Of a stretch of DNA of 64,000 nucleotides, positions 1 to 64,000 are shown in pieces; position 1 is the first letter of the stretch, and every line of letters begins with the position of its first letter. Both the position numbers and the translations under genes were made by a program. Below the pieces are notes generated by a model that worked only from the letters and a program-made list of their open reading frames with translations, was not told the origin of the DNA and made no database searches. The DNA comes from Myxococcales bacterium (GTDB lineage Bacteria > Myxococcota > B64-G9): NCBI GenBank assembly GCA_012798435.1, contig JAAZNF010000028.1, positions 79,362-143,361 on the forward strand, in the 5' to 3' direction.

Positions 1-203
1 CCGGCGGGACACGCGTGTGCGCCGCCCAGACTCAACGTTCCCTGGCGCCGGGAGAATGCGAGACGGTCGACTGCACCTGGGATGGCGCCACGGAGTACGG
101 CCAGGACATCACGGTGGTGGTCGACGACGGCTCCGAACGCAGCGAGTGCCTCGAGGAGAACAACCGGGGCATCATCCGCGGCGCGCACTGCCCGCCCGCG
201 TGA
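1..203 (+). CDS. C-terminal end of a secreted protein (partial)
   Basis: The frame is open from the window edge and stops at 201-203, so only about 66 C-terminal residues are visible. They contain three spaced cysteines and an acidic, beta-rich stretch ending in an ECLEENN segment. This looks like the closing part of a CARDB/Ig-like domain, as in adhesion or surface proteins of this kind of bacterium. The family is a guess from composition. The 5' part lies outside the window. Confidence 0.5.
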   Translation, partial: GGTRVCAAQTQRSLAPGECETVDCTWDGATEYGQDITVVVDDGSERSECLEENNRGIIRGAHCPPA

Positions 204-255
204 TCCCCACCAGGCAAGACACCGTGCGGCGCCACCCGCGAAAGAACCAAGGGAT

Positions 256-2199
256 TTATAGCTCGTTCTCGGCCAGGACCACCAGCGAGTCGCCCTTCTG
301 CAAGGTGAGCTTCTGCCGCTTGTCGGGATTCACCTTGACCCCGAAGTTGGCCTCCGGGTTGTTGCTCATCGCGCCCAGCCGGTAGCCGAAGCAGATCTCC
401 TCGCGCTTCAGCGCCTGTCCCATGCAGTCGAGGAAGGGCACCTCGACCGGCAGCTCGGCAAAGTACAGCTCCACCGGCTTCAGGTACACCTCGGAGCCCT
501 CCTCGGAGAACAGGTCGTCGTACACCCGCTTGATGTGCGGCGCCTCGGAGAGCTGGGCCAGGATCATGCTGGCCAGCTTGTTCGAGATGATGAAGTCGTC
601 GACGTGGGTCTGGCTGATGAGGTCCTGGTTCTCGGAGTCCAGGATCTGGGTGATGAGCTTCATCCTGGGCTTCTCGACCCCGGCGTCGCGCAGGATCTTG
701 CGCAGCAAAAGCAGGATCACCATGGTCTCGGAGTCGGTCTTCTCCGGGTTCGGATCCTCGCTCTGGCTGAGCACGAACACGTTGTTGAACATGAAGGGCT
801 TGAGCGAGCGGAGCTGCTCGAGGTCCATGGGGTTGCGGTCGACCAGGCGGATCTTGAGCGTCGGGCACGTCTTCGCGAGCGCCTGCACCTCGGCCTTGAT
901 CTTGTCGGAGGGGTGGTGGACCACGATGTTGACGCTGGAACCCTCGAGCAGGTAGTCGGCGTACTCTCTCACCAGGGTGTTGGCGATGTCGTGCCAGCCG
1001 AGCAGCAGCTCGTGCTCGATGATCTTCTCCAGGCGACGGGGCGTGAACGGGTGCTCGGACGGCTTCCACAGGGGCGCGGGCCGGAAATCGATGGTCGAGT
1101 TGTCCTCGCAGATGATCAGCGCCTTGTCGCCGTCTTTCAGCACCGCGTCCATGGGGGGCCGGATCTCCAGCTTGCCGTCGGCCCGCTCGATGCCCAGCAG
1201 CACCCCGTCGGGGAAATGGAAGAGGGCGTCGTAGAAGCGGATGCCCTTCCAGTCCTGCGCGGTGAGGTACATCTCGCTGCCCTCGAACCCGAGGATCTCG
1301 TTGTAGACCACGGCCAGGCCGCTGGTCCGAGAGGTCTGGACCATGATCTTGCCCAACAACTCCCGGGAGTTCACACACACGATCTGCTCGTCCTCCATGG
1401 TGGCCAGCACGTCGCGGCTGTCCTGGAAATACAGCTCGGCCACGATGGGGATCTGGTTCTTGCCGCCCTCCTGGCAGGCCACCAGGGCCAGCACGGTCTT
1501 GATCACCTTGGCGTCGGAGATGCGTTTCTCGTCCTCGCTGGCGGTCTCCGGGCAGGTGGCCAGCACGATGGCCGACTTGGCGACCGGAGCGGCGATGCGC
1601 TTCAGGGTGGCCAGGGTGGAGGTCTGCCCGTTGCGGCAGATCACCCTGGTCGTGCGCAGGTCGGGAAGGAAGGTGGCGATGCGATCCTCCATCTCCTCCT
1701 TGTCGTGCTCGGCCAAAATGACGATGCTGGCGTCGCGCTCGCTCTCGTTGGCCACCACCAGCTGGCGCATGATGTCGAGCACGCGGTCGCTCCAGCCGAG
1801 GATCACGGTGTGCCCGCGCTCCACCACCCGCGAGCGGCCCTTGCGGAACTCGTGCAGCAGCGTGTCGAGGCTGGTGGTGATGAAGGCGATCAGCATGGAG
1901 AAGATCACCACGCCCAGGAAGCCGGCCACCACCACGGAGACGCGCAGCCACACGCCGGGCTGCTCATCCACGCCCATGTTGCCCGGGTCGGTCATGGCCA
2001 GGAAGGTGTTCCAGAAGTGGTCCGCGAGCGTTCCCTCGACGCCCGGCACCAGCGTCACCACCAGCCAGCGCAGCCCGATGGCGACCAACAGACAGACGGC
2101 GAACAGCACCGTCAGGCTGATGAAGATCGAGGCGCCCCCCTTGGACATGAAGTTCTCGAAACGGTAGCGGAGCCTTTCTCTCAGGCGCGCGTGGGCCAT
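256..2199 (-). CDS. CASTOR/POLLUX-type ion channel with RCK-like cytoplasmic domains
   Basis: This 647-aa protein has two membrane helices (about residues 24-50 and 84-112). Between them lies a pore-helix and filter segment, TDPGNMGVDE at 70-79, resembling the ADxGNH filter of plant CASTOR/POLLUX. A large soluble part follows, with an RCK/TrkA-N-like nucleotide-binding fold that begins near the GWSDR motif at 135-139 and appears to repeat. Plant relatives are calcium-regulated nuclear cation channels; bacterial relatives have no settled substrate. The ATG has a clear AGGAGGAG ribosome site. It faces away from the 5' fragment and ends close to it tail-to-tail. It stands alone, so its ion and physiological role cannot be inferred from neighbours. 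Confidence 0.85.
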   Translation of the reverse strand: MAHARLRERLRYRFENFMSKGGASIFISLTVLFAVCLLVAIGLRWLVVTLVPGVEGTLADHFWNTFLAMTDPGNMGVDEQPGVWLRVSVVVAGFLGVVIFSMLIAFITTSLDTLLHEFRKGRSRVVERGHTVILGWSDRVLDIMRQLVVANESERDASIVILAEHDKEEMEDRIATFLPDLRTTRVICRNGQTSTLATLKRIAAPVAKSAIVLATCPETASEDEKRISDAKVIKTVLALVACQEGGKNQIPIVAELYFQDSRDVLATMEDEQIVCVNSRELLGKIMVQTSRTSGLAVVYNEILGFEGSEMYLTAQDWKGIRFYDALFHFPDGVLLGIERADGKLEIRPPMDAVLKDGDKALIICEDNSTIDFRPAPLWKPSEHPFTPRRLEKIIEHELLLGWHDIANTLVREYADYLLEGSSVNIVVHHPSDKIKAEVQALAKTCPTLKIRLVDRNPMDLEQLRSLKPFMFNNVFVLSQSEDPNPEKTDSETMVILLLLRKILRDAGVEKPRMKLITQILDSENQDLISQTHVDDFIISNKLASMILAQLSEAPHIKRVYDDLFSEEGSEVYLKPVELYFAELPVEVPFLDCMGQALKREEICFGYRLGAMSNNPEANFGVKVNPDKRQKLTLQKGDSLVVLAENEL

Positions 2200-2267
2200 A
2201 CATCTCCTCCTGGAATGCCAAGGGATGAGATTGCGCCCGGCAGGTTATGACTTGCGGAAGCGAGGTG

Positions 2268-2549
2268 TCAAATGAAGATCCGGCAGCGGCCCAGCAGCCC
2301 CAGATCGAAGGCCAGCGCCCCCGTCTTCTCGGCCTCGGAAAGCAGCTCCCGCTGCAGATATAGCGTCACCCCCTCGGCGTCGAAACGCTCGAAGCCGGCT
2401 TCATCCTCGGGCTTCTCCAGCGACCCGACCGGGCCGCGGACGGCGTTTCATCAGCCGACCATCCGCACCTGGACCGATACCGCCAGCACGCCGCCGCGCT
2501 CGAGCACGTGCGAACGGGTCGCGGCGGAATCGAAGCGAGCCTTGCGCAT
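2268..2549 (-). CDS. CC/Se-motif family selenoprotein with two consecutive Sec (UGA-UGA) codons
   Basis: A conventional reading stops after 32 residues at UGA (2451-2453), followed at once by a second in-frame UGA (2448-2450). Reading both as selenocysteine gives a 93-aa protein ending at 2268. The start ATG has a GGAGG site 6-7 nt upstream. The fold order matches the CC/Se-motif (HesB/IscA-like) small proteins as I remember them: an N-terminal strand with a GG turn, a G-Cys-Cys motif (here G33-U34-U equivalent, residues 33-34 being UU), a GKP-like turn, then a GVTLYL strand and a hydrophobic C-terminus with one Cys. A hairpin with a GGUC loop begins 10 nt after the second UGA (see SECIS entry). 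The gene is divergent from arsR over a shared operator, suggesting co-regulation with metalloid stress. Readthrough is inferred, not shown. Confidence 0.8.
2420..2437 (-). promoter_or_regulatory. Predicted bacterial SECIS element of the double-Sec gene
   Basis: On the minus strand this is GCGGCCCGGTCGGGTCGC: seven pairs (one G-U) closed by a GGUC loop. The stem can be extended by three pairs with one bulged U. The loop begins 17 nt after the second UGA and 20 nt after the first, inside the known bacterial window of about 16-37 nt. E. coli fdhF has the same architecture of two 3-bp stems, an interrupted position and a GGUC loop recognised by SelB. Strong GC base composition makes chance hairpins possible, but the loop identity and spacing are specific. 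Confidence 0.75.
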
Positions 2550-2570
2550 CGCGCACCTCCGGCACTTGTA

Positions 2571-2592
2571 TATAACCGAATTTTCGGTTATA
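2571..2592. promoter_or_regulatory. Probable ArsR operator between arsR and the selenoprotein gene
   Basis: TATAACCGAA and TTCGGTTATA form a perfect 10-bp inverted repeat separated by two T residues. It is AT-rich inside GC-rich DNA and lies 21 bp from the minus-strand start (2549) and 29 bp from the arsR start (2622). This is the expected size and position for a dimeric ArsR/SmtB repressor site controlling both divergent transcripts. Confidence 0.8.
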
Positions 2593-2621
2593 GGCAACGT
2601 GGGCGTGGAACGGAGGCCCGC

Positions 2622-2999
2622 ATGGAAGACGAGATCCGAGCCCTCGCCGACACCTTCGCCGGACTGTCGCACCCGGTCCGGCTACGCATGTTGTATCTTA
2701 TGCTGCGCCATCGGGAGCTGTGCGTGTGCGACTTCGTGGAGGCGCTCGGCATCACCCAGTCCATGGCCTCGCGACACCTGCGGTACCTTTTCCACCTCGG
2801 CCTGCTGCGCGATCGGAGGGACACGGTGTGGGTGCACTACCGCATATCCGATCGTCTCGACCCTCGCAGAAGGGCGGTGCTGCGTTCCCTGCGGAGCTGG
2901 CTGGTGGCGCCCGAGCTGACCCGCCTAGAAGAGCGACTGCGTGGCTGGCAAGCGCGTAAACCCTGTCCCTGCACTTCCAAGAAGGAGACTGCGAAGTGA
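2622..2999 (+). CDS. arsR: ArsR/SmtB-family metalloregulator
   Basis: This 125-aa winged-helix repressor carries ELCVCDF at residues 32-38. That is the classic ArsR metal-binding helix, with Cys34 and Cys36 as likely As(III)/Sb(III) ligands. The recognition helix follows (about 44-60), and a second CxC pair (Cys115, Cys117) sits near the C-terminus and could supply further thiolate ligands. The chosen ATG has GGAGG 6 nt upstream; a longer in-frame start upstream would run through the operator. The stop overlaps the arsF GTG start by four bases, so it heads an operon. By family knowledge it represses the operon until a trivalent metalloid binds. Confidence 0.92.
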   Translation: MEDEIRALADTFAGLSHPVRLRMLYLMLRHRELCVCDFVEALGITQSMASRHLRYLFHLGLLRDRRDTVWVHYRISDRLDPRRRAVLRSLRSWLVAPELTRLEERLRGWQARKPCPCTSKKETAK

Positions 3000-3505
3000 A
3001 CTCGTTCTCCCAATTGTCACACCTGCGAGCATTGCATTTCCTGGCGGGCGCCTGCCTGTTCGCGTGGAGCTGCAACAAGGCTCCCGCCGAGCCGGCAGGG
3101 AGCACCTCCGACGCTGCTGCGAAGGCCCCAGCGGCGACGTCTGCCTCGGCGATTCTTCCCGACGGCGTGGTGGCCCTGTACTTCCACGGTGACCGGCGCT
3201 GCCGCACCTGCCTCGGCATCCAGGAAGGGATCGAGAAGATCATCCGTGAGCGCTTCGGTGCCGAGCAGACGGCGGCGCGCCTGCACTACCGCGAAGTCAA
3301 CAGCGACCGGGAGGAAAACCGGGCGCTGGTGCAACAGTTCCAGATCTCCTTCTCCTCGCTGATCGTGGCCCGGGTCAAGGATGGCAAGGTGGTCGACTTC
3401 GAGAACTGCGACAAGGTGTGGGAGTATGCCCACGAGCCCGAGCGGTTTGCAGAGTACGTCGAGAAACAGCTCCGCGCCCGCCTCACGCCAGCTGGAGACA
3501 AGTGA
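2996..3505 (+). CDS. arsF: ArsF-like thioredoxin-fold lipoprotein
   Basis: The 169-aa product has an N-terminal hydrophobic segment ending in Cys26, a plausible lipobox. An Ala-rich linker follows, then a thioredoxin-like domain with a CRTC redox motif (Cys69, Cys72) and another Cys in FENC near the C-terminus. It matches my memory of the ArsF family, called a subunit of nitrophenyl-arsenical reduction in arsEFG operons. It starts with GTG overlapping the arsR stop and ends TGATG, coupled to arsG. No recognisable ArsE is present in the window. Location is probably the outer face of the inner membrane. The substrate could be another metalloid or a protein disulfide. Confidence 0.75.
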   Translation: MNSFSQLSHLRALHFLAGACLFAWSCNKAPAEPAGSTSDAAAKAPAATSASAILPDGVVALYFHGDRRCRTCLGIQEGIEKIIRERFGAEQTAARLHYREVNSDREENRALVQQFQISFSSLIVARVKDGKVVDFENCDKVWEYAHEPERFAEYVEKQLRARLTPAGDK

Positions 3506-4197
3506 TGGAGTCCTTCGCGGCGGCGGCCGGCACCGCCCTGTGGCTGGGTATCCTCACCTCCATCAGCCCCTGCCCGCTGGCCACGAACATCGCCGCCATC
3601 TCCTACACCGGGAGGAGAGTCGGGCGGCCCCTGTGGGTGCTGGCCGCGGGGCTGCTGTACACATTGGGGCGTACCTTGACCTACTTCGCCGTCGCCCTGC
3701 TGGTGGTGAAGACCCTGGTCTCCGTGCCGGGCCTGTCGCAATTCTTGCAGCAGCGCATGAACCAGATCCTGGGCCCGCTGCTGCTGCTGATCGGGCTCAT
3801 GCTCCTCGACGTCATCCCCTGGCCGTGGACGGGGGGAGCGGGGGTCTCGGAGAAACTCAAGGCCCGGGTGGACCGGATCGGGCTGTGGGGCGCGGGCCTG
3901 CTCGGGTTGGTGTTCGCCATGGCGTTCTGCCCGCTCTCGGCGGCGCTGTTCTTCGGCAGCCTGATCCCGCTCTCGCTGCGGCACGACTCCGCGGTGCTCC
4001 TGCCCATCCTGTACGGGATCGGCACGGCACTCCCGGTGGTGATCGTCTCGGGCATCCTGGCCTTCGCCGCCAACCGCATCTCGAAGGCATTCGACGCGCT
4101 CTCCCGCATCGAGCGCTGGATGCGCCGCCTCACCGCGCTGGTCTTCATCGGCATCGGCCTCTACTACACCCTGGCCTTCTCCCTGCGCCTGCTGTAG
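3505..4197 (+). CDS. arsG: ArsG-like efflux permease (DsbD/CcdA transmembrane type)
   Basis: A 230-aa integral membrane protein of the DsbD/CcdA (LysE-like) fold with about six helices. It has two symmetric Cys-Pro motifs, SPCPLATN near residue 20 and AFCPLSAALFF near residue 135, typical of this fold. In arsEFG operons the equivalent protein exports aromatic arsenicals. A pure thiol-relay role passing electrons to ArsF is an alternative, because CcdA-type proteins do that. The ATG overlaps the arsF stop (TGATG), so expression is translationally coupled. Confidence 0.78.
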   Translation: MESFAAAAGTALWLGILTSISPCPLATNIAAISYTGRRVGRPLWVLAAGLLYTLGRTLTYFAVALLVVKTLVSVPGLSQFLQQRMNQILGPLLLLIGLMLLDVIPWPWTGGAGVSEKLKARVDRIGLWGAGLLGLVFAMAFCPLSAALFFGSLIPLSLRHDSAVLLPILYGIGTALPVVIVSGILAFAANRISKAFDALSRIERWMRRLTALVFIGIGLYYTLAFSLRLL

Positions 4198-4287
4198 GCG
4201 GCCGACGAGATTCCCCCGGGCTGACCCATCCCATGGGGTCTACCCGGACCGTCCGAGAGGCGCCATCGTGCGCGCCCACCGACCCGG

Positions 4288-4316
4288 TAAACAAAAACCC
4301 CACCACACGGGTGGGG
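4288..4316 (-). terminator. Rho-independent terminator of tRNA-Ala
   Basis: On the minus strand a 7-bp stem (CCCCACC/GGTGGGG, 5-nt loop) is followed by TTTTTGTTT. It lies just after the tRNA 3' end. Confidence 0.85.
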
Positions 4317-4323
4317 TGGAGAA

Positions 4324-4396
<73 letters not shown>

Positions 4397-4522
4397 AAGA
4401 GCGGTCCGCATGATGCCCTCGCGGCCGCCCGGAGTCAAGCGAAAACCGGCCTCGGCCCTCACCCGCCTTGAAAGCCGCGCCGCCCTCCACTACCCTACCG
4501 TTGTTCTCGAGGAGGCGAAGGT

Positions 4523-6742
4523 TTGAAGCTGCCGCGCACCCACTGGCTGGCTGGGTTCCTCGCCGCCACGCTCTCCACCCTGCTGTTCTCGGGCCAGAGG
4601 CTGGGGATGGAATTGCCGCTCTTCGCCGATTTCTTCGAGGGCCTCGAACGGCGCACGCTCGACCTGCGTTTCTTGCTGCGCGGGCCCCAGCCGGCCGGCC
4701 CGGAGTGCGTCATCGTGGCCTTCGACGAAAAGACCTATGCCGAGGCCCCTGAGCTCAACCGCAAGCGGCACGGCTGGAGCCGGGTGATCGCCGCCGCCAA
4801 GGAAGCGGGCGCCCGGGCCATCGCGGTGGACGCCTTCTTCGACTCCCCCGAGGTCATCCTGCCGGAGAAGCTGCGGCAAGACATCGAGGCCTTCCTGGAC
4901 GGCTCGCCCGCGCCCCCCGTCGCGGCGGAGCCGGCGCTCGCGTTGCTACGCCGGGTGCGCGAGGAAACCCGCGGCGACGAGCGGCTGGAGGAGACGATCC
5001 GCGCGGCCGGCAACGTGGTGCTGGCACTGCATCTGGGCGTGTCTGAGGGTTCCAAGGCGGACGAGGCCGCGCTGGTGCGGGGCAAGTTCGGACAGGTGGT
5101 GCCCGGACCGGTGCCGCCGCCGCGGGCCCGGCACGTCATCGCCTCGTTGCCGCGCTTCAGCCGGGCCGCCGCCGCGCTCGGCTCGATCACCGCCTTCGAG
5201 GATCAGACCTTCAGCACCCGGGCCCTGCCCATGGCGCGCGCGCTGGGCAGCGGGGTCTTCGCGCCGCTCTCGCTGATGGCCCTGGCGGCAGCCGAAGGAA
5301 CGCCCCGCAGCGCCACCGCCTTCCTGGGCCCGAGCCGCAGCCTGTCTTTCGGCCGGCACCGGGTAGCCCTCGACGAGGACTTTCAACTGCTGCTCAACTT
5401 CCGCGGAGCGGAGGGGAGCTTCGCCACCTACTCGGCGGTGGATCTGGTCGAGGAGCGCCTGGCCCCTGGCGCCTTGCACGACAAGATCGTCTTCGTCGGC
5501 ATCACCCAGTTCAGCCACGACAAGACGCGCACTCCGTTCAGCCAGACCTACCCCGGTGTAGAATTGCACGCCACCGCCGTCGACAACGTCCTGCGCGGCG
5601 ATCCGCTGCGACGCAGCCCGGGCTGGCTGGACGCGCTGTCGTGCCTCGCGTTCTGTCTTCTACTGCCCCTGCTCTACTGGCCCCGCCTGGGGCTGCGGCC
5701 CTGGGTCCAGCTCGGCCTTTCGCTCGCGCTCGTCTTCGGTCACCTGGCGGCCGGGCAGGTGGCCTTTTCGTCTCTTCAACTGTGGACTCCAACGGCCGCC
5801 CCGCTGTTCGCCTTCTCCATCACCTGGATCGCTTGCCTGGCCCAGGCCTACCTGGGAGAGGGGCTGCGGCGCCTACGGTTGCGCCGCATGTTCGCTCACT
5901 TCCTGTCGCCCGAGGTCATCGCCGACCTGGTCGAGCACCAGGAGGATCTGGTGCCCGGCGGCGAACACCGCGAGCTGTCCGTGCTGTTTTCCGACATCCG
6001 CGACTTCACTCGGCTCTCCGAGCAGACTCCGCCCGACGCGCTGGTGCGCTTCCTCAACGCCTACTTCGCCCCCATGACCGGGACGGTGCTGGAGTGCGGC
6101 GGCCTGCTGGACAAGTACATCGGCGACGCCATCATGGCGGTGTTCGGCGCCCCGCGCCGCCGGGCCGACCACGCCCGGCAGGCCGTCCGGTGCGCGCTCC
6201 ACATGCACCGTCGTTTGATGGAACCCGGGGAGGAACTGCGCATCGGGTCGGAGCCGCTACGCATCGGCATCGGCCTCAACACCGGAGTGGCCGTGGCGGG
6301 CCTCATGGGCTCGAGCGACCATCTGAGCTACACCGCGGTGGGCGACACGGTGAACCTGGCCTCGCGGCTCGAGGGCCTCACCAAGACCTACGGGGTGTTC
6401 TGCCTGGCCGGGGAGGCCACCCGGCAGGCGGCCGGAGACGAGTACTGCTTCCGTGAGGTGGACCGGGTGCGCGTCAAGGGCAAGTCCGAGCCGGCAGCCA
6501 TCTTCGAACTCCTGTCCGGGCCCGATCACGTCATCGCCGAGTACCAGGACCTTCCCCTGTTCGAGCGCGCCATCGCCGCCTACCGCGCGGGGAGGTTTGC
6601 CGAGGCTCGCGAACACTTCATCGCCTTTCGGCAGAAGAACCCGGCGGATCCGGTAAGCGCGCTGTACCTTACGCGCCTGGCCGAGTTGGGAGACACTGCG
6701 CCGCCCGGCTGGGACGGCGTGTTCACGCAGCGAACCAAGTAG
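4523..6742 (+). CDS. CHASE2-domain adenylate/guanylate cyclase
   Basis: The 739-aa protein begins with a membrane segment. An extracytoplasmic CHASE2 sensor follows (about 35-370), then three clustered helices (about 370-450) and a class III nucleotide cyclase domain starting near SVLFSDIRDF (about residue 488). Both metal-binding aspartates (SDIRD) are visible, followed by GDAIMAVFG and the GIGLNTG region. A short TPR-like tail follows. It probably makes cAMP in response to a periplasmic signal; the substrate-specifying residues were not resolved by eye. The start is TTG with GGAGG 7 nt upstream, a weak start that may limit synthesis. Confidence 0.9.
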   Translation: MKLPRTHWLAGFLAATLSTLLFSGQRLGMELPLFADFFEGLERRTLDLRFLLRGPQPAGPECVIVAFDEKTYAEAPELNRKRHGWSRVIAAAKEAGARAIAVDAFFDSPEVILPEKLRQDIEAFLDGSPAPPVAAEPALALLRRVREETRGDERLEETIRAAGNVVLALHLGVSEGSKADEAALVRGKFGQVVPGPVPPPRARHVIASLPRFSRAAAALGSITAFEDQTFSTRALPMARALGSGVFAPLSLMALAAAEGTPRSATAFLGPSRSLSFGRHRVALDEDFQLLLNFRGAEGSFATYSAVDLVEERLAPGALHDKIVFVGITQFSHDKTRTPFSQTYPGVELHATAVDNVLRGDPLRRSPGWLDALSCLAFCLLLPLLYWPRLGLRPWVQLGLSLALVFGHLAAGQVAFSSLQLWTPTAAPLFAFSITWIACLAQAYLGEGLRRLRLRRMFAHFLSPEVIADLVEHQEDLVPGGEHRELSVLFSDIRDFTRLSEQTPPDALVRFLNAYFAPMTGTVLECGGLLDKYIGDAIMAVFGAPRRRADHARQAVRCALHMHRRLMEPGEELRIGSEPLRIGIGLNTGVAVAGLMGSSDHLSYTAVGDTVNLASRLEGLTKTYGVFCLAGEATRQAAGDEYCFREVDRVRVKGKSEPAAIFELLSGPDHVIAEYQDLPLFERAIAAYRAGRFAEAREHFIAFRQKNPADPVSALYLTRLAELGDTAPPGWDGVFTQRTK

Positions 6743-6762
6743 GCCGGACCTGGAGGAACTCC

Positions 6763-7659
6763 GTGACCCGAACCATTCTTTATTCTTTCTTTACGGCGCT
6801 CCTGATCTACGCCTGCGCCGGCGGCCGGAATGCCGTGCGGCCCTTCACCATCGAGGGCTTCGACGACGCGGCCAACCGGACGCTGGCGGACTTCTTCGCC
6901 CGCACGGCGCAGCATCCCGGCCGCAAGATCGCGGTCTTCGACGGCGATGGCACCACCCTGGGACAGGTACCGCACTACCTGGCCGACGAATGCCTGTACC
7001 TCCACGCGCAAACCCACCCCGAGCGCAAGCCCGAGGTCATCGCGCGCATGACCCCGCTCTCCAACGTGTCGCTGCCCTACGTCCAGGACCGAGTCCACTA
7101 CTTTTCCGGTATGACGCTGCAAGAACTTCGCGACCTGGGCGACGAATGCTTTCGTAAGTACTACGCCACCAAGATCTACCCGCCCATGCGCGAGCTCATC
7201 CGCAGGCTGCACGACCACGGCTTCGAGGTGTGGATCGTCACCGCCTCTCCCGAAGCGCTGTACCAGAAGTTCCTCTCCCGTGAGCTCTCCGTGCCCATCA
7301 CACGCGTGCTGGGAGTGAAATCCGTGATCCAGGGCGGGGTGATCACCGACCGCATCGTCGAGCCCGTGCCGCAGGACGAGGGGAAGCTCCAAGCCATCGA
7401 GACCTTCGTGCAGGACCGGCCGCTGCTGGTGGGCGGCAACAGCCGCGGCGACAAGGAGATGATCGAGTACTCCGCCGACCTGCGGCTCATCGTGAACCCG
7501 GACGAGTTCGTGGCCCCGGGCCAGGAGATGAGCATGGCGGACTACGCCAAACGCCATGGCTTCCTCATCGTGCGCATCCGCGACGTGGCCGAGCCTGGCT
7601 TCCCGGCGGTGTCTTCCACTGTGTACCACGTCCGCACCAACGCGCCGCACGAGCCGTGA
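6763..7659 (+). CDS. HAD-family phosphatase, probable lipoprotein
   Basis: The 298-aa protein starts with GTG behind GGAGG. Its signal segment ends at Cys18 (IYAC), suggesting a lipid anchor. HAD motif I is DGDGT with nucleophile Asp60 and Asp62; motif II is in IVTASPE, and motif IV is GGNSRGDKEM. The C1 cap resembles the SerB/phosphoserine-phosphatase-like group. The stop overlaps GTG of the next frame, and the following gene is an organophosphate antiporter. A role in hydrolysing phosphorylated metabolites outside the inner membrane is therefore plausible. The natural substrate is unknown. Confidence 0.8.
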   Translation: MTRTILYSFFTALLIYACAGGRNAVRPFTIEGFDDAANRTLADFFARTAQHPGRKIAVFDGDGTTLGQVPHYLADECLYLHAQTHPERKPEVIARMTPLSNVSLPYVQDRVHYFSGMTLQELRDLGDECFRKYYATKIYPPMRELIRRLHDHGFEVWIVTASPEALYQKFLSRELSVPITRVLGVKSVIQGGVITDRIVEPVPQDEGKLQAIETFVQDRPLLVGGNSRGDKEMIEYSADLRLIVNPDEFVAPGQEMSMADYAKRHGFLIVRIRDVAEPGFPAVSSTVYHVRTNAPHEP

Positions 7660-7685
7660 GCAACGCACCCCGCGGAGGAAGCGAC

Positions 7686-9032
7686 ATGCGCTCCCTTCTC
7701 CACATCTTTCGACCCGCGCCGCACCGGCCGCTTCTTCCGTCCGAGGAGGTCCGCCGGCGCTACCCCCGGCTGCGCTTCCAGGTCCTGGAGGCGACGTTTC
7801 TCGGCTACGCCATGTTCTACCTGGTGCGGAACAACCTCGGCACCGTGGCCAAGGACCTGGAGACCGGGCTTCGCTACAGCCACGATCAGGTCGGCAACCT
7901 CCTGGCCATCACCGCCATCACCTACGGCGTCGGCAAGTTCCTCATGGGCGCGCTCTCGGACCGCAGCAACCCGCGGGTGTTCATGGCCTGCGGCCTGCTG
8001 CTCACCGCCGGCTGCAACTTCCTCTTCGGCGCCACCGCGAGCTACGGCACCCACCTTTTCCTGTGGGGGCTCAACGGGCTCATCCAGGGCATGGGCTGGC
8101 CCCCCTGCGGCCGGACCATCGGGCACTGGTTCTCCGTGCGCGAGCGCGGCTCGGTGTTCGCGGTGTGGAACATCGCCCACAACGTGGGCGGGGGCATCGC
8201 CGGCGCGCTGGCCGGACGCTGCGCCGCCGCCTGGGGCTACCAGTATGCCTTCTACGTCCCAGGGCTCATCGCGGTCGCCGGGGCGGTGTACCTCCTGTGG
8301 CGCCTGCGAGACACGCCCCAGTCGGAGGGCCTGCCTCCGGTCGAGATGTATCGCAACGACTTTCCCGGTGATCCCGGCGCCTCCAGTGGGGACCGGGAGC
8401 GCGAGCTCTCCTTCCGTGAGCTGCTCGTCCAGCATGTGCTTCGCAACCGCGCCCTGTGGCTGGTGGCCGCCGCCAACTTCTTCGTGTACATCGCGCGCTA
8501 CGCCATGCTCGACTGGGGGCCGACCTACCTGCGCGAGATGAAGGGCGCCGACGCGGTGCAGGGCGGCGACGCGGTGATGTACATCGAGTTCGCCGGTATC
8601 CCCTCCACCCTGCTCATGGGCTGGCTCTCCGACCGGCTCGGCGGGCGTCGCGGCATGGTGAGCCTCCTGTGCATGCTGCCGGTGGCCCTGGCCTTTACCG
8701 GCATCCTGCTCACACCGCCGGGGATGTTATGGCTCGACTTCGTACTACTGGGCGTGGTGGGATTCTTCGTGTACCCGCCGGTGATGCTTCTCGGGGTGGC
8801 GGCGCTCGACCTCACATCCAAGAAAGCGGTGGGCACCGCGGCCGGCTTCGTGGGGCTGTTCGGCTACCTGGGCCGCACCGCCCAGGCCAAGGGCTTCGGC
8901 TGGCTGCTGAACCGTCTGGGGCAGGAGGATGCAGCCTGCGCCTGGAATGTTGTCCTGTGGAGCATCGTCGGCTGCGCTCTGCTCGCCGTGCTCTTGCTCG
9001 CCCTGAGCTGGAAGCTCAAGCCGCGGGGTTGA
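7686..9032 (+). CDS. MFS transporter of the organophosphate:phosphate antiporter (GlpT/UhpT) family
   Basis: This is a 448-aa, 12-helix major-facilitator protein. WNIAHNVGGGIAGALAG (about residues 160-176) matches the WNxxHNxGG signature of the GlpT/UhpT group. These carriers exchange glycerol-3-phosphate or hexose phosphates for phosphate at the inner membrane. The ATG at 7686 is chosen because GGAGGAAG lies just upstream; a GTG at 7656 overlapping the previous stop would add ten residues. It is paired with a HAD phosphatase, so the two may handle the same phosphorylated compound. Confidence 0.88.
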   Translation: MRSLLHIFRPAPHRPLLPSEEVRRRYPRLRFQVLEATFLGYAMFYLVRNNLGTVAKDLETGLRYSHDQVGNLLAITAITYGVGKFLMGALSDRSNPRVFMACGLLLTAGCNFLFGATASYGTHLFLWGLNGLIQGMGWPPCGRTIGHWFSVRERGSVFAVWNIAHNVGGGIAGALAGRCAAAWGYQYAFYVPGLIAVAGAVYLLWRLRDTPQSEGLPPVEMYRNDFPGDPGASSGDRERELSFRELLVQHVLRNRALWLVAAANFFVYIARYAMLDWGPTYLREMKGADAVQGGDAVMYIEFAGIPSTLLMGWLSDRLGGRRGMVSLLCMLPVALAFTGILLTPPGMLWLDFVLLGVVGFFVYPPVMLLGVAALDLTSKKAVGTAAGFVGLFGYLGRTAQAKGFGWLLNRLGQEDAACAWNVVLWSIVGCALLAVLLLALSWKLKPRG

Positions 9033-9503
9033 TGCAACCTGATAAGGGCGCCCGTTCTTTTCTCCCTTATCCGAAAGGCCCCGGAAAAAGCTGCTATCAA
9101 TGAAAAACCCTGGGGAAAGCCAGGAGAGAACCAGAACAAACCTGCTTATAAGGGAAAAGCTCGAAAAACTTTTCATCTTATTGATTTATCAGATGTTTAC
9201 ACTTTTCAGGTTCCATGTTCAGGTGCCATGTTCCATGTTCCAGGTTTCTGGGAAACCGGGAGGAAACCGGGGTGGCTGGCACCAAGAATGGCACCAAGAA
9301 TGCCAAGAATGCTCCCCAAGAATGCTTCGGGCCTGTCCCCAGCGCTTTCCAAGCGTTTTTTTAAAAACCAAATAAAAACAAGCTTCTAAACAAGAGGCCG
9401 GAAGTTTGGTAATCTCTGGTTTAGTCTGGGAGCGAACGGGGTTCCGGGTTCCAGGTTATGGGTTCCAGGTTGTGAGATTGCGTCAATGCGCAAAAGATCC
9501 GGT
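9033..9503. other. 470-bp AT-richer intergenic region with simple repeats
   Basis: The region lies between two converging genes and holds no supportable gene. Near its start GATAAGGG and CCCTTATC form an 8-bp inverted repeat (about 9040-9071). Short direct repeats dominate the rest: variants of GTTCCATGTTC at about 9209-9243, variants of GGTTCCAGGTT at about 9437-9472, and CCAAGAATG units at 9278-9325. Base composition is clearly lower in GC than the flanking genes. Confidence 0.6.
9278..9325 (+). repeat. Imperfect tandem CCAAGAATG repeat
   Basis: GGCACCAAGAAT occurs twice in tandem, then GCCAAGAAT and GCTCCCCAAGAAT. That makes four CCAAGAAT cores within 48 bp of non-coding DNA. Confidence 0.75.
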
Positions 9504-9860
9504 TCAGAACTCGTGCCCGCACCAGTCACAGCGGGCGATGCGCTGGCCGGGACGGGCCTTCAGCTTCGCCTGACACGTCGGGCACACCGTCTCCACCGGC
9601 TTCTGACCCGGCTCCAGCGGGAGTTCCAGCACCAGGCCCTTTTTCTGCAGCTCCTCGATGCTCTTTTTGTAGTTCGCGAGCAGCTTCCCTTCCTCTGGAC
9701 CCAGCGCTCCCGAGCGCTCCAGCCGGGCGCCAAACTTCTGCAAGAAGCCATGCATGGCCCCCAGGGCCTGAGAGATGAGCAGGAGCTGGAGCTTCACCTC
9801 GCCCAGGTCGAGGTTGAGCTGCTCGGTGATGCGCATCTGGGATTCGCTGGTCTTGACCAC
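9504..9860 (-). CDS. Small zinc-ribbon protein of unknown function
   Basis: This 118-aa protein has a helical, probably coiled N-terminal part (about 10-80). The C-terminal zinc ribbon uses Cys93, Cys96, Cys111 and Cys114 (CPTC and CDWC). No signal peptide is visible, so it is probably cytoplasmic. It starts with GTG behind GGAGGG, one base after the rlmN stop, so it is co-transcribed with rlmN. The shared operon could suggest a link to RNA or ribosomes, but nothing in the protein shows this. Confidence 0.75.
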   Translation of the reverse strand: MVKTSESQMRITEQLNLDLGEVKLQLLLISQALGAMHGFLQKFGARLERSGALGPEEGKLLANYKKSIEELQKKGLVLELPLEPGQKPVETVCPTCQAKLKARPGQRIARCDWCGHEF

Positions 9861-9861
9861 G

Positions 9862-10929
9862 TCACCCTCCTTCGCCGGCAGCCGGCGTCGAACCCGCCCG
9901 GGCCGCGGTCACCAGTTGCCCGCAGGCGCCTCCCTGGGAGGCGCCGCGCGACTGACGCACGAAGGCCGAGACGCCGCCCGCGGCTAGCCGCTCCAGGAAG
10001 GCATCGACTCGCTCGCGAGACGGACGCGCGAAGGCGCTCCCCGGAAAGGCATTGAACGGGATGAGGTTCACCTTGGCGCGGATGCCAATGAGCAGCCTGA
10101 GCAGCCTCCGGGCATCTTCTTCCGAGTCATTGACGCCGCCGAGCATCACGTACTCGAAGGTCACCCGGTCGCCGTGCTGGAGCGGCAGGTTGCGGCAGGC
10201 GGAGAGCAGCACATCCAGCGGAAAGCGCCGGTTGACGGGCATGATGCGGTCGCGCACCTCGTCGCTGGTGGCGTTGAGCGAGACAGCCAGCTTGACGCTC
10301 GAGCGGCGCACGAACTCTTCCATGGCCGGCACCAGGCCCGCGGTGGACACGGTGACGTGCCGGCGCGAGAACCCCGGGCCCAGCGGGTGCAGCAGGATCT
10401 CTGCCGCCCGGATCACCGATTCCAGGTTGGCCAGCGGCTCGCCCATGCCCATGAACACCACGTTGGAGACCGGCCGCCGCCCGTCCGGGGCACGCAGGCG
10501 GGCCATGATGGCCTCGACCTGGCCCACGATCTCGCCGGCGGTTAGGTTGCGGACGTGTCCCATGGTGCCGGTGGCGCAGAAGGCGCAGCCCATGCCGCAG
10601 CCCACCTGCGAGGAGATGCACACCGTCTGCCGGTCGCTCTCCGGGATGAAGACGCCCTCTACCTCCAGGCCGTCGTGCAGCCGGAAGCGGTACTTCACCG
10701 CCCCGTCGGACGAGGGCCGCTCCTCGACGATCTCCGGCTGGCGCAGCGGCGCGATCTCGGGCAGTCGCGCGCGCAGCTCCTTGGAGAGGTCGGTCATGCC
10801 TTCGTAGGACGCGGCGCCCCGCTGGTGCAGCCAGCGGAAGATCTGCCGCGCGTGGAAGGCCCGCAGTCCTTGGGCCTCGACCCAGGCCTCGAGCTCGGCC
10901 ACGTTCATAGATGCGAGATCGGTCGCCAC
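9862..10929 (-). CDS. rlmN: Dual-specificity RNA methyltransferase RlmN
   Basis: This 355-aa radical-SAM enzyme methylates C2 of A2503 in 23S rRNA and A37 in some tRNAs. The iron-sulfur motif CGMGCAFC supplies Cys111, Cys115 and Cys118. The GMGEPL SAM-binding segment, the S-T-A-G-L-V-P block and the C-terminal catalytic Cys in GGACGQL are all present. The GTG start is chosen for the AGGAGG site 6-7 nt upstream; an internal ATG seven codons later lacks one. It is followed without a gap by the zinc-ribbon gene. Confidence 0.96.
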   Translation of the reverse strand: MATDLASMNVAELEAWVEAQGLRAFHARQIFRWLHQRGAASYEGMTDLSKELRARLPEIAPLRQPEIVEERPSSDGAVKYRFRLHDGLEVEGVFIPESDRQTVCISSQVGCGMGCAFCATGTMGHVRNLTAGEIVGQVEAIMARLRAPDGRRPVSNVVFMGMGEPLANLESVIRAAEILLHPLGPGFSRRHVTVSTAGLVPAMEEFVRRSSVKLAVSLNATSDEVRDRIMPVNRRFPLDVLLSACRNLPLQHGDRVTFEYVMLGGVNDSEEDARRLLRLLIGIRAKVNLIPFNAFPGSAFARPSRERVDAFLERLAAGGVSAFVRQSRGASQGGACGQLVTAARAGSTPAAGEGG

Positions 10930-11014
10930 AGCAGGCCTCCTGCAACGCCTTTATACCGCAAAACTACTTGATAAGGGAAAGACCAAAACCCTGCGATAGA
11001 GAAAAGAACCTCGG

Positions 11015-11034
11015 CAAGGGGGCAAGCCCCCTTG
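11015..11034. repeat. GGGGGC hairpin flanking repeat copy A
   Basis: CAAGGGGGC and GCCCCCTTG form a perfect 9-bp stem with a two-base AA loop. CTCGG and CCGAG just outside can lengthen it. An A-run follows on the plus strand, which does not make a terminator in that direction. Confidence 0.7.
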
Positions 11035-11173
11035 AACCACCGAGAAAAAACCAAGATGAACCTGCTAACAAGGAAAGACCCAAAGACAAGCCCGGACAAA
11101 ACCTTCTACCAAGGAAAATCGCAGAAGAAACTCAATGCCCTCTTCATCGAAAATGAGGTCTTCCTGGAGCAGG

Positions 11174-11300
11174 AAGAGCATGCCTGCATGCTCTTCATAT
11201 CAGCGGATGATGCCGAAGCTCGGCTGCCGTCAAGGGCGAGCGCAGCGAGTCGCGAAGCGATTGAAAACCCTTGACGGCAAAGGTCGGGCGGAGGCTACGC
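11174..11300. repeat. Dispersed structured repeat, copy A
   Basis: The unit starts with a perfect 10-bp inverted repeat (11174-11195, AAGAGCATGC-CT-GCATGCTCTT). About 30 bp later GCCGTCAAGGG (11226-11236) pairs with CCCTTGACGGC (11268-11278) around a CGCAGCGAGTCGCGAAGCGA core. It ends with GGTCGGGCGGAGGCTACGC. Near-identical copies lie at 39046-39170 and 47263-47390. It sits between rlmN and an LPP20-like gene with no ORF of its own. The rest of the 10930-11498 gap holds two GGGGGC hairpins and nothing else recognised. Confidence 0.85.
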
Positions 11301-11434
11301 ATGGAAATGTGAAAATCTTCGTTGAAGAAGGCAATCTGCCTTGCGGGTTGTCATGGTTGGCTGGTTCTTCGTCTGGGGTTTTCCCAAATTGCAGGTTCCC
11401 TCCACGGTTCTTCCCAAGATTCTTTCCTGGGGTC

Positions 11435-11455
11435 CAAGGGGGCAGCGCCCCCTTG
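11435..11455. repeat. GGGGGC hairpin downstream of repeat copy A
   Basis: CAAGGGGGC and GCCCCCTTG pair perfectly around AGC. It lies 44 bp past the stop of the minus-strand gene at 11499. No T-run follows, so a classical terminator is not supported. Confidence 0.7.
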
Positions 11456-11498
11456 CAAGAATCTGCTTTTCTGGTCTTTCGGAGGTCGGCGGGCGGGG

Positions 11499-13115
11499 TT
11501 ACTGCATGGCCTTGATGATCTCGCGGGCGATGCGGGGGCCGACCTTGCGCAGGGCCTCCAGGCCGGCCGACTTGTCGTTCTCGGCGTTGCCGGAGATCTT
11601 GTACTTCTTGGCGAAGAGCTGCCGGTTATGCAGCCGGTCGGCCACGGTGATGTTCACCCGGGCCACGCACACGCGCTGGCTGAACATGTCGCTGCACTCG
11701 CCGGTCACCGCCTCGCCGGTGATCTCCATGTCGGCGCCCTTGGCCGAGGCGGCGAAGGTCATGCCCAGCTCCTTGGCCAAGAGGTCCTTCATGTCCGCAG
11801 CCACCGAACCGGGTCGCACCTCCTCGCCCAGGTTCTCCTCGCGGATGTCGATGAAGGCGGTGAGCTCCTCGAGCTCGACGAAGAACTTGCCGGTCTTGAC
11901 GTCGATGTCGTTGCCGAACTTGGCCTCCACGATGCGCCGGTCGCGCTCGTTCTCCACCAGGGCGCCCACGTCCACCCGGGCGCCGATGATGGCCTGCTTC
12001 TGGCCGAAGATCTTCACCACCTTGGCCGAGGCGACCCCGTCTTCGCCGGTGGTGGTGTGGGGCTCGACGCTGCCGGTGCCGCGCTGGAAAGCGAAGGCCA
12101 CCGGGAGGTTCTTGACCGGGGTGCTCCCCTGGATTACCTGGACCCGCAGCGGCTGCGCCAATGCCTGGGAGATGACCGCCTTGCGGTTGGGTTCCTCGGC
12201 CTTCCAGTCCAGCGAGGTGGAAAGCCGCGTCACCGCACGCTCGATCTCGTGGTTGAGGATCTCCTTCTTGCCGTCGCCGTTGATGTCGTACTCCACGATG
12301 CCGCCGAAGTACTCGCGCAGCGCAAGATAAGAGAAGAAGTACCCCTTGAAGGCCTCGCCGATGCGGCCCTGCCCTTCCGCGGCCACCGCGGCCTTGACGT
12401 AGTCCTCGGCCTTCTTGCGGGCGTTCTCGAGCCGCTCGCGGATCTTGCGCTCGATCTCGGCCTTGCTCAGGCGCACCAGCATCCAGAACTTCTTCTGGCC
12501 CTCGTCCTTCCAGCGGTCCACGATCTCCACGCCTTCCAGGGTGGTGTCCACGAAGAACGAGGCGTCCTGGGCGTAGTCGGAGTTCTGGCTGGACTGGTCC
12601 TTGGTGATGTTGTCCTTATCGTACAGGCGCAGGTTCTTCTCCTGGAAGTAATCCTTGATCATGGAGCGGATGCTGACCTTGAGGGTGGAGGCCAGCTCCA
12701 CGTAGGCGTTGGTGCGCGCACGGGCCCAGTCTTCCTCCTCGTTGCCGTGAGAGGTGGAGACGCCCACACCCACGTAGTAGCCTTCCATGTTGGGCTGGCT
12801 GCCAACCCAGTCGGGCCGGGCCCGCGCCGGGTTCACCGGCACCACGATGGGCTTTTCTTTGTAAGGCTTCGGCGGCTCGGGCGGCGGCTCCTTCTTGGGC
12901 GGAGGCGTTGGCTCCTCGCGCTTGGGAGGCGGCACGCCGCGCTCCACCGCGTCCAGGTCCTCGAAGGCCGCGTCGGCCCGGGCCCGGATGTCGGCGGTCT
13001 GCTGCCGGCTGAGCTGCTTATCCTGCGGCTTGGCCTGCTGCTTCGGCCCACCGCAGGCAAACAGGCTGGCCGCGGTAAAGCCTGAAATCACCAACCAGGC
13101 GAAGATACGTCTCAT
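11499..13115 (-). CDS. LPP20-like lipoprotein with C-terminal extension
   Basis: The 538-aa product starts at the ATG preceded by GGAGGATCC. It has a lipoprotein signal (Cys21 in SLFAC) and a Pro/Lys-rich linker (about 65-100). An LPP20-type domain follows: PDWVG, then GVGVS, then an alternating helix with ARTNAYVELAS. Long C-terminal regions of unknown fold contain NGDGKKE and an FVELEE stretch. LPP20 proteins are outer-membrane-associated lipoproteins; FlgP of Vibrio is one example. It is the last gene of the minus arm of the envelope cluster. Function is unknown. Confidence 0.75.
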   Translation of the reverse strand: MRRIFAWLVISGFTAASLFACGGPKQQAKPQDKQLSRQQTADIRARADAAFEDLDAVERGVPPPKREEPTPPPKKEPPPEPPKPYKEKPIVVPVNPARARPDWVGSQPNMEGYYVGVGVSTSHGNEEEDWARARTNAYVELASTLKVSIRSMIKDYFQEKNLRLYDKDNITKDQSSQNSDYAQDASFFVDTTLEGVEIVDRWKDEGQKKFWMLVRLSKAEIERKIRERLENARKKAEDYVKAAVAAEGQGRIGEAFKGYFFSYLALREYFGGIVEYDINGDGKKEILNHEIERAVTRLSTSLDWKAEEPNRKAVISQALAQPLRVQVIQGSTPVKNLPVAFAFQRGTGSVEPHTTTGEDGVASAKVVKIFGQKQAIIGARVDVGALVENERDRRIVEAKFGNDIDVKTGKFFVELEELTAFIDIREENLGEEVRPGSVAADMKDLLAKELGMTFAASAKGADMEITGEAVTGECSDMFSQRVCVARVNITVADRLHNRQLFAKKYKISGNAENDKSAGLEALRKVGPRIAREIIKAMQ

Positions 13116-13209
13116 GGATCCTCCAGATTGACCGTGGGGGCGTTGCGCCCCGGAAAACTGGCACAAATTGTGACGCGGCCCACGATCCGACTATTCAGGC
13201 ACGCTCCAG

Positions 13210-14832
13210 CTAGATCTCCATATTCAGGCCGAGGGCGGCCATGACACCGATTTCCATCGGGCGATCGGCGAAGAGGCTCTCGTCCAACGGGTTGGTGAAG
13301 AACCGGCCCGTGACCTTGAGAAACGGCTGGAAGTGCGGGTTGACGTAGTACTGCACAGAGAGGCCCAGGTCGGCACCAAAGCCCACCGCGTCGCCCTCGT
13401 AGCTATCGCCGCTCTCATACGATACGGCATAGTAACTGATGCCGGCGCGCAGCTTGGCGGTGAACATCAGACTGTTTGCGAACCACTTCTTCTCCGCTCC
13501 CACCATGGCGTGGATCAGATAAACCGAGTACTGGTCCTCGCTGGCGACCAACAGGAAGTCCGCGTCGATGCCCAGATAGAACTCGGGCAGCTTGAAGATG
13601 TTGGCCATGTCCTTGTAGGCCCAGATCTCGGCGCCGGGGTAGAAGCCCATCTTCTTGTCGCCCGAGTCGTTGACACGGGCCAAGAGGTCGGTGAAGACGA
13701 CCTCGAACACCGCCGCGATGCCGAAGTCGAGCTTCAACATGGGCCATTCGGCCATGAGCTCGCCGCCCACGAACTTACGGTTCTCCTTCACCTTCTCGGC
13801 GTAGCTGGGAGTGCCCTCGCCGGAGCCGGTGTTGTCGTTGACCTTGCGCACCTTGACGAATCCGATGCGGGTCTTCTTGCCGGCGACGTCGAACTCGCCC
13901 ACCTCGTAGGTGTCGTCGAGCGCCAGGCCTTCCTTGGTGCCCAGCATGAACTCCACGCCGTCCGAGAGCGCCGAGGTGACCGGCGTCAGGAGCTGGAAGT
14001 CGGGGACCTTCTTGAGTTCGCGGGCCAGGATCTCGCCCTGGTTCTTGGCGCACTTCATGGTGTTGGCCAGGCTGGCCTCGTGCTGGCGCTGGGGCAGCGA
14101 GGCGTTGAACTCCGCCAGCGCTCGCTGGAAGGCCTCGAGCAGCGCCTGCCCGGCGCCGGGGGCGGGAGGCGCCGGCGGGACGATGGCGGTGAACTCCATG
14201 GTCTTTATCCAGGTGACGTCCTTGATGAGCTCGTAGGGCGGCTTGTTGGGGTCGGTGAGGTTGGCCCGGTAGAAGGTGGCCGACACGTCGAGCTCGGTCA
14301 TGACGCCGGGAGTGCCGGGCACGCACTGGAAGGTGAAGAGGTTGAGCAACGCCCCACCCTTGCCCTGGTTCTCGGGGCACACCCAGGGACCACTCTTGAA
14401 GGTCTTGACGTTGAGGGTATAGAAGTACGCCGAGTTCATGATGCGCTCGATGTCCTTCATGTACACCCGGGCCGACTTGAAGCGCGCCTCGTACTCGGCC
14501 TCGGCGGCGGCACGGTCGAAGGAGACCTTCTTCACGTACTCGCGCAAAAGCTCGACGAACTGGTCGATGGTGTACACGCCAGCGAGCGACACCGCGTTGT
14601 AGTCGAAGCGCGGGAGCTCGAGCTGCTTGCGGTAGCCTTCTTCGATGACCTTGAGGTGCTCCTCGTCGACCGAGAGGCCACCGGCCACATTGATGCCCAG
14701 GTAGGTGATGGACTTGCGGGTGTAGCGGGCCTGGGTCTGGTCGGTCTGCATCTTGTCTTCTTTACTCTCGGCGGCGAGGCTTGCGCTCGCCCAGGCGAGA
14801 GTCAGCAGGGACGCAATCAGGCGAAGCTTCAT
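13210..14832 (-). CDS. Secreted protein with probable outer-membrane barrel C-terminus
   Basis: The 540-aa protein has a Sec signal peptide (cleavage near SLA-AES, about residue 21). A mixed N-terminal part contains two conserved-looking Cys (WVCPENQG, FQCVPG). The C-terminal half alternates aromatic and small residues and ends LGLNMEI, as outer-membrane beta strands do. I do not recognise a family. The ATG follows AAGGAG. A terminator separates it from the gene upstream, so it probably has its own promoter. Confidence 0.7.
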   Translation of the reverse strand: MKLRLIASLLTLAWASASLAAESKEDKMQTDQTQARYTRKSITYLGINVAGGLSVDEEHLKVIEEGYRKQLELPRFDYNAVSLAGVYTIDQFVELLREYVKKVSFDRAAAEAEYEARFKSARVYMKDIERIMNSAYFYTLNVKTFKSGPWVCPENQGKGGALLNLFTFQCVPGTPGVMTELDVSATFYRANLTDPNKPPYELIKDVTWIKTMEFTAIVPPAPPAPGAGQALLEAFQRALAEFNASLPQRQHEASLANTMKCAKNQGEILARELKKVPDFQLLTPVTSALSDGVEFMLGTKEGLALDDTYEVGEFDVAGKKTRIGFVKVRKVNDNTGSGEGTPSYAEKVKENRKFVGGELMAEWPMLKLDFGIAAVFEVVFTDLLARVNDSGDKKMGFYPGAEIWAYKDMANIFKLPEFYLGIDADFLLVASEDQYSVYLIHAMVGAEKKWFANSLMFTAKLRAGISYYAVSYESGDSYEGDAVGFGADLGLSVQYYVNPHFQPFLKVTGRFFTNPLDESLFADRPMEIGVMAALGLNMEI

Positions 14833-14870
14833 GATCGGGCTCCTTGAATTGGGGGGATCAGGATCATTAC

Positions 14871-14905
14871 AAAAACGGGGAGGCCGGAACCTGCCGGCCT
14901 CCCCG
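14871..14905 (-). terminator. Rho-independent terminator
   Basis: A perfect 12-bp GC stem (CGGGGAGGCCGG/CCGGCCTCCCCG, six-base loop) is followed on the minus strand by TTTTTG. It ends the transcript of the gene at 14926-16131. Confidence 0.92.
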
Positions 14906-14925
14906 TGTGTGCACCATCGCAGGCC

Positions 14926-16131
14926 TTACTTGAAGTTGACGAGCAGCAGGTTGCCAGACTTGGCGCCGAACTCGTACTCGCCACCCAGGCCGCCCAGGAT
15001 CTCGTCCAGGGCACCGGCCACCTCCATGTTGTCGCCCTTGCACTGCGCGTTGAGGTGCAGAGTCTTGGCGGTGGACAGGGTGACCTTCACGAAGGCGCAG
15101 GCGCGCTTCAGGCCGTTGCTCACCTTGATATCAGCGCCCTTCGGCGTATTGTTGATGACCACCGTGAAGCGGTTGCCCTTGGGGGCGTCTTCCTTCCAGT
15201 AGCCCATGATCTGGGGGACCACCTGGCCGGTGGCGTCGCGCAGCGCGTCGGCCCAGGCCTTCATGTCTTCGCCGGCCTTCCAGCTGGCGCGGGCCGGGCC
15301 GATGACCTGCTTCTCGCCGAGCTTGCGCGAAGTGGTCGTCTCGTAGGCCTTGACCATGGCGCCGTAGGCCACGCCGCCGTCGGCACCCTTGTCCTGGAGC
15401 GCCTCGAACACCATGTACACGTCCGCGCCCACCGCCATGGCGATCTTGGCGGCCTCGTCCTCCTCGGCCCCGGTGGCCTCACCAAGCGCCCCGATCATCT
15501 TATTGAGGTCGGCCACGCCCTGGGGATCCTTGACCTCCCACTTGTTCATGGTGAGGTACTCGGTCACCGCCGATTCCATCTGCTGGCGGGCCTTGAGCCC
15601 CTTATTGGCCTTGCTGGGCTGCACCAGGATGGTGGGCATGCCCACGGCCTCCAGCATGTCGCTCTTGCTCTTCATGATGCCCATGGCCACCAGGTCGTCC
15701 TGGAGTTGCTGTTTGTGCACGTCGGTGATGATGTCCACCTTGATCTCGGTGTCAGACAGGCGCACCTGGGACTTCACGCCCTTGCCCTTGCCATCAGAGG
15801 CGCCCGGGGGAGGCAGGTTCACGTAGCGGTCGAGTTGGGCGAAGAGTTTCTGCTGGTTGGTCTGGTAGGCCTGCCGTTCCTCCTGCGTGGCCGAGAGCTG
15901 GTTCACGATGAACCACTCCAGGCACCCCTTGCGGGCGTTGTTGATGGCCGCCATCTGATCCGGACCCTTGCCAGAGCATTTCACCAGAACCGTGTTGGCG
16001 TCCACGCTCTCGATGAACTCGCCCGGCAGCAAGACCTCGGGGCCCTGCGGCTGCGGCTGAACCACCACCGTGGTGCAACCAACCGTCCACAAACCGCAAA
16101 CGACCAGCGCCACCAGTGACATCGTCTTCAT
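14926..16131 (-). CDS. Lipoprotein of the LPP20/CsgG-associated cluster, unknown function
   Basis: The 401-aa protein starts at the ATG behind AAGGAGGAAG and carries a lipoprotein signal with Cys19 (TVGC). The mature part shows repeated alpha/beta blocks and a central region with AVGADVYMVFEAL, reminiscent of the nucleotide-fold-like strands of CsgG/TolB-type proteins. It resembles a family I recall as DUF6175, but that label is uncertain. It faces away from the plus-strand lipoprotein/CsgG operon across a shared regulatory region, and its own terminator follows. Confidence 0.7.
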   Translation of the reverse strand: MKTMSLVALVVCGLWTVGCTTVVVQPQPQGPEVLLPGEFIESVDANTVLVKCSGKGPDQMAAINNARKGCLEWFIVNQLSATQEERQAYQTNQQKLFAQLDRYVNLPPPGASDGKGKGVKSQVRLSDTEIKVDIITDVHKQQLQDDLVAMGIMKSKSDMLEAVGMPTILVQPSKANKGLKARQQMESAVTEYLTMNKWEVKDPQGVADLNKMIGALGEATGAEEDEAAKIAMAVGADVYMVFEALQDKGADGGVAYGAMVKAYETTTSRKLGEKQVIGPARASWKAGEDMKAWADALRDATGQVVPQIMGYWKEDAPKGNRFTVVINNTPKGADIKVSNGLKRACAFVKVTLSTAKTLHLNAQCKGDNMEVAGALDEILGGLGGEYEFGAKSGNLLLVNFK

Positions 16132-16177
16132 GTGCCTTCCTCCTTTGGACACCTTGGGTTTTCCGCCAAGCGGGCCG

Positions 16178-16206
16178 AATATTCCAGAAGCCGTCAGTGG
16201 AGTCAA
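16178..16206 (-). promoter_or_regulatory. Predicted sigma-70 promoter for the gene at 14926-16131
   Basis: On the minus strand TTGACT (16206-16201), a 17-nt spacer, and AATATT (16183-16178) lie 47 bp upstream of the ATG. Confidence 0.55.
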
Positions 16207-16235
16207 GCGGAATTCGCCTTCCCCCGAGATTTGGG

Positions 16236-16265
16236 TTGACGCCGGCGTGTCAGCTTGCGTAGTAT
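16236..16265 (+). promoter_or_regulatory. Predicted sigma-70 promoter for the CsgG-like operon
   Basis: TTGACG, an 18-nt spacer and TAGTAT lie 31 bp upstream of the lipoprotein start at 16297. Its -35 is 30 bp from the divergent -35. Confidence 0.55.
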
Positions 16266-16296
16266 CTCGGCCGTCTTCGGGAACGGGAGCTTTTCC

Positions 16297-16896
16297 ATGT
16301 CGGGCTGCATTGACCGGATGGCGGGAAAGGATATTCAACTCCGGAGCGGGATCGTTGCGATCCTGGCCCTCCTCATGGGCGTCTTTGGCTGCAAGAAGGA
16401 GCCGCCGCAGGAACCCGACGCCCAGGTTCTCCCTCCGCCAGCCGAAACACTCGACGCGGCGACACCGCCGGATGCGGCCGTGCCCGAGGACGCCCTTGCG
16501 GAAACAGGCACGGATGGCGGGGAAGAAGCCGACGGAGCTGCGGAGGCCCCGGACGGCGACGGCGAGGCCGGTGACGACACGAGCGGCGGTTTCTCGGCCA
16601 TCGGCAAGGCCCCCCGGGGCCATGACATCGGCCTCTCCCGGGACGCCGCCTCCAACCGGGCGCGCAAGGAACTGCTCGAGCTGCTCCGCAAGAAGGGCGT
16701 CGAACTCCCCGGGGGAAAGCTCCCGGAAGGCGTGACCATCGAAAAGTTCTGGGTGAAAGGCAAGTTCGTCTACGCCGAGGCCCGCTACCGGCCGAATGCG
16801 CAAGCGTTGAATCAACCTCCGGCACCACCGTCCAAAAGTGCTGCGGACGGCCCGCCGGACGCAAAGGGTTCGCCCCAGGAGGGAACGGGACCATGA
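16297..16896 (+). CDS. Small acidic lipoprotein
   Basis: The 199-aa protein uses the ATG preceded by GGGAG. It has a long N-terminal region and a lipobox at Cys32 (VFGC). A disordered Asp/Glu/Gly/Ala-rich segment (about 35-105) follows, then a short folded part containing RDAASNRARKELLELL, resembling the helix seen in LPP20 proteins. The C-terminus is Pro-rich. Its stop overlaps the next ATG (ATGA), so it heads the CsgG-like operon. Confidence 0.7.
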   Translation: MSGCIDRMAGKDIQLRSGIVAILALLMGVFGCKKEPPQEPDAQVLPPPAETLDAATPPDAAVPEDALAETGTDGGEEADGAAEAPDGDGEAGDDTSGGFSAIGKAPRGHDIGLSRDAASNRARKELLELLRKKGVELPGGKLPEGVTIEKFWVKGKFVYAEARYRPNAQALNQPPAPPSKSAADGPPDAKGSPQEGTGP

Positions 16897-18104
16897 AAAG
16901 AGCTGCCCTGCTGAGCCTGCTTTCGTTGCTGATTCTCGCGCTGGCCTCCCCGGCCATGGCCCAGGAGAAGAAGAAGCTGCGTATTGCGGTCGGCGATTTC
17001 TTCACCAAGGGTGGAGGGGAGAATGTGTGCCGGGGCTGGCCCTCCAACTACGGCCAGACCGCGGCGGCCTCGCTGCGTTCGCGCCTCGCCGAAACCGGGG
17101 CCTTCACCGTTCTCTCGCGCGAGCAGATCCTCAAGGTCCTCAAGGAGCACGAGATCTCCATGACGGGTCTCGGCGACGCCGAGAACGCCAAGGCCACCGG
17201 CCAGTTCCTGCAGGCCGATCTCATCGTGGGCGGAGACTTCCTGTGCCAGCCGAACTACTTCGAGTTCAACATCAACTTGGTGGACGTGGAAAAGGCGGAG
17301 ATCGTCTGGGCCAAGGTGTACGAGATGAAGGACGTCTCCAAGATGAACGTCACCCTGAAGAACATCGCCAAGCTCATGGCCGACTACGCCAAGACTGGCT
17401 CCATGGGCAAGTCCGCCGGCGAGACCGAGGATCTGGCCATGATCGACACCAAGATCATGACCGCGGCCGCGGAAGCCGTCATCGAGACCATCCAGCAGGC
17501 CCTGCCTCGGGTGGCGGGCGTTATCGACGATGTCAACGTCTACGCCGAGGGAAAGGCCCCCATCAAGGTCAAGATATCCGCTGGTGGCAACCAGTGGTGG
17601 CCCGGCTTCAAGCTCCAGGTGAAGAACGGCGAGGACGAGGTCGGCTGGATCGTGCTGAAGAAAAAGGCCGGCAGCTTCGTCGAGGCCGATGCAGATGGAG
17701 AGGCCGAAGTGTCATCCTTTGAGAAGGGACTCAAGGCCTCCAGCGAGGAATACAAACCCAAGGTGGCCATCGGGTACATCAAGGACATGGACGAGGCCAA
17801 CGAAAAATTAGTGGAGTTCTTCAAGGAAGGGCTCATCAAGGCCATGAAGGAAGCCGAGAAATTCGAGCCCGTGGATGACTCCTCGGTCGAAAAGATCCTG
17901 GACAAGATGGGCGAGAAGACCAACAAGAAAGAGCTTGAAAAGCTCTTCAAAAAGGGAGTAGATATTCTCCTCACGGGTCGCTTTGTCGGGCCCAAGGGAG
18001 AGCGTCGGATCGACTTCGAGGCGCTCAGCACGTTCGACGGCAAGGCCGTGTTCAAGATCCGGTGGGATAGTGGCCGGATTTTCGGTAAGGGAAATGGTTT
18101 GTAA
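16893..18104 (+). CDS. CsgG/LpoB-like periplasmic protein
   Basis: The 403-aa protein has a Sec signal (cleavage after AMA, about residue 23). A CsgG-like domain follows: IAVGDF at the first strand, SLRSRLAETGAFTVLSREQILKVL, then ADLIVGGDF and a helix with AEAVIETIQQ. CsgG forms the curli export pore and LpoB activates a penicillin-binding protein; this one lacks the lipobox Cys of both. A second acidic C-terminal half (about 230-400) of unknown fold is unusual for the family. It is coupled to the lipoprotein upstream. Confidence 0.75.
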   Translation: MKRAALLSLLSLLILALASPAMAQEKKKLRIAVGDFFTKGGGENVCRGWPSNYGQTAAASLRSRLAETGAFTVLSREQILKVLKEHEISMTGLGDAENAKATGQFLQADLIVGGDFLCQPNYFEFNINLVDVEKAEIVWAKVYEMKDVSKMNVTLKNIAKLMADYAKTGSMGKSAGETEDLAMIDTKIMTAAAEAVIETIQQALPRVAGVIDDVNVYAEGKAPIKVKISAGGNQWWPGFKLQVKNGEDEVGWIVLKKKAGSFVEADADGEAEVSSFEKGLKASSEEYKPKVAIGYIKDMDEANEKLVEFFKEGLIKAMKEAEKFEPVDDSSVEKILDKMGEKTNKKELEKLFKKGVDILLTGRFVGPKGERRIDFEALSTFDGKAVFKIRWDSGRIFGKGNGL

Positions 18105-18146
18105 CAAGAAGGGTCGCAATCACCTTCACAAACAAGGAGGAAGGAA

Positions 18147-18737
18147 ATGAAGAACCTGGCGATCATTCTCTCGGTGATGGTGCTGTTCGCGGCGGTCGGC
18201 GTGGTCGGCTGCGGCGGCGGCGGCGGGCAGAACGAGCTCATGCAGACGACGTCCAGCGGCGCCCCGGCGTGGGTGACCAAGGGCAGCGGCGCCTTCACCG
18301 GCGACCGCGGCAAGGCCTTCTACGGCGTCGGCTCGGCCCCCAAGATGGTGGACGTGGCCATGCAGCGCGACCGGGCCAACAACCGCGCCCGCCGCGCCAT
18401 CCTGCAGATCTTCAACAACTACATCGCCTACATGATGAAGGACTACGCCCGCAGCACCACCGCCGGCGACATGAGCAAGGAGTCCTACGAGGCGGACGTG
18501 CTCACCGTCCAGAAGACCGTGAGCATCGGCGACGTGAACGGCGCCCAGATCGTCGACAGCTGGAAGGATCCGGCGGACGGCACCGTGTACTCGCTGGCGG
18601 TCCTCGACCTGGCCGCCGTGGCCGACGTGCTGGCCAACAAGGGCGAGCTGGATGCCAAGCTCCGTGACTACGTGCGCGCCAACGCTGCCAAGGCCTTCGA
18701 CGACCTGGAGAAGGAAGAAGCCAAGGCCGGCCACTAG
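18147..18737 (+). CDS. LPP20-family lipoprotein
   Basis: The 196-aa protein has a lipobox at Cys22 (VVGC) followed by glycines. The LPP20 domain shows PAWVTKGSG, FYGVGSAP and a helix DRANNRARRAILQIFNNYIA. It ends in a charged helix. The AAGGAGGAAGG site is very strong. A terminator follows directly, so the gene closes the operon. It is similar in plan to the neighbours at 18947 and 11499. Confidence 0.85.
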   Translation: MKNLAIILSVMVLFAAVGVVGCGGGGGQNELMQTTSSGAPAWVTKGSGAFTGDRGKAFYGVGSAPKMVDVAMQRDRANNRARRAILQIFNNYIAYMMKDYARSTTAGDMSKESYEADVLTVQKTVSIGDVNGAQIVDSWKDPADGTVYSLAVLDLAAVADVLANKGELDAKLRDYVRANAAKAFDDLEKEEAKAGH

Positions 18738-18770
18738 TCGGCGGTTCTGCGACACGGCAGAATGCGTGAA

Positions 18771-18804
18771 GGGCCGGAGCCGTGCAGGTTCCGGCCCTTT
18801 TTTT
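18771..18804 (+). terminator. Rho-independent terminator after the LPP20 gene
   Basis: GGGCCGGA pairs with TCCGGCCC around an 11-base loop and is followed by seven T residues. Confidence 0.92.
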
Positions 18805-18946
18805 CTTGTGACGGCCGACGGCTTGGACCATGTTCGAGCCGGGTAAGAGAAATGGACTGGAAGGCCGCTTTGTTTTTTGGTACACCGTCGTGCTCGTGAA
18901 TCCAGCGGGCCGCGGTCGGACACGGTATCGGACTTGGAGGCTTTTC

Positions 18947-19633
18947 ATGCAGCGCGCGACAGCTTATTTCCTGGGTTGTGCGGGGATCATGCTCCTTTCT
19001 GGCTGCGGAGGGACGCGTGCCCGGCTCGAACCTCCCGAAAAACCTCCCGCCTGGGTGGACAAGCTTCCGCAACACACTGGCAAGCTGTGTGCCCTCGGCT
19101 ACTCGGGTCCGACCTTCTACCAGACCGATTGTCTCAAGAACGCCGCGGACAACGCTCGCGGGCACCTCTCCCAGGCCATCTCGGTGAAGATCCGGACCAT
19201 CACCATCGACATCTCCGACGGTACCCGTGGCTCCTACGACATGGACGTGATGGTGGAGGGCTCCGAAAGCGCTTCCGATACTGTCTTGAACGGCTCCGAG
19301 GTCGAGTCTCAATGGCTGGACCGCTTCGGCCAGCGCGGGCCGGACAACGGCTGCTACTCGCTGGTGTGCATCGATCCCTCCAAGCCCATCCAGAGCCTGG
19401 TGGATAAGCTGGAGGAAAAGAAGATTCCCCCAAAAACCGTAGAAAAGGTGCGTCAGAACGCCGAGGCGGCTTTCGAGGAACTCGAGAAGGAAGAGGCCAA
19501 AGTTCGCTCGGCACCGCCGCCCAAGCCCGCGCCGCCCCCCGAGAAGCCCGCTCCATCCGCCGAGCCGGCGCCCTCGCCCGCTCCATCGGCCCCCTCACCG
19601 GATTCGCCTGAGAACCCACCCAGCAATACCTGA
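18947..19633 (+). CDS. LPP20-like lipoprotein with proline-rich tail
   Basis: The 228-aa protein starts at the ATG behind GGAGG and has a lipobox at Cys20 (LLSGC). PPAWVDKLP and LCALGYSGPTFYQTDCLKNAADNARGHLSQ correspond to the LPP20 pattern. The last 60 residues are a Pro/Ala/Glu-rich tail that could cross the periplasm or bind peptidoglycan. It is a separate transcription unit after the terminator. Two extra Cys pairs suggest disulfides. Confidence 0.78.
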   Translation: MQRATAYFLGCAGIMLLSGCGGTRARLEPPEKPPAWVDKLPQHTGKLCALGYSGPTFYQTDCLKNAADNARGHLSQAISVKIRTITIDISDGTRGSYDMDVMVEGSESASDTVLNGSEVESQWLDRFGQRGPDNGCYSLVCIDPSKPIQSLVDKLEEKKIPPKTVEKVRQNAEAAFEELEKEEAKVRSAPPPKPAPPPEKPAPSAEPAPSPAPSAPSPDSPENPPSNT

Positions 19634-19743
19634 CCGGTGACGGCATCCATTCCGGGTTCAGGATTCAACGGGCCATTACCTTTCCCTATTCGCAGGTTTT
19701 CTTCAGGCTTTCGACCGCTATCGGCGCTACTTGCGGGAGCGCC

Positions 19744-20163
19744 TCAACCCGCGATATCCAGGCTGGAGAAGAAGTAGGCGATTTCAGTGCGTGCGGTGTC
19801 GGGCCCGTCCGAGCCGTGGGCGGCGTTGTGCTGTACGCTCTCGGCGTAGAGCTTGCGGATGGTGTTCGGCGCGGCCTTGGCGGGATCGGTGGCGCCGAGC
19901 ACTTCGCGGTGCCGCTGGATGGCGTTCTCGCCCTCGAGCACCGAGACGACGACCGGCCCGCTCGACATGAACTCCACCAGCCCCTCGAAGAATGGCTTGC
20001 CACGGTGGACGGCGTAGAAGCCCTCCGCCTGGGAGCGGCTGAGGCGCAACATGCGCATGGCCACGGGGCGAAGGCCCTCTTTTTCGAACCTGCCCAGGAT
20101 GGCCCCGATGAGACCTTTCTTCACGGCATCGGGCTTCACGATCGACAGCGTGCGTTCCAGCAT
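19744..20163 (-). CDS. ndk: Nucleoside diphosphate kinase
   Basis: The 139-aa enzyme transfers the gamma-phosphate between nucleoside triphosphates and diphosphates. The N-terminal [10 protein letters not shown] strand and the catalytic block with His116 in NAAHGSD are intact. The ATG follows GAGGAGG. It lies alone between unrelated genes. Confidence 0.97.
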
Positions 20164-20206
20164 CCGTTCCTCCTCTGGTTGAACCCGCCCGCGTTCCGGG
20201 TATGCG

Positions 20207-22066
20207 CTATTTGGGCAGAATCTGGAGCAGATACTCCCTATCGGCGGGGCAGAACACCGCCGGTCCCTGCCCGTCGATCTCGACGCGCTCTTCGAAGGGA
20301 CGATCCGAACCGCCGTCCATGAGCTGGTTGGGCCCCGGCAAGGAGTGGAAGAAATCCGGCGGGCCCGCCGCGAGACCCAAGGTGTGGCCGATCTCGTGGG
20401 AGATGGTGTTGCCGATCATGTTGCCCAACGAGCGCACCGCCAGTTCGATGGCGGCGGCCCTGCTCCCGCCGGGGTACTCTCCAGCCTCTACCGGTGTACC
20501 GTCCAGCATGGGCGCAAACGGGCCGAAGATGTCGTCGAAGCGCGGCGAGGCGATGGACATGGGTTTGTCGGCATGCGGGGAGAAGGCCAAAAACGAGTCC
20601 ACGAACACCCCGCCAAAGGCATAGTGGCCGCTCTCGCGGGAGTCGGCGTTGTTGCCTCCCACGATGTCGTCGAAGTAGATGTTGCCGATGTCCTTGCCCA
20701 TGGTGGCGTCGAGCCCCATCAGGCCCTGGTGATTGGGATCCTCGCCGCCGACCTCGATCACGCTGTACTCGGCGAAATCCGCCGGCCGCTGGATCACGAA
20801 TTCCACCGAGTAGTCCGCGTAGTCGCGCCGGACCACTTCCAGGATGCGCGCGCGGACGGCGCTTTCCATGTTTCGCAGGCCGAACAGGCGCATGGCATCC
20901 GTGAACCCCGGCAGGTAGCTGATGTACACGACCTGCTTCTGCGGCAACACGTCGAAGCGGGCCTCCCCGGGAAGCGGCACCCCGACCTGCACCTCGGCGC
21001 CCAGCGTCACCCTCGGGGTGGCCGTTCCCCGCAGGATTCCGGGCACCGCGCCCAGGCCCTGGACGCCGCCCTGGCCGTCGGACTGCACTCGCAACACGTA
21101 GCGCATGTGATCGCCACTCACGATCTGCGGCGCGATCTCCAGGGCGTTCGGACCCGTAAGGTCGGTGACCTGCCCCGTGGTTCGCGTGAAAGTCCCTTCC
21201 ACTCGGATGGTGGTGCGGGCGCCCCCGGCCACGAACCCTCGTCCGTAGAAATGGATGTATTGTCCCCGCGAGGCGGCCGCGGGCTCCATCCGTAACAGGG
21301 CGGTGGGACCGATCTCAAAGTTGACCGACAGGGTGTTGCCCGGGATCTCGCTCTTGTCCTCCATGACGTTGACCGGCCGGATTTGTCCCTCGAAGCGGCC
21401 GGGGTGGATGCCGAGCGCTTCGGCGGGAAGCGGCCCGCGCAAGGCATCCCTGCGGAGATACCCGAGCACCAGCGGTGCCGACTCGACCGTTTGCGAACCA
21501 CCGGTGTCGGGCAAAAAAGTACCCGAGAGCCTGAGTTCCGTCTGCCCCTCTCCCTCGAGGAGGAAACCGTCACCCGTGACGTCGATCTCGCTGCCCAGGT
21601 ACACCAGACCGCCGCCGGCGGAGAACGCGTCCAGGCGCGGGACGAGGCTCTCCTGCAAGGTCAGGCGAAGCCCGATCTCCGACTTCTGGCTCAGCCCGGC
21701 GCCGTAGTCGCAGCGCACCCGCAGGACCCCGTTGAAATCTCCCGGTCCACCCAGTTGAGAAAAGAAGGTCCGGTCGATGCGCAGGCGCAACTCCACATCC
21801 GAGAGCCGTTCGGGTTTCCGGATCCAGGGCGCCTCCCCTGCCCGCTCGATCTCCACCAGGAGGCTGCCCGTGTTCTCGTCCACGAACCCCCGGCCATAGA
21901 TGCGCAACCATGTGCCCGGTAAAACGAGCGCGGGGCCGGCGCTCTCCACCACCAGCTCCGGCAGTCCCGCGTCAGGAAGTTGAGATGGCGTACTGGTGCA
22001 CCCGGTCGCGAGAACGGCCACCGCAAACCAATTGATACGATCCCTGAAAAACCAACGGAGGATCAT
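20207..22066 (-). CDS. Surface lipoprotein with IPT/TIG-like domains and a zinc-protease-like C-terminus
   Basis: The 619-aa lipoprotein (Cys23 in ATGC) carries two or more IPT/TIG-like segments, recognisable by repeated IYGRGF / FYGRGF turns (about 50-300). A C-terminal domain has HEIGHTLGL at 557-565. His557, Glu558 and His561 fit a zinc metalloprotease. The third metzincin ligand expected in HExxHxxGxxH is missing; His574 is a candidate, and Met583 in NQLMD could be the Met-turn. The start overlaps the stop of the upstream PPC lipoprotein gene (ATGA), so both are co-translated. Confidence 0.75.
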
Positions 22067-24225
22067 TGCACTCCCACCGTCAGATCATAGGTGTTGGTGG
22101 CGCCGTTGTACCCGTAGATTCGGAAATAATAATAACCCTCGCTGGTCGCACGCCAGCTCACGTGCTCGGTATTTTCCACTCCCTGCGAGGCCGCCAGCTG
22201 GTGTCCGGTGAGATCGCTGGGGGTCACGCCCGGGTCGTAGAGCTTGAGATCGAGATCGCCCGAGCTGCTGGTGAACGCGATGGTCACGTCCAGGGTCTGG
22301 TTGGGATAGAGATACACCCGGAACCAGTCCTCGTTGTTGGGACACAGCTTGAGGCCCGAGCGGGAGCCGGCCGTCAGCGTCTTGGCGTCACCAGGCGAGT
22401 CGTTGGGCTCCTGGTTGTCGTCCGGGCAGGAGGAGCTCGGCGTGACCACGATGGTCATGTCGTAGGTATTGCGTGCGCCCTCATAAGGCACGACCACGAT
22501 GAAGTAGATGCCGTCCGCCGGAATGCGGCTCACGGTGACCAGCTCGCCGTCGTTCTCCGTCACGCTACAGGCGAGCGCCACCTGGCAGGTGAGCTGCGGT
22601 GCGGAGAGCGCATCCTCGGAGAAGATGGCCAGGTCGAGATCGCCCGCGGCGTTGACGAAATCGAGCAGCACCTCGAGTTTGTCCCCGGCGTGAAGATCGA
22701 TCATGTACCAGTCCGGGTCACCGCAGCAGGTGAGGTTGTCGTAGACGTTCTCCGCTACCACCGCAGAGTCGTTGGGGTTGTCGTTCGATTCGAACTGATC
22801 GTCGGCGCAGGGCGCGTCGTGCCACAGCAGCATCTGGTAGTGGTTGGTGACGGAGGCGGTCGCCCCCTGGACCCTCAGCGTGAAGCTCCGGGCGGAGGGC
22901 GAGTCGGCGACACCAAGGCCCAGGATGTTGGGATCGTTCTGCACCGGGCCGGCGCTCCCGACCAGGGTCGTGCCATCCTCTTGAAACACATCCAGCGCGA
23001 GCACCCCGTTGGCGGACTCGAAGGCGATCACGGCGTAGAACTCCCGGCCGGCGGGAACGCTCACCACGTACCAGTCCACGTTGCCGGGGCAGATGGTCAG
23101 GTCCTTCTGGTAGCACTCGAAATTCTGATCGAAGTCCAGCGACATGGCCTCGTCGGAAAGATCGTCCGGCTCCAGCGGATCGTCCTGGCACCCCGTGTCG
23201 CCAGCGGCGTACGCCGTGAACGAGTATCGCCCCTCGGCTGGCACACAGGCGCGCTGGTTGCACTCGGCCTGCCCTCCCGCTCCGTCTTGATCCACCGCGC
23301 ACACGCTGTAGGCGATCTTCACCGTCTCACCGCTCGCAAGCTTCGGGTTGGGGATGGCGCCGCTCCAGGCGTTGCCGCCCTGGGCATCCAGGTTCTTCTT
23401 CTGGAACTCGCCGCCGCCGACCGCCCAGTACAGCGCCACGCCACCGATGGAAGACTCGGCGTCGGTCACCGTGACCGTGACCGGGTAGTCGCCGCTGCCT
23501 CGCTGGTCGGCCAGCGCCTGGTGCGTGATGACCGGCGGGGTGCCGTCGCACTTCTGGGCCCCGCCCTTGAGCAGGATGGTGATGTCCTGGAACACCTCGG
23601 GATTCCTGCCGTCGTCGGCACCGACCCTGAACCCCCACACCGGTCGCTCGGCGATCTGGGCTTCCGACGGAGTCCAGGAGAAGGTGGCTTTCTTGTCGCC
23701 AGGAAGGGTGGAGAACTCCCCGCCGGGAATGCCCTGCACCAGGCGCAAGGTCACCTGCGCCGAGTCCGGATCGCGCACCTCGATGTGACACTCGATGCGC
23801 TGAGAACGATCGAGGTCCAGCGTGAAGTCGGCCGGGGAGATGAACACCGGCGCGCCGACACCTGCTCCGCCCAGGGTGACGGTGATGATGATCGATTCGG
23901 TGTCCACGTCGATGCCGTCGGTGACCTTGAACGTCACCGGGTAGTCCTTGCCGCGGCCATCCGGCCCGGCATCGGAGGCGATCGGCGACCACTGGAAGTG
24001 GGCGGTGGTGTCGTTGACCTGGGTGAAAACCGCAGCCGCGGGCTTCCCTTCAATTCCGAATTCCAGCGGATCGCCATCCCCGTCGGCCGCCAGCACGTCG
24101 AACTCGAGTGTCTTCCCGGTCTCCACGCTCTTGTTGGGGATCGGAAACAGGCTGGGCGCCTGGTTGGAGCAAGCCGCGAGCAGTACCACCGACCAAGCCG
24201 CCATGAAGAATGACGCCGCGCGCAT
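22063..24225 (-). CDS. Large lipoprotein with Ig/cadherin-like and PPC domains
   Basis: The 720-aa protein starts at the ATG preceded by GGGAGG and has a lipobox at Cys19 (LLAAC). The first 300 residues hold Ig/cadherin-like repeats with GDGDPLEF and DPDSAQVT segments. The rest contains three bacterial pre-peptidase C-terminal (PPC) domains, each with an EPxD/ESND start, a DWY/DWF core and a GDLDL or similar strand. PPC domains usually accompany secreted hydrolases; here they precede a protease-like gene. It lies 83 bp downstream of the small selenoprotein pair on the same strand. Confidence 0.8.
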   Translation of the reverse strand: MRAASFFMAAWSVVLLAACSNQAPSLFPIPNKSVETGKTLEFDVLAADGDGDPLEFGIEGKPAAAVFTQVNDTTAHFQWSPIASDAGPDGRGKDYPVTFKVTDGIDVDTESIIITVTLGGAGVGAPVFISPADFTLDLDRSQRIECHIEVRDPDSAQVTLRLVQGIPGGEFSTLPGDKKATFSWTPSEAQIAERPVWGFRVGADDGRNPEVFQDITILLKGGAQKCDGTPPVITHQALADQRGSGDYPVTVTVTDAESSIGGVALYWAVGGGEFQKKNLDAQGGNAWSGAIPNPKLASGETVKIAYSVCAVDQDGAGGQAECNQRACVPAEGRYSFTAYAAGDTGCQDDPLEPDDLSDEAMSLDFDQNFECYQKDLTICPGNVDWYVVSVPAGREFYAVIAFESANGVLALDVFQEDGTTLVGSAGPVQNDPNILGLGVADSPSARSFTLRVQGATASVTNHYQMLLWHDAPCADDQFESNDNPNDSAVVAENVYDNLTCCGDPDWYMIDLHAGDKLEVLLDFVNAAGDLDLAIFSEDALSAPQLTCQVALACSVTENDGELVTVSRIPADGIYFIVVVPYEGARNTYDMTIVVTPSSSCPDDNQEPNDSPGDAKTLTAGSRSGLKLCPNNEDWFRVYLYPNQTLDVTIAFTSSSGDLDLKLYDPGVTPSDLTGHQLAASQGVENTEHVSWRATSEGYYYFRIYGYNGATNTYDLTVGVQ

Positions 24226-24307
24226 GAAATACCTCCCATCGGCCATCGAGGGCCATTCTGCCCGCAAAGGGAGGTTGGGTCAACGCGAAATGGCGGAAAT
24301 GGACGAA

Positions 24308-24502
24308 TCAGTCCGTCGGGCGGTCCAGCCCGAGGAAGAACCCGATCACCGCGAACATTGGCACCGCGACCGCGGGCTGGCACAGCATGGGTCAACCGCC
24401 GCCGGCCGCACCCAGGCCGAAACTCACCACGGCGCCGATGCCTGCCAGCAGTGCGGAGAACCCCAGCGCGCGTCGGAGCCGCCCCCAGCCTTCACCCTTC
24501 AT
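24308..24502 (-). CDS. Candidate two-helix membrane selenoprotein (Sec37)
   Basis: Translation from the ATG, which has GGAGGAG just upstream, gives 36 residues and then UGA (24392-24394). Reading through gives a 64-aa protein. Its first helix is about residues 12-35, a U-P-M-L-C motif spans 37-41, and a second helix covers 44-59. The UGA thus falls in a short loop between two membrane segments with a Cys four residues on. That is a sensible site for a redox or metal-binding pair. A GGUC-loop hairpin follows at the right distance. No ribosome site precedes the ATG after the UGA, arguing against two separate peptides. The start overlaps the stop of the upstream candidate selenoprotein. Family unknown. 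Confidence 0.68.
24361..24377 (-). promoter_or_regulatory. Predicted SECIS element of the two-helix selenoprotein
   Basis: GCCCGCGGTCGCGGTGC on the minus strand pairs as six base pairs with one bulged U and a GGUC loop. The loop begins 20 nt after the UGA. It has the same loop as the fdhF SECIS and the element at 2420-2437. Confidence 0.62.
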
Positions 24503-24675
24503 CGCTCCTCCGGCTTCTTGGCGGCTTTCGGGAGCTTGCAAGCGCCCTGGTCCTGGTCCGACCCACCGGGCCGGCACGCGGAGGACATTCAGGTGGGCAC
24601 CCCGAGCCTGGGCAAAATCACCGCCTGGAGCAGGATCCAGGCAACGACGAACAAGAGCAGCCATAGAAGGTCCAT
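24499..24675 (-). CDS. Candidate single-helix membrane selenoprotein (Sec29)
   Basis: The ATG has AAGGAGGAGCG upstream. A 28-residue membrane helix ending in PRLGVPT is followed by UGA (24589-24591). Readthrough gives 58 aa, with Cys34 and Cys46 in a hydrophilic, Lys-rich tail. The codon after UGA is ATG, but no ribosome site precedes it. A hairpin with a GGU loop lies downstream. The protein ends with ATGA overlapping the next candidate selenoprotein. I have a vague memory of small proteins with Cys after an LGVPT segment, which would make the UGA position homologous to Cys, but I cannot check this. A redox role at the inner membrane is an inference. Confidence 0.72.
24558..24574 (-). promoter_or_regulatory. 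Predicted SECIS element of the single-helix selenoprotein
   Basis: CCGGCCCGGTGGGTCGG on the minus strand has seven pairs (one G-U) and a GGU loop starting 21 nt after the UGA. Its inner part is nearly identical to the SECIS at 2420-2437 although the proteins are unrelated. Confidence 0.7.
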
Positions 24676-24825
24676 CGCTCCTCCTTCTTCACCAATGTAA
24701 ATGGCCTTTCGCGGAATATCAAGACAATAATCATCCTTTCATTTTTCTGGGCCACCTTGCCGAATTTTTTACATGAATGATAGAATCTCTCGTCCCATGC
24801 CGCCGGCTTCCGGCAGGAGGTCCCC

Positions 24826-27129
24826 GTGCGCCGACTGTGGATTCTGGTGCTGGCTGTGGTAATCGCGAGTGGTCTTGCGGCCTGCGACTGCGGCTCCACC
24901 GTGCACCAGGTCGGACCGGAGCTCGAGCGGTATTTCACGGGACCCCATTCGGATGTCCCGGCCATCGAACAATACCAGCAACTCCCCGACAACGACGAAC
25001 TCTCCCTGGACTTCGGCATGGTCGATGTGAATACCATCTCGCGACTCTACCTGTTGATCCGCAACCAGGGAGAGGGAGATCTGGTCCTGGCGAATTTCTC
25101 CCGGGACTCCGCGACCAGCCCGGACTTACAGATCGGCTGTCTCGTCAGCGGCACCGTCATCGACGGCTGCCTGGCGGGCGGGGTGCCACTCCGCGTCGCC
25201 CCCGGTCGCGACCTCATCGTCGAGGTCACCTATGTCCCGCTGGAGGAAGAAACAGACAGCGGCGGCTTTACCCTCGGGTTCAACACCACCCAACACGCCT
25301 CCATCCACGTGTCGATCGCAGGGAGGGGCGTGACCCGGGAGATCCAGGTATGCATCGCGGACTGCACTGGAGACGAGGCCTCGGCCGGTTGCAGCGGCGC
25401 GGCGGAGCTGTGCAATGAGCAGGTGGGAAAGGACAACCTGATCGTCCAGTTTGGGGACACGCCCATGGAGATCACCGCCTCGCGCCGCATCGTGATCCGC
25501 AACCTGGGCGAGCGGGAACTGCGCATCGCGGCGCTGCCGCTGGAGTCATCGGATGGCCGCTCGTTGGCCCTCGATCTGGCCGGCTTCACGCCCCCGCAGT
25601 CTCTCTTCGCACGGACCGAGCGAACCGTGTTCCTCAAGTACCACCCGGCCGCCGGCGGCGATCACACGGGCATGGTGCGGGTGCTCTCGGACGATCTCAA
25701 CGAGCCGGAGATCCAGATCCTGGTGGCGGGCCGCGGCGTGGCCCCGCGCGCCTGCCCGGAACCGCTCGAGCTGGACTTCGGCAGCGTGCGTGTCGGTGAC
25801 CGGCCGGTGAAGTCCTTCGCCATCCGAAGTTGCGGCTTGCAGACGCTTCGCATCCAGGGCCTCTCGTTGGCATCCGGCAGCAGCCCGGACTTCACGCTGT
25901 TCGAGGCCCCCGCCCTGCCGGTGGACGTGCCGGTGGGCGACGCGCTGACTGTCCAGGTGCAATATGCTCCCCCGCGGGCGGGCAGCGACATCGGCGGGGT
26001 GGACATCTTCTCCAATGACTTCACCGCCGAGGCCGGCACCGGCTACACGGGCACGGTGATCCTCAAGGGCCGCAGCGACGAGACCTACTGCGACATCGTG
26101 CCCGAACCCCTGGCGGTGAACTTCGGGGTGGTCAACGTGGATGACACGCCTCGGGTGGACCTCGTGCTGCGCAACGCGGGCAACCAGGATTGTGTCCTGA
26201 ACCAGGTCGCCATCACCCGCAACACGTCCCAGAACGAGTTTTCTCTCCCTCTGCCGCCAAGCCCCAACAGCTCCATCGCGCCCGCCGGAACCCTGAACGT
26301 GTCCATCGACTACCACCCGGTCAACCTCGGCCAGGACACCGGCATCCTGAGCATCTTCTGCAACGACAAGGACACGAACGAGGTCAAGGTGGACCTCAAC
26401 GGGTTCGCCAAACCCAGCGGCAACGGCCCAGTGGCGGTGTGCACCGTGACCCCGGCCCAGGCGGCGGCCTTCGACACCCTCACCTGGCGCGGCGATCAGA
26501 GCTACGATCCCGACGGCCGCACCATCACGACCTACACCTGGAGCATCGTGTCCTTCCCGGCCGGCTCCTCGGCGCGCTTGTTGGGCGTCGGCCCCAACCG
26601 CACTACCCAGACCGACCTGGCCGGCAACTACACGGCGCAGCTTGTGGTGCAGAACGACCTCGGCCAATCCAGCCAGCCGTGCACCGCCACCGCCACGGTC
26701 ATCCCCAGCCAGGACCTGTGGATCGAGATGTACTGGCAGCACACGAACGACGACATGGACCTGCACCTGCTGAAGCCCAACGGCATCAAGCGCACCCAGG
26801 GCGACTGCTTCTTCTCCAACTGCATCCGGCCCTTGTCTCCCGATTGGGGGGCCATCGGCGTGACCACCGACAACCCCCACCTCGACCTGGACGACATTCC
26901 CGGCGACGGCCCGGAGAACATCAACATCGCCGCGCCGGCGGATGGCCTGTACACGGTATTCGTCCACGACTACCCCGGTTCGGAGTACACCGGTGCCAAC
27001 CATGTGACCGTCAACGTCTACATTTCGGGGCAGCTCAAGGCGACATTCGAGCGCGACATCTCCGGCGAGGACAGCGATTGGATGGTGTGCACGGTGGACT
27101 GGCCCTCTGGCACGGTTACGCCGCTTTGA
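24826..27129 (+). CDS. Choice-of-anchor-D / PKD-domain surface lipoprotein
   Basis: This 767-aa lipoprotein (Cys20 in LAAC; GTG start after AGGAGG) has four or five repeated choice-of-anchor-D (HYDIN-like) domains. These are marked by LDFGMV / LDFGSVRVG / VNFGVVNV strands and ILxxGRG ends (about 60-520). A PKD-like domain follows (about 530-620), then a C-terminal beta-sandwich with WTNDDMDLHLLKPNG-like acidic residues that may bind calcium. It is divergent from the selenoprotein pair and overlaps the beta-propeller gene tail-to-tail by 14 bp. A structural or adhesive surface role is likely. Confidence 0.8.
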   Translation: MRRLWILVLAVVIASGLAACDCGSTVHQVGPELERYFTGPHSDVPAIEQYQQLPDNDELSLDFGMVDVNTISRLYLLIRNQGEGDLVLANFSRDSATSPDLQIGCLVSGTVIDGCLAGGVPLRVAPGRDLIVEVTYVPLEEETDSGGFTLGFNTTQHASIHVSIAGRGVTREIQVCIADCTGDEASAGCSGAAELCNEQVGKDNLIVQFGDTPMEITASRRIVIRNLGERELRIAALPLESSDGRSLALDLAGFTPPQSLFARTERTVFLKYHPAAGGDHTGMVRVLSDDLNEPEIQILVAGRGVAPRACPEPLELDFGSVRVGDRPVKSFAIRSCGLQTLRIQGLSLASGSSPDFTLFEAPALPVDVPVGDALTVQVQYAPPRAGSDIGGVDIFSNDFTAEAGTGYTGTVILKGRSDETYCDIVPEPLAVNFGVVNVDDTPRVDLVLRNAGNQDCVLNQVAITRNTSQNEFSLPLPPSPNSSIAPAGTLNVSIDYHPVNLGQDTGILSIFCNDKDTNEVKVDLNGFAKPSGNGPVAVCTVTPAQAAAFDTLTWRGDQSYDPDGRTITTYTWSIVSFPAGSSARLLGVGPNRTTQTDLAGNYTAQLVVQNDLGQSSQPCTATATVIPSQDLWIEMYWQHTNDDMDLHLLKPNGIKRTQGDCFFSNCIRPLSPDWGAIGVTTDNPHLDLDDIPGDGPENINIAAPADGLYTVFVHDYPGSEYTGANHVTVNVYISGQLKATFERDISGEDSDWMVCTVDWPSGTVTPL

Positions 27130-28579
27130 CCCGACGGCGGTCGAGCAGCCACGCGGCCCCGCCCACCCCCACCAGCACCAGTACCATCGTCAACCAGAAG
27201 CGCGCGTTCGACCACGGCCGTCCCCCTTCGAACATCATCGCCTCCGCGATCGGCAAGCCCAGGAATTCTCCGTTGTACCCGCCATGGTAGACCATCCAAC
27301 GCCCGTTGATGGCGACCGTTACCGGGGAGGACCAGGTGCTCTCGCCCAGACTGACTCCATCCCAGAGCGGCGCTCCGATGAAGACAGAGAAACGCTCCGT
27401 CCCCTGGTCCATCCACAATCCATACAGCCGATGGTCGAGAGCCGTCACAAGCGCCGTCGCGCGCGGTCCGTCCTTCAACCATGCCGCCGAGGCGTGCACC
27501 GGGCCTCCGCAGGCGTGGCTCCAATGCACCGCGCCGGTGCGAGCGTCCAGCGCGTACATCTTGCCGTCGTAGGAGCCCACCACGACGCGTTCTACGCCCG
27601 GCTCATCGATGACCATCGGCGTGGCCGCGATCCAGTAGCCGGTCTTCATGCTCCAGACCTCCTCGCCGGTGCGCGCATCCAGGGCCCGTAACTTTCCGAA
27701 GTGTGAGCCGGCGAACACCAGCGGGCGCTCGGTGCGCAACCACAGCGCGCAGCTCCCCTGGATGATCTCCGATTCCCGGTGATGCCAGACGACCTCGCCG
27801 GTGTCCGCCCGTAGAACGCGCAGGTTCCCGTCCTCCGAGCCCACGCACAGATAGCCGCTACCGTCGAGCTCGAAGTACACCGGGTGGGAGACGCGGTTGT
27901 CGAGGAAATCTGCGCGCCACAGTCGCGCTCCGCTCTCGGCGTCGATCGCGGAAAGCCCCCCACGCTGCCGATTGGCTCCGAGCGACTTGTCGTACACCCA
28001 GTGTCCGACGAACACGGCCTCGCGTTCGCCGGCCCGGCCCAGGGCGGGGGCGCTGAGCCTGGCGCCGCCCACCGTCGGCCGGTAGGGTTCGACCTCGGTC
28101 GAGAAGACGCGAGTTCCGTCGATGCCGTCCAGTGCGTACACCGTCCGGTCCGAGGAGGCCGCGTACAGCAGCGTGCGCCCGCCACGCGTTCGCATGACCG
28201 GGGTGCCATACACGCCGCCACCGGTGGTATAGCGAAAGCGCAGCTCTCCGCTGACGGCGTCCCACAGGTACACGCGGTGATCGTAACAGCCAGCGGCGAC
28301 CCAGGCCCGACCGTCGAAGGCGGCCACGGCCGGAGAGGACCATACCGTCATCCCGGGTTCGAAGGCGTGGACCCGGCCGGCCAGATCGAAACTCCAGCGC
28401 CGCGGCCTTTCCCCGTCCGCAGTGACGAGCCGGACGCTGGCCCGGTTCATCTCGTCGCGCCGCCACATCGGCCAGTCCGCTTCCGCGAGCACTTGTCCAC
28501 CCGCGCTCGAGCCGACCCCGACGGTGAGGCTCCACAGCGTCAGGATGTGGAACATTGGTTGTCGGTTTTTGCCTGCCAT
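27116..28579 (-). CDS. Membrane-anchored PQQ-like beta-propeller protein
   Basis: The 487-aa protein has a signal peptide, then about seven WD/PQQ-type blades recognised by repeated YALDARTGxVxW, LRALDARTGEEVW and LYAASSDRTVYALD motifs. A C-terminal membrane helix (about 460-480) and a basic tail follow, as in BamB-like or quinoprotein-like folds anchored to the outside. Catalytic PQQ-dehydrogenase residues were not recognised. The ATG at 28579 lies inside the ferredoxin gene, so the two overlap by 40 bp; an ATG at 28555 is a second possibility. It is the last gene of the ABC/ferredoxin operon. Confidence 0.72.
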   Translation of the reverse strand: MAGKNRQPMFHILTLWSLTVGVGSSAGGQVLAEADWPMWRRDEMNRASVRLVTADGERPRRWSFDLAGRVHAFEPGMTVWSSPAVAAFDGRAWVAAGCYDHRVYLWDAVSGELRFRYTTGGGVYGTPVMRTRGGRTLLYAASSDRTVYALDGIDGTRVFSTEVEPYRPTVGGARLSAPALGRAGEREAVFVGHWVYDKSLGANRQRGGLSAIDAESGARLWRADFLDNRVSHPVYFELDGSGYLCVGSEDGNLRVLRADTGEVVWHHRESEIIQGSCALWLRTERPLVFAGSHFGKLRALDARTGEEVWSMKTGYWIAATPMVIDEPGVERVVVGSYDGKMYALDARTGAVHWSHACGGPVHASAAWLKDGPRATALVTALDHRLYGLWMDQGTERFSVFIGAPLWDGVSLGESTWSSPVTVAINGRWMVYHGGYNGEFLGLPIAEAMMFEGGRPWSNARFWLTMVLVLVGVGGAAWLLDRRRVKAA

Positions 28580-29574
28580 GTGTCGACGACCTTCATGCGC
28601 CCTTGAGGGCAACGATCCACGCAGGCCAGACAGAACTGGCACTGGTCGAGCCGTACGCGACCCGCCTGGATGGCCCCCACCCGGCACACCCGCGCGCATA
28701 CTCCGCAGTCCCGGCATTCACCCTCCGCCTGCACGCGCAGCCGCGAGCGGCGGTGGATCAATCCCATCAGGTAGCCCCAGGGGCAAATGTAGCGGCACCA
28801 GGCCCGCGCCAAAAACAGCGAGGCCACCATCAACACCAGGGTGGTCAGCGCCGAGGCGGGATCACGCACGTCGGCGAAGGCGAAGTGCACCGGGGAGACG
28901 ATGGTGGTTCGAAGTAGCGCCGAGATCACGATGATCCAGAAACTGGCGGCCCGCAGGCCTCGGATGGCCTCGTCACGCACCACGCCGCTGAGAACCAAGA
29001 ACAACAGTAGAAACAGCGAGGCGCCCCAGTACAGGCTGGAGTCTTCCACGTAGAACTGTCTGGTGCTTCCCATCCAGAAGACCAGCAGCATGAACCCCGC
29101 AAAGAACAAGAACAGCAGAACGTTGCGCGTGGCCGGTCCGGGCCGAAGCCGAACCCGCGCGCCGAGACGGCCGAGATTCTCGCGCAGGATGACCATGATC
29201 TCCTGGAGCGTGCCGGTGGGGCAAATCCACCCGCAGAAGAACGGCCCGCTCATCAGGGCAAACGACAACACCACCACTGGCAGGCTCATCCAGAAGAACG
29301 ACTCGGTGAACACTGTGCCGATCAGGGTGATGCCGTGCAGGGTGTTGCGGATCATGCCGAACACGCCCAGGCAGGAATAGACGATGTAGAAGAACACCAG
29401 GATGGCGAGCCCCTGCACCAGGTGGCGCACCCCCTGGCGGTGGCGGCGCACGTTGAGCACGAGCAGAGTGAGCAAGAAGAGGGCCAGTACCGAGAACAAC
29501 TCCACGTGGCTCTCGTCGAGCGCCACCAGCGGCGACTCCAGGGTCTTCCACAGGGGGAGGTAATTGGTGTCCAA
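28540..29574 (-). CDS. NapH/NosR-like polytopic membrane ferredoxin
   Basis: The 344-aa protein has about seven membrane helices. The CGWICPTG and CRYICPWG motifs are typical of the NapH/NosR/CcoG group. Two C-terminal [4Fe-4S] motifs follow, CRDCGVCARVC and CQFCLACVDRC. Such proteins move electrons from the quinol pool or cytoplasm to periplasmic partners. It starts with TTG three bases after the ATPase stop and overlaps the beta-propeller start. Co-expression with an ABC transporter is unusual for this family. Confidence 0.82.
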   Translation of the reverse strand: MDTNYLPLWKTLESPLVALDESHVELFSVLALFLLTLLVLNVRRHRQGVRHLVQGLAILVFFYIVYSCLGVFGMIRNTLHGITLIGTVFTESFFWMSLPVVVLSFALMSGPFFCGWICPTGTLQEIMVILRENLGRLGARVRLRPGPATRNVLLFLFFAGFMLLVFWMGSTRQFYVEDSSLYWGASLFLLLFLVLSGVVRDEAIRGLRAASFWIIVISALLRTTIVSPVHFAFADVRDPASALTTLVLMVASLFLARAWCRYICPWGYLMGLIHRRSRLRVQAEGECRDCGVCARVCRVGAIQAGRVRLDQCQFCLACVDRCPQGRMKVVDTWQAKTDNQCSTS

Positions 29575-29577
29575 GGC

Positions 29578-30375
29578 TCAGTCGCCTTCGCCGGTTGGTT
29601 CCATACGATCACACAAGCCAGAACCCTCCATGCATTTCTGAGAACAACCCGGCAGCGCGCCGCCTTCGCGCCACGACAGGCCGAGGAACCGCGCCACGAA
29701 GGGGCATGCGGGCCGCTCCATCACCAGCGAGAGCGGGCCGCTCTGCACCACCCGCCCCCCCAGCATGATGGCAACGTCGTCACCCACCGAACGCGCCTCC
29801 TCGCGATCGTGCGTGACGTGTACGGTGGTGAGCGAAAGCGTCTGGTGCAGGCGTCGCAATTCGGCGCGAAGCTCCAGCCGGCTATTGTGATCCAGCCGGC
29901 TCAACGGCTCGTCGAGCAGCAGCAGACGCGGCCGGACGGCTAGTGCCCGCGCCAGGGCCACCCGCTGCGCCTCGCCGCCGCTGAGCCGCGCGGGCCGCGC
30001 CTTCGCCAGACGCGTGATGCCCAACAGCTCGAGCAACTCCCGCACGCGCGCCTCCCGCTCTCCCTTGGGGATCGCGCGCAACGAGAGCCCGAAGGCCACG
30101 TTGCGCGATACGTCGAGGTGCGGCAGCAGCCAGGGGTCCTGGAACACCAGCGCGCAGTTCCTTCGCTCCGGCGGCAGGCCTCCCACGTCGTGCCCATCGA
30201 GCAGCAGATGGCCCGGCTCGGCGCGAAACACCCCGGCCAGGGCCGAAAGCAGCAAGGATTTCCCGCTCCCGCTCGGACCCAGCACCACCAGGTACCGGCG
30301 GACCGGTAGCGAGAGCGAGATCGGCCCCAAGGTAAACTCGCCGAAGCACCGCTGGAGTTTGCGAAGCTCGAGCAC
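29578..30375 (-). CDS. ABC importer ATPase with Cys-rich tail
   Basis: The 265-aa ATPase has Walker A GPSGSGKS (about 32-39), Q-loop FQDPWLLPHL, signature LSGGEAQR, Walker B LLLLDEPLSRLD and the H-loop HVTHD. The GTG start follows GGAGGG, two bases after the permease stop. It is of the oxyanion/iron (ModC/CysA-like) group but lacks a TOBE regulatory domain. Instead it ends with a short tail with three Cys (GCSQKCMEGSGLC), which might sense metal or redox. Confidence 0.88.
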   Translation of the reverse strand: MLELRKLQRCFGEFTLGPISLSLPVRRYLVVLGPSGSGKSLLLSALAGVFRAEPGHLLLDGHDVGGLPPERRNCALVFQDPWLLPHLDVSRNVAFGLSLRAIPKGEREARVRELLELLGITRLAKARPARLSGGEAQRVALARALAVRPRLLLLDEPLSRLDHNSRLELRAELRRLHQTLSLTTVHVTHDREEARSVGDDVAIMLGGRVVQSGPLSLVMERPACPFVARFLGLSWREGGALPGCSQKCMEGSGLCDRMEPTGEGD

Positions 30376-30377
30376 GC

Positions 30378-31595
30378 TCAGGCCCTCCGCAGGGGCGCCC
30401 GGCTGAAAGGCGCGGGCAATAGGGCGCGGCCGAACTGCATGAGCACGAACACCCACAGACAGATGAGCAGGAGCAGCATGGCGATGGGCCGGCTCTCGGA
30501 AACCCCGCCCTTGAGGAACTCGTTGTACACCATGACCGAGCCAGAGAGCGGGTGCGGCGCGAACAGCATGATGGCCCCGAACTCGCCGACCGCCCGCGCC
30601 CAGCACAGGATGACGCCGGTCAGCACGCCCCGCGAGGCCAGCGGCAGCGCCACCCTGCCAAACACCTGCCAGGGCCTAGCCCCCAGGGTGCGGGCCGCGG
30701 TTTCGAGCTGTTCCGGAACTCCCTCGAAGGCCGTCATGGCGGACTTGATGAGGAAGGGAGTGGAGACAATCACCTGGGCCAGCACGATACCGGCGAAGCG
30801 CCCGGCCAGCCCCAGCCCGGCGCGCTCGAGCATCTCGCCCAGCGGCGAACCCGGGCCGAGCAGCGTGAGCAAGGCGATCCCCACCACCGGCTTCGGCAGC
30901 AGGATGGGCAGATCCACCAGGGCCTCGACTAGACTGCGCCCCCGGGGTTCCCCGCGTACCAGTGCGTACGCCAGCGGCACCCCGAAGAGAAACGCGATCA
31001 GCGTGGCCAGACTGGCCGAGGAGAGCGAAACCAGCAGCGCCTGCCGCACCTCGGGCCGGCCGGCGAACTGGAGCAGCGTCTGCGGCGTCTCCTGGACCAG
31101 CATGTGCAAGAAAGGGAGCAGGATGAGCCCGAGGACGAACAGCCCGACCGCCAGCGAGGCGCTGACAAAGAGAGAGGTGCCCGCCCTGGCGCTGCGCCAC
31201 ACCAGGATCCACAGCAGGGCCAGTGGCACGAAGGTTTCGAAGGCGTACGGTTGAAATACGACGTAGCTCAAGACGAAGGCAGAAAAGAGCCCGAGCAGCA
31301 GGCCGTTTCGAAAGACGCTGGCGTACACGATGACCAGCAACAAGAACAGCGACTCCCGTTGCAGCAGCGCGACCAGCAGCAGAAACAGCACCAGGTATCC
31401 GGCCACGAACAGTCCCAGGCGGCGGCGCTCGCCCGTCTGGAGCAGCAGCAGCCCGCACCAGGCCACGTACAGGTTCACCGCCAACATCACCAGGTTGGTG
31501 GGCAGCGAAAGCACCGGCTCGGGCACGAGGCCGATGACGAGGTGCACCAGGGCCACGCCGCCAGCCGTCAGCAGAAGAGTCCGGCGCGGGATCAT
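30378..31595 (-). CDS. ABC permease (ModB/CysW-like) with extra N-terminal membrane domain
   Basis: The C-terminal 230 residues form a standard permease with the EAA loop (EQLETAARTLGARPWQVFGRVALP) of sulfate/molybdate/tungstate-type importers. The first 150 residues contain about five additional helices not found in ModB. No substrate-binding protein is encoded nearby. The ATG lacks a clear ribosome site. Gene order permease-ATPase-ferredoxin-propeller with 2-3 bp gaps shows a single operon. The substrate is unknown. Confidence 0.8.
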   Translation of the reverse strand: MIPRRTLLLTAGGVALVHLVIGLVPEPVLSLPTNLVMLAVNLYVAWCGLLLLQTGERRRLGLFVAGYLVLFLLLVALLQRESLFLLLVIVYASVFRNGLLLGLFSAFVLSYVVFQPYAFETFVPLALLWILVWRSARAGTSLFVSASLAVGLFVLGLILLPFLHMLVQETPQTLLQFAGRPEVRQALLVSLSSASLATLIAFLFGVPLAYALVRGEPRGRSLVEALVDLPILLPKPVVGIALLTLLGPGSPLGEMLERAGLGLAGRFAGIVLAQVIVSTPFLIKSAMTAFEGVPEQLETAARTLGARPWQVFGRVALPLASRGVLTGVILCWARAVGEFGAIMLFAPHPLSGSVMVYNEFLKGGVSESRPIAMLLLLICLWVFVLMQFGRALLPAPFSRAPLRRA

Positions 31596-31686
31596 TATTT
31601 TGAGGAATCCATAGGGCGCGACCGCTCATGCCACCTCGCCGGCGCGAGCCGGACGGAGGCTTTGCGTGAAAAGGAACTCGCAGCCG

Positions 31687-32253
31687 TCAGGGCAGGCGGT
31701 TCAGCACCGAGCCGAAAAAGTCGGTGATGAGTTGCTTGCCGGGATCGTCGTTGCCGGTCTTGCCGAGGTCGATCTCCACAAAGTACTTTCCCTTCACGGC
31801 GTGCAACAGCCAGGCCTCGCTGGCCGCGTTGAAGCGCCGGCGTGCCGCGTCGCCAAGACCGGATATGTCTTCCCACGTGGCCAGTCCCTTGATGGAGGTG
31901 TTGTTGTAGACGGACTGGGCCTGCTCGGGTTTCGACATCTCGTAGATCTGGAGATCGGTGGTCTTGTCGGAATTCTTGTAGTAGGCCATGGCCATGCCTA
32001 CCCAGCCGCCGACGTCGTCAACGAAGATGGTGATGTGCCCGTCGATGAGAATCTCGGCCTCGGCACGGGTATAGGCGGCGGCGATTCCGCCGGCCGGCGG
32101 GTTCTGCGCCCAGGGGGTAAGGTCCACCTCCCAGCCGGTGATGTCGCCGGTTTTCGGCATGTACTCCCCGACCTTCTTGGCCGAACTGCCGCCACCACAG
32201 GCCGCGAGCGAAAGAGCAAAACCAAGCGCCACAAAAAGAGCCACGGTTCTCAT
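31687..32253 (-). CDS. Lipoprotein of unknown function
   Basis: The 188-aa lipoprotein (Cys19 in LAAC) uses the ATG behind GGAGGAAC. The mature part starts with YMPKTGDITGW and has regularly spaced strands with AEILIDGHITIFVDDV and YFVEIDLGKT. It is reminiscent of a single-domain family I recall as DUF6599, but this is unsure. It is on the same strand as, and 91 bp upstream of, the ABC operon. It could be an accessory protein; it does not look like a substrate-binding protein. Confidence 0.65.
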   Translation of the reverse strand: MRTVALFVALGFALSLAACGGGSSAKKVGEYMPKTGDITGWEVDLTPWAQNPPAGGIAAAYTRAEAEILIDGHITIFVDDVGGWVGMAMAYYKNSDKTTDLQIYEMSKPEQAQSVYNNTSIKGLATWEDISGLGDAARRRFNAASEAWLLHAVKGKYFVEIDLGKTGNDDPGKQLITDFFGSVLNRLP

Positions 32254-32389
32254 CTCGTTCCTCCTTCGACTGCGAAGTAGATTGTTCGCCGACACTTGGT
32301 GTTTCGCGCCTTGTCCGCCAAACATTCTACCCAGGGGCGGGCAGAAGTCATGGAAATAATGGGCACCGGACGGAGCGCCATCACGGAGG

Positions 32390-33676
32390 CTACAAGGGGC
32401 GAACCTGGAGGTTCTGCGGGGGCCGCGGGCGGACGTCGTCGCTCACGCAGACCTCGTCGAAGAACGTCACGCAGCCCTGCCCGCTCGGCCCGCGTCGGTG
32501 CTCGGCCACGGCCGACAGCAGGTAGCCCGCCCACAGCGCGGTGAGATCCTCGATGTCGCCGGTGTTCGCGATCAAGATGTCGCGCACCGGTTGGTCCTGC
32601 CCCGCGATGCCCAGCGCCATGGCGCACACCATGCTGCGCCAGCCGTCGTAGCCGCGGTTGGCGTAGCAGAAGGTGTTCACCTCGCTCTGGTATTGCGTCT
32701 CGCCCAGGATGACCAGCGCCGCCTTGGCCAGCGTCCTGGCGTCGTCGCTCGAGACGAAGCGGCCGGACGGGTAGTGGCTGCAGGTGGCGCTGTCCACGCA
32801 GGTGTCCTGGTTGGCCATGGTCTCAATGCGGGTGCGCACCGCCGGCCCCGGGGTGAAGCCGGCCGCCAGCACCGCCGCCAGCCCGCGCCAGGTCGGGTTG
32901 GGGTCGTCCATCTGGCGGAGGAAGGCCTCCTGTACCCGCGGATCGGAGACCTTCACCTTGGCCAGGTCGATGAGGCCGCGCTCCATCTGGGCGTGGTCGA
33001 AGGCCCAGTAGTCGAAGCCCGCGCCGTCGTCCTCGTCCTGGTGCTCGTTCGGGTGCCAGCTCCCGTCCAGGCCGCCGTCGGCGGTGTACTCCAGCCGGGC
33101 GTGACCGTAGCGCTGCAGCATCTGGTCGAGGCCGCCGGCGCCAGGGTAGGTCGCGGCCAGCTCGGTGTAGCGCTGCCACATGAGGTGCTCGGCCTGGCCG
33201 TTGCTGTTGTCGAGTTCGCTCTGGGTGGGCAGCACCTTGGTGTAGTAGTTGTCGTCGATGTTGAAGTTGCCGCCTGGGCTGGGGTGCGGGGAGAAGTGCG
33301 TGGCCAGGGTGATCTTGAGATTCAAGTTGTCGTCGCCGTTGTTGGCGGTGCGGGTGATGGTGAGGGTAAACAGCTTGTTCTCGCCGGGCATGACGGTGAC
33401 GTTGGACGGCGAGCAGGAGACGCTGAAGTCCGAGTTGGAGGCCAGCAGGCGCACCCCTGAGATGCCGTACGGAAAGTTGTTGCGCACCCACACCCGCAGC
33501 GTCTCCTGGGAGCCGATGGTCTCGTTCATGAACACCGTGTCGCGCTCGGGCTTCACGATGATGCGCGAGGGGGTGTTGTAGATGTTGGTGCACCAGTGAG
33601 CCAGGGCCGGCGGAGCGGCCATGTTAGCAGCGAGAAAAAACGCCACGGCAACGACCAGGGCTCTCGTTCGGGTCAT
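32390..33676 (-). CDS. Secreted protein with Ig-like N-terminus and helical repeats
   Basis: The 428-aa protein has a Sec signal (cleavage after ALA, about residue 26). An Ig-like region (about 30-130) with a strand pattern ending in LFTLTITRT follows. A mostly helical C-terminal two thirds resembles HEAT-like repeats (DPRVQEAFLRQMDDPNPTW, ARTLAKAALVILGE) and contains six Cys. I do not recognise a family. The ribosome site AAGGA is just upstream of the ATG. It is a single gene. Confidence 0.62.
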   Translation of the reverse strand: MTRTRALVVAVAFFLAANMAAPPALAHWCTNIYNTPSRIIVKPERDTVFMNETIGSQETLRVWVRNNFPYGISGVRLLASNSDFSVSCSPSNVTVMPGENKLFTLTITRTANNGDDNLNLKITLATHFSPHPSPGGNFNIDDNYYTKVLPTQSELDNSNGQAEHLMWQRYTELAATYPGAGGLDQMLQRYGHARLEYTADGGLDGSWHPNEHQDEDDGAGFDYWAFDHAQMERGLIDLAKVKVSDPRVQEAFLRQMDDPNPTWRGLAAVLAAGFTPGPAVRTRIETMANQDTCVDSATCSHYPSGRFVSSDDARTLAKAALVILGETQYQSEVNTFCYANRGYDGWRSMVCAMALGIAGQDQPVRDILIANTGDIEDLTALWAGYLLSAVAEHRRGPSGQGCVTFFDEVCVSDDVRPRPPQNLQVRPL

Positions 33677-33798
33677 GGTCCTTCGCTCCTCTCGAGCGGC
33701 GTTGCGCCCGATGGTTCTTGCGATTCTGACCTCTTCGGGCCAGTGGTGTCAAGGACGGTGGTCAGCGGTTCTTCGGGAGGAAGCAGAGAGAATCGCCG

Positions 33799-34320
33799 TC
33801 ATGCCTTTCGCGGCACCCAGGCGAGGTCGAGGATGGTGAAGGTGGGATGCGCGGTCTCGAACACCGGCTCGATGGGCATGCCGATCTCGGGTTTCGCGCC
33901 CCGGAGTTGGCTCATGATGATGGTGGACACGCCCTCGATCTCGACCGAGATGAGCTCACACGGGATGGGCACCCGGTTGAAGGCGCCGGGGTGGGCCACG
34001 GTGATGTGGGTGTGGATCCTGGCGGTCTTTCGCGCCCGCTCGGTCACGTCGATCCACTCGGTGCGCTCCAGGCAGTCCGGGCAGTACACCCGCGGCGGCA
34101 GGAAGACGTGCCCTTCCTTGCCGGCGGGCTTGCACTTCTTGTTGACGCAGCGGGTGGCGAGCAGCTTTCCCTCGGTGAGCCCGCGGAAGAAGGGGCTCTC
34201 CCCGCCGTAGGTGTGGATGTGGATGGGGGCGCGGGGCTTCTCGATGACGATGGGATCCAGCTTGCGCAGCACCGTGGCGGTGGGGTTCAGGTTGGAAAAG
34301 TCGTAATCGTGCTTGGCCAT
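33799..34320 (-). CDS. DUF35 OB-fold zinc-ribbon protein, partner of the thiolase-like enzyme
   Basis: The 173-aa protein has a zinc ribbon with Cys58, Cys63, Cys80 and Cys83, followed by an OB-fold with PCELISVEIEGV. DUF35 proteins bind acyl-CoA and form complexes with thiolase-fold enzymes (archaeal HMG-CoA synthase complex, Ltp2-type aldolases, BbsAB). It starts 11 bp after the thiolase stop. The ATG has GGAG at 8 nt. Confidence 0.88.
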   Translation of the reverse strand: MAKHDYDFSNLNPTATVLRKLDPIVIEKPRAPIHIHTYGGESPFFRGLTEGKLLATRCVNKKCKPAGKEGHVFLPPRVYCPDCLERTEWIDVTERARKTARIHTHITVAHPGAFNRVPIPCELISVEIEGVSTIIMSQLRGAKPEIGMPIEPVFETAHPTFTILDLAWVPRKA

Positions 34321-34331
34321 GGCGTGTCTCC

Positions 34332-35795
34332 TTATTTCGTGGGAAGCGCGTCCGGGCGCATCAGGATGCTGCAGGTGACGTGCGAGCCAACCCCCGCGTG
34401 ACTGATGGCCAGGCCCCGCTTGGCGTCGGGCACCTGCAGGTTCTCGATGTCCTTGGGCATGGTCTTGCCGAAGCGCTCCCACATCTCCTTGCGGGCGTGG
34501 AAGTACTTCCAGCGGTTCTGCAGCTGCCAGAACAGCTCGCACACCTGCATGATGCCCGTGGCGCCCACGGCATGCATGCAGCCGATGAGTCCGCCCGAGA
34601 GGTTGGAGGGCAGGCGTCCGGGTTTTCCGGCCAGCTTCTTCGAAAAGCTGCCATCGTCGGGAACGGTGAGGTAGGCGTCGCCGCTCTCGATGTATTCGGG
34701 CCCCCGACCGTACGGCCGCAGGCCGATGTCCTCGTAGGTCTGGATGTCGCTGATGGTGAAGGCGTCGTGCAACTCGACGAGATCGAGATCCTCGCACGGG
34801 TCGTGGATGCCACACATGTTGTAGGCGTAGTAGGCCGCCATGCGCGCCGCCAGGAATCCCGTGAAGCCGGGGTAGCGCTCGTTGACCTCCGGGCCCTTGA
34901 GCTTTTCGTAGTACTTGCGGATCTCGGGGTCGGCTTCCTCGTGCGGCAGCAGCGGGATGTCCATGTTGCGCCGGTCGGCGGTGCGCAGGGTGTGGCTGCC
35001 GGCGGTGACGAACAGGCGCATCGGCTTGTCGCTCAACTTATAGGCGACCTCCTCCGAACAAACCAGCACCGCAGACACTCCCACGCTCATCAGGCAGGCG
35101 TCGTAGAAACGCAAGGGATCGGCCACCACGGGGGATTTCTCCACGTCTTCCACCGTGATCTTGCCGTGGGTCTGGGCGAAGGGGTTGGAATAGGCGTGCC
35201 GGCGGTTCTTCACCGCGATCTTGGACATGGTGCGCCGGAAGGCCGGCGAGCCCTTGCCGAACACCTTCCAGTAGCGCTGGGCCATGAGCGCGTAGTAGCC
35301 GGTGTAGATGTGGCCCAGCTCGGTCTCGTAGTCCTTGTCGGCCGCGGTGGCGATGTAGTGGTTGCCCGTCCAGGTGTCCACCTCGTCCATACGCTCCCAG
35401 CCCATGGCCAGCGCGCAGTCGGAGTAACCAGAGGCGATCAGATTGCTGGCGATCCACAGGGTCGAGCCGCCGGTGGCACCGCCGGTCTTGATGCCCACGT
35501 TCCCCATGGGATCCAGCCCGAGCCGGTCGTGGATCAAAGCCTCGCCGAGCAGCTGATCGCCGAAGTGATCGGCAAAGTGCCCATAGCAGGCGGTGTGGAT
35601 GTACTCCTTGAGCTCCTGGATGCCGTCCACCTTGAGGTTGTTCTCGAGGGCCAGCATGCGGAAGGCCTCGACCGCCAACTCCTCAGTCTTCTTCTCGGGA
35701 TAGAACTTCTTGAAGTCGCTCTGGCCGGCGGCGACCAGGTAGACCGGACGCATCTGTTTGGGAATGGCCAGATTCCCGGGGCCGAACTTGATCAT
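34332..35795 (-). CDS. Thiolase-fold enzyme lacking the usual nucleophilic Cys
   Basis: The 487-aa protein is SCP2-thiolase-like, with C-terminal ELHDAFTISDI (His) and HAVGATGIMQV motifs. In ordinary thiolases the nucleophile lies in a CxSG block after VNxA; here the aligned segment is GIKTGGATGGSTLW (residues 101-114), with no Cys. That pattern and the DUF35 partner suggest a retro-aldol or other CoA chemistry like Ltp2 rather than Claisen cleavage. An ACYG Cys at residue 70 is too early to align. The ATG follows GGAGGAGAG. The gene is divergent from the rrf2-hcp operon. Confidence 0.8.
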   Translation of the reverse strand: MIKFGPGNLAIPKQMRPVYLVAAGQSDFKKFYPEKKTEELAVEAFRMLALENNLKVDGIQELKEYIHTACYGHFADHFGDQLLGEALIHDRLGLDPMGNVGIKTGGATGGSTLWIASNLIASGYSDCALAMGWERMDEVDTWTGNHYIATAADKDYETELGHIYTGYYALMAQRYWKVFGKGSPAFRRTMSKIAVKNRRHAYSNPFAQTHGKITVEDVEKSPVVADPLRFYDACLMSVGVSAVLVCSEEVAYKLSDKPMRLFVTAGSHTLRTADRRNMDIPLLPHEEADPEIRKYYEKLKGPEVNERYPGFTGFLAARMAAYYAYNMCGIHDPCEDLDLVELHDAFTISDIQTYEDIGLRPYGRGPEYIESGDAYLTVPDDGSFSKKLAGKPGRLPSNLSGGLIGCMHAVGATGIMQVCELFWQLQNRWKYFHARKEMWERFGKTMPKDIENLQVPDAKRGLAISHAGVGSHVTCSILMRPDALPTK

Positions 35796-35892
35796 GCTCT
35801 CTCCTCCGAAGGTAGGATGGGTTCTCTCTCGGGTTTTGACCAAACCACAACCCCGCGGTCCGATCAACTGTTTTTCGGCCGGCGCTCTTACC

Positions 35893-35922
35893 TTGACACC
35901 GGCCCAGTATTTCTGGTAATTG
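35893..35922 (+). promoter_or_regulatory. Predicted promoter of rrf2-hcp
   Basis: TTGACA, an 18-nt spacer and an extended TGGTAATTG -10 lie 37 bp upstream of the regulator start. Confidence 0.55.
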
Positions 35923-35958
35923 AGTACCTGTTTTCTTGTTTTCTCGGATGAGACGTCG

Positions 35959-36561
35959 ATGAACGGAATCCTGGCCTTCTCGGACGCTGCGTCTCTGGCG
36001 CTACACACGGCAGGATTGCTGGCGGCAGAGCCGAAGCGGCTACGCTCGGTCCCAGAGATGGCCGAGATGCTGGGTGCTTCTCAGGCCCACCTGGCCAAGG
36101 TGCTCCAGAGCCTGGCGCGGGCGGGATTGGTGCGCTCGGTGCGTGGCCCGGGCGGAGGTTTCCAGTTGGCCCGCTCTCCCCGCGAGATGACCCTCCTCGA
36201 AGTGTACGAGGCCGTGTCTGGAACGCTGCGGCCCTCGACCTGCCTGCTGCGCCGGCCCGTGTGCACCGCGGGAGGCTGCGTGCTCGGAGATCTGCTGCGC
36301 CGGGTGCAGACCGATGTGCGCGAGTACCTGTCCGGAACGAAGGTCGCCGCGCTCGCCGCGCTGCGCTTCGAGGGCGATCCACCCACGCCAGACGATGGAG
36401 CCCCCGTACAAGACCCAGGCCATCTGCGCGGAGAACGCGCCAAAGGAGGTAATCTATGTTCTGCTGGCAGTGCGAACAAACGGCGAGAGGGCAAGGTTGT
36501 CAGGGACAACACGGCGTGTGCGGCAAGGACGCCCGAACCGCCGCGCTCCAGGATTTGTTGA
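35959..36561 (+). CDS. Rrf2-family iron-sulfur regulator, probably controlling hcp
   Basis: The winged helix (about residues 10-70) ends with [10 protein letters not shown], typical of Rrf2. Cys95, Cys102 and Cys107 ([15 protein letters not shown]) can ligate an iron-sulfur cluster, as in NsrR and IscR. NO- or redox-sensing control of the hcp gene just downstream is a common arrangement. The frame stays open to 36561, giving 200 aa instead of about 145-165, and overlaps hcp by 106 bp in another frame. The last 60 residues look unlike the family. Confidence 0.82.
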
Positions 36562-38111
36562 TCGAGCTCACCAAGGGCGTGGCCATGTACGCCCACCAGG
36601 CTCGGGCTGCAGCGGGGCCGGCAGCCCGAGAGCGGGAGATCGACGTGGGGGTGATCGAGGCGCTGTTCTCGACGGTGACCAATGTGAACTTCGACCCACA
36701 GCGGGTTTCGGCATTCATCGACCAGATGACCTCTCTTCGTGAGCGGGCCCGGGAGCTTTATCTCGAAGCGTACCGTAAGGCGGGCCAGACGCCGGAGGAT
36801 CTCGACGGTGCCGTGACGCTCAAGGTTGTGCCTGATCTCGATGGCCGCGTGAGGCAAGGCGAGGCGGTGGGAATCTCGGCGCGTCTCTCGGCCGCGGGAT
36901 GCGACATCGTCGGCCTGCAAGAGCTCGTGTTGTACGGGCTCAAGGGAATGGCCGCTTACGCCGACCATGCACAGATCCTCGGCCAGGAGGATGTGGCGCT
37001 CTACGCCTTTTTCCACGAGGCGCTGGCTCGACTCACACGCCCGGCGAGCATCTCCGAACTGCTCAGTCTCGCCCTGAAGGTCGGCGAGTGGAACCTCAAG
37101 GCCATGGAACTGCTGGACGCCGCCAACACTGGCGCGTTCGGCCATCCCACACCGACGGCGGTGCGAGTCACACCCCGGCGCGGCAAGGCCATCCTGGTAT
37201 CGGGTCATGATCTGCTCGACCTGGCCGCCTTGCTCGAACAGACCACCGGGAAGGGCATCCAGGTCTACACGCATGGCGAGATGCTTCCGGCCCACGGCTA
37301 TCCCGGTCTGCGGAAACACCCACATCTGGCCGGCAACTACGGAGGCGCCTGGCAGGAGCAGCGCAAGGAGTTCAACCAGTTCCCCGGGGCCATCCTGATG
37401 ACCACCAACTGCATCCAGCGTCCTCTGGATTCCTACCGGGCTCGCATCTTCACCACCGGTCTGGTGGCCTGGCCTGGCGTGACTCATGTGACGCGTAAGG
37501 ACTTCTCCCCGGTGATTCGGGCCGCGCAGGCGGCAGAAGGGTTCACGACCGATGGTCCGGAGCAGACTATCACCGTCGGCTTCGGCCACCAGGCGGTCCT
37601 GGGGGTGGCCGACAAGGTGATCGAGGCGGTGAAGAAGGGCAAGATCCGCCACTTCTTCCTGGTCGGTGGTTGCGATGGCGCCGAAACAGGCCGCGACTAC
37701 TACACTCGCTTCGCCGAGGCAGTACCGAAAGACTGCGTGGTCCTCACCTTGGCGTGCGGCAAGTACCGCTTCAACAAGCTTTCGTTCGGCGAGATCGCGG
37801 GCATCCCCCGCCTGCTCGACGTCGGCCAGTGCAATGACGCCTACTCGGCCATCCGCATCGCCGGGGCCTTGGCACAGGCGTTCGGCACCGACGTGAACGG
37901 CCTGCCGCTATCCCTGGTGTTGTCCTGGTACGAGCAGAAAGCAGTGGCTATCCTGCTCACCCTGCTCCACCTCGGTATCCGCAACATCCGGCTGGGTCCC
38001 AAGCTCCCGGCGTTTGTGAGTCCTGAGGCACTGAAGGTGCTCGTTGACAAGTTCCAGCTTGTGCTCATCTCCACGCCGGAGGAAGATCTGAAGGCCGCCC
38101 TCAACCGCTGA
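36456..38111 (+). CDS. hcp: Hydroxylamine reductase / hybrid cluster protein
   Basis: The 551-aa protein starts MFCWQC behind AAAGGAGG. N-terminal Cys3, Cys6, Cys15 and Cys22 bind a [4Fe-4S] cluster. The hybrid-cluster ligands are recognised in [31 protein letters not shown] and GQCNDAYSA. Hcp protects anaerobes from NO and reduces hydroxylamine in vitro; E. coli Hcp S-nitrosylates proteins. No hcr reductase gene is adjacent. The upstream Rrf2 gene overlaps its start. Confidence 0.96.
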
Positions 38112-38235
38112 CGCCGCCGCACGAGCGCCGCCAGTGGATTCAACGAAACGCTCGTGCCGCAAGGCAGCGTTTCCCCCAATTTCCACAGTCCCTGGGCCGC
38201 TTTTCCCGCCCGGCTCTTTTTGATAGAGTCACTTC

Positions 38236-38877
38236 GTGCTCGCCCTGGTCGGCACCATCCACCTGGACCCGGAGGGATATCCCCGCCTGATTCTGCTGTT
38301 CGAGCGGCTGCGCCCCCAGGTGATCTCGGTGGAGCTGAGCCAGTACGCGCTCAAGTTCCGGCGCCAGCACGGCCAGCGGCTGCGCGAGCGGCTCTCCGGT
38401 TTCCGCCGCCCCGACGGCACGCTCCCCGAGGGACTGGCCGCGGTGGAGGCCCAGCTCGAGATCCCCTTCGAGTACCGCGCCGCTCACGACTACGCCCGGC
38501 TCAACCGCGCCAAGCTGGTGTGCATTGGCGACAGCCGCCGCTCGCAGGCGCTGCTCTCTCTTCTGGAGCGCGAACTGATGGCCACCGACAACCTGGTCAC
38601 GCTCGCCCTGCGCCGCGACATCCCACTCGCCGAGCTGGTGGCGTGCGAGTGGGTGCGCGCGAAGCGTGAGTTCGAGAAGAGCCCGCTGGCCGGGACCGAT
38701 CTGGCCCGCCGCCTCGCCTCCGCCGACCGCAAGATGGCCCGCCGCATCCGTGTCCTGGCCACACCCGGCGCCAACCTGGTCCACGTGGGCGGCTGGGAGC
38801 ACCTGGCGGGCCTCACCTCACTGCTTTCCGACCTCGCGCCGCAAGTGACCCTTCTCGCTCCGGAGACGCTCTCCTAG
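38236..38877 (+). CDS. TraB/GumN-like protein of unknown activity
   Basis: The 213-aa protein starts with GTG and LALVGTIHLD, the GTxH motif of TraB/PrgY/GumN (EreA-ChaN-like) hydrolases. Later VISVELS and C-terminal HVGGWEHL fit the same fold. Family members are proposed metal-dependent hydrolases. No signal peptide is visible. No clear ribosome site precedes the GTG, so the start is uncertain. Confidence 0.62.
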   Translation: MLALVGTIHLDPEGYPRLILLFERLRPQVISVELSQYALKFRRQHGQRLRERLSGFRRPDGTLPEGLAAVEAQLEIPFEYRAAHDYARLNRAKLVCIGDSRRSQALLSLLERELMATDNLVTLALRRDIPLAELVACEWVRAKREFEKSPLAGTDLARRLASADRKMARRIRVLATPGANLVHVGGWEHLAGLTSLLSDLAPQVTLLAPETLS

Positions 38878-39045
38878 CAATGGGGCACGGCCTCCTCACA
38901 CCCCAGGAGAGCCCCACCCCAAAAACCTTCTGACAGGATAAAGGCCCAGAAGGATTTCCAATACTCAGAAGCCACGAAACAACCCAAGTGTATTGTCGTT
39001 GCATTCGATGAAGAGAATGCAAGCATGTTCTTCTTGGAAAAGGAG

Positions 39046-39170
39046 AAGCATGCCTGCATGCTGCTCACAATAGCGATTTCAGCCGAAACCCGACCGCCGT
39101 CAAGGGCGAGCGCAGCGAGTCGCGAAGCGATTGAAAACCCTTGACGGCAAAGGTCGGGCGGAGGCTACGC
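39046..39170. repeat. Dispersed structured repeat, copy B
   Basis: AGCATGC-CT-GCATGCT (39047-39062) opens the unit. CCCGACC plus GCCGTCAAGGG (39089-39106) pairs with CCCTTGACGGC-AAA-GGTCGGG (39138-39158), giving 18 pairs with an AAA bulge. The core of about 80 bp is almost identical to copy A. The rest of the gap 38878-39328 holds a GGGGGC hairpin and no gene. Confidence 0.87.
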
Positions 39171-39294
39171 CTGTAAATGTGACCAATGGACAGCTACTGT
39201 GGAGAAGGGACGCGGAGGGTGGTGAGGTGTTGCAGAGGAGGAGGGAAATTCAGAGCAAGAGAAGGATTCTGGGGTGAGATGGTTCTCGGGGGTT

Positions 39295-39315
39295 CACGGG
39301 GGCCAGGCCCCCGTG
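39295..39315. repeat. GGGGGC hairpin downstream of repeat copy B
   Basis: CACGGGGGC and GCCCCCGTG pair around CAG, 13 bp beyond the stop of the minus-strand gene. Its position relative to the repeat (125 bp) mirrors copy A (135 bp). Confidence 0.7.
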
Positions 39316-39328
39316 CCGGGATGCCTCA

Positions 39329-41371
39329 TCACTTGGGGATGTCGAGGGTGAGGATGACGTCCCTCTGGCTGAGGTAACGGACGTTCATGTCCTTGAGCTT
39401 CGGATAGCCCGCCTGATCCACACTGATCTGGTTGACCGAGTACTTGCGCACCGCCTGAAGCGCGGCGCCCCCCTGGCTGGCGTAGCTGGTCTGGAGACCC
39501 AGCGAGCCGCCTTCCAGCGACTCGGTCCTAAACCCCTTGGGCAGGGACTGGAGCAGGATGTTCTGCGGGAAGGTCACGGTCACGCTCATGTCATCGAGCC
39601 ACTTGAAAGGATAGCGCAGCATGTGCTCGCGCTTTTCGGCGGTTGGCATGGGGCAGACATCGTAGGGGCGCCCGGTGCGGGTGTACATGGTGGGACAGGC
39701 CACATGGTGCAAGAAGGGGCTGGCCTTCACGACCATCTTGTCTCGCATGAGCTGGGCGTGATTGGGCACATGGTAGCTGATGGTGATCTCGAGCGGCTTG
39801 TCCACGTCGTCCAGGTTGAGTACCGCAAAGTCGTCCATCTCCGCCTTGTCGGCGGTGGCGGTGGCGATGGAGCGCACGGCGCTCTCGCGATCCTTGGGAT
39901 TGAGCGGGGTGAGCCAGGTGCGGTAGGCCAGCGCCATCTGGCCGGTGATCACCGAGCGCGCGTCCACCTTGGCCACGCCCTCCACGGAGATCGCGCCGGT
40001 CACGGTGATCTCGCGCTTGTTCTCGGCGGCGGCGGAGATGGGCAGGTCGCGGAACGACACCTGACCACCCTTGACGAACAGGGCCTTGCGGCCCTCGAAG
40101 GCCCAGGGGATCTTTCCGAAGCCCACCAGCCGGTTGGTGGTGTCGAGCAGCGTGCCGTCGGGCAGCGCCAGTAACGGGTGGGTGAACTGGTACAGGTCGG
40201 GCACGCCCTCCAGCGGCGCCACCTGGTCCGCCGGCGAGGTCAACACCACCGAGGCGTCCAGTCCCTGGGATTGCAGCATGAGGAACATCAGGTTGGCCGC
40301 CTGCTCCGGTGTGGCGGTCTTCTCATCCACGACCTGCTTGATCTTGACCGTGGAGATCTCGATCTCCCGCGGCACGTAGGTCAAACCCTCGTAGGCCTCG
40401 ATGGAGAGGTTGTGTTTCACCCAGTGGTAGATGGCCCGGGCCTTCTCCTTCGGGTCGGTGACGCCGGCCACGGCCTTCTCCGCCAGTTCCTTGGCGATGG
40501 CGGGCGGTCGGCCGTAGTGGTTGAACCACCTGAAGTACGTCTCGCCCAGGGTGTTCCAATCCCAGCGTTTCTCGCCCTGCCACACGTACACCGCCGCGCC
40601 GAGGTCGGTGATCTCGGGCATGCCCTCCTCGGCGATCACCGCGGGCACGTCGCGAGCCTCCCACACGTCGAAGGTGGCCTGGCGGCTGACACCCACGTAG
40701 CCCATCATGCCGGTGATCATGCCGGTGGTGTCGCTGTAGTCGGGTTTGAGGTTCCCCGGGTCGTAGATGACCGGCTGGATCTCGGCGCGCTGGATGGGGC
40801 GGGCCATCATGAACTTGGAGTACATCACCGGCGCGTCCATCTTGGAGAACATCCACACCGGTGCGCCGCCCCGCTTGGTGTAGCGGTAGCTGATGACGTC
40901 GCCCGCGTCCAGGCCGGGGAACACGATCACGGTGCGGTAGGCGTTGATGGGCGGGGTGACGTCCGGAATGATGTCCTTGGCCACTACGGTGGTCATGAAG
41001 TCGCTCTTACCGAGCTCGACCTTGCGCCCGTCGGGCTTCTCGATGGTGGCGGCGAGGTCGAGCAGGTCCCCGACGTGCGAGATGAAGATGTTTCCGAAGT
41101 GGTAGCCCTCGGTGGCCGCCCGGTCGAGCAATTTGATCTTGGCGTACTCGGTGGTGGCGTAGGAGGGGTAGTAGCTGTTGCCGATGTCGTAGGGGTGAAA
41201 GTGCACGTAGCCCACGTCGTACAGGTACACGGCATGGACGTTCTGGTACTTGCCTTCGGGGGCGCGCGCGTTCTCCACCTCGGGCGGGATGATCACCAGG
41301 TCGCTCGCGGCGCAGGCGGAAAACAGCAGCGCGGCGAGTGATACGACACCAGAGTTGCGTGACGGTGCCAT
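39329..41371 (-). CDS. DUF3857/transglutaminase-like lipoprotein without catalytic Cys
   Basis: The 680-aa lipoprotein (Cys20 in FSAC) has an N-terminal DUF3857 beta domain (about 70-280), a transglutaminase-like core (about 300-440) and a C-terminal beta domain. Where the paralogue at 41395-43365 has YGDCKA, this protein has TATPEQ, so the nucleophile is lost. The His (FTHPL) and Asp (LLDTTN) positions remain. It starts 23 bp after that paralogue with an AAAGGA site. A binding role rather than catalysis is likely. Confidence 0.8.
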   Translation of the reverse strand: MAPSRNSGVVSLAALLFSACAASDLVIIPPEVENARAPEGKYQNVHAVYLYDVGYVHFHPYDIGNSYYPSYATTEYAKIKLLDRAATEGYHFGNIFISHVGDLLDLAATIEKPDGRKVELGKSDFMTTVVAKDIIPDVTPPINAYRTVIVFPGLDAGDVISYRYTKRGGAPVWMFSKMDAPVMYSKFMMARPIQRAEIQPVIYDPGNLKPDYSDTTGMITGMMGYVGVSRQATFDVWEARDVPAVIAEEGMPEITDLGAAVYVWQGEKRWDWNTLGETYFRWFNHYGRPPAIAKELAEKAVAGVTDPKEKARAIYHWVKHNLSIEAYEGLTYVPREIEISTVKIKQVVDEKTATPEQAANLMFLMLQSQGLDASVVLTSPADQVAPLEGVPDLYQFTHPLLALPDGTLLDTTNRLVGFGKIPWAFEGRKALFVKGGQVSFRDLPISAAAENKREITVTGAISVEGVAKVDARSVITGQMALAYRTWLTPLNPKDRESAVRSIATATADKAEMDDFAVLNLDDVDKPLEITISYHVPNHAQLMRDKMVVKASPFLHHVACPTMYTRTGRPYDVCPMPTAEKREHMLRYPFKWLDDMSVTVTFPQNILLQSLPKGFRTESLEGGSLGLQTSYASQGGAALQAVRKYSVNQISVDQAGYPKLKDMNVRYLSQRDVILTLDIPK

Positions 41372-41394
41372 GGGGTATCCTTTCTATGGAAACT

Positions 41395-43365
41395 TTATGC
41401 CTTCTTCTTGGCCGGCTCGAACATGAGCACGAAGTTCCCGGCGTCCAGCGCCTTTCGCAACGACTCGCGGGCGGTGGGGTACTTGTCCGGAGGGATCTGG
41501 AGCTGCTTCAGCGCCATGCGGTACTCGGTCACCACCCGGTCGCCTTCGATCTGGGTGAGGCGCTCGGCCGAGACCCACTCGTCGTCCAGGGCGAAGTTCT
41601 TGGGCTGACCGGCGAGCTCCATCCCCGCCGGGATGGCTACCTCGTAACGGATGCGGGTCAAGGTCAATGAGTTGAGATCCAGCGGGTACCGGCGCTTGGG
41701 AAGCGAAAGCAGGTCGGACAGCGAACTCAAGAAAGGCCGCTTCACGTCGAAGGACACGCCCTTTCCGGTGGACTGGAAGGCCTTGTCGAGGCGCGCCTTG
41801 AACTGGATGGCGAACGGCTGGTTGTTGTCGTCCTTCCCCGTCGTCACCTGCTCGAGCAGGGTGGCCTGGGGGTACGCCTCGCGCAGCATCTCCTGCAGAT
41901 ACTTGGGCCAGCGGTCGCCGGGGTACTCCTGCGCGCGGGAGCGGAAGTTGCCCGCGGTGTTGCCGGTGGTGGAGAGCGCCACGCTCATCTGCGCGGTCAC
42001 CGCGTCCAGGGGCCGGAACTCGACCTTCCACTCGGCCTGGTTGCTCTCGGCGGGCTGGACCGGGATGAAGTCGAGGAACGGCGCCCCCGGGCGGGCCACC
42101 ACCACGTGTACGCCCTGGTCGGCGGCTGGTGTGGTCTTGTAATCGAGGTCGCGGTAGGTGGCGTCCATCCAGTACACTTGGCCGTCGGCCTCGACTCGAG
42201 CGATGGAGTGGTTGAAGTGGAACGGCCCCGGCAGATCGAGCGGCAGCTTGCCAAGAGAGGGCCGGATGCCGATCAGGATGGGATCGGCCTTGAGCCCCAG
42301 CTCGCGGCACAGCACGGTGATGAGCCCCGCCACCGCCTTGCAATCGCCGTACTTCTTGCTGCACACCACGTGCGCCGACAGCGGGATGAAGCCGGCCAGG
42401 CCCTTCTCCAGGCCGACGTAGCGCACGTTGTTGTTCATGTAGTCCCACACCATCTTGAGCTTCTCGGTCTCGGTCTTGGCCTTCTCGGCGATGGCTTTCG
42501 CCACCTCCTTCACCGGCTCGGTGATCTCCTGCTTGTCCTTGATCATCTCGTGCCAGCAGGTCCCCAGATCCTCCCAGGAGCGGATGGCCTTGCAGGCCGG
42601 GTACTCGCCGAAGGCCGAGACCTTCTCGTTGGCCACGCGGAGCTGCGCCAGCACGTCGGAGGGCGCCACCATGCCCTTCTCGATGAAGAGAGGCGGCACG
42701 TCGCGGGCAGTCCAGGTGCGACGCAGGCGGTTGCCCACTCGCTCCTCCAGCGGCTTGATGTCGATGTTGTCGGTGCGCCACTTGTAGGCAAAGTCGGCGG
42801 GGGTGTCGAGGGTGTAGCTCACCTCTAGCACTGGATCGCGGTCCTGGAAGTTGAGCCCACCCACGCCCAGGAACTTCGCCGAGCGGATACGGTAGCGCTC
42901 CTCGATGATGGCCCCGGGGCCGGCGCCCTTGAGCTTGAACACCATGCAGCGTTGGTCCTGCTCCGGGATGGCCCAGTCCACCCAGGTGATATCGCGGATG
43001 TCGTCTTTCTCCAACGGGAAGACCTTGCCGTCCGGGGCGATGGCGCGGGCCTCGATCGACTCCACCTTGTCCCAGGTCTCGTTGTAGCAGATGGCCCGTT
43101 CGATGCGGCAGTTGGACGAGTCCTCGGCGCAATCCAGCGCCTTGCGGTCAAGGATCTTGACCCGGCGGAACCCCTCCGTGATCAGGCTCTCGCCGCGGTC
43201 GTCCACCGTCCCGGTGGAGCGGTCCTCCAGCACCACCGCCACCGCGCCCTCGAAGCGGGTGGGGGTGACATTCTCGTACTGTTTGATCACCGCGGTTCCC
43301 GATGCGGCGCAGCCGAAGATCACAGCGGACGACACCAGCACGAACCAGTAGCGGGCACTTTTCAT
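41395..43365 (-). CDS. DUF3857/transglutaminase-like lipoprotein with intact triad
   Basis: The 656-aa lipoprotein (Cys19 in FGC) has DUF3857 at the N-terminus and a transglutaminase-like core with Cys in KKYGDCKA, His in NHSIARV and Asp in YWMDAT, a complete Cys-His-Asp triad. Such proteins are probably periplasmic peptidases or amidases. The ATG follows AGAGGTG; a GTG two codons earlier is possible. It is in one run with the DUF4920-like gene upstream and its inactive paralogue downstream. Confidence 0.83.
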   Translation of the reverse strand: MKSARYWFVLVSSAVIFGCAASGTAVIKQYENVTPTRFEGAVAVVLEDRSTGTVDDRGESLITEGFRRVKILDRKALDCAEDSSNCRIERAICYNETWDKVESIEARAIAPDGKVFPLEKDDIRDITWVDWAIPEQDQRCMVFKLKGAGPGAIIEERYRIRSAKFLGVGGLNFQDRDPVLEVSYTLDTPADFAYKWRTDNIDIKPLEERVGNRLRRTWTARDVPPLFIEKGMVAPSDVLAQLRVANEKVSAFGEYPACKAIRSWEDLGTCWHEMIKDKQEITEPVKEVAKAIAEKAKTETEKLKMVWDYMNNNVRYVGLEKGLAGFIPLSAHVVCSKKYGDCKAVAGLITVLCRELGLKADPILIGIRPSLGKLPLDLPGPFHFNHSIARVEADGQVYWMDATYRDLDYKTTPAADQGVHVVVARPGAPFLDFIPVQPAESNQAEWKVEFRPLDAVTAQMSVALSTTGNTAGNFRSRAQEYPGDRWPKYLQEMLREAYPQATLLEQVTTGKDDNNQPFAIQFKARLDKAFQSTGKGVSFDVKRPFLSSLSDLLSLPKRRYPLDLNSLTLTRIRYEVAIPAGMELAGQPKNFALDDEWVSAERLTQIEGDRVVTEYRMALKQLQIPPDKYPTARESLRKALDAGNFVLMFEPAKKKA

Positions 43366-43401
43366 GGGCACCTCTTGCGTTTCGTCACGCGACGGACGGC
43401 A

Positions 43402-43908
43402 TCAATAGAACTCGGCCCCGAAGGCCTCGATCACGGGCAAGCGCACCGGCTCCCCCGGCTTCACCGCCTCGGGCGCGAGGAACTTGTGGCCCTTCTGGAA
43501 GTACTCGACCTGCTCCGGGGTGAGCGTCTGCAACATCACCTTGCCCTCGGCCACCGCGCGCCGCTCCAGGCACTCGGCCGGCGTCTCGAAGCGGGGTTTC
43601 GCCGTCACCCGCAGCATGAGCTTTCCCTCGGCGTCGGCGATGGCGAACCAGGCGCGGGCGTGCTTGCAAAAGTCCTTCACCGTGCCTTCGACGCGGACGA
43701 TCTTCCCCTCGTACTTGGCGGGATCTTTGACGAGATCGGCCACGGTCACGGCGTCGGCGCCGGCGAGCTTCGCGCCCACCTTGTCGGCCGCCTTCGCCGG
43801 CTCGGCTACCCCGGGTTCTCCCGTCGTGGGCGCACTCGCGGCGTCCTTCTTGTCGCAACCGATAGCGAGCATGGCCAGCACGGCCAGACACAACCAGAAC
43901 AGGCGCAT
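43402..43908 (-). CDS. DUF4920-like lipoprotein
   Basis: The 168-aa lipoprotein (Cys18 in AIGC) has an Ala/Pro-rich linker and an OB-like domain beginning DPAKYEGKIVRVEGTVKDFCKHARAWFAI, which matches the DUF4920 pattern. It has a Cys-x-x-x-x-Trp arrangement and a later Cys in ECLERR. Ligand binding is likely; the role is unknown. The ATG follows GGAGGAAA. Confidence 0.75.
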   Translation of the reverse strand: MRLFWLCLAVLAMLAIGCDKKDAASAPTTGEPGVAEPAKAADKVGAKLAGADAVTVADLVKDPAKYEGKIVRVEGTVKDFCKHARAWFAIADAEGKLMLRVTAKPRFETPAECLERRAVAEGKVMLQTLTPEQVEYFQKGHKFLAPEAVKPGEPVRLPVIEAFGAEFY

Positions 43909-44010
43909 TTTTCCTCCTCGTGCTGTTCGCCGGCGCGGCCTGTCGCCGCCCCGAGCGGCAAAATATTAGGCACACCCCACGAGTTCCTTCAAGAGCATAC
44001 TCGCCGCTGG

Positions 44011-45270
44011 CTAGTCGGCGCGCAGACGCTTGAGATCCCACAGGTGAACCGCCTCGGACGTGGCCAGGACGAGGAGAGGAGTGCGAGCATTGTCGGGGCC
44101 GACGGCGGAAACGGCAAGGTCCGCCGGCATTCCGGGCAGAGAGCCACCCCGTGTGATTTCCACCAGCGTCAGGTTATCCGCCGAGGTGGCGTCGTCGGAG
44201 AGCTTGAACTCCACGAGCGTCGTGTGGTTGTCTGGCGTCGTCTTGGCCTGGGACAGGATCACGATATTGAAGGTCTGTTCCTGGTAAACCACCATGTGAC
44301 TGCAGGCTGGGCAATCCGCGATCTTGGGAGCGTCGTAGGTGATGCCGACCTTCCACGCGTAGAGTTGTGGCTCGGCGGGCGCGCTGAATATCCGCACCAG
44401 ACCGAACAGCCAATTACCTCCGGGGGAGTAGGAAAGCTCGTCCGCCGAGCTCAGATCGGTGACGATGTCCGAAAAAGTCACGCTGTTGTTGTTGATGGTG
44501 GCCAGTACGATCTTTGTGGGAACCGAAATGTCGCGTCCGCCCAGCACCAGGTGAAACTGATCGCCCGGGAAGTCTACACTGTGAACCTTGATCTGCGGGC
44601 TCGCCGGCTCGGCCAGCACCGCGGAGTTGGAATTGAAATCGGTCACACGGAGGAGGTTTTCATTATCGATGGTGGCGACGTAGCGCGACGACGCACCGGA
44701 GACCGTGAACTCCTCCGAGAGCGCCAACGCCTTCGCCATCACCTGTTGCCAGGGATTCATGACCAGACGCCAGTCGTTGGCCGACCGCTCAAAGAACAGC
44801 AACCGATCCCCATCGAGGTTGCGGCAGCCGGCAATCAGCCCGTTGTGGTTGGGGAAAGGGAGGAGCGGACCGATGCCGAGGCAGTCCGTAGCGGTCCAGG
44901 GCGAATCGCGCGACGCCACCGGTATGACCACAAAGCGGCTCTCGTCGAGCATGAAGCCGATCTGCCAGCCCGCGGAGCGGCGAGGTTCTTTGGTGCACCC
45001 GACCAGAAGATAGGCCCATTCGCCGTCCTGCGAGAAGGAGAGCTCGACGTTCTCGCCGCAGGGGTTGGGAAGCGCAAGGTGGCCGCCGTTGCCCTGGTCG
45101 GCGAAGAGAACCCGCTCGGCGCAGGTGGCGAACGGGTCGCAGGTGATGCCGTTGCAATCGGCGTCCGAGTGGCAGGCCTTCCCCTGGGTGCCCCAATCGG
45201 GGATGAACACGTTGCAGTCCGCGCCGGCAAGCCCCAGCACGAGCACGAAGAAGGTTGTCGAAGCGCGCAT
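44011..45270 (-). CDS. Secreted lipoprotein, probably beta-propeller-like, unknown
   Basis: The 419-aa protein has a signal ending near Cys19 (GADC). A short Cys-rich region (about 33-50, CHSDADCNGITCDPFATC) is followed by a long beta-rich part without a clear blade motif. The CxxDxDC pattern is common near the N-terminus of myxobacterial surface lipoproteins. The ATG follows GGAGG, and the start lies one base beyond the stop of the upstream TolB/CsgG-like gene. Confidence 0.65.
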   Translation of the reverse strand: MRASTTFFVLVLGLAGADCNVFIPDWGTQGKACHSDADCNGITCDPFATCAERVLFADQGNGGHLALPNPCGENVELSFSQDGEWAYLLVGCTKEPRRSAGWQIGFMLDESRFVVIPVASRDSPWTATDCLGIGPLLPFPNHNGLIAGCRNLDGDRLLFFERSANDWRLVMNPWQQVMAKALALSEEFTVSGASSRYVATIDNENLLRVTDFNSNSAVLAEPASPQIKVHSVDFPGDQFHLVLGGRDISVPTKIVLATINNNSVTFSDIVTDLSSADELSYSPGGNWLFGLVRIFSAPAEPQLYAWKVGITYDAPKIADCPACSHMVVYQEQTFNIVILSQAKTTPDNHTTLVEFKLSDDATSADNLTLVEITRGGSLPGMPADLAVSAVGPDNARTPLLVLATSEAVHLWDLKRLRAD

Positions 45271-45271
45271 G

Positions 45272-46171
45272 CTAGAACCTCCCCGCCACGCCGACGCTGG
45301 CTCCGCCGCCCGGGAGCGGCGTGGCTGCCACCGTCGCCGAGGTGCCGTCGTCGAGTAGCCACAAGGTAAGTCCGGCGGCCATGAGGGCCGCCCCGGCGCC
45401 GAAGCTCGCCCACATCAAGCCGGTGAAGGTGCGGGTCTTGGCGAGCGAGCCCACCTCGCCTATGTCGTAGGCGTTCGCCTCCTTGAGCGCCAGGCCCAGG
45501 AAGGCGAAGCCCAGGGCCGAGACCCCGGCGCCCGACCACAGGGTGACGTGACCCCACAGGTTCAGGGCCGAGCGCGGCCGCTCGAGCTCACGGGTCACCG
45601 CGACCGCTCCCGCGGTGTCGCTCCTGGTACCGGTCTCGACCGCTGGGGGTACCGCCGGGGGGGAGGCACCACCGCTCGCGGGAACGGCGCTCTCGCGCAG
45701 CGGCATCATCAGCTCCTCGACCAGCCCGGCCAGCGCGTCGATGAGTTTCGCCTGACCTCCCTCGACCTTGCGCGACAGGCCCTTTTCGATGCGAAGCTTG
45801 GACACGTCCATGAGTTTCAGGTTGACGAGGTAGAGCTGCTCGAACTGGCTGACGTTGCCCACCACCACCCAGCGTACCCCCAGCGCGCCGCCGATCTCCG
45901 AGGCGCAGCCGAGCTCGTCGCAGCCGAGAAGCTGGCGCTGCTCGTCGAAGTTGATCACCGCGCGGATGTCGGACTTGCCGATCACCCGGAACCCGCCCAG
46001 CGCACGGATGGAGTTGGCCAAAAGGTCCCCGAGCGAGTCCATCTGCTCCTGGGTGACCCCCCCCTTGCCGGTGAACTCCATGACCGCCACCGGGACCTCA
46101 TCGGCACCCCAGGCCGTCGCAGCGCCGCATGAAAATAGGGCCATGAGAAAAACCCTGCCTGGAAAACGCAT
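45272..46171 (-). CDS. CsgG/TolB-like periplasmic protein with C-terminal membrane helices
   Basis: The 299-aa protein starts at the ATG behind AGGAGGAAC with a Sec signal. VPVAVMEFTGKGGVTQEQMDSL, FRVIGKSDIRAVI and ALGVRWVVVGNVSQF follow the CsgG/TolB N-terminal pattern, with a Cys pair (CDELGC). Two hydrophobic segments at about 200-270 could anchor it. It leads the lipoprotein run down to 39329. Confidence 0.72.
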   Translation of the reverse strand: MRFPGRVFLMALFSCGAATAWGADEVPVAVMEFTGKGGVTQEQMDSLGDLLANSIRALGGFRVIGKSDIRAVINFDEQRQLLGCDELGCASEIGGALGVRWVVVGNVSQFEQLYLVNLKLMDVSKLRIEKGLSRKVEGGQAKLIDALAGLVEELMMPLRESAVPASGGASPPAVPPAVETGTRSDTAGAVAVTRELERPRSALNLWGHVTLWSGAGVSALGFAFLGLALKEANAYDIGEVGSLAKTRTFTGLMWASFGAGAALMAAGLTLWLLDDGTSATVAATPLPGGGASVGVAGRF

Positions 46172-46251
46172 CGTTCCTCCTGGGTTCACCACACCGCGAG
46201 TTGCCGCAGCAAGCATAGCGAATCGCCCCCGAGCTGACAACAGAAACCCCC

Positions 46252-47112
46252 TCACGGCCCCTTGGGCAGCGGCTCGAACATGAACTTGCCCTCGACGAGG
46301 TCGGCCAGGCGCTTTCGTACCCGCTCCTCCTCGGTCGGGGAGAGTCCGGCGGAGAGCGCCTTGCGGTAAGAGAGCTCGGCCTCCTGCCGGTTGTGGACGT
46401 CGTAGTTCACGTCGCCGAGCGTAAGCCAGATGCGCGATTCGGCGGGGGCCAGCGCGGCGGCCTTGCGCAGCGCCCGGATGGACAAATCCCAGTGGCGCAG
46501 CTCACGGTACAGCCGGCCCATCTCGAAATAGCACTCGGCGCAGCCAGGATCGGCGGATGCGGCGATCTGGAACTCCTGGGCGGCCATGATGGTGTTGCCG
46601 AGCTTCCAGTAGTTGCGCGCCAGTTTCAGGTGGGGGCCGGGGTCTCGCGGCGCGTCGCGGCTCTCCTGGCGCAGGGCCTGCACCTCGTCCTCCAGCACCG
46701 CCGCCTGGTCCGCGAGGTCCGAAGGGAAATGCAGCAGGTACGCCCTCAGCACCGGCCCGCGCGGCTCCTGGGCGTCCGGCAGCCAGACCTCCACCACCCG
46801 TTCGCGCCCGTGCCAGCGGATGCGGATCCCTTCGCCCTCCGCTCGGAAGCGGACCAGGCGCTTTTCGAAAGTGAAAGGCGGACCCGCCTCCTCGCCCACC
46901 TCCAGGATGGACCCGCGCCGCACCCGGACCTCGGCCGCGCGGCCGTCCGGATCGCGGTAGCGCGCCCGGCAACCGCCCCCCGGCGCATTCGCTTCCAGCG
47001 ACTCCAGGCGGTACTGCCCCAGGTTGCCCCGCAGGCACTCCTCCTCCCGGGCGGAGCCGCGGCAGCCCGCGAGCAACAGCATGCAAACGGCGGCCGACCC
47101 GGCGAGCTTCAT
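46252..47112 (-). CDS. TPR lipoprotein
   Basis: The 286-aa lipoprotein (Cys17 in LAGC) has a beta-rich region with RDPDGRAAEVRVRRGSILEV, then at least three tetratricopeptide repeats from about residue 165 (LKLARNYWKLGNTIMAAQEF, CYFEMGRLYRELRHWDLS, WLTLGDVNYDVHNRQEAE). It probably scaffolds a periplasmic complex. The ATG lacks a strong ribosome site (GAAGG is 11 nt away). Confidence 0.78.
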   Translation of the reverse strand: MKLAGSAAVCMLLLAGCRGSAREEECLRGNLGQYRLESLEANAPGGGCRARYRDPDGRAAEVRVRRGSILEVGEEAGPPFTFEKRLVRFRAEGEGIRIRWHGRERVVEVWLPDAQEPRGPVLRAYLLHFPSDLADQAAVLEDEVQALRQESRDAPRDPGPHLKLARNYWKLGNTIMAAQEFQIAASADPGCAECYFEMGRLYRELRHWDLSIRALRKAAALAPAESRIWLTLGDVNYDVHNRQEAELSYRKALSAGLSPTEEERVRKRLADLVEGKFMFEPLPKGP

Positions 47113-47262
47113 GCGGCCCGGGACCTTCCCTCGGCGGGCAAGGTTCCCCCTCTCGTTCAACTGTCGCTTGCTTACGAGCCGTCTCTCTTCTCGCCTGGCC
47201 TCGCTCGCTCTCCCGGTCCCGTAGCCAGCCACCTCAAACAACAACAGATCCTCCTGCAAAGA

Positions 47263-47390
47263 GAGGAGCATACTCGCATGCTCCTCATACCAGCAATTTC
47301 AGCCGCAGCCCGATCGCCGTCAAGGGCGAGCGCAGCGAGTCGCGGAGCGACCGCAGGCCCTGGACGACACAGATCGGGCGGAGGCTATGC
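47263..47390. repeat. Dispersed structured repeat, copy C (diverged)
   Basis: GAGGAGCAT and ATGCTCCTC (47263-47286) form the first hairpin. CCCGATC (47309-47315) pairs with GATCGGG (47372-47378), and the inner arms pair at nine of ten positions. Compared with copy B, both partners of one outer pair have changed, keeping the stem. The gap 47113-47418 contains no gene. Confidence 0.82.
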
Positions 47391-47418
47391 CTGACGAGAA
47401 ACGCGACCAAGCGACATC

Positions 47419-48159
47419 TCACGGCACCGGGGAAGGCGCCGGACGCGGCGCGGGCTGCTCCGCAGGCACCGGGGCCGGCGGGGGCTCGGGGGGGCGGACC
47501 TCGGCGGAGGGTTGGGCCTTGGCCGCCTCGATCACCTGGAGCAGGTTCTGCACCTTGCGCGACCACTCGGCCGCGTCGGCGAAGCGCCCCGAGCCGTAGG
47601 TGCGGGCGCGCTCGAATTTGCGCCGCGTGTCCTCGAGGAGCTTCTCCACCTGGAGGTACACCCGCTTCGCCTCCACGTAGTCCACGTCCGCGGTGAGCCG
47701 CTGGATGTGCTGCACCTGCGCCACGTCCAGGCCCTGGAGCTTCTCGGCGCGCTTGAGGTAGCCCTTGCCCTTCTGGAAGGTCTCCTCGTCCTCCACGAAC
47801 ACCCGCTCTTCGACAAGCCTTATCAGGATGGCCGCCAGCTCGCGGTTGAGCGAGGGCAGATCGTCGAACTCGCGGTTCTCGGCGCGGAAGTCGCGCGGCA
47901 GCTCCAGCGGCGCGTACAAGGCCGCCTGCTCGGGGTCCTCGGGCTTGTAGCGGGTGCTCCCCCAGGGAAAGAAGATCCCCGCGCGCACGGTCACCTGGCC
48001 GCTCTCGACGGCCAGGTAGAACTTCTTGGAGTGCAGCAGCGACAGGAGATAGACGATGACGGCCAGCAGAAACAGGATGACGATGCCCGTGACCAGCACA
48101 CGGTTCGAGCGCCGGCGGCGCGGGGTCGCCTCCATCACCGGGGCCTCTTGTTCGCTCAT
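47419..48159 (-). CDS. Single-pass membrane protein with coiled periplasmic part
   Basis: The 246-aa protein has a short basic cytoplasmic N-terminus, one membrane helix (about 20-42), a small beta region with VESGQVTVRAGIFFPWG, a long helical stretch (about 120-205) and a Pro/Ala-rich tail. No family is recognised. The ATG follows GGGAGG. Confidence 0.68.
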   Translation of the reverse strand: MSEQEAPVMEATPRRRRSNRVLVTGIVILFLLAVIVYLLSLLHSKKFYLAVESGQVTVRAGIFFPWGSTRYKPEDPEQAALYAPLELPRDFRAENREFDDLPSLNRELAAILIRLVEERVFVEDEETFQKGKGYLKRAEKLQGLDVAQVQHIQRLTADVDYVEAKRVYLQVEKLLEDTRRKFERARTYGSGRFADAAEWSRKVQNLLQVIEAAKAQPSAEVRPPEPPPAPVPAEQPAPRPAPSPVP

Positions 48160-48273
48160 GGCTTACCTCCCAAAACCATCTCCCCTCTTCGCGCGATGGG
48201 AACATGGTTTCCGAAGCCCATATACCCGTCGCTACCGGGAAATGCAAATCGACGGAATGCGCGCTCCGGCGCT

Positions 48274-48807
48274 TCAGGGGGCGGGCGGCGGGTCCAGCAC
48301 CCCGATGAAGGGCAGGTTGCGGTAGCGGCCCTGGTAGTCGAGCCCGTAGCCGATCACGAACACGTCCGGGACGGTGAACCCCAAGTAGTCGATGGGGGTC
48401 TTCACCCGGGCGCGGCTGGGCTTGTGCAGCAGGGTGCACACCTTGAGGCTGGCCGGCTTGCGGGTGGCCAGGTTGTCGAGCAGGTAGCGCATGGTGAGCC
48501 CGGTGTCGACGATGTCCTCCACCACCAGCACGTCCTTGCCGTTGCAGGGCTGGGTGAGGTCCGAGGTGATGCGGATGACGCCCGAAGTGGTGGTGCGATC
48601 GCCGTACGAGCTGATCCCCAGAAAGTCCACCGTGAGCGGCAGTTGGATCTCGCGGCACAGGTCGGCGAGGAACAGGAAGCTCCCCTTCAGCACTGCCACC
48701 AGGTTGAGGTTGCGCCCGGCGTAGTCGCGCGTGATCTGCGCGCCCAGCTCGCGCACCCGCGCCGCGATCTGCTCCTTGCCGATGATCTGCCGCATGCCCT
48801 CGTCCAC
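48274..48807 (-). CDS. hpt: Hypoxanthine phosphoribosyltransferase
   Basis: The 177-aa enzyme converts hypoxanthine or guanine and PRPP to IMP or GMP. The PRPP loop is [14 protein letters not shown], and [11 protein letters not shown] and the C-terminal [19 protein letters not shown] block are typical. The GTG start is chosen for the GGAGGG site; an ATG four codons later is possible. It lies 23 bp after the uracil enzyme gene. Confidence 0.95.
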
Positions 48808-48830
48808 GCCGCCCTCCTCTCCGCCGCCCG

Positions 48831-49649
48831 TCAGTGCTCGGCGTTGTTGAGGAACTCGCCCAGGCCGCCCAGGCCGGGCACGATGTAGCCGTGCTCGTTG
48901 AGCCCAAACTCCTCGCCCGGGCGCGCGCCGGGGAGCGAGCGCAAAGCCCGCTCGCTGCTGCGGCCCCGGTCCAGCCGGGCGGCGTACACGATGACGTTCG
49001 GGTGCTCGGCGCGCAGGCGGCGCAAGAACTCCGGGGTCACCACCAGGTTGATCACGATGATCTTGGCGATGGCATCCCCGCCCGCTTGAGCACGCACGAA
49101 GCGGATGCCCAGATCCAGCGAGCCGCCGGTGGCGCCCATGGGATCGGGGAAGAGCACGATTCGGCCCTCGTAGGAGCCGCCCACCTTGGCGCCGGACACG
49201 ATGGCGCCGCGCACCCGGCCGCGCCGGTCCACCTTGCGCTCCGCCATGAGGAAATCCTGGCGCACGTTGCGCTCGCCGAGCAAGAGCCCCATCTCCTCGA
49301 AGCACACCTGGGAGGAGAGCAGGCCCGCCCGGGCCACCCCCACGGTCACCGCCCGGGTCTCGGGATCGATGACCTCGCCGGACCACACCGCGTCGGGGGC
49401 GGAGCGCGCCATGCGGGTGAGCACCGACACCGAGGCGCGCGGGAACTCGGCCGCCATCACCACGTGGATCAGGGTGCGGTAGATGGCGCACAAGAGCTGC
49501 CCGCCCTCGATGCCGCGGGTTTCCGGGAGCGACAGCTTGAGCACCCGCGACACCAGCACCGGGTCGGACAGCACATGGACGTTCTTGCCGTAGCGGTGGG
49601 GGATCTGCTGCGGCCGGTAGACGAGGTGGCGGTAGCTCCGGTCAGGCAT
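48831..49649 (-). CDS. upp: Uracil phosphoribosyltransferase-family protein
   Basis: The 272-aa protein has the PRPP loop [20 protein letters not shown] at the N-terminus and a C-terminal [16 protein letters not shown], matching the uracil-binding end of Upp. It is about 60 residues longer than E. coli Upp, and the loop has Gly where most enzymes have Leu. UMP synthesis from uracil is the likely role given the tdk and hpt neighbours. Confidence 0.85.
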
Positions 49650-49653
49650 GCTC

Positions 49654-50235
49654 TCACTCCCGTTCCGGCGACTGGCCGGGCTCGGGTTGGAAACAGCGGC
49701 GGCAGCGGGCCTCGTAGGTGTCCTGCGCGCCCACCTGGATGCGGTCGCCGCCGGGCCGGATGCGCTGGGAGCGGTTGGCCGGGTTTCCGCACTTGACGCA
49801 GATGGCCAGGTTCTTGGTGATGTACTCGGCCACGGCCAGCAGGGCCGGCATGGGCTCGAACGGCCGCCCCAGGTAGTCCTGGTCCAGCCCGGCCACGATC
49901 ACGCGCAGGCCGCGGTTGGCCAGGGTCTCGCACACCTCCACCAGCTCGGCCCCGAAGAACTGCGCCTCGTCCACGCCCACCACCTGCACGTCCGGCTCGA
50001 GCTTCTCCAGCATCTCCCGGGCGTTGGCGATGGGAACGGACTGCATGCGCTGGTCGCTGTGGCTGACGATCTGCTCCGGGTGGTAGCGGTTGTCGATGCG
50101 CGGCTTGAAGATCAGCACCTTCTGGCGGGCGATCTGGGCCCGGCGCAGGCGGCGGATGAGCTCCTCGGTCTTGCCGGAGAACATCGAGCCGCAGATGACC
50201 TCGATCCAGCCGGTTTCCCGGGGCAGCGACTGCAT
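49654..50235 (-). CDS. tdk: Thymidine kinase
   Basis: The 193-aa type II thymidine kinase has a P-loop GSMFSGKT (16-23), Walker-B-like VVGVDEAQFF, and a zinc lasso with CVKC and CRRC. The start follows GGGAGAGG. It is the first of a three-gene nucleoside salvage operon, tdk-upp-hpt, with a 4-bp gap to the next gene. Confidence 0.96.
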   Translation of the reverse strand: MQSLPRETGWIEVICGSMFSGKTEELIRRLRRAQIARQKVLIFKPRIDNRYHPEQIVSHSDQRMQSVPIANAREMLEKLEPDVQVVGVDEAQFFGAELVEVCETLANRGLRVIVAGLDQDYLGRPFEPMPALLAVAEYITKNLAICVKCGNPANRSQRIRPGGDRIQVGAQDTYEARCRRCFQPEPGQSPERE

Positions 50236-50316
50236 GGGCCTCTCCCGCGTGAGCGTCCGCCCGTTCGCGGCCGAGACGGTACCCGCAAGGGGTTCTCAAG
50301 TCAAATCGGCGGGGGA

Positions 50317-50529
50317 CTAGATCTCCCAGGCCACGCCGATCGCTCCCTGGATCTCACAGTCCGAGTCCCAGAAGAACTTCGTGTTTTTCTCGAGCGGGAG
50401 CGACAACTTGAGGCTGGGCGAGAGCCGGCCGAACACGAGACGGCAACCCAGGTTGAGACAGAACAGATTCTCGCTCCCGAGCAGGTCGAAATCGGACACG
50501 GGGATCTCGACGTGCGCACGATGCGCCAT
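50317..50529 (-). pseudogene. Possible 3' remnant of an outer-membrane protein gene
   Basis: Seventy residues with alternating hydrophobic and polar residues end in GAIGVAWEI, like the last strands of an outer-membrane barrel (compare the end of 13210-14832). There is no ribosome site or signal peptide, and the frame runs upstream into the antisense of the peptidase gene. The rest of the 50236-50593 gap shows nothing. Confidence 0.45.
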
Positions 50530-50593
50530 TGACGGCCGGGGCCGGATGCGCTTTGGTGGAGCCGTGGTCCACCTGCCACCGGGAGGTCCGTCC

Positions 50594-52696
50594 ATGGCGC
50601 GCGCGCTCTTCCTTTCGCTTTCGCTCTGGCTGCTGGGTTCTGTCGTGGGCGCGGCGTCGCCGGCCACGGCCCCGGAGCCCGACGATCCCTTCCTCTGGCT
50701 GGAGGAGGTGAGCGGGGAGAAGGCCATGGCCTGGGTCAACGAGCGCAACGCCGAGTCCAGCCGCGAGCTCGCGGGCGACCCGGGATTCGCCCGGCTCGAG
50801 GCCCGGCTGCTTTCCATCCTGGACTCCAAGGAGCGCATCCCTTTCGTGGAGCGGCTCGGGGAACCGCTCTACAACTTCTGGCGGGACGAGAAGAACGAGC
50901 GCGGGCTGTGGCGGCGCACCCCGCTCGCCGAGTACCGCAAGCCCGCCCCGGCCTGGGAGACGGTGCTGGATCTGGACGCGCTGGCCCGGCAGGAGAAGGA
51001 GGACTGGATCTGGAAGGGCAACGCTTGCCTGCCGCCGGAATACCGTCGCTGCCTGCTGTTCCTCTCGCGCGGCGGCTCGGACGCGGTGGTGGTGCGGGAG
51101 TTCGATGTGGTCGACAAGGCCTTCGTGCCGGACGGTTTCTTTTTGCCCGAGGCCAAGAGCGCCGCCGCCTGGATCGACCGCGACCACCTGTTCGTGGGGA
51201 CGGACTTCGGCCCGGGCAGCCTCACCGACTCGGGCTATCCGCGGATCATCAAGCGCTGGCGACGCGGCACCCCGCTCAGCGAGGCCGAGCCGGTCTTCGA
51301 GGGGCGGCCCGAGGACGTGTCGGCGTTCGGGTTCCGCGACCTCTCCGAGGGCTTCGAGCGCGACATCGTGGGACGGCGGGTGAGCTTCTTCGCCAGCGAA
51401 TACTTCGTCCTCCTCGGCGGCAAGCGGGTGCACCTCGACGTGCCCCCGGACGCGGACCTGCAAACGCACCGCTCGTGGCTGTTCGTCACCCTGCGCAGCG
51501 ACTGGATCGTCGGCGGCAACACCTACCCGGCCGGTTCGCTGCTGGCCATCGGGTTCGACGACTTCTTGCAGGGCCGGCGGGACTTCGCCACCCTGTTCGC
51601 GCCCGGCCCACGCATCGCGCTGGAGACCTTCACGCCTCTTCGAGACGGCGTGATCGTGAACGCCCTCGACAACGTGAGGACCCGGCTCACCCTGTGGCAG
51701 TGGCAAGCCGGCGCCTGGACCCAGAAGCCCATCCCGGGGGTCCCGGACATCGGCAGCGCCTCGGCGTTGGCCCTAGACGCCGATCGCAGCGACGAGTTCT
51801 TTCTCACCTCCATGGACTTCTTGACCCCCACCACGCTCTCGCTGGGGAGACCGGGGACGAAACTGGAACCGCTGAAGCGGTTGCCGGCGTTTTTCCGGTC
51901 CGACGGGCTGATCATGAGCCAGCACGAGGCGGCCTCCGCCGACGGGACCCGCATCCCCTATTTCTTGGTCACGAAAAAGGGCCTCGTCTTGAATGGCCAG
52001 ACCCCCACCCTGCTCTACGGCTACGGCGGCTTCGAGATCTCCCTGACGCCGTTCTACGCCGCCACATGGGGCGCGGCCTGGCTGGAGCGCGGCGGGGCCC
52101 TGGCCGTGGCGAACATCCGCGGCGGCGGCGAGTTCGGCCCCGCCTGGCACCAGGCGGCCCTGCGCGAGAACCGGCCCCGGGCCTACCAGGACTTCATCGC
52201 GGTCGCCGAGGACCTGATCCGCCGCAAGATCACCCGGAGCGAGAAGCTCGGCATCATGGGCGGGAGCAACGGCGGGCTGCTCGTGGGCAACATGCTGACC
52301 CGGCGCCCGGACCTCTTCGGGGCGGTGGTGTGCCAGGTGCCGCTGCTCGACATGCGGCGCTACCGCAAGCTGCTCGCCGGCGCCAGCTGGATGGAGGAAT
52401 ACGGCGATCCCGACGACCCGCGGCAGTGGGAGTTCATCCGGACGTTCTCCCCCTACCATAACCTCAAGGCCGGCGTGCGCTACCCGCGGACGCTGTTCAC
52501 CACCTCCACCCGCGACGACCGCGTCCACCCCGGCCACGCCCGCAAGATGGCGGCCCGCATGAAGGAGCTGGGCCAGGACGTGCTGTACTTCGAAAACACC
52601 GCCGGGGGACACGCCGGGGCGGCCACCAACAAGCAGAAGGCCCACATCATGGCGCTGGAATTTGCCTTCCTCGCCCGCCAGCTCGGCCTGCGCTGA
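50594..52696 (+). CDS. Prolyl oligopeptidase-family (S9) serine peptidase
   Basis: The 700-aa protein has a signal peptide (cleavage near GAA-S, about residue 21), a seven-bladed propeller domain and an alpha/beta hydrolase domain. Ser558 in GGSNGGLL is the nucleophile; Asp in STRDDRVHP and His in GGHAG complete the triad. It cleaves short peptides after Pro, here likely in the periplasm. The start follows GGGAGG. Confidence 0.93.
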   Translation: MARALFLSLSLWLLGSVVGAASPATAPEPDDPFLWLEEVSGEKAMAWVNERNAESSRELAGDPGFARLEARLLSILDSKERIPFVERLGEPLYNFWRDEKNERGLWRRTPLAEYRKPAPAWETVLDLDALARQEKEDWIWKGNACLPPEYRRCLLFLSRGGSDAVVVREFDVVDKAFVPDGFFLPEAKSAAAWIDRDHLFVGTDFGPGSLTDSGYPRIIKRWRRGTPLSEAEPVFEGRPEDVSAFGFRDLSEGFERDIVGRRVSFFASEYFVLLGGKRVHLDVPPDADLQTHRSWLFVTLRSDWIVGGNTYPAGSLLAIGFDDFLQGRRDFATLFAPGPRIALETFTPLRDGVIVNALDNVRTRLTLWQWQAGAWTQKPIPGVPDIGSASALALDADRSDEFFLTSMDFLTPTTLSLGRPGTKLEPLKRLPAFFRSDGLIMSQHEAASADGTRIPYFLVTKKGLVLNGQTPTLLYGYGGFEISLTPFYAATWGAAWLERGGALAVANIRGGGEFGPAWHQAALRENRPRAYQDFIAVAEDLIRRKITRSEKLGIMGGSNGGLLVGNMLTRRPDLFGAVVCQVPLLDMRRYRKLLAGASWMEEYGDPDDPRQWEFIRTFSPYHNLKAGVRYPRTLFTTSTRDDRVHPGHARKMAARMKELGQDVLYFENTAGGHAGAATNKQKAHIMALEFAFLARQLGLR

Positions 52697-52745
52697 CACC
52701 CTCTACCCTTGCCGCCACGCTCGTAACGCCGCATAATCGCACCGC

Positions 52746-53879
52746 ATGCGCGCGTCGCCCGTTCGACTCGTGTCTTCCCCCGTTCTCGCCTGGCTCGCGG
52801 GCCTGGCCGTGGCCCTCCTTGTTGCCGCCTGCGGGCCCGGGACCATCGAGGAGATCGATCCCGACGGCGGGCAGACGGACGGGGGCCACGACGGCGGCGA
52901 CGCCGGCCCCGACGGCGGTGGCGACATCGACCCCAACCAGGACAGCGACGGCGACGGGCTGCCGGACGTGTGGGAGCTTTCGGCGGGCGACAAGGCGCGC
53001 CTGGACCCGAACAAGCGCGACAGCGACGGCGACGGCACCCCCGACGGGGCCGAGGACTACGACGGCGACGGGCTGTCCAACCTGGAGGAGCTGGCCGCCG
53101 CGCGCTTTACGGCCATCCCGGCCGAACCGCCGCCCCACCCGCTGCGCCGGGATCTGCTCATCGAGCTCGACAGCATGAGCGGCCGGGCGCCGGAGGAGGA
53201 GGCGCTCCTCATGGCCGCCCGGGCCTTCGCCGCCCTGTCCTTGCAGAACCCCGACGGTTCGAGCGGCGTCCAGTTGCATGTTGTCCCCGACGAGCGGGAT
53301 CTGCCCGCGCAGGAGTTCGACGGCTCCTTCGAGCAACGCTGGGCTTACCTCGCCGCTCACGGCCCCGAGATGAACGACGGCCTCTCCCCGCCCCTGCCGC
53401 TGCGAAAAATGGTCCACGTCATGGCGGTGGCCCGGCGCGCCGACATCCCCGACCGCGGCGGCGAGGTGGTGGCGGCCGACTCCGACCCGGAGCAGGCCGG
53501 GGTGTTCATCTACCGCGACGTGATCGAGGCCAATTTCCCCGCCTGCGAGCGCACCATGCCCCCGCTGCTGCCGGCCATCACCGTGCTGGAGATGACCGGA
53601 AGCACCCTCATCCACGAGGTCGGCCACACCCTTCAGCTCGGCCACGACACGGCCGCGGGCGGCGGCGTCAACAGCTACAACATCATGGCGGTGCCGGGAA
53701 GCTGCGGCGAGGCCCAGATGCGCACCCACGGCGCCGACAACCACGACCCCGACCAGGGCGCCACCGAGGAGACCGGCGAGCCGCGTTTCTCGGCCCCCGC
53801 CGCCCAGCTCATGCGCTGGACGCGCAAGCTCTCGGTGGAGACGGCGGCCATGGAGGACGAGGACGGCTACGAGATGTGA
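52746..53879 (+). CDS. Metzincin-like metalloprotease lipoprotein with calcium-binding repeats
   Basis: The 377-aa lipoprotein (Cys29 in VAAC) has an Asp/Gly-rich linker and thrombospondin-type-3/EF-like repeats DSDGDGLPD, DSDGDGTPD, DYDGDGLSN (about 66-112). The catalytic motif HEVGHTLQLGHD lies at 290-301, with His290, His294 and His300 as zinc ligands and Glu291 as base. NIMAVPG supplies the Met-turn. No clear ribosome site precedes the ATG. Confidence 0.83.
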   Translation: MRASPVRLVSSPVLAWLAGLAVALLVAACGPGTIEEIDPDGGQTDGGHDGGDAGPDGGGDIDPNQDSDGDGLPDVWELSAGDKARLDPNKRDSDGDGTPDGAEDYDGDGLSNLEELAAARFTAIPAEPPPHPLRRDLLIELDSMSGRAPEEEALLMAARAFAALSLQNPDGSSGVQLHVVPDERDLPAQEFDGSFEQRWAYLAAHGPEMNDGLSPPLPLRKMVHVMAVARRADIPDRGGEVVAADSDPEQAGVFIYRDVIEANFPACERTMPPLLPAITVLEMTGSTLIHEVGHTLQLGHDTAAGGGVNSYNIMAVPGSCGEAQMRTHGADNHDPDQGATEETGEPRFSAPAAQLMRWTRKLSVETAAMEDEDGYEM

Positions 53880-53961
53880 GGGCGCGCCGCCCCCTCGGCC
53901 TGCCGGTTCCAGCGCGCGGCCGATGGTCGAGCGCCTGGCGATCTTGCGTCGTCTTGCGTCG

Positions 53962-54999
53962 TCAGCAGATCCGCGGCAGCGGCTCGCCCTCGAAGACGTC
54001 GAGCAACCGCTCCCCGCCGATGCGGGTGCGGGCCACCACCTTGCCGGGATGCGCCGCCACCACCTCGCCGATGGAGGCCGCGCCGGCGCAGGCCGGCAGC
54101 GCCCGAAGCAGAGAGAGCGCCTCGTCGGCGCGCTCCGCGGGGAGCACCGCCACGAAACGCCCCTCGCAGGCCATCTGCAGCGGGTCCAGGCCCAGGATGT
54201 CGGCCGCTGCGCGGGTGGCTGGCGAGACGGGGACGCTGGCCTCGTCGATCCAAAAGCCCGTGCCCGACTGCTCGGCGAACTCGTTCAGCACCGCGGCCAG
54301 GCCGCCGCGGGTGGGATCGCGCAGCGCGTGCACCCCGGGGATGCGCTCGAGCAGCGCCATGACCTCGCCCGCCACCGGGGCGCAGTCGGAGCCAAGCTCG
54401 AGCCCGGCGTCGATACCGGCCCGCAGCGCCAGGATGGTGGTGCCGTGGTCGCCCACCGGGCCGCTGACCAGGACGTGGTCGCCGGGGCGAATCTGTCGCG
54501 GCCCGACGCTCACTCCCGGCAGCACCTGGCCCACCCCGGTGGTGGTGACGAACACCCGGTCGCCCTTCCCGCGCGGCACCACCTTGGTGTCGCCGGTGAC
54601 GATGGAGACGCCGGCGCCGGCGCAGGCCTGGGCCATGCTGGCCACGATGCGCTCCAGCTCCGCGATGGTGAGCCCCTCCTCCAGCACGAAGGCCGCGGCC
54701 AGCGAAGACGGCCGCGCCCCGCACATGGCCACGTCGTTCACCGTGCCGCACACCGAGAGCTTGCCGATGTCCCCGCCGGGAAAGAACAGCGGATCCACCA
54801 CGAAGGCGTCGGTGGAGATGGCCAGCGGCCCCGCGATCGGCACCACCGCCCCGTCGTGCAGCTCGTGCAGCGCCGGGCTGGGGAGGTATTTGAGGAACAG
54901 CGAGCGCACCAGTCGCGCGGTGGCCCGGCCGCCGCTGCCATGGGCCAACTCGACGCGGGCGTCGTGCACGACAAGATCGTTGTCCGGTTCTCTTTTCAT
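53962..54999 (-). CDS. hypE: Hydrogenase maturation protein HypE
   Basis: The 345-aa PurM-like protein ends PRIC, and its terminal Cys345 is the site that receives the carbamoyl group from HypF and is dehydrated to a thiocyanate, the source of the cyanide ligands. HGSGGRAT at the N-terminus, DVAMCGA and VTGDTKVV fit the family. It is separated from the other hyp genes by a gene on the opposite strand, and its start has only a weak ribosome site. Confidence 0.96.
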   Translation of the reverse strand: MKREPDNDLVVHDARVELAHGSGGRATARLVRSLFLKYLPSPALHELHDGAVVPIAGPLAISTDAFVVDPLFFPGGDIGKLSVCGTVNDVAMCGARPSSLAAAFVLEEGLTIAELERIVASMAQACAGAGVSIVTGDTKVVPRGKGDRVFVTTTGVGQVLPGVSVGPRQIRPGDHVLVSGPVGDHGTTILALRAGIDAGLELGSDCAPVAGEVMALLERIPGVHALRDPTRGGLAAVLNEFAEQSGTGFWIDEASVPVSPATRAAADILGLDPLQMACEGRFVAVLPAERADEALSLLRALPACAGAASIGEVVAAHPGKVVARTRIGGERLLDVFEGEPLPRIC

Positions 55000-55078
55000 G
55001 GTTCGCCGACCCTACCACGCGGACCGGCGGCGTCCAAAATCCTTGATCGCCCACGCGCGCGGGCGGTATTCTCCGCCC

Positions 55079-55684
55079 ATGCGGGCACGCCTTACGGCAT
55101 GGCTCATCGGGATGGCGTTGCTCCTGTCCATCCCGGCCACGGCCCAGACCGTGGTCGAGATCGATCTCCCCACCGCGGCCCGGCTCTTCTCCAGCCAGCG
55201 CTTCGGTGGCGGGATCCGCCTGCTGGCCGAGATCGCCAACAACTACCGCAAGCACACCAACGTGCGCATCCGCTCGCGCATGCGCCAGGACGAGCTGGGC
55301 ACGCTGGCCCGGGCGCTGCGCTACGACTTCGACGGCAGTGGCACAGCCTACCTGCCCGAGGTCACGGTGTGGGCGGTCACCGGGGCCACCGGCACGCGGG
55401 TGCTGCTGCTCTCGTCGATCCTCGAGCCCGACGCGGTCCTCTTGTGCCAGGATCTCGACTTCCTGCGCGGGGCGGCGGCCTTCGAGCTTCTCCAGGCCGT
55501 GCGCGCGGGGCGCCTGGGTGCAGAGAGCGCACGCCAGCGCGCCGCGGCGCTGGGTATCGAGATGCAGATCAGCGAGTCCGAGCAGGGCGAGCTCAACATC
55601 TCGTTTTTCGGCCGCGGCGACGACATCCGCCCCATGACCGGAAAACTAGCGGTGTTCGAGCCCCCCGAGCTGGCCTGGGACTGA
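55079..55684 (+). CDS. Secreted protein of unknown function between hypE and hypD
   Basis: The 201-aa protein has a Sec signal (cleavage after ATA, about residue 22) and a compact alpha/beta region with FDGSGTAYLPEVTVWAV and LEPDAVLLCQDLDFL. No family is recognised. It is oriented against the hyp genes on both sides. About 150 bp of gene-free DNA follows. Confidence 0.62.
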   Translation: MRARLTAWLIGMALLLSIPATAQTVVEIDLPTAARLFSSQRFGGGIRLLAEIANNYRKHTNVRIRSRMRQDELGTLARALRYDFDGSGTAYLPEVTVWAVTGATGTRVLLLSSILEPDAVLLCQDLDFLRGAAAFELLQAVRAGRLGAESARQRAAALGIEMQISESEQGELNISFFGRGDDIRPMTGKLAVFEPPELAWD

Positions 55685-55832
55685 TCTACTACCGCCGAGA
55701 ATGTTGCCAGGGTGCGGTTGGTTTCGAGCCAGGTCGAAGCGCGCGAGCAGAGGCGGGCACGAACCGCCGGAGCGAGGCGAGGTACGGGGAGGTGCGAGCG
55801 GCAGCGAGCCACCTTCCCGTGCTATAGGACGG

Positions 55833-56927
55833 CTAGCCGCCGTATCGGTAGTAGGCGGCGCAGGTGCCCTCGTTCGAGACCATGCACGGGCCGACCGGAC
55901 GGGCGGGGCGGCAGGCGTCGCCGAACAGCGGGCAGGCGGTGGGCCTCACCGCGCCCACCAGCACCTGCCCGCACAGACACCCCGCGGGCTCCGAACTCTC
56001 GGGGACGGACACGGCCAAGACCCGGCCGGCATCCTGGGCGGCGAACTCGGGCCGGAGCGAAAGGCCGCTTTGCGGGATTTCCCCCAGCCCGCGCCAGCGG
56101 CTGTCCGTCGCCACGAAGACCTCTTCCATGATCTCGCGGGCCCGCGCGTTCCCCGGCCCGCTCACCGCCACGCGGTACTCGATCTCCACCTCGGCGCGAC
56201 CGGTCCTGAGCTGGCGCAGCAACATCAGGATCGAGAGCAGCACGTCGGCCGGCTCGAACCCGGCCACCACGCACGGGACGCGCCGTTCTTCCGCCAGCGG
56301 GCGGTAGGCGTCGGCCCCGATGATGGCGCTGACGTGCCCGGGGAGCAGGAGCCCTTGAACCGCGAAGTCGGGCCGGGCGAACAGGGCCGCGAGCGCCGGC
56401 GGCACCAGCTTGTGCGCCGAGAACAGGTAGAAGTTGGGGACGTCGCGCGCCGCGAGCAGCGCCGCGGCGGCGGTGGGCGCGGTGGTCTCGAAGCCCACCG
56501 CCAGGAACACCACCCTCCGGTCGGGCCGCTCGCGGGCGAGCCGGACCGCGTCCAGCGGCGAGTACACCACGCGCACCTCGGCGCCCCGGGCGCGCGCCTG
56601 GGCCAGCGAGGAGACCGTCCCCGGCACCCGCAGCATGTCGCCGAAGCTGGCCACGGTCACGTCCGGCAATTCGGCGATGGCGATGGCTCGATCCAGCGTC
56701 TCGTTGGGGGTCACGCATACCGGACAGCCGGGGCCGGACACCAACTCCACCGAGGGGGGCAGGAGCCTGGGGATGCCCGCGCGGCGGATGGCCACGGTGT
56801 GGGTCCCGCACACCTCCATGAAGCGGACCGGCGGCAACTCCCGCGCCTCCCGCCGGATGGCGTCGAGCAAGCGGGTGGCGAGGGCGGGATCGTCGAGCGC
56901 CGCGCGCAGCTTTTGCCCCGCGTTCAT
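55833..56927 (-). CDS. hypD: Hydrogenase maturation protein HypD
   Basis: The 364-aa protein has the CGTH motif near residue 40, GPGCPVC, GFETTAP and a C-terminal Cys cluster (CLCG, ACPLFGDAC) for its [4Fe-4S] centre. With HypC it assembles the Fe(CN)2CO unit of [NiFe]-hydrogenase. The start overlaps the hypC stop. Confidence 0.96.
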   Translation of the reverse strand: MNAGQKLRAALDDPALATRLLDAIRREARELPPVRFMEVCGTHTVAIRRAGIPRLLPPSVELVSGPGCPVCVTPNETLDRAIAIAELPDVTVASFGDMLRVPGTVSSLAQARARGAEVRVVYSPLDAVRLARERPDRRVVFLAVGFETTAPTAAAALLAARDVPNFYLFSAHKLVPPALAALFARPDFAVQGLLLPGHVSAIIGADAYRPLAEERRVPCVVAGFEPADVLLSILMLLRQLRTGRAEVEIEYRVAVSGPGNARAREIMEEVFVATDSRWRGLGEIPQSGLSLRPEFAAQDAGRVLAVSVPESSEPAGCLCGQVLVGAVRPTACPLFGDACRPARPVGPCMVSNEGTCAAYYRYGG

Positions 56928-57154
56928 CCGCCGTCCTCTCCGGCGGCCGCGATCTGGCGGATGAGGTCCAGGGTGGAGCGGGCCTCCTCCTCGTCCAGGC
57001 GCTGGATGGCGAACCCGGCGTGGATGAGCACGAAGTCGCCCACCGCCGCCTCCGGCAGCATGGCGAAGCTCACCTCGCGCCTCACCCCCGCCTGCTCCAC
57101 CGCGCCCATCTCACCCTGGCGCGAGAGCACCTTCATGGGGACCGCCAGGCACAT
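56924..57154 (-). CDS. hypC: Hydrogenase maturation chaperone HypC
   Basis: The 76-aa protein starts MCLAVPMKV. Cys2 is the iron-carrying residue. It lies between hypF (2-bp gap) and hypD (overlap). Confidence 0.95.
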   Translation of the reverse strand: MCLAVPMKVLSRQGEMGAVEQAGVRREVSFAMLPEAAVGDFVLIHAGFAIQRLDEEEARSTLDLIRQIAAAGEDGG

Positions 57155-57156
57155 GC

Positions 57157-59427
57157 TCACCTCTCCTTCCGGGCCGCGGCCACCGCCGCCTGGCCCAGGC
57201 ACAGGCCGCCGTCGTTGGCCGGCACCCGCCGGTGGACGATCACCGAAAACTCCTCTTGTTGCAACTCGCCCTCCAGCCGGGATTGCAAGCGCCGGTTCAT
57301 GAAGCACCCGCCCGAGAGCGCCACCCGCGCCGGGCCGCCCCGCCGGCGGATCTCCCGGCAACAGGCCACCAGCCCACGCGAGAGCGACTCATGGAACCGC
57401 GCCGAGAGCGCAGGGACGGGGACGCCGCGCGCGCGCTCGCAGAGCAGACCATCGAGGAGCGGGCGCCAGTCGAGATCGAGTAGCGAACCGTTCTCGCGAA
57501 GCGGCATCTCCCAGGGGGGACCTTCATCGGCGCCGGCCGCCGCCTCCAGCTCGGCCGCGGCCTGGCCGTCGTATTCCGCGCGCGGGCAGATCCCCAGCAG
57601 CGCCGAGACGCCGTCGAAGAGCCTACCGGCGCTGGAACACACCGGGGTGTTCACGCCGCGCGCGGCGGCGGTGAGCACGCCCTGGAACAATCGCTCCTCG
57701 ACGTCGAAGAGCGCGCGGGCGGCCCGCGCCCGGTCCGGGCCGCCGGCGGCGAGCAGCAACCCTACCGCGGTCCGCCACGGCTCGCGCACCGCCGCGTCTC
57801 CGCCAGGAAGCCCGAAGGGAAGCAGCCGCGCCGCCCGCCGGTAGCGCGCCGCCGAACCCACCAGCACCTCGCCGCCCCAGATGGTCCCGTCGTCGCCCAG
57901 CCCGGTCCCGTCGAGGCACAGGCCGATGGCGTCGCCCTCCACGCCGGCGTCCGCCAGCGCCGCGGCCAGGTGGGCGTGATGGTGCTGCACCTGGAGAAGC
58001 GGCAGCCCCAGCTCTTGCGCCAGCCGGGTGGAGCCGTAGTCCGGATGGAGGTCGCAGGCCACCCGGCGGGGCGTGATGCCGGTGATGCGCGAAAGCTGCG
58101 AAAGCGAGCGCCGGAAGTGCTCGAAGGTCACCGGGTTGTCGAGGTCGCCGATGTGTTGCGAGAGGTACGCCTGACCGTCGCGCGTAAGACAGAAGGTGTT
58201 CTTCATCTGGGCCCCGACCGCCAGCAGTCCGTCGGGCGCGCCTGGCAAGGGCACGGGCTCCGGGGCGTACCCCCGCGAGCGGCGCACCAGCGCCGGCCCG
58301 CCCGCCGCGAGGAAGGACACCGAGTCGTCGCAGGCCACCCGGATCTCCCGGTCGTGGAGCAGAAAGGCGTCGCACAGGTTTGCAAGCCGATCGAGGGCCT
58401 CGCGGTTGTCGCAGGCGATGGGCTCCTCGGAGAGGTTCCCCGAGGTCATGACCAGCGCCGGAAACTCGCGGCACAGCAGGTGGTGCAGCGGGGTGTAGGG
58501 CAGCATGATCCCCAGGCGGCCCAGGCCGGGGGCCAGAAGCGGCGCGAGCGGCGAGCCCGGTAGCGCCTCCAGCAGCACGATGGGCCGCGCCGCCGACTCG
58601 AGCAGTGCGGCCTCCGGGGCGCTGACGCGGGCGACGCGGCGGGCGTCGTCGAGCCCGGCCACCATGAGCGCCAGCGGCTTTCGCCCCCGCCGTTTTCGCC
58701 TGCGCAGCTCGGCCACCGCCTCTTCCCGGCCGGCGTCCACCGAAAGGTGGAACCCGCCCAGCCCCTTCAATGCCAGGATGCGCCCCTCCCGCAGCAGCGC
58801 GATGCTCCCGGCCAACGGATCTCCCGCCAGCGGATTCCCCCGAGCGTCGCACCAGGACAGGCGCGGCCCGCATTCGGCGCAGGCCACCGGCTCGGCGTGG
58901 AAGCGCCGATCGCCGGGATCCTGGTACTCGGCGCGGCAACTCTGGCACAGCGGGAAGGCCTTCATCGAGGTGCGCGCCCGGTCATACGGCAGCGACTCGA
59001 TGATGGTGTAGCGCGGCCCGCAGCGGGTGCAGTTGATGAAGGGGTAGCGGTGGCGCCGGTCCTCAGGGTCGAACATCTCGCGCAGGCAGTCCGGGCAGGT
59101 GGCCAGGTCCGCCGGGATGCGCGCGCGGCCGTCGCTCGGCGTGCTCTCCGACTCCAGGATGCGAAAGCCCGCGGGCAGCGAGGCGGGGATGGGTTCGGCC
59201 TCGATCGAATCGACGTGCGCCAACCCCGGCACGACGTCGGACAGCCGCGCGCGAAAGGCAGCGAGCTTGTCTGCCGGGCCCTGGACCTCGATCACCACCG
59301 CGCGGCCGGTGTTGCGCACGCTCCCCGAAAGCCCCAGGTCCGCCGCCAGCCGGTACACCGCGGGGCGGAAGCCCACCCCCTGCACCCGCCCGGTGACGGA
59401 GAGCCGGATGGCCGCATCGCCGCTCAT
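57157..59427 (-). CDS. hypF: Carbamoyltransferase HypF
   Basis: The 756-aa enzyme has an N-terminal acylphosphatase domain (GRVQGVGFRPAVYRLA, 13-28), two zinc-finger CxxC pairs (CPDC, CTRCG, then CQSC and CAECG), a YrdC-like domain, and a Kae1-like C-terminal domain with HHHAHLAAAL. It turns carbamoyl phosphate into the carbamoyl-AMP used on HypE. The start overlaps the hypB stop (ATGA). Confidence 0.97.
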   Translation of the reverse strand: MSGDAAIRLSVTGRVQGVGFRPAVYRLAADLGLSGSVRNTGRAVVIEVQGPADKLAAFRARLSDVVPGLAHVDSIEAEPIPASLPAGFRILESESTPSDGRARIPADLATCPDCLREMFDPEDRRHRYPFINCTRCGPRYTIIESLPYDRARTSMKAFPLCQSCRAEYQDPGDRRFHAEPVACAECGPRLSWCDARGNPLAGDPLAGSIALLREGRILALKGLGGFHLSVDAGREEAVAELRRRKRRGRKPLALMVAGLDDARRVARVSAPEAALLESAARPIVLLEALPGSPLAPLLAPGLGRLGIMLPYTPLHHLLCREFPALVMTSGNLSEEPIACDNREALDRLANLCDAFLLHDREIRVACDDSVSFLAAGGPALVRRSRGYAPEPVPLPGAPDGLLAVGAQMKNTFCLTRDGQAYLSQHIGDLDNPVTFEHFRRSLSQLSRITGITPRRVACDLHPDYGSTRLAQELGLPLLQVQHHHAHLAAALADAGVEGDAIGLCLDGTGLGDDGTIWGGEVLVGSAARYRRAARLLPFGLPGGDAAVREPWRTAVGLLLAAGGPDRARAARALFDVEERLFQGVLTAAARGVNTPVCSSAGRLFDGVSALLGICPRAEYDGQAAAELEAAAGADEGPPWEMPLRENGSLLDLDWRPLLDGLLCERARGVPVPALSARFHESLSRGLVACCREIRRRGGPARVALSGGCFMNRRLQSRLEGELQQEEFSVIVHRRVPANDGGLCLGQAAVAAARKER

Positions 59428-60116
59428 GCGCGCGTTCGCTTCCTCCCGCGGCCGGTGCCCTTGCGGCGCCGCTCGAGCTGGGATTCGAGCCAGGCGTAGA
59501 AGGCCGGCAGGCCCTGGCCGGTGCGGCAGGAGACGTCGAGGATGCGCAGGCCGGGGTGGACCCGGCGCGCCGCCCGGTGGATGGCCGCGAGCTTGACGTC
59601 CAGGTGGGGCAAGAGGTCGATCTTGTTGACGAGCAAGAGCGAAGATTCGCGGAACATGAGCGGGTACTTGGCCGGCTTGTCCTCGCCCTCGGTCACCGCG
59701 GAGAGCACCACCTTGTGATCCTCGCCCACCACGAACTCCGCCGGGCACACCAGGTTGCCGACGTTCTCGATCACCAGCACGTCCAGCCGCCCCAGCGGAG
59801 CGCCGGCCAGCGCCGGGGCGATCATGCCCGCGTCCAGGTGACAGGCGCCGCGGGTGTTGATCTGGTGCACCCAGGCCGCCCCGGCGCGCTCCACCCGGCG
59901 CGCGTCCAGGGTGGTCTGGATGTCGCCCTCGATGACGCCGATGCGAAGCCGGCCGCGCAGATCGCGCAGGGTGCGCTCCAGCAGGGCGGTCTTCCCCGCC
60001 CCCGGCGAGCTCATCAGGTTGAGCACCAGTAGCCGGTGGCGTTCGAACAGGGCGCGGTTCTGCGCCGCCACCTGGTGGTTGGCGTCCAGGATGTCCTTGA
60101 GCACGGTGACCTTCAT
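59424..60116 (-). CDS. hypB: Hydrogenase nickel GTPase HypB
   Basis: The 230-aa GTPase has P-loop SSPGAGKT (36-43), the metal-site block with GACHLDAGM and NVGNLVCPAEF, and NKIDLLP for guanine specificity. It lacks the His-rich N-terminal store seen in some species. It delivers nickel with HypA and overlaps both neighbours. Confidence 0.96.
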   Translation of the reverse strand: MKVTVLKDILDANHQVAAQNRALFERHRLLVLNLMSSPGAGKTALLERTLRDLRGRLRIGVIEGDIQTTLDARRVERAGAAWVHQINTRGACHLDAGMIAPALAGAPLGRLDVLVIENVGNLVCPAEFVVGEDHKVVLSAVTEGEDKPAKYPLMFRESSLLLVNKIDLLPHLDVKLAAIHRAARRVHPGLRILDVSCRTGQGLPAFYAWLESQLERRRKGTGRGRKRTRA

Positions 60117-60469
60117 GGCGAGTCTCCCTTGTCTCCGGTGACTTGCACCAGGTCGAGCTCCTTGCCCGACACGATCTCGGAAAGCGCCTTGCCGCAGCGG
60201 GGGCAGAAGAAGGCGAATTGCTCCACCCGCACGATGCGCCGGCAGGTGCGGCAGCGGGCCTTGAGCGGGACGCTCTCGATCTCGAGCGTCGCCCCTTCGG
60301 CGAGCGTGCCGCGGCTCATCACCGTAAAAGCCTCCTGCATGAGCTCCGGCACCACGGCGCGCATCTCGCCCGCGCGCACGGAAAGCCCGGTGACCCGCAC
60401 CAGGCGGTTCTCCTCGGCGGTGCGCTGGACGATCGCCAGCAGCTCCTCGATGATGGACGTCTCGTGCAC
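60113..60469 (-). CDS. hypA: Hydrogenase nickel chaperone HypA
   Basis: The 118-aa protein starts with GTG behind GGGAGG, giving M-H-E-T with nickel ligand His2. The zinc site is Cys73, Cys76, Cys89 and Cys92. It heads the hypABFCD operon. Confidence 0.95.
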   Translation of the reverse strand: MHETSIIEELLAIVQRTAEENRLVRVTGLSVRAGEMRAVVPELMQEAFTVMSRGTLAEGATLEIESVPLKARCRTCRRIVRVEQFAFFCPRCGKALSEIVSGKELDLVQVTGDKGDSP

Positions 60470-60611
60470 GCGGCCTCCCGGCAGGCGCCGGCGCGGAAAT
60501 CTACCCTCCAAGGCACCGCGTGTAAAGCGTGCCGATTGACAAAACCGCTCGTCCCTGTCATCGGTAGTCTGGGCCGACCGGGCGTTCCGGCGGCCACACC
60601 GCGAGGTATGC

Positions 60612-61472
60612 ATGGGCACCGACCGCTTGCAGCTATGCGACCTTCCCAAGCTCAAGGAAAAAAAGCAGCCCATCGTCATGGTGACGGCCTACGACTACCC
60701 CACCGGGCGCCTGGCCGACGAGGCGGGCGTGGATTGCGTGCTGGTGGGCGACAGCCTGTCGAACGTGGTGCTGGGCTACCCGGACACCGTGCCGGTCACC
60801 ATGGACGAGATGCTGCACCACGTGAAGGCCGTGACCCGCGCGGTGCGCCGGGCGGTGGTGATCGCCGACATGCCGTTCCTCTCCTTCCAGGTCTCGCCCG
60901 AGCGCGCCATCGACAACGCCGGGCGCTTCCTCAAGGAAGGCCTGGCCCAGGCGGTCAAGGTCGAGGGCGGCGGGACGCTGGTGCCGACGGTGGCGGCCAT
61001 GGTCCGCGCCGGCATCCCCACCGTGGGGCACCTGGGGCTCACCCCGCAGACCGCCGCGCTGCTGGGTGGCTATCACGTCCAGGGAAAGACCGGCCGGGCC
61101 GCGCACGCCATCCTGGAGGACGCCTGGCGTCTTCAGGAGGCGGGGATCTCGCTCCTGGTCCTGGAGTGCGTGCCCGACCGGCTGGCCGGACGCATCGCCT
61201 CGGAGCTTTCGGTGCCGGTGATCGGCATCGGGGCCGGGACCGGCTGCGACGGCCAGGTGCTGGTGTTCCACGATCTCCTGGGCATCACCTTCGGGTTCGC
61301 CCCGCGTTTTCTCAAGACCTTCGCCGAGGCCGGTCGCGTCATGCGCGAGGGACTGGCGGCCTACGCCCGCGAGGTGCGGGAGCGCACCTTCCCGGCGCCT
61401 GAGCACGCCTTCCCCATCTCGGACGAGGAGTGGGCGCGCTTCGAGCGCGAACCCGGCAGGGACCGGCCATGA
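60612..61472 (+). CDS. panB: 3-methyl-2-oxobutanoate hydroxymethyltransferase
   Basis: The 286-aa enzyme makes ketopantoate from ketoisovalerate and methylene-tetrahydrofolate, the first step of pantothenate synthesis. VTAYDYPTGRLADEAGVD, GDSLSNVVLGY and VKVEGG are typical. It overlaps folD (ATGA), which handles the same folate cofactor. Confidence 0.97.
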   Translation: MGTDRLQLCDLPKLKEKKQPIVMVTAYDYPTGRLADEAGVDCVLVGDSLSNVVLGYPDTVPVTMDEMLHHVKAVTRAVRRAVVIADMPFLSFQVSPERAIDNAGRFLKEGLAQAVKVEGGGTLVPTVAAMVRAGIPTVGHLGLTPQTAALLGGYHVQGKTGRAAHAILEDAWRLQEAGISLLVLECVPDRLAGRIASELSVPVIGIGAGTGCDGQVLVFHDLLGITFGFAPRFLKTFAEAGRVMREGLAAYAREVRERTFPAPEHAFPISDEEWARFEREPGRDRP

Positions 61473-62362
61473 GCGCCCGCATCCTGTCAGGGACGGAGAT
61501 CGCCGCGCAGGTCCGCGCGGAACTTTCCGGCCGGGCGGAGGCCCTGGCCACCACCCTGGGCCGGCCGCCGGGGCTGGCGGTGGTGCTGGTGGGCGACAAC
61601 CCCGCCTCGCGCTCGTACGTCACCGGCAAGCGCAAGGCATGCAATGAGATCGGGGTGCGCACCTTCGATTTCGACCTCCCCGCCGCGACCAGCATGGACG
61701 AGCTCCGCTCGCTCCTCGAACGCCTCAATTCGGACGGCGCGGTGGACGGCATCCTGGTCCAGCTTCCGCTGCCCGCCCACCTCGACGAGCGGGCGGCCAT
61801 CGAGCATATCCGGCCGGAGAAGGACGTGGACGGCATCCACCCCGAGAACGCCGGCCGGCTGCTGCGCGGCGAGGACGGCTTCGTGCCATGCACCCCGCTC
61901 GGCGTGGTCGAGTTGCTCCGGCGGAGCCACATCTCCACCCGCGGCGCGCACGTGGTCATCGTGGGCAGGGGCCAGCTGGTGGGCCGGCCGTTGTCGTGCC
62001 TTATGCTGCGAAAGGGCGAGGGCGGCGACGCCACGGTCACGGTGTGCCACTCGGCCACACCGGACCTGGCGCGTTTCACCCGAGACGCCGACATCCTGGT
62101 GGCGGCGGCGGGCCGGCCCCGCGTGGTCACCGCCCACATGGTTCGGGAAGGTGCCGTGGTGATCGACGTGGGCGTGAACCGCGTCGGCACCACCGCTTCC
62201 GGCAAGGCCAGGCTGTGCGGCGACGTGGACTTTGCGCCCGTGGCCGAGAAGGCCGCCGCCATCACCCCGGTCCCCGGCGGGGTCGGCCCCATGACCATCG
62301 CCATGCTGCTCTCGAACACTTTGCGCGCCGCGGAGCGCGCCCGTTCCAGTACACCGACCTGA
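61469..62362 (+). CDS. folD: Methylenetetrahydrofolate dehydrogenase/cyclohydrolase FolD
   Basis: The 297-aa enzyme interconverts methylene- and formyl-tetrahydrofolate. SYVTGKRKACNEIG carries the catalytic Lys, ILVQLPLP and PGGVGPMT are intact, and the nucleotide loop is GRGQLVGRPL. Coupling to panB suggests control of one-carbon supply. Confidence 0.97.
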   Translation: MSARILSGTEIAAQVRAELSGRAEALATTLGRPPGLAVVLVGDNPASRSYVTGKRKACNEIGVRTFDFDLPAATSMDELRSLLERLNSDGAVDGILVQLPLPAHLDERAAIEHIRPEKDVDGIHPENAGRLLRGEDGFVPCTPLGVVELLRRSHISTRGAHVVIVGRGQLVGRPLSCLMLRKGEGGDATVTVCHSATPDLARFTRDADILVAAAGRPRVVTAHMVREGAVVIDVGVNRVGTTASGKARLCGDVDFAPVAEKAAAITPVPGGVGPMTIAMLLSNTLRAAERARSSTPT

Positions 62363-62372
62363 CGGGAACCTC

Positions 62373-64000
62373 ATGGCATCCTCGATACGGCCAGCGCGGG
62401 CCATCCGCCTCGTTCTGTTGCTGGAAGCCGTGCTGGGCGTGGTGGTCCTCTCCTGGTCGCTGCTCGACCAAGAGCGCACCGAGCGGGATCTGGACCGGTT
62501 GCAGCGGACCCACGTCGACCTCACGGTGAAGCTGATCGCGGACGGCCTGGGCCACGCCACGGCCTCCATGGACGCGATCTTCGAATTCGCCGAGGAGGAG
62601 CTGGCCATCCGGCTGCAGTGGCTGGCGAACCTCGCCATGCAGGATATCGGTGATTCCGACCTGGCGGCGCTGGGTCTTCAGCTCTACCTGCGCGAGATGC
62701 CAGACACGGAGCCGGAGGCCGTCCTGGCTCCGCAGCTTCGGGAGCGGCAGCCTGTCGTGCTCGAGCGACTGCGGCGGCTTCCCCGCGAAGAACCGCTCAG
62801 CGAGTCGCTGCTCGCCGAGGAGAACTTGCTGTGCGCCTCGGCGCCGCTTCCCACGGGCCGCGCCGTCGCCTGCCGGTCGGCCGAAATCTTCCGCCGCATC
62901 CAGCAAGAGGCCAGTTTGGGCCACTGGATGCGCGAGGTGGCCGCATCTCCGGTGCGCTACGTCCAGGTCCAGGACGCAGAAGGCATCCTGGCGGCCGCGG
63001 GAGAGCTCGGCGCTCAGCCCGCCTGGGAGGACGATCCGCTGCTTTCGGACACCCTGCGCTCGGGCGCGCCTTTCTACCGCGCGCTATCGCTGCCGGATGG
63101 CGAGCTTTTCGAGGGATTGAGCGCGATGGAGCTTCCCGATGGCAGCCAGGCCGTGCTGCGGGTCGGGCTCGATGCCAACCCGGTGGCCGGCATGCGCCAC
63201 AGCGTGCGCCGCCGTCACCTGTCCCTGCTGGCAGCGGTGTTCGTCCTGCTGATGGGCACGCTGGTTGCCGGGTGGCGGCTCTCCGCCCGTGACCGGCGCC
63301 TGCAGGCGTTGGAAGAGGCCGCCGCCGAGCGCGAGCGCGAACGCCAGCGCTGGCAGTCGCTGGGCCAGATGGCCGCCGGCGTGGCCCACGAGGTGCGAAA
63401 CCCGCTGAACACCGCGCGCATGGCCGCGCAGCGCATCGAGCGGGAGTTCACGGTCCCCGACGGCGAGCGCGAGGAGTTCCGCGAGCTGTGCCGGGTGCTG
63501 CTCGCCGAGTGCGACCGCATCGGCCGGGTGATCGAGGAGTTCCTGGATCTCAGCCGGCCGCTCTCGCTGAACCCAGCGCCGGTGCGAGCGGAGGACTTCG
63601 AACCGGCGCTCTTCGCCGGCGCCCGGCTGCGCGCCGCCGAGGAGAAGAAGACGCTCCTCATCCAGACCGGCGACCTCCGGCCGGGGCGCTTCGATCTGCC
63701 GCGGTTGCGCCAGATCGCCGACAACCTCATCGGCAACGCGCTGGACGCCACGCCACCCGGCAAGGCGGTGCGGGTCGCGCTGCGCTCCGAGGGCGAGCGG
63801 CTCTGGCTCTCCGTGGAGGACGAGGGCCCGGGGATGGGGCCGGAGCTGCTCGAGCGCATCCGCCAGCCCTTCACCTCCACCAAGGCCCGCGGGCTGGGCA
63901 TGGGGCTGTTCGTGTGCCGCCGGCTGGCCGAGGCGCACGGCGGCGACCTCTCCATCGAGAGCCAGCCGGGCCAGGGCACACGCATCGAGGTTCGGGTCAC
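62373..64000 (+). CDS. Membrane sensor histidine kinase (partial, 3' end missing)
   Basis: The open frame runs off the window after 542 residues. An N-terminal helix (about 12-30), a periplasmic sensor (about 35-270), a second helix (about 280-300) and a short linker lead to the kinase core. The H-box is VAHEVRNPLN, N-box NLIGNALDA, G1 DEGPGMG and G2 GLGMGLFV. It resembles NtrB/AtoS-type kinases. A response regulator is expected downstream outside the window. The ATG lies 10 bp after folD with a weak ribosome site. Confidence 0.9.
   Translation, partial: MASSIRPARAIRLVLLLEAVLGVVVLSWSLLDQERTERDLDRLQRTHVDLTVKLIADGLGHATASMDAIFEFAEEELAIRLQWLANLAMQDIGDSDLAALGLQLYLREMPDTEPEAVLAPQLRERQPVVLERLRRLPREEPLSESLLAEENLLCASAPLPTGRAVACRSAEIFRRIQQEASLGHWMREVAASPVRYVQVQDAEGILAAAGELGAQPAWEDDPLLSDTLRSGAPFYRALSLPDGELFEGLSAMELPDGSQAVLRVGLDANPVAGMRHSVRRRHLSLLAAVFVLLMGTLVAGWRLSARDRRLQALEEAAAERERERQRWQSLGQMAAGVAHEVRNPLNTARMAAQRIEREFTVPDGEREEFRELCRVLLAECDRIGRVIEEFLDLSRPLSLNPAPVRAEDFEPALFAGARLRAAEEKKTLLIQTGDLRPGRFDLPRLRQIADNLIGNALDATPPGKAVRVALRSEGERLWLSVEDEGPGMGPELLERIRQPFTSTKARGLGMGLFVCRRLAEAHGGDLSIESQPGQGTRIEVRV

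Follow-up and report, generated by a model that had tools for sequence, protein, structure and literature searches.

Within a stretch of 64,000 nucleotides, the whole of which we call the window, lies a small gene of the CC/Se family in which two adjacent UGA codons are very probably both decoded as selenocysteine (Sec), judging from comparative sequence analysis. Both cysteines of the vicinal Cys-Cys motif of this family would be replaced by Sec in its product, which is predicted to carry a vicinal Sec-Sec (diselenol/diselenide) site. The initial annotation of this DNA had already suggested that both UGAs are decoded, a suggestion now backed by family homology, the Sec genes of the genome, a hairpin and the occurrence of UGA-UGA in eight relatives.

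The gene runs on the minus strand from an ATG at 2549 through 32 codons to TGA-TGA at 2453-2448, and then through 59 sense codons to the stop TGA at 2270-2268, with no frameshift and no stop other than the two UGAs before the terminal TGA (Table 1). The read-through product is MRKARFDSAATRSHVLERGGVLAVSVQVRMVG-UU-NAVRGPVGSLEKPEDEAGFERFDAEGVTLYLQRELLSEAEKTGALAFDLGLLGRCRIFI. As had been described, the ATG, which has a good ribosome binding site, the 32 codons and UGA-UGA all stand in one frame, while the downstream codons number 59 rather than the 58 counted initially; the gene was correctly placed at 2268-2549, its strand having been left unstated. The composition of the codon positions is alike on both sides of the UGAs, with GC at positions 1/2/3 of 0.75/0.50/0.88 before them and 0.75/0.42/0.86 after. 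Downstream re-initiation was considered in place of read-through and rejected: the ATG which overlaps the UGAs (TGATGA) opens a different frame that ends after 17 codons, and the family protein is therefore not made in this way.

Table 1 Features of the tandem-UGA locus in the window.
Feature	Position	Strand	Basis
Castor/Pollux-like channel protein, downstream of the selenoprotein gene after a gap of 68 nt	256..2199	-	PF06241, PF22614
CC/Se-family selenoprotein gene, 93 residues, Sec33-Sec34	2268..2549	-	read-through translation and NF041239 match
SECIS-like hairpin with a GGUC loop (2430-2427) and a 7-bp stem that includes one G-U	2420..2437	-	folding and geometry scan
UGA-UGA, predicted adjacent Sec codons 33-34	2448..2453	-	TGATGA also kept in eight relatives
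Ribosome binding site GGAGGTG, 4 nt 5' of the ATG	2554..2560	-	sequence
Palindrome TTGTATATAACCGAA-TT-TTCGGTTATAGGCAA between two divergent genes, probable ArsR operator	2566..2597	.	sequence
ArsR/SmtB regulator, divergent from the selenoprotein gene, with a metal-site-like ELCVCDF motif	2622..2999	+	NF033788, 76.1 bits
ArsF-family protein	2996..3505	+	NF040494, 89.3 bits
ArsG-family transporter	3505..4197	+	NF040495, 281.5 bits

The assignment to the CC/Se family, also proposed initially, is supported by a match of the whole protein, with Cys written for Sec, to the NCBIfam profile NF041239 (E=2.2e-9, residues 11-72, 37.2 bits for a curated cut-off of 40). The 59-residue stretch beyond the UGAs also matches this profile by itself (E=2.4e-4), so that the family match is independent of the Cys written at the UGAs and the downstream part truly belongs to the family. 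NF041239 likewise matches each of the 16 members of the sets A1 and A5. The window gene is nonetheless a divergent member, with at most 30% identity to other members and a branch of 4.46 changes per column in the tree. Kinship with HesB/IscA, the other affiliation suggested for this protein, was not borne out. Like HesB/IscA-like proteins (TIGR01911, motif UxGP), the window protein is small and has its G-Cys/Sec motif behind an N-terminal pattern of helix plus strand, but searches with TIGR01911, Pfam and PDB gave no significant match and an hhalign comparison against E. coli IscA, ErpA and SufA returned 6.8% probability. At a pLDDT of 41, the AlphaFold model built from the single sequence was of too low quality for use in a fold search.

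Relatives were sought in the phylum of the MAG Deltaproteobacteria bacterium 311FN.001 and then in the class of one member, which yielded 26 further sequences. With TGA read as U, their motifs comprise eight UU forms (L074, L080, L082, L085, L086, L087, L088 and L089, all from one class of another phylum), six UC forms (L063, L067, L081, L083, L084 and L090), one CU form (L091), one CC form (L072) and nine single-U forms with A, R, G or K in the next position; one relative, L073, is without the motif. In the eight UU genes TGA-TGA falls at the same alignment columns as in the window gene and, given the UC, CU and CC relatives, each UGA aligns with Cys somewhere. The claim that UGA-UGA stands where Cys-Cys is expected thus holds, and the homologue search with the read-through translation, which had been proposed as a check, found CC, CU, UC and UU relatives. 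The CU gene lies on a fragmentary contig and its 5' part looks broken or frameshifted.

The UU relatives share the sequence GUUVKxxTPAVRxGKP with small variations, form one supported clade in the tree (97/92) and come from genomes which all (8/8) encode tRNA-Sec, with at least 67 bits. In the close pair L085/L087 the region after the UGAs is under strong purifying selection, with 8.0 synonymous changes over 46.7 sites against 2.0 nonsynonymous changes over 154.3 sites. Among 195 genomes of its own phylum (Myxococcota), the window gene is the only read-through member, the one other match (L022) being a Gly-Cys form. A single-protein search for related loci in genome contigs and a tblastn search of the protein in plasmids each returned nothing, and a further search by phylum (G195) led back to the phylum of the window without bringing in new taxa. 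In the tree the window gene falls outside the UU clade, its placement unsure, on a branch so long that the tree of these sequences is compatible both with a single, deep origin of the UU form in the family and with two origins.

As initially reported, a hairpin with a GGUC loop, the predicted target of SelB, follows the UGAs at SECIS distance. Its sequence is gcggccc-GGUC-gggucgc and its loop lies 17 nt past the second UGA and 20 nt past the first. Of the 1328 TGAs in the window, just 8 (0.6%) are followed at 15-25 nt by a GGU-loop hairpin with a stem of 6 bp or more, although in stability the present hairpin is unremarkable for DNA this rich in GC (z -0.5 to -1.3). Because it is not unusually stable for its composition, the covariation support comes from the relatives and not from the window gene itself, whose loop lies one codon away from the homologous place in the relatives. 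There the hairpin reads CCC(U/G)(G/A)C-GGUNC-G(C/U)(A/C/U)nGGG, and each of the eight UU genes has the loop 20 nt past its second UGA. Across 12 distinct sequences 72/72 cells are paired, and two pairs are changed on both sides (U-A to G-C and G-C to A-U). The covariation score of 0.265 exceeds those of all 500 shuffles (0.097) and of every slid version (at most 0.071), bearing in mind that the structure was drawn from the same sequences and that kinship among them inflates the counts. One covarying side is the synonymous third position of a Pro codon, and conservation of the protein alone would therefore not explain the pairing. The Rfam SECIS_1 model (RF00031) had no match in the source genome and none in control genomes either, so this search is uninformative.

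The source genome (5.05 Mb, 97% complete) has the machinery for Sec incorporation, whose presence had been named as something to check: tRNA-Sec(UCA), with anticodon TCA (75.6 bits), selA (539 bits), selB (271 bits) and selD (357 bits) all score above their cut-offs. Three outcomes had been listed initially as counting against a selenoprotein, namely a genome lacking Sec machinery, homologues that end at the first UGA and an absence of homologues with Cys at these positions; we found Sec machinery, read-through homologues and Cys-containing homologues. Sec is inserted at a UGA with a SECIS hairpin about 16-37 nt downstream. In the mechanism we propose, tRNA-Sec and SelB would read both adjacent UGAs and a single hairpin would most likely serve the two; we favour one hairpin since there is no obvious second one and since the distances of its GGU loop from the first UGA (20 nt) and from the second (17 nt) both fall within this range.

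Two other readings of the tandem UGAs have to be weighed. If the frame were open only by chance, or the gene were a pseudogene, translation would end after 32 codons. Identity to the relatives is indeed low and the raw frame is not rare, as TGATGA occurs 29 times in the window and 2 of these 29 hexamers are preceded by at least 25 codons, counted from a start, and followed by no fewer than 50. An open frame alone is weak evidence, because the second of these, at window position 60321 on the minus strand, also lies in a long open frame, an arginine-rich shadow frame without family match that serves as a chance control. What places the selenoprotein gene above chance is the homology found on both sides of its UGAs. 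A dead or chance frame also sits badly with a post-UGA part that matches NF041239 by itself, with the steady codon-position composition, with the lack of any frameshift or further stop and with the recurrence of UGA-UGA in eight other genomes, and we regard this reading as scarcely credible.

Alternatively, only one of the UGAs might be decoded efficiently, the other mostly causing termination or being skipped, in which case the main product would be short or carry a single Sec and the double form would be a rare by-product. Sec insertion in bacteria competes with termination, the two codons must share one hairpin, and single-U relatives, whose second position is free (A, R, G or K), are common. 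In the TPAVR subgroup, however, only U or C occurs at the second position (UU in eight, UC in five, CU in one), and the UU clade keeps TGA-TGA at both codons while the surrounding third positions change. We consider efficient decoding of just one codon improbable and retain the reading in which both UGAs specify Sec.

The genes that surround the window gene bear on its function. The palindrome TATAACCGAA-TT-TTCGGTTATA, with perfect 10-bp arms, lies within the 32-bp repeat at 2566-2597, and is most simply read as an ArsR operator controlling both sides. An ArsR-type operator would then be shared between the selenoprotein gene and arsR-arsF-arsG, and the ELCVCDF motif of the regulator resembles the As(III)-binding motif of characterized ArsR regulators. 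The Castor/Pollux-like channel gene is possibly in one transcription unit with the selenoprotein gene. ArsEFG acts on nitroaromatic arsenicals according to Chen et al. 2019, as cited in PMC9144182. Because of the divergent ArsR-type operator shared with arsR-arsF-arsG, we tentatively propose that the Sec-Sec site binds or reduces an arsenical; it might do so in the manner of a vicinal dithiol, with softer and more reactive selenolates.

There is about an even chance that the protein instead has a general role in redox or metal-ion chemistry, perhaps as a reductase or as a ligand of Hg, Cu or Fe-S, and that its place beside the ars genes is incidental or recent. Among the relatives, neither linkage to ars genes nor a fixed gene neighbourhood is seen: a 6PF2K/histidine-phosphatase gene lies near six UU or CU loci and a DsrE gene near one, and two UC loci have genes for AOR and an iron alcohol dehydrogenase. 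No ars genes were found beside the CC/Se relatives at the loci examined, nor any CC/Se genes beside relatives of ArsG at 39 loci or anywhere in 15 whole genomes that hold such relatives, so that a role in arsenic metabolism would be specific to the window locus. The gene also occurs only in this genome of its family, which suggests acquisition. Against an incidental neighbourhood, the perfect 10-bp arms of the palindrome and the divergent arsR with its ELCVCDF motif point to shared control here. In the MAG RA.bin29, of the same phylum, an ars cluster (L024) encodes an ArsG 78% identical to that of the window, together with ArsF, an arsenite methyltransferase-like protein and transporters, and is without a CC/Se gene. 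Several genes of the UU clade are divergent from a 6PF2K/histidine-phosphatase fusion gene.

CC/Se is a known selenoprotein family, and what is provisionally new here is the Sec-Sec form, provisionally because the family name may already cover UU forms. The consecutive UGAs of the algal protein disulfide isomerase PDI_e are decoded by a 3'UTR SECIS. That protein, with the motif GUGUU, was presented in 2020 as the earliest known case of consecutive Sec in a selenoprotein (PMC7539508), and was the sole claimed Sec-Sec selenoprotein found in our literature search for consecutive or adjacent Sec. It shares with the window gene two consecutive Sec from consecutive UGA codons, but it is a eukaryotic member of the protein disulfide isomerases and has neither its sequence nor its decoding machinery in common with the window gene. 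In an inventory of prokaryotic selenoproteins from 2026, NF041239 (Moor_selen_rel) is entered with one Sec and the motif CxxU, and its table of 119 families and subfamilies contains no UU motif (PMC13188914, Table 1). The window protein resembles NF041239 by profile, motif place and size, whereas in the window gene and in the clade of eight relatives both vicinal positions are predicted to be Sec. In the same table, the double selenoprotein MbdU (NF045648), SaoC and SaoL have bacterial vicinal Cys/Sec motifs thought to bind metal; these belong to other families and their motif is listed as CU, in contrast to UU. SelL, a diselenide selenoprotein (Shchedrina et al. 2007, as cited in PMC2874816), and the UxxU families (PMC13188914) appear, as described in these sources, to be analogous in having two nearby Sec capable of forming a diselenide, but differ in their UxxU spacing and their folds, the Sec residues of the window protein being adjacent.

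On balance we favour, with some reserve, the view that these genes represent a bacterial subfamily with a conserved vicinal Sec-Sec motif, present in at least two phyla, in which one SECIS drives two insertions per ribosome, the window UU being perhaps of independent origin and recruited to arsenic resistance. Such genes have likely been missed because gene callers end at the first UGA. Tandem Sec codons put recoding to the test, as once the first UGA has been read the same hairpin, now three bases closer, has to be engaged by another SelB-GTP-Sec-tRNA before the next codon, and a natural, conserved case makes double insertion directly measurable. A vicinal Sec-Sec pair is also chemically unusual in its low redox potential and its great softness as a metal ligand. 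Among natural versions of the vicinal dithiol used for arsenic and mercury, it could be the strongest.

Some further features were seen in the single-Sec clade of the family (L064-L066, L068-L071, L075 and L076). One of its genomes (G327, with L071) has a single-UGA member and no tRNA-Sec above the cut-off, its assembly being perhaps incomplete. The hairpin loop lies about 19-20 nt past the UGA in most members of this clade, which have a conserved Cys about 3 residues from the C-terminus.
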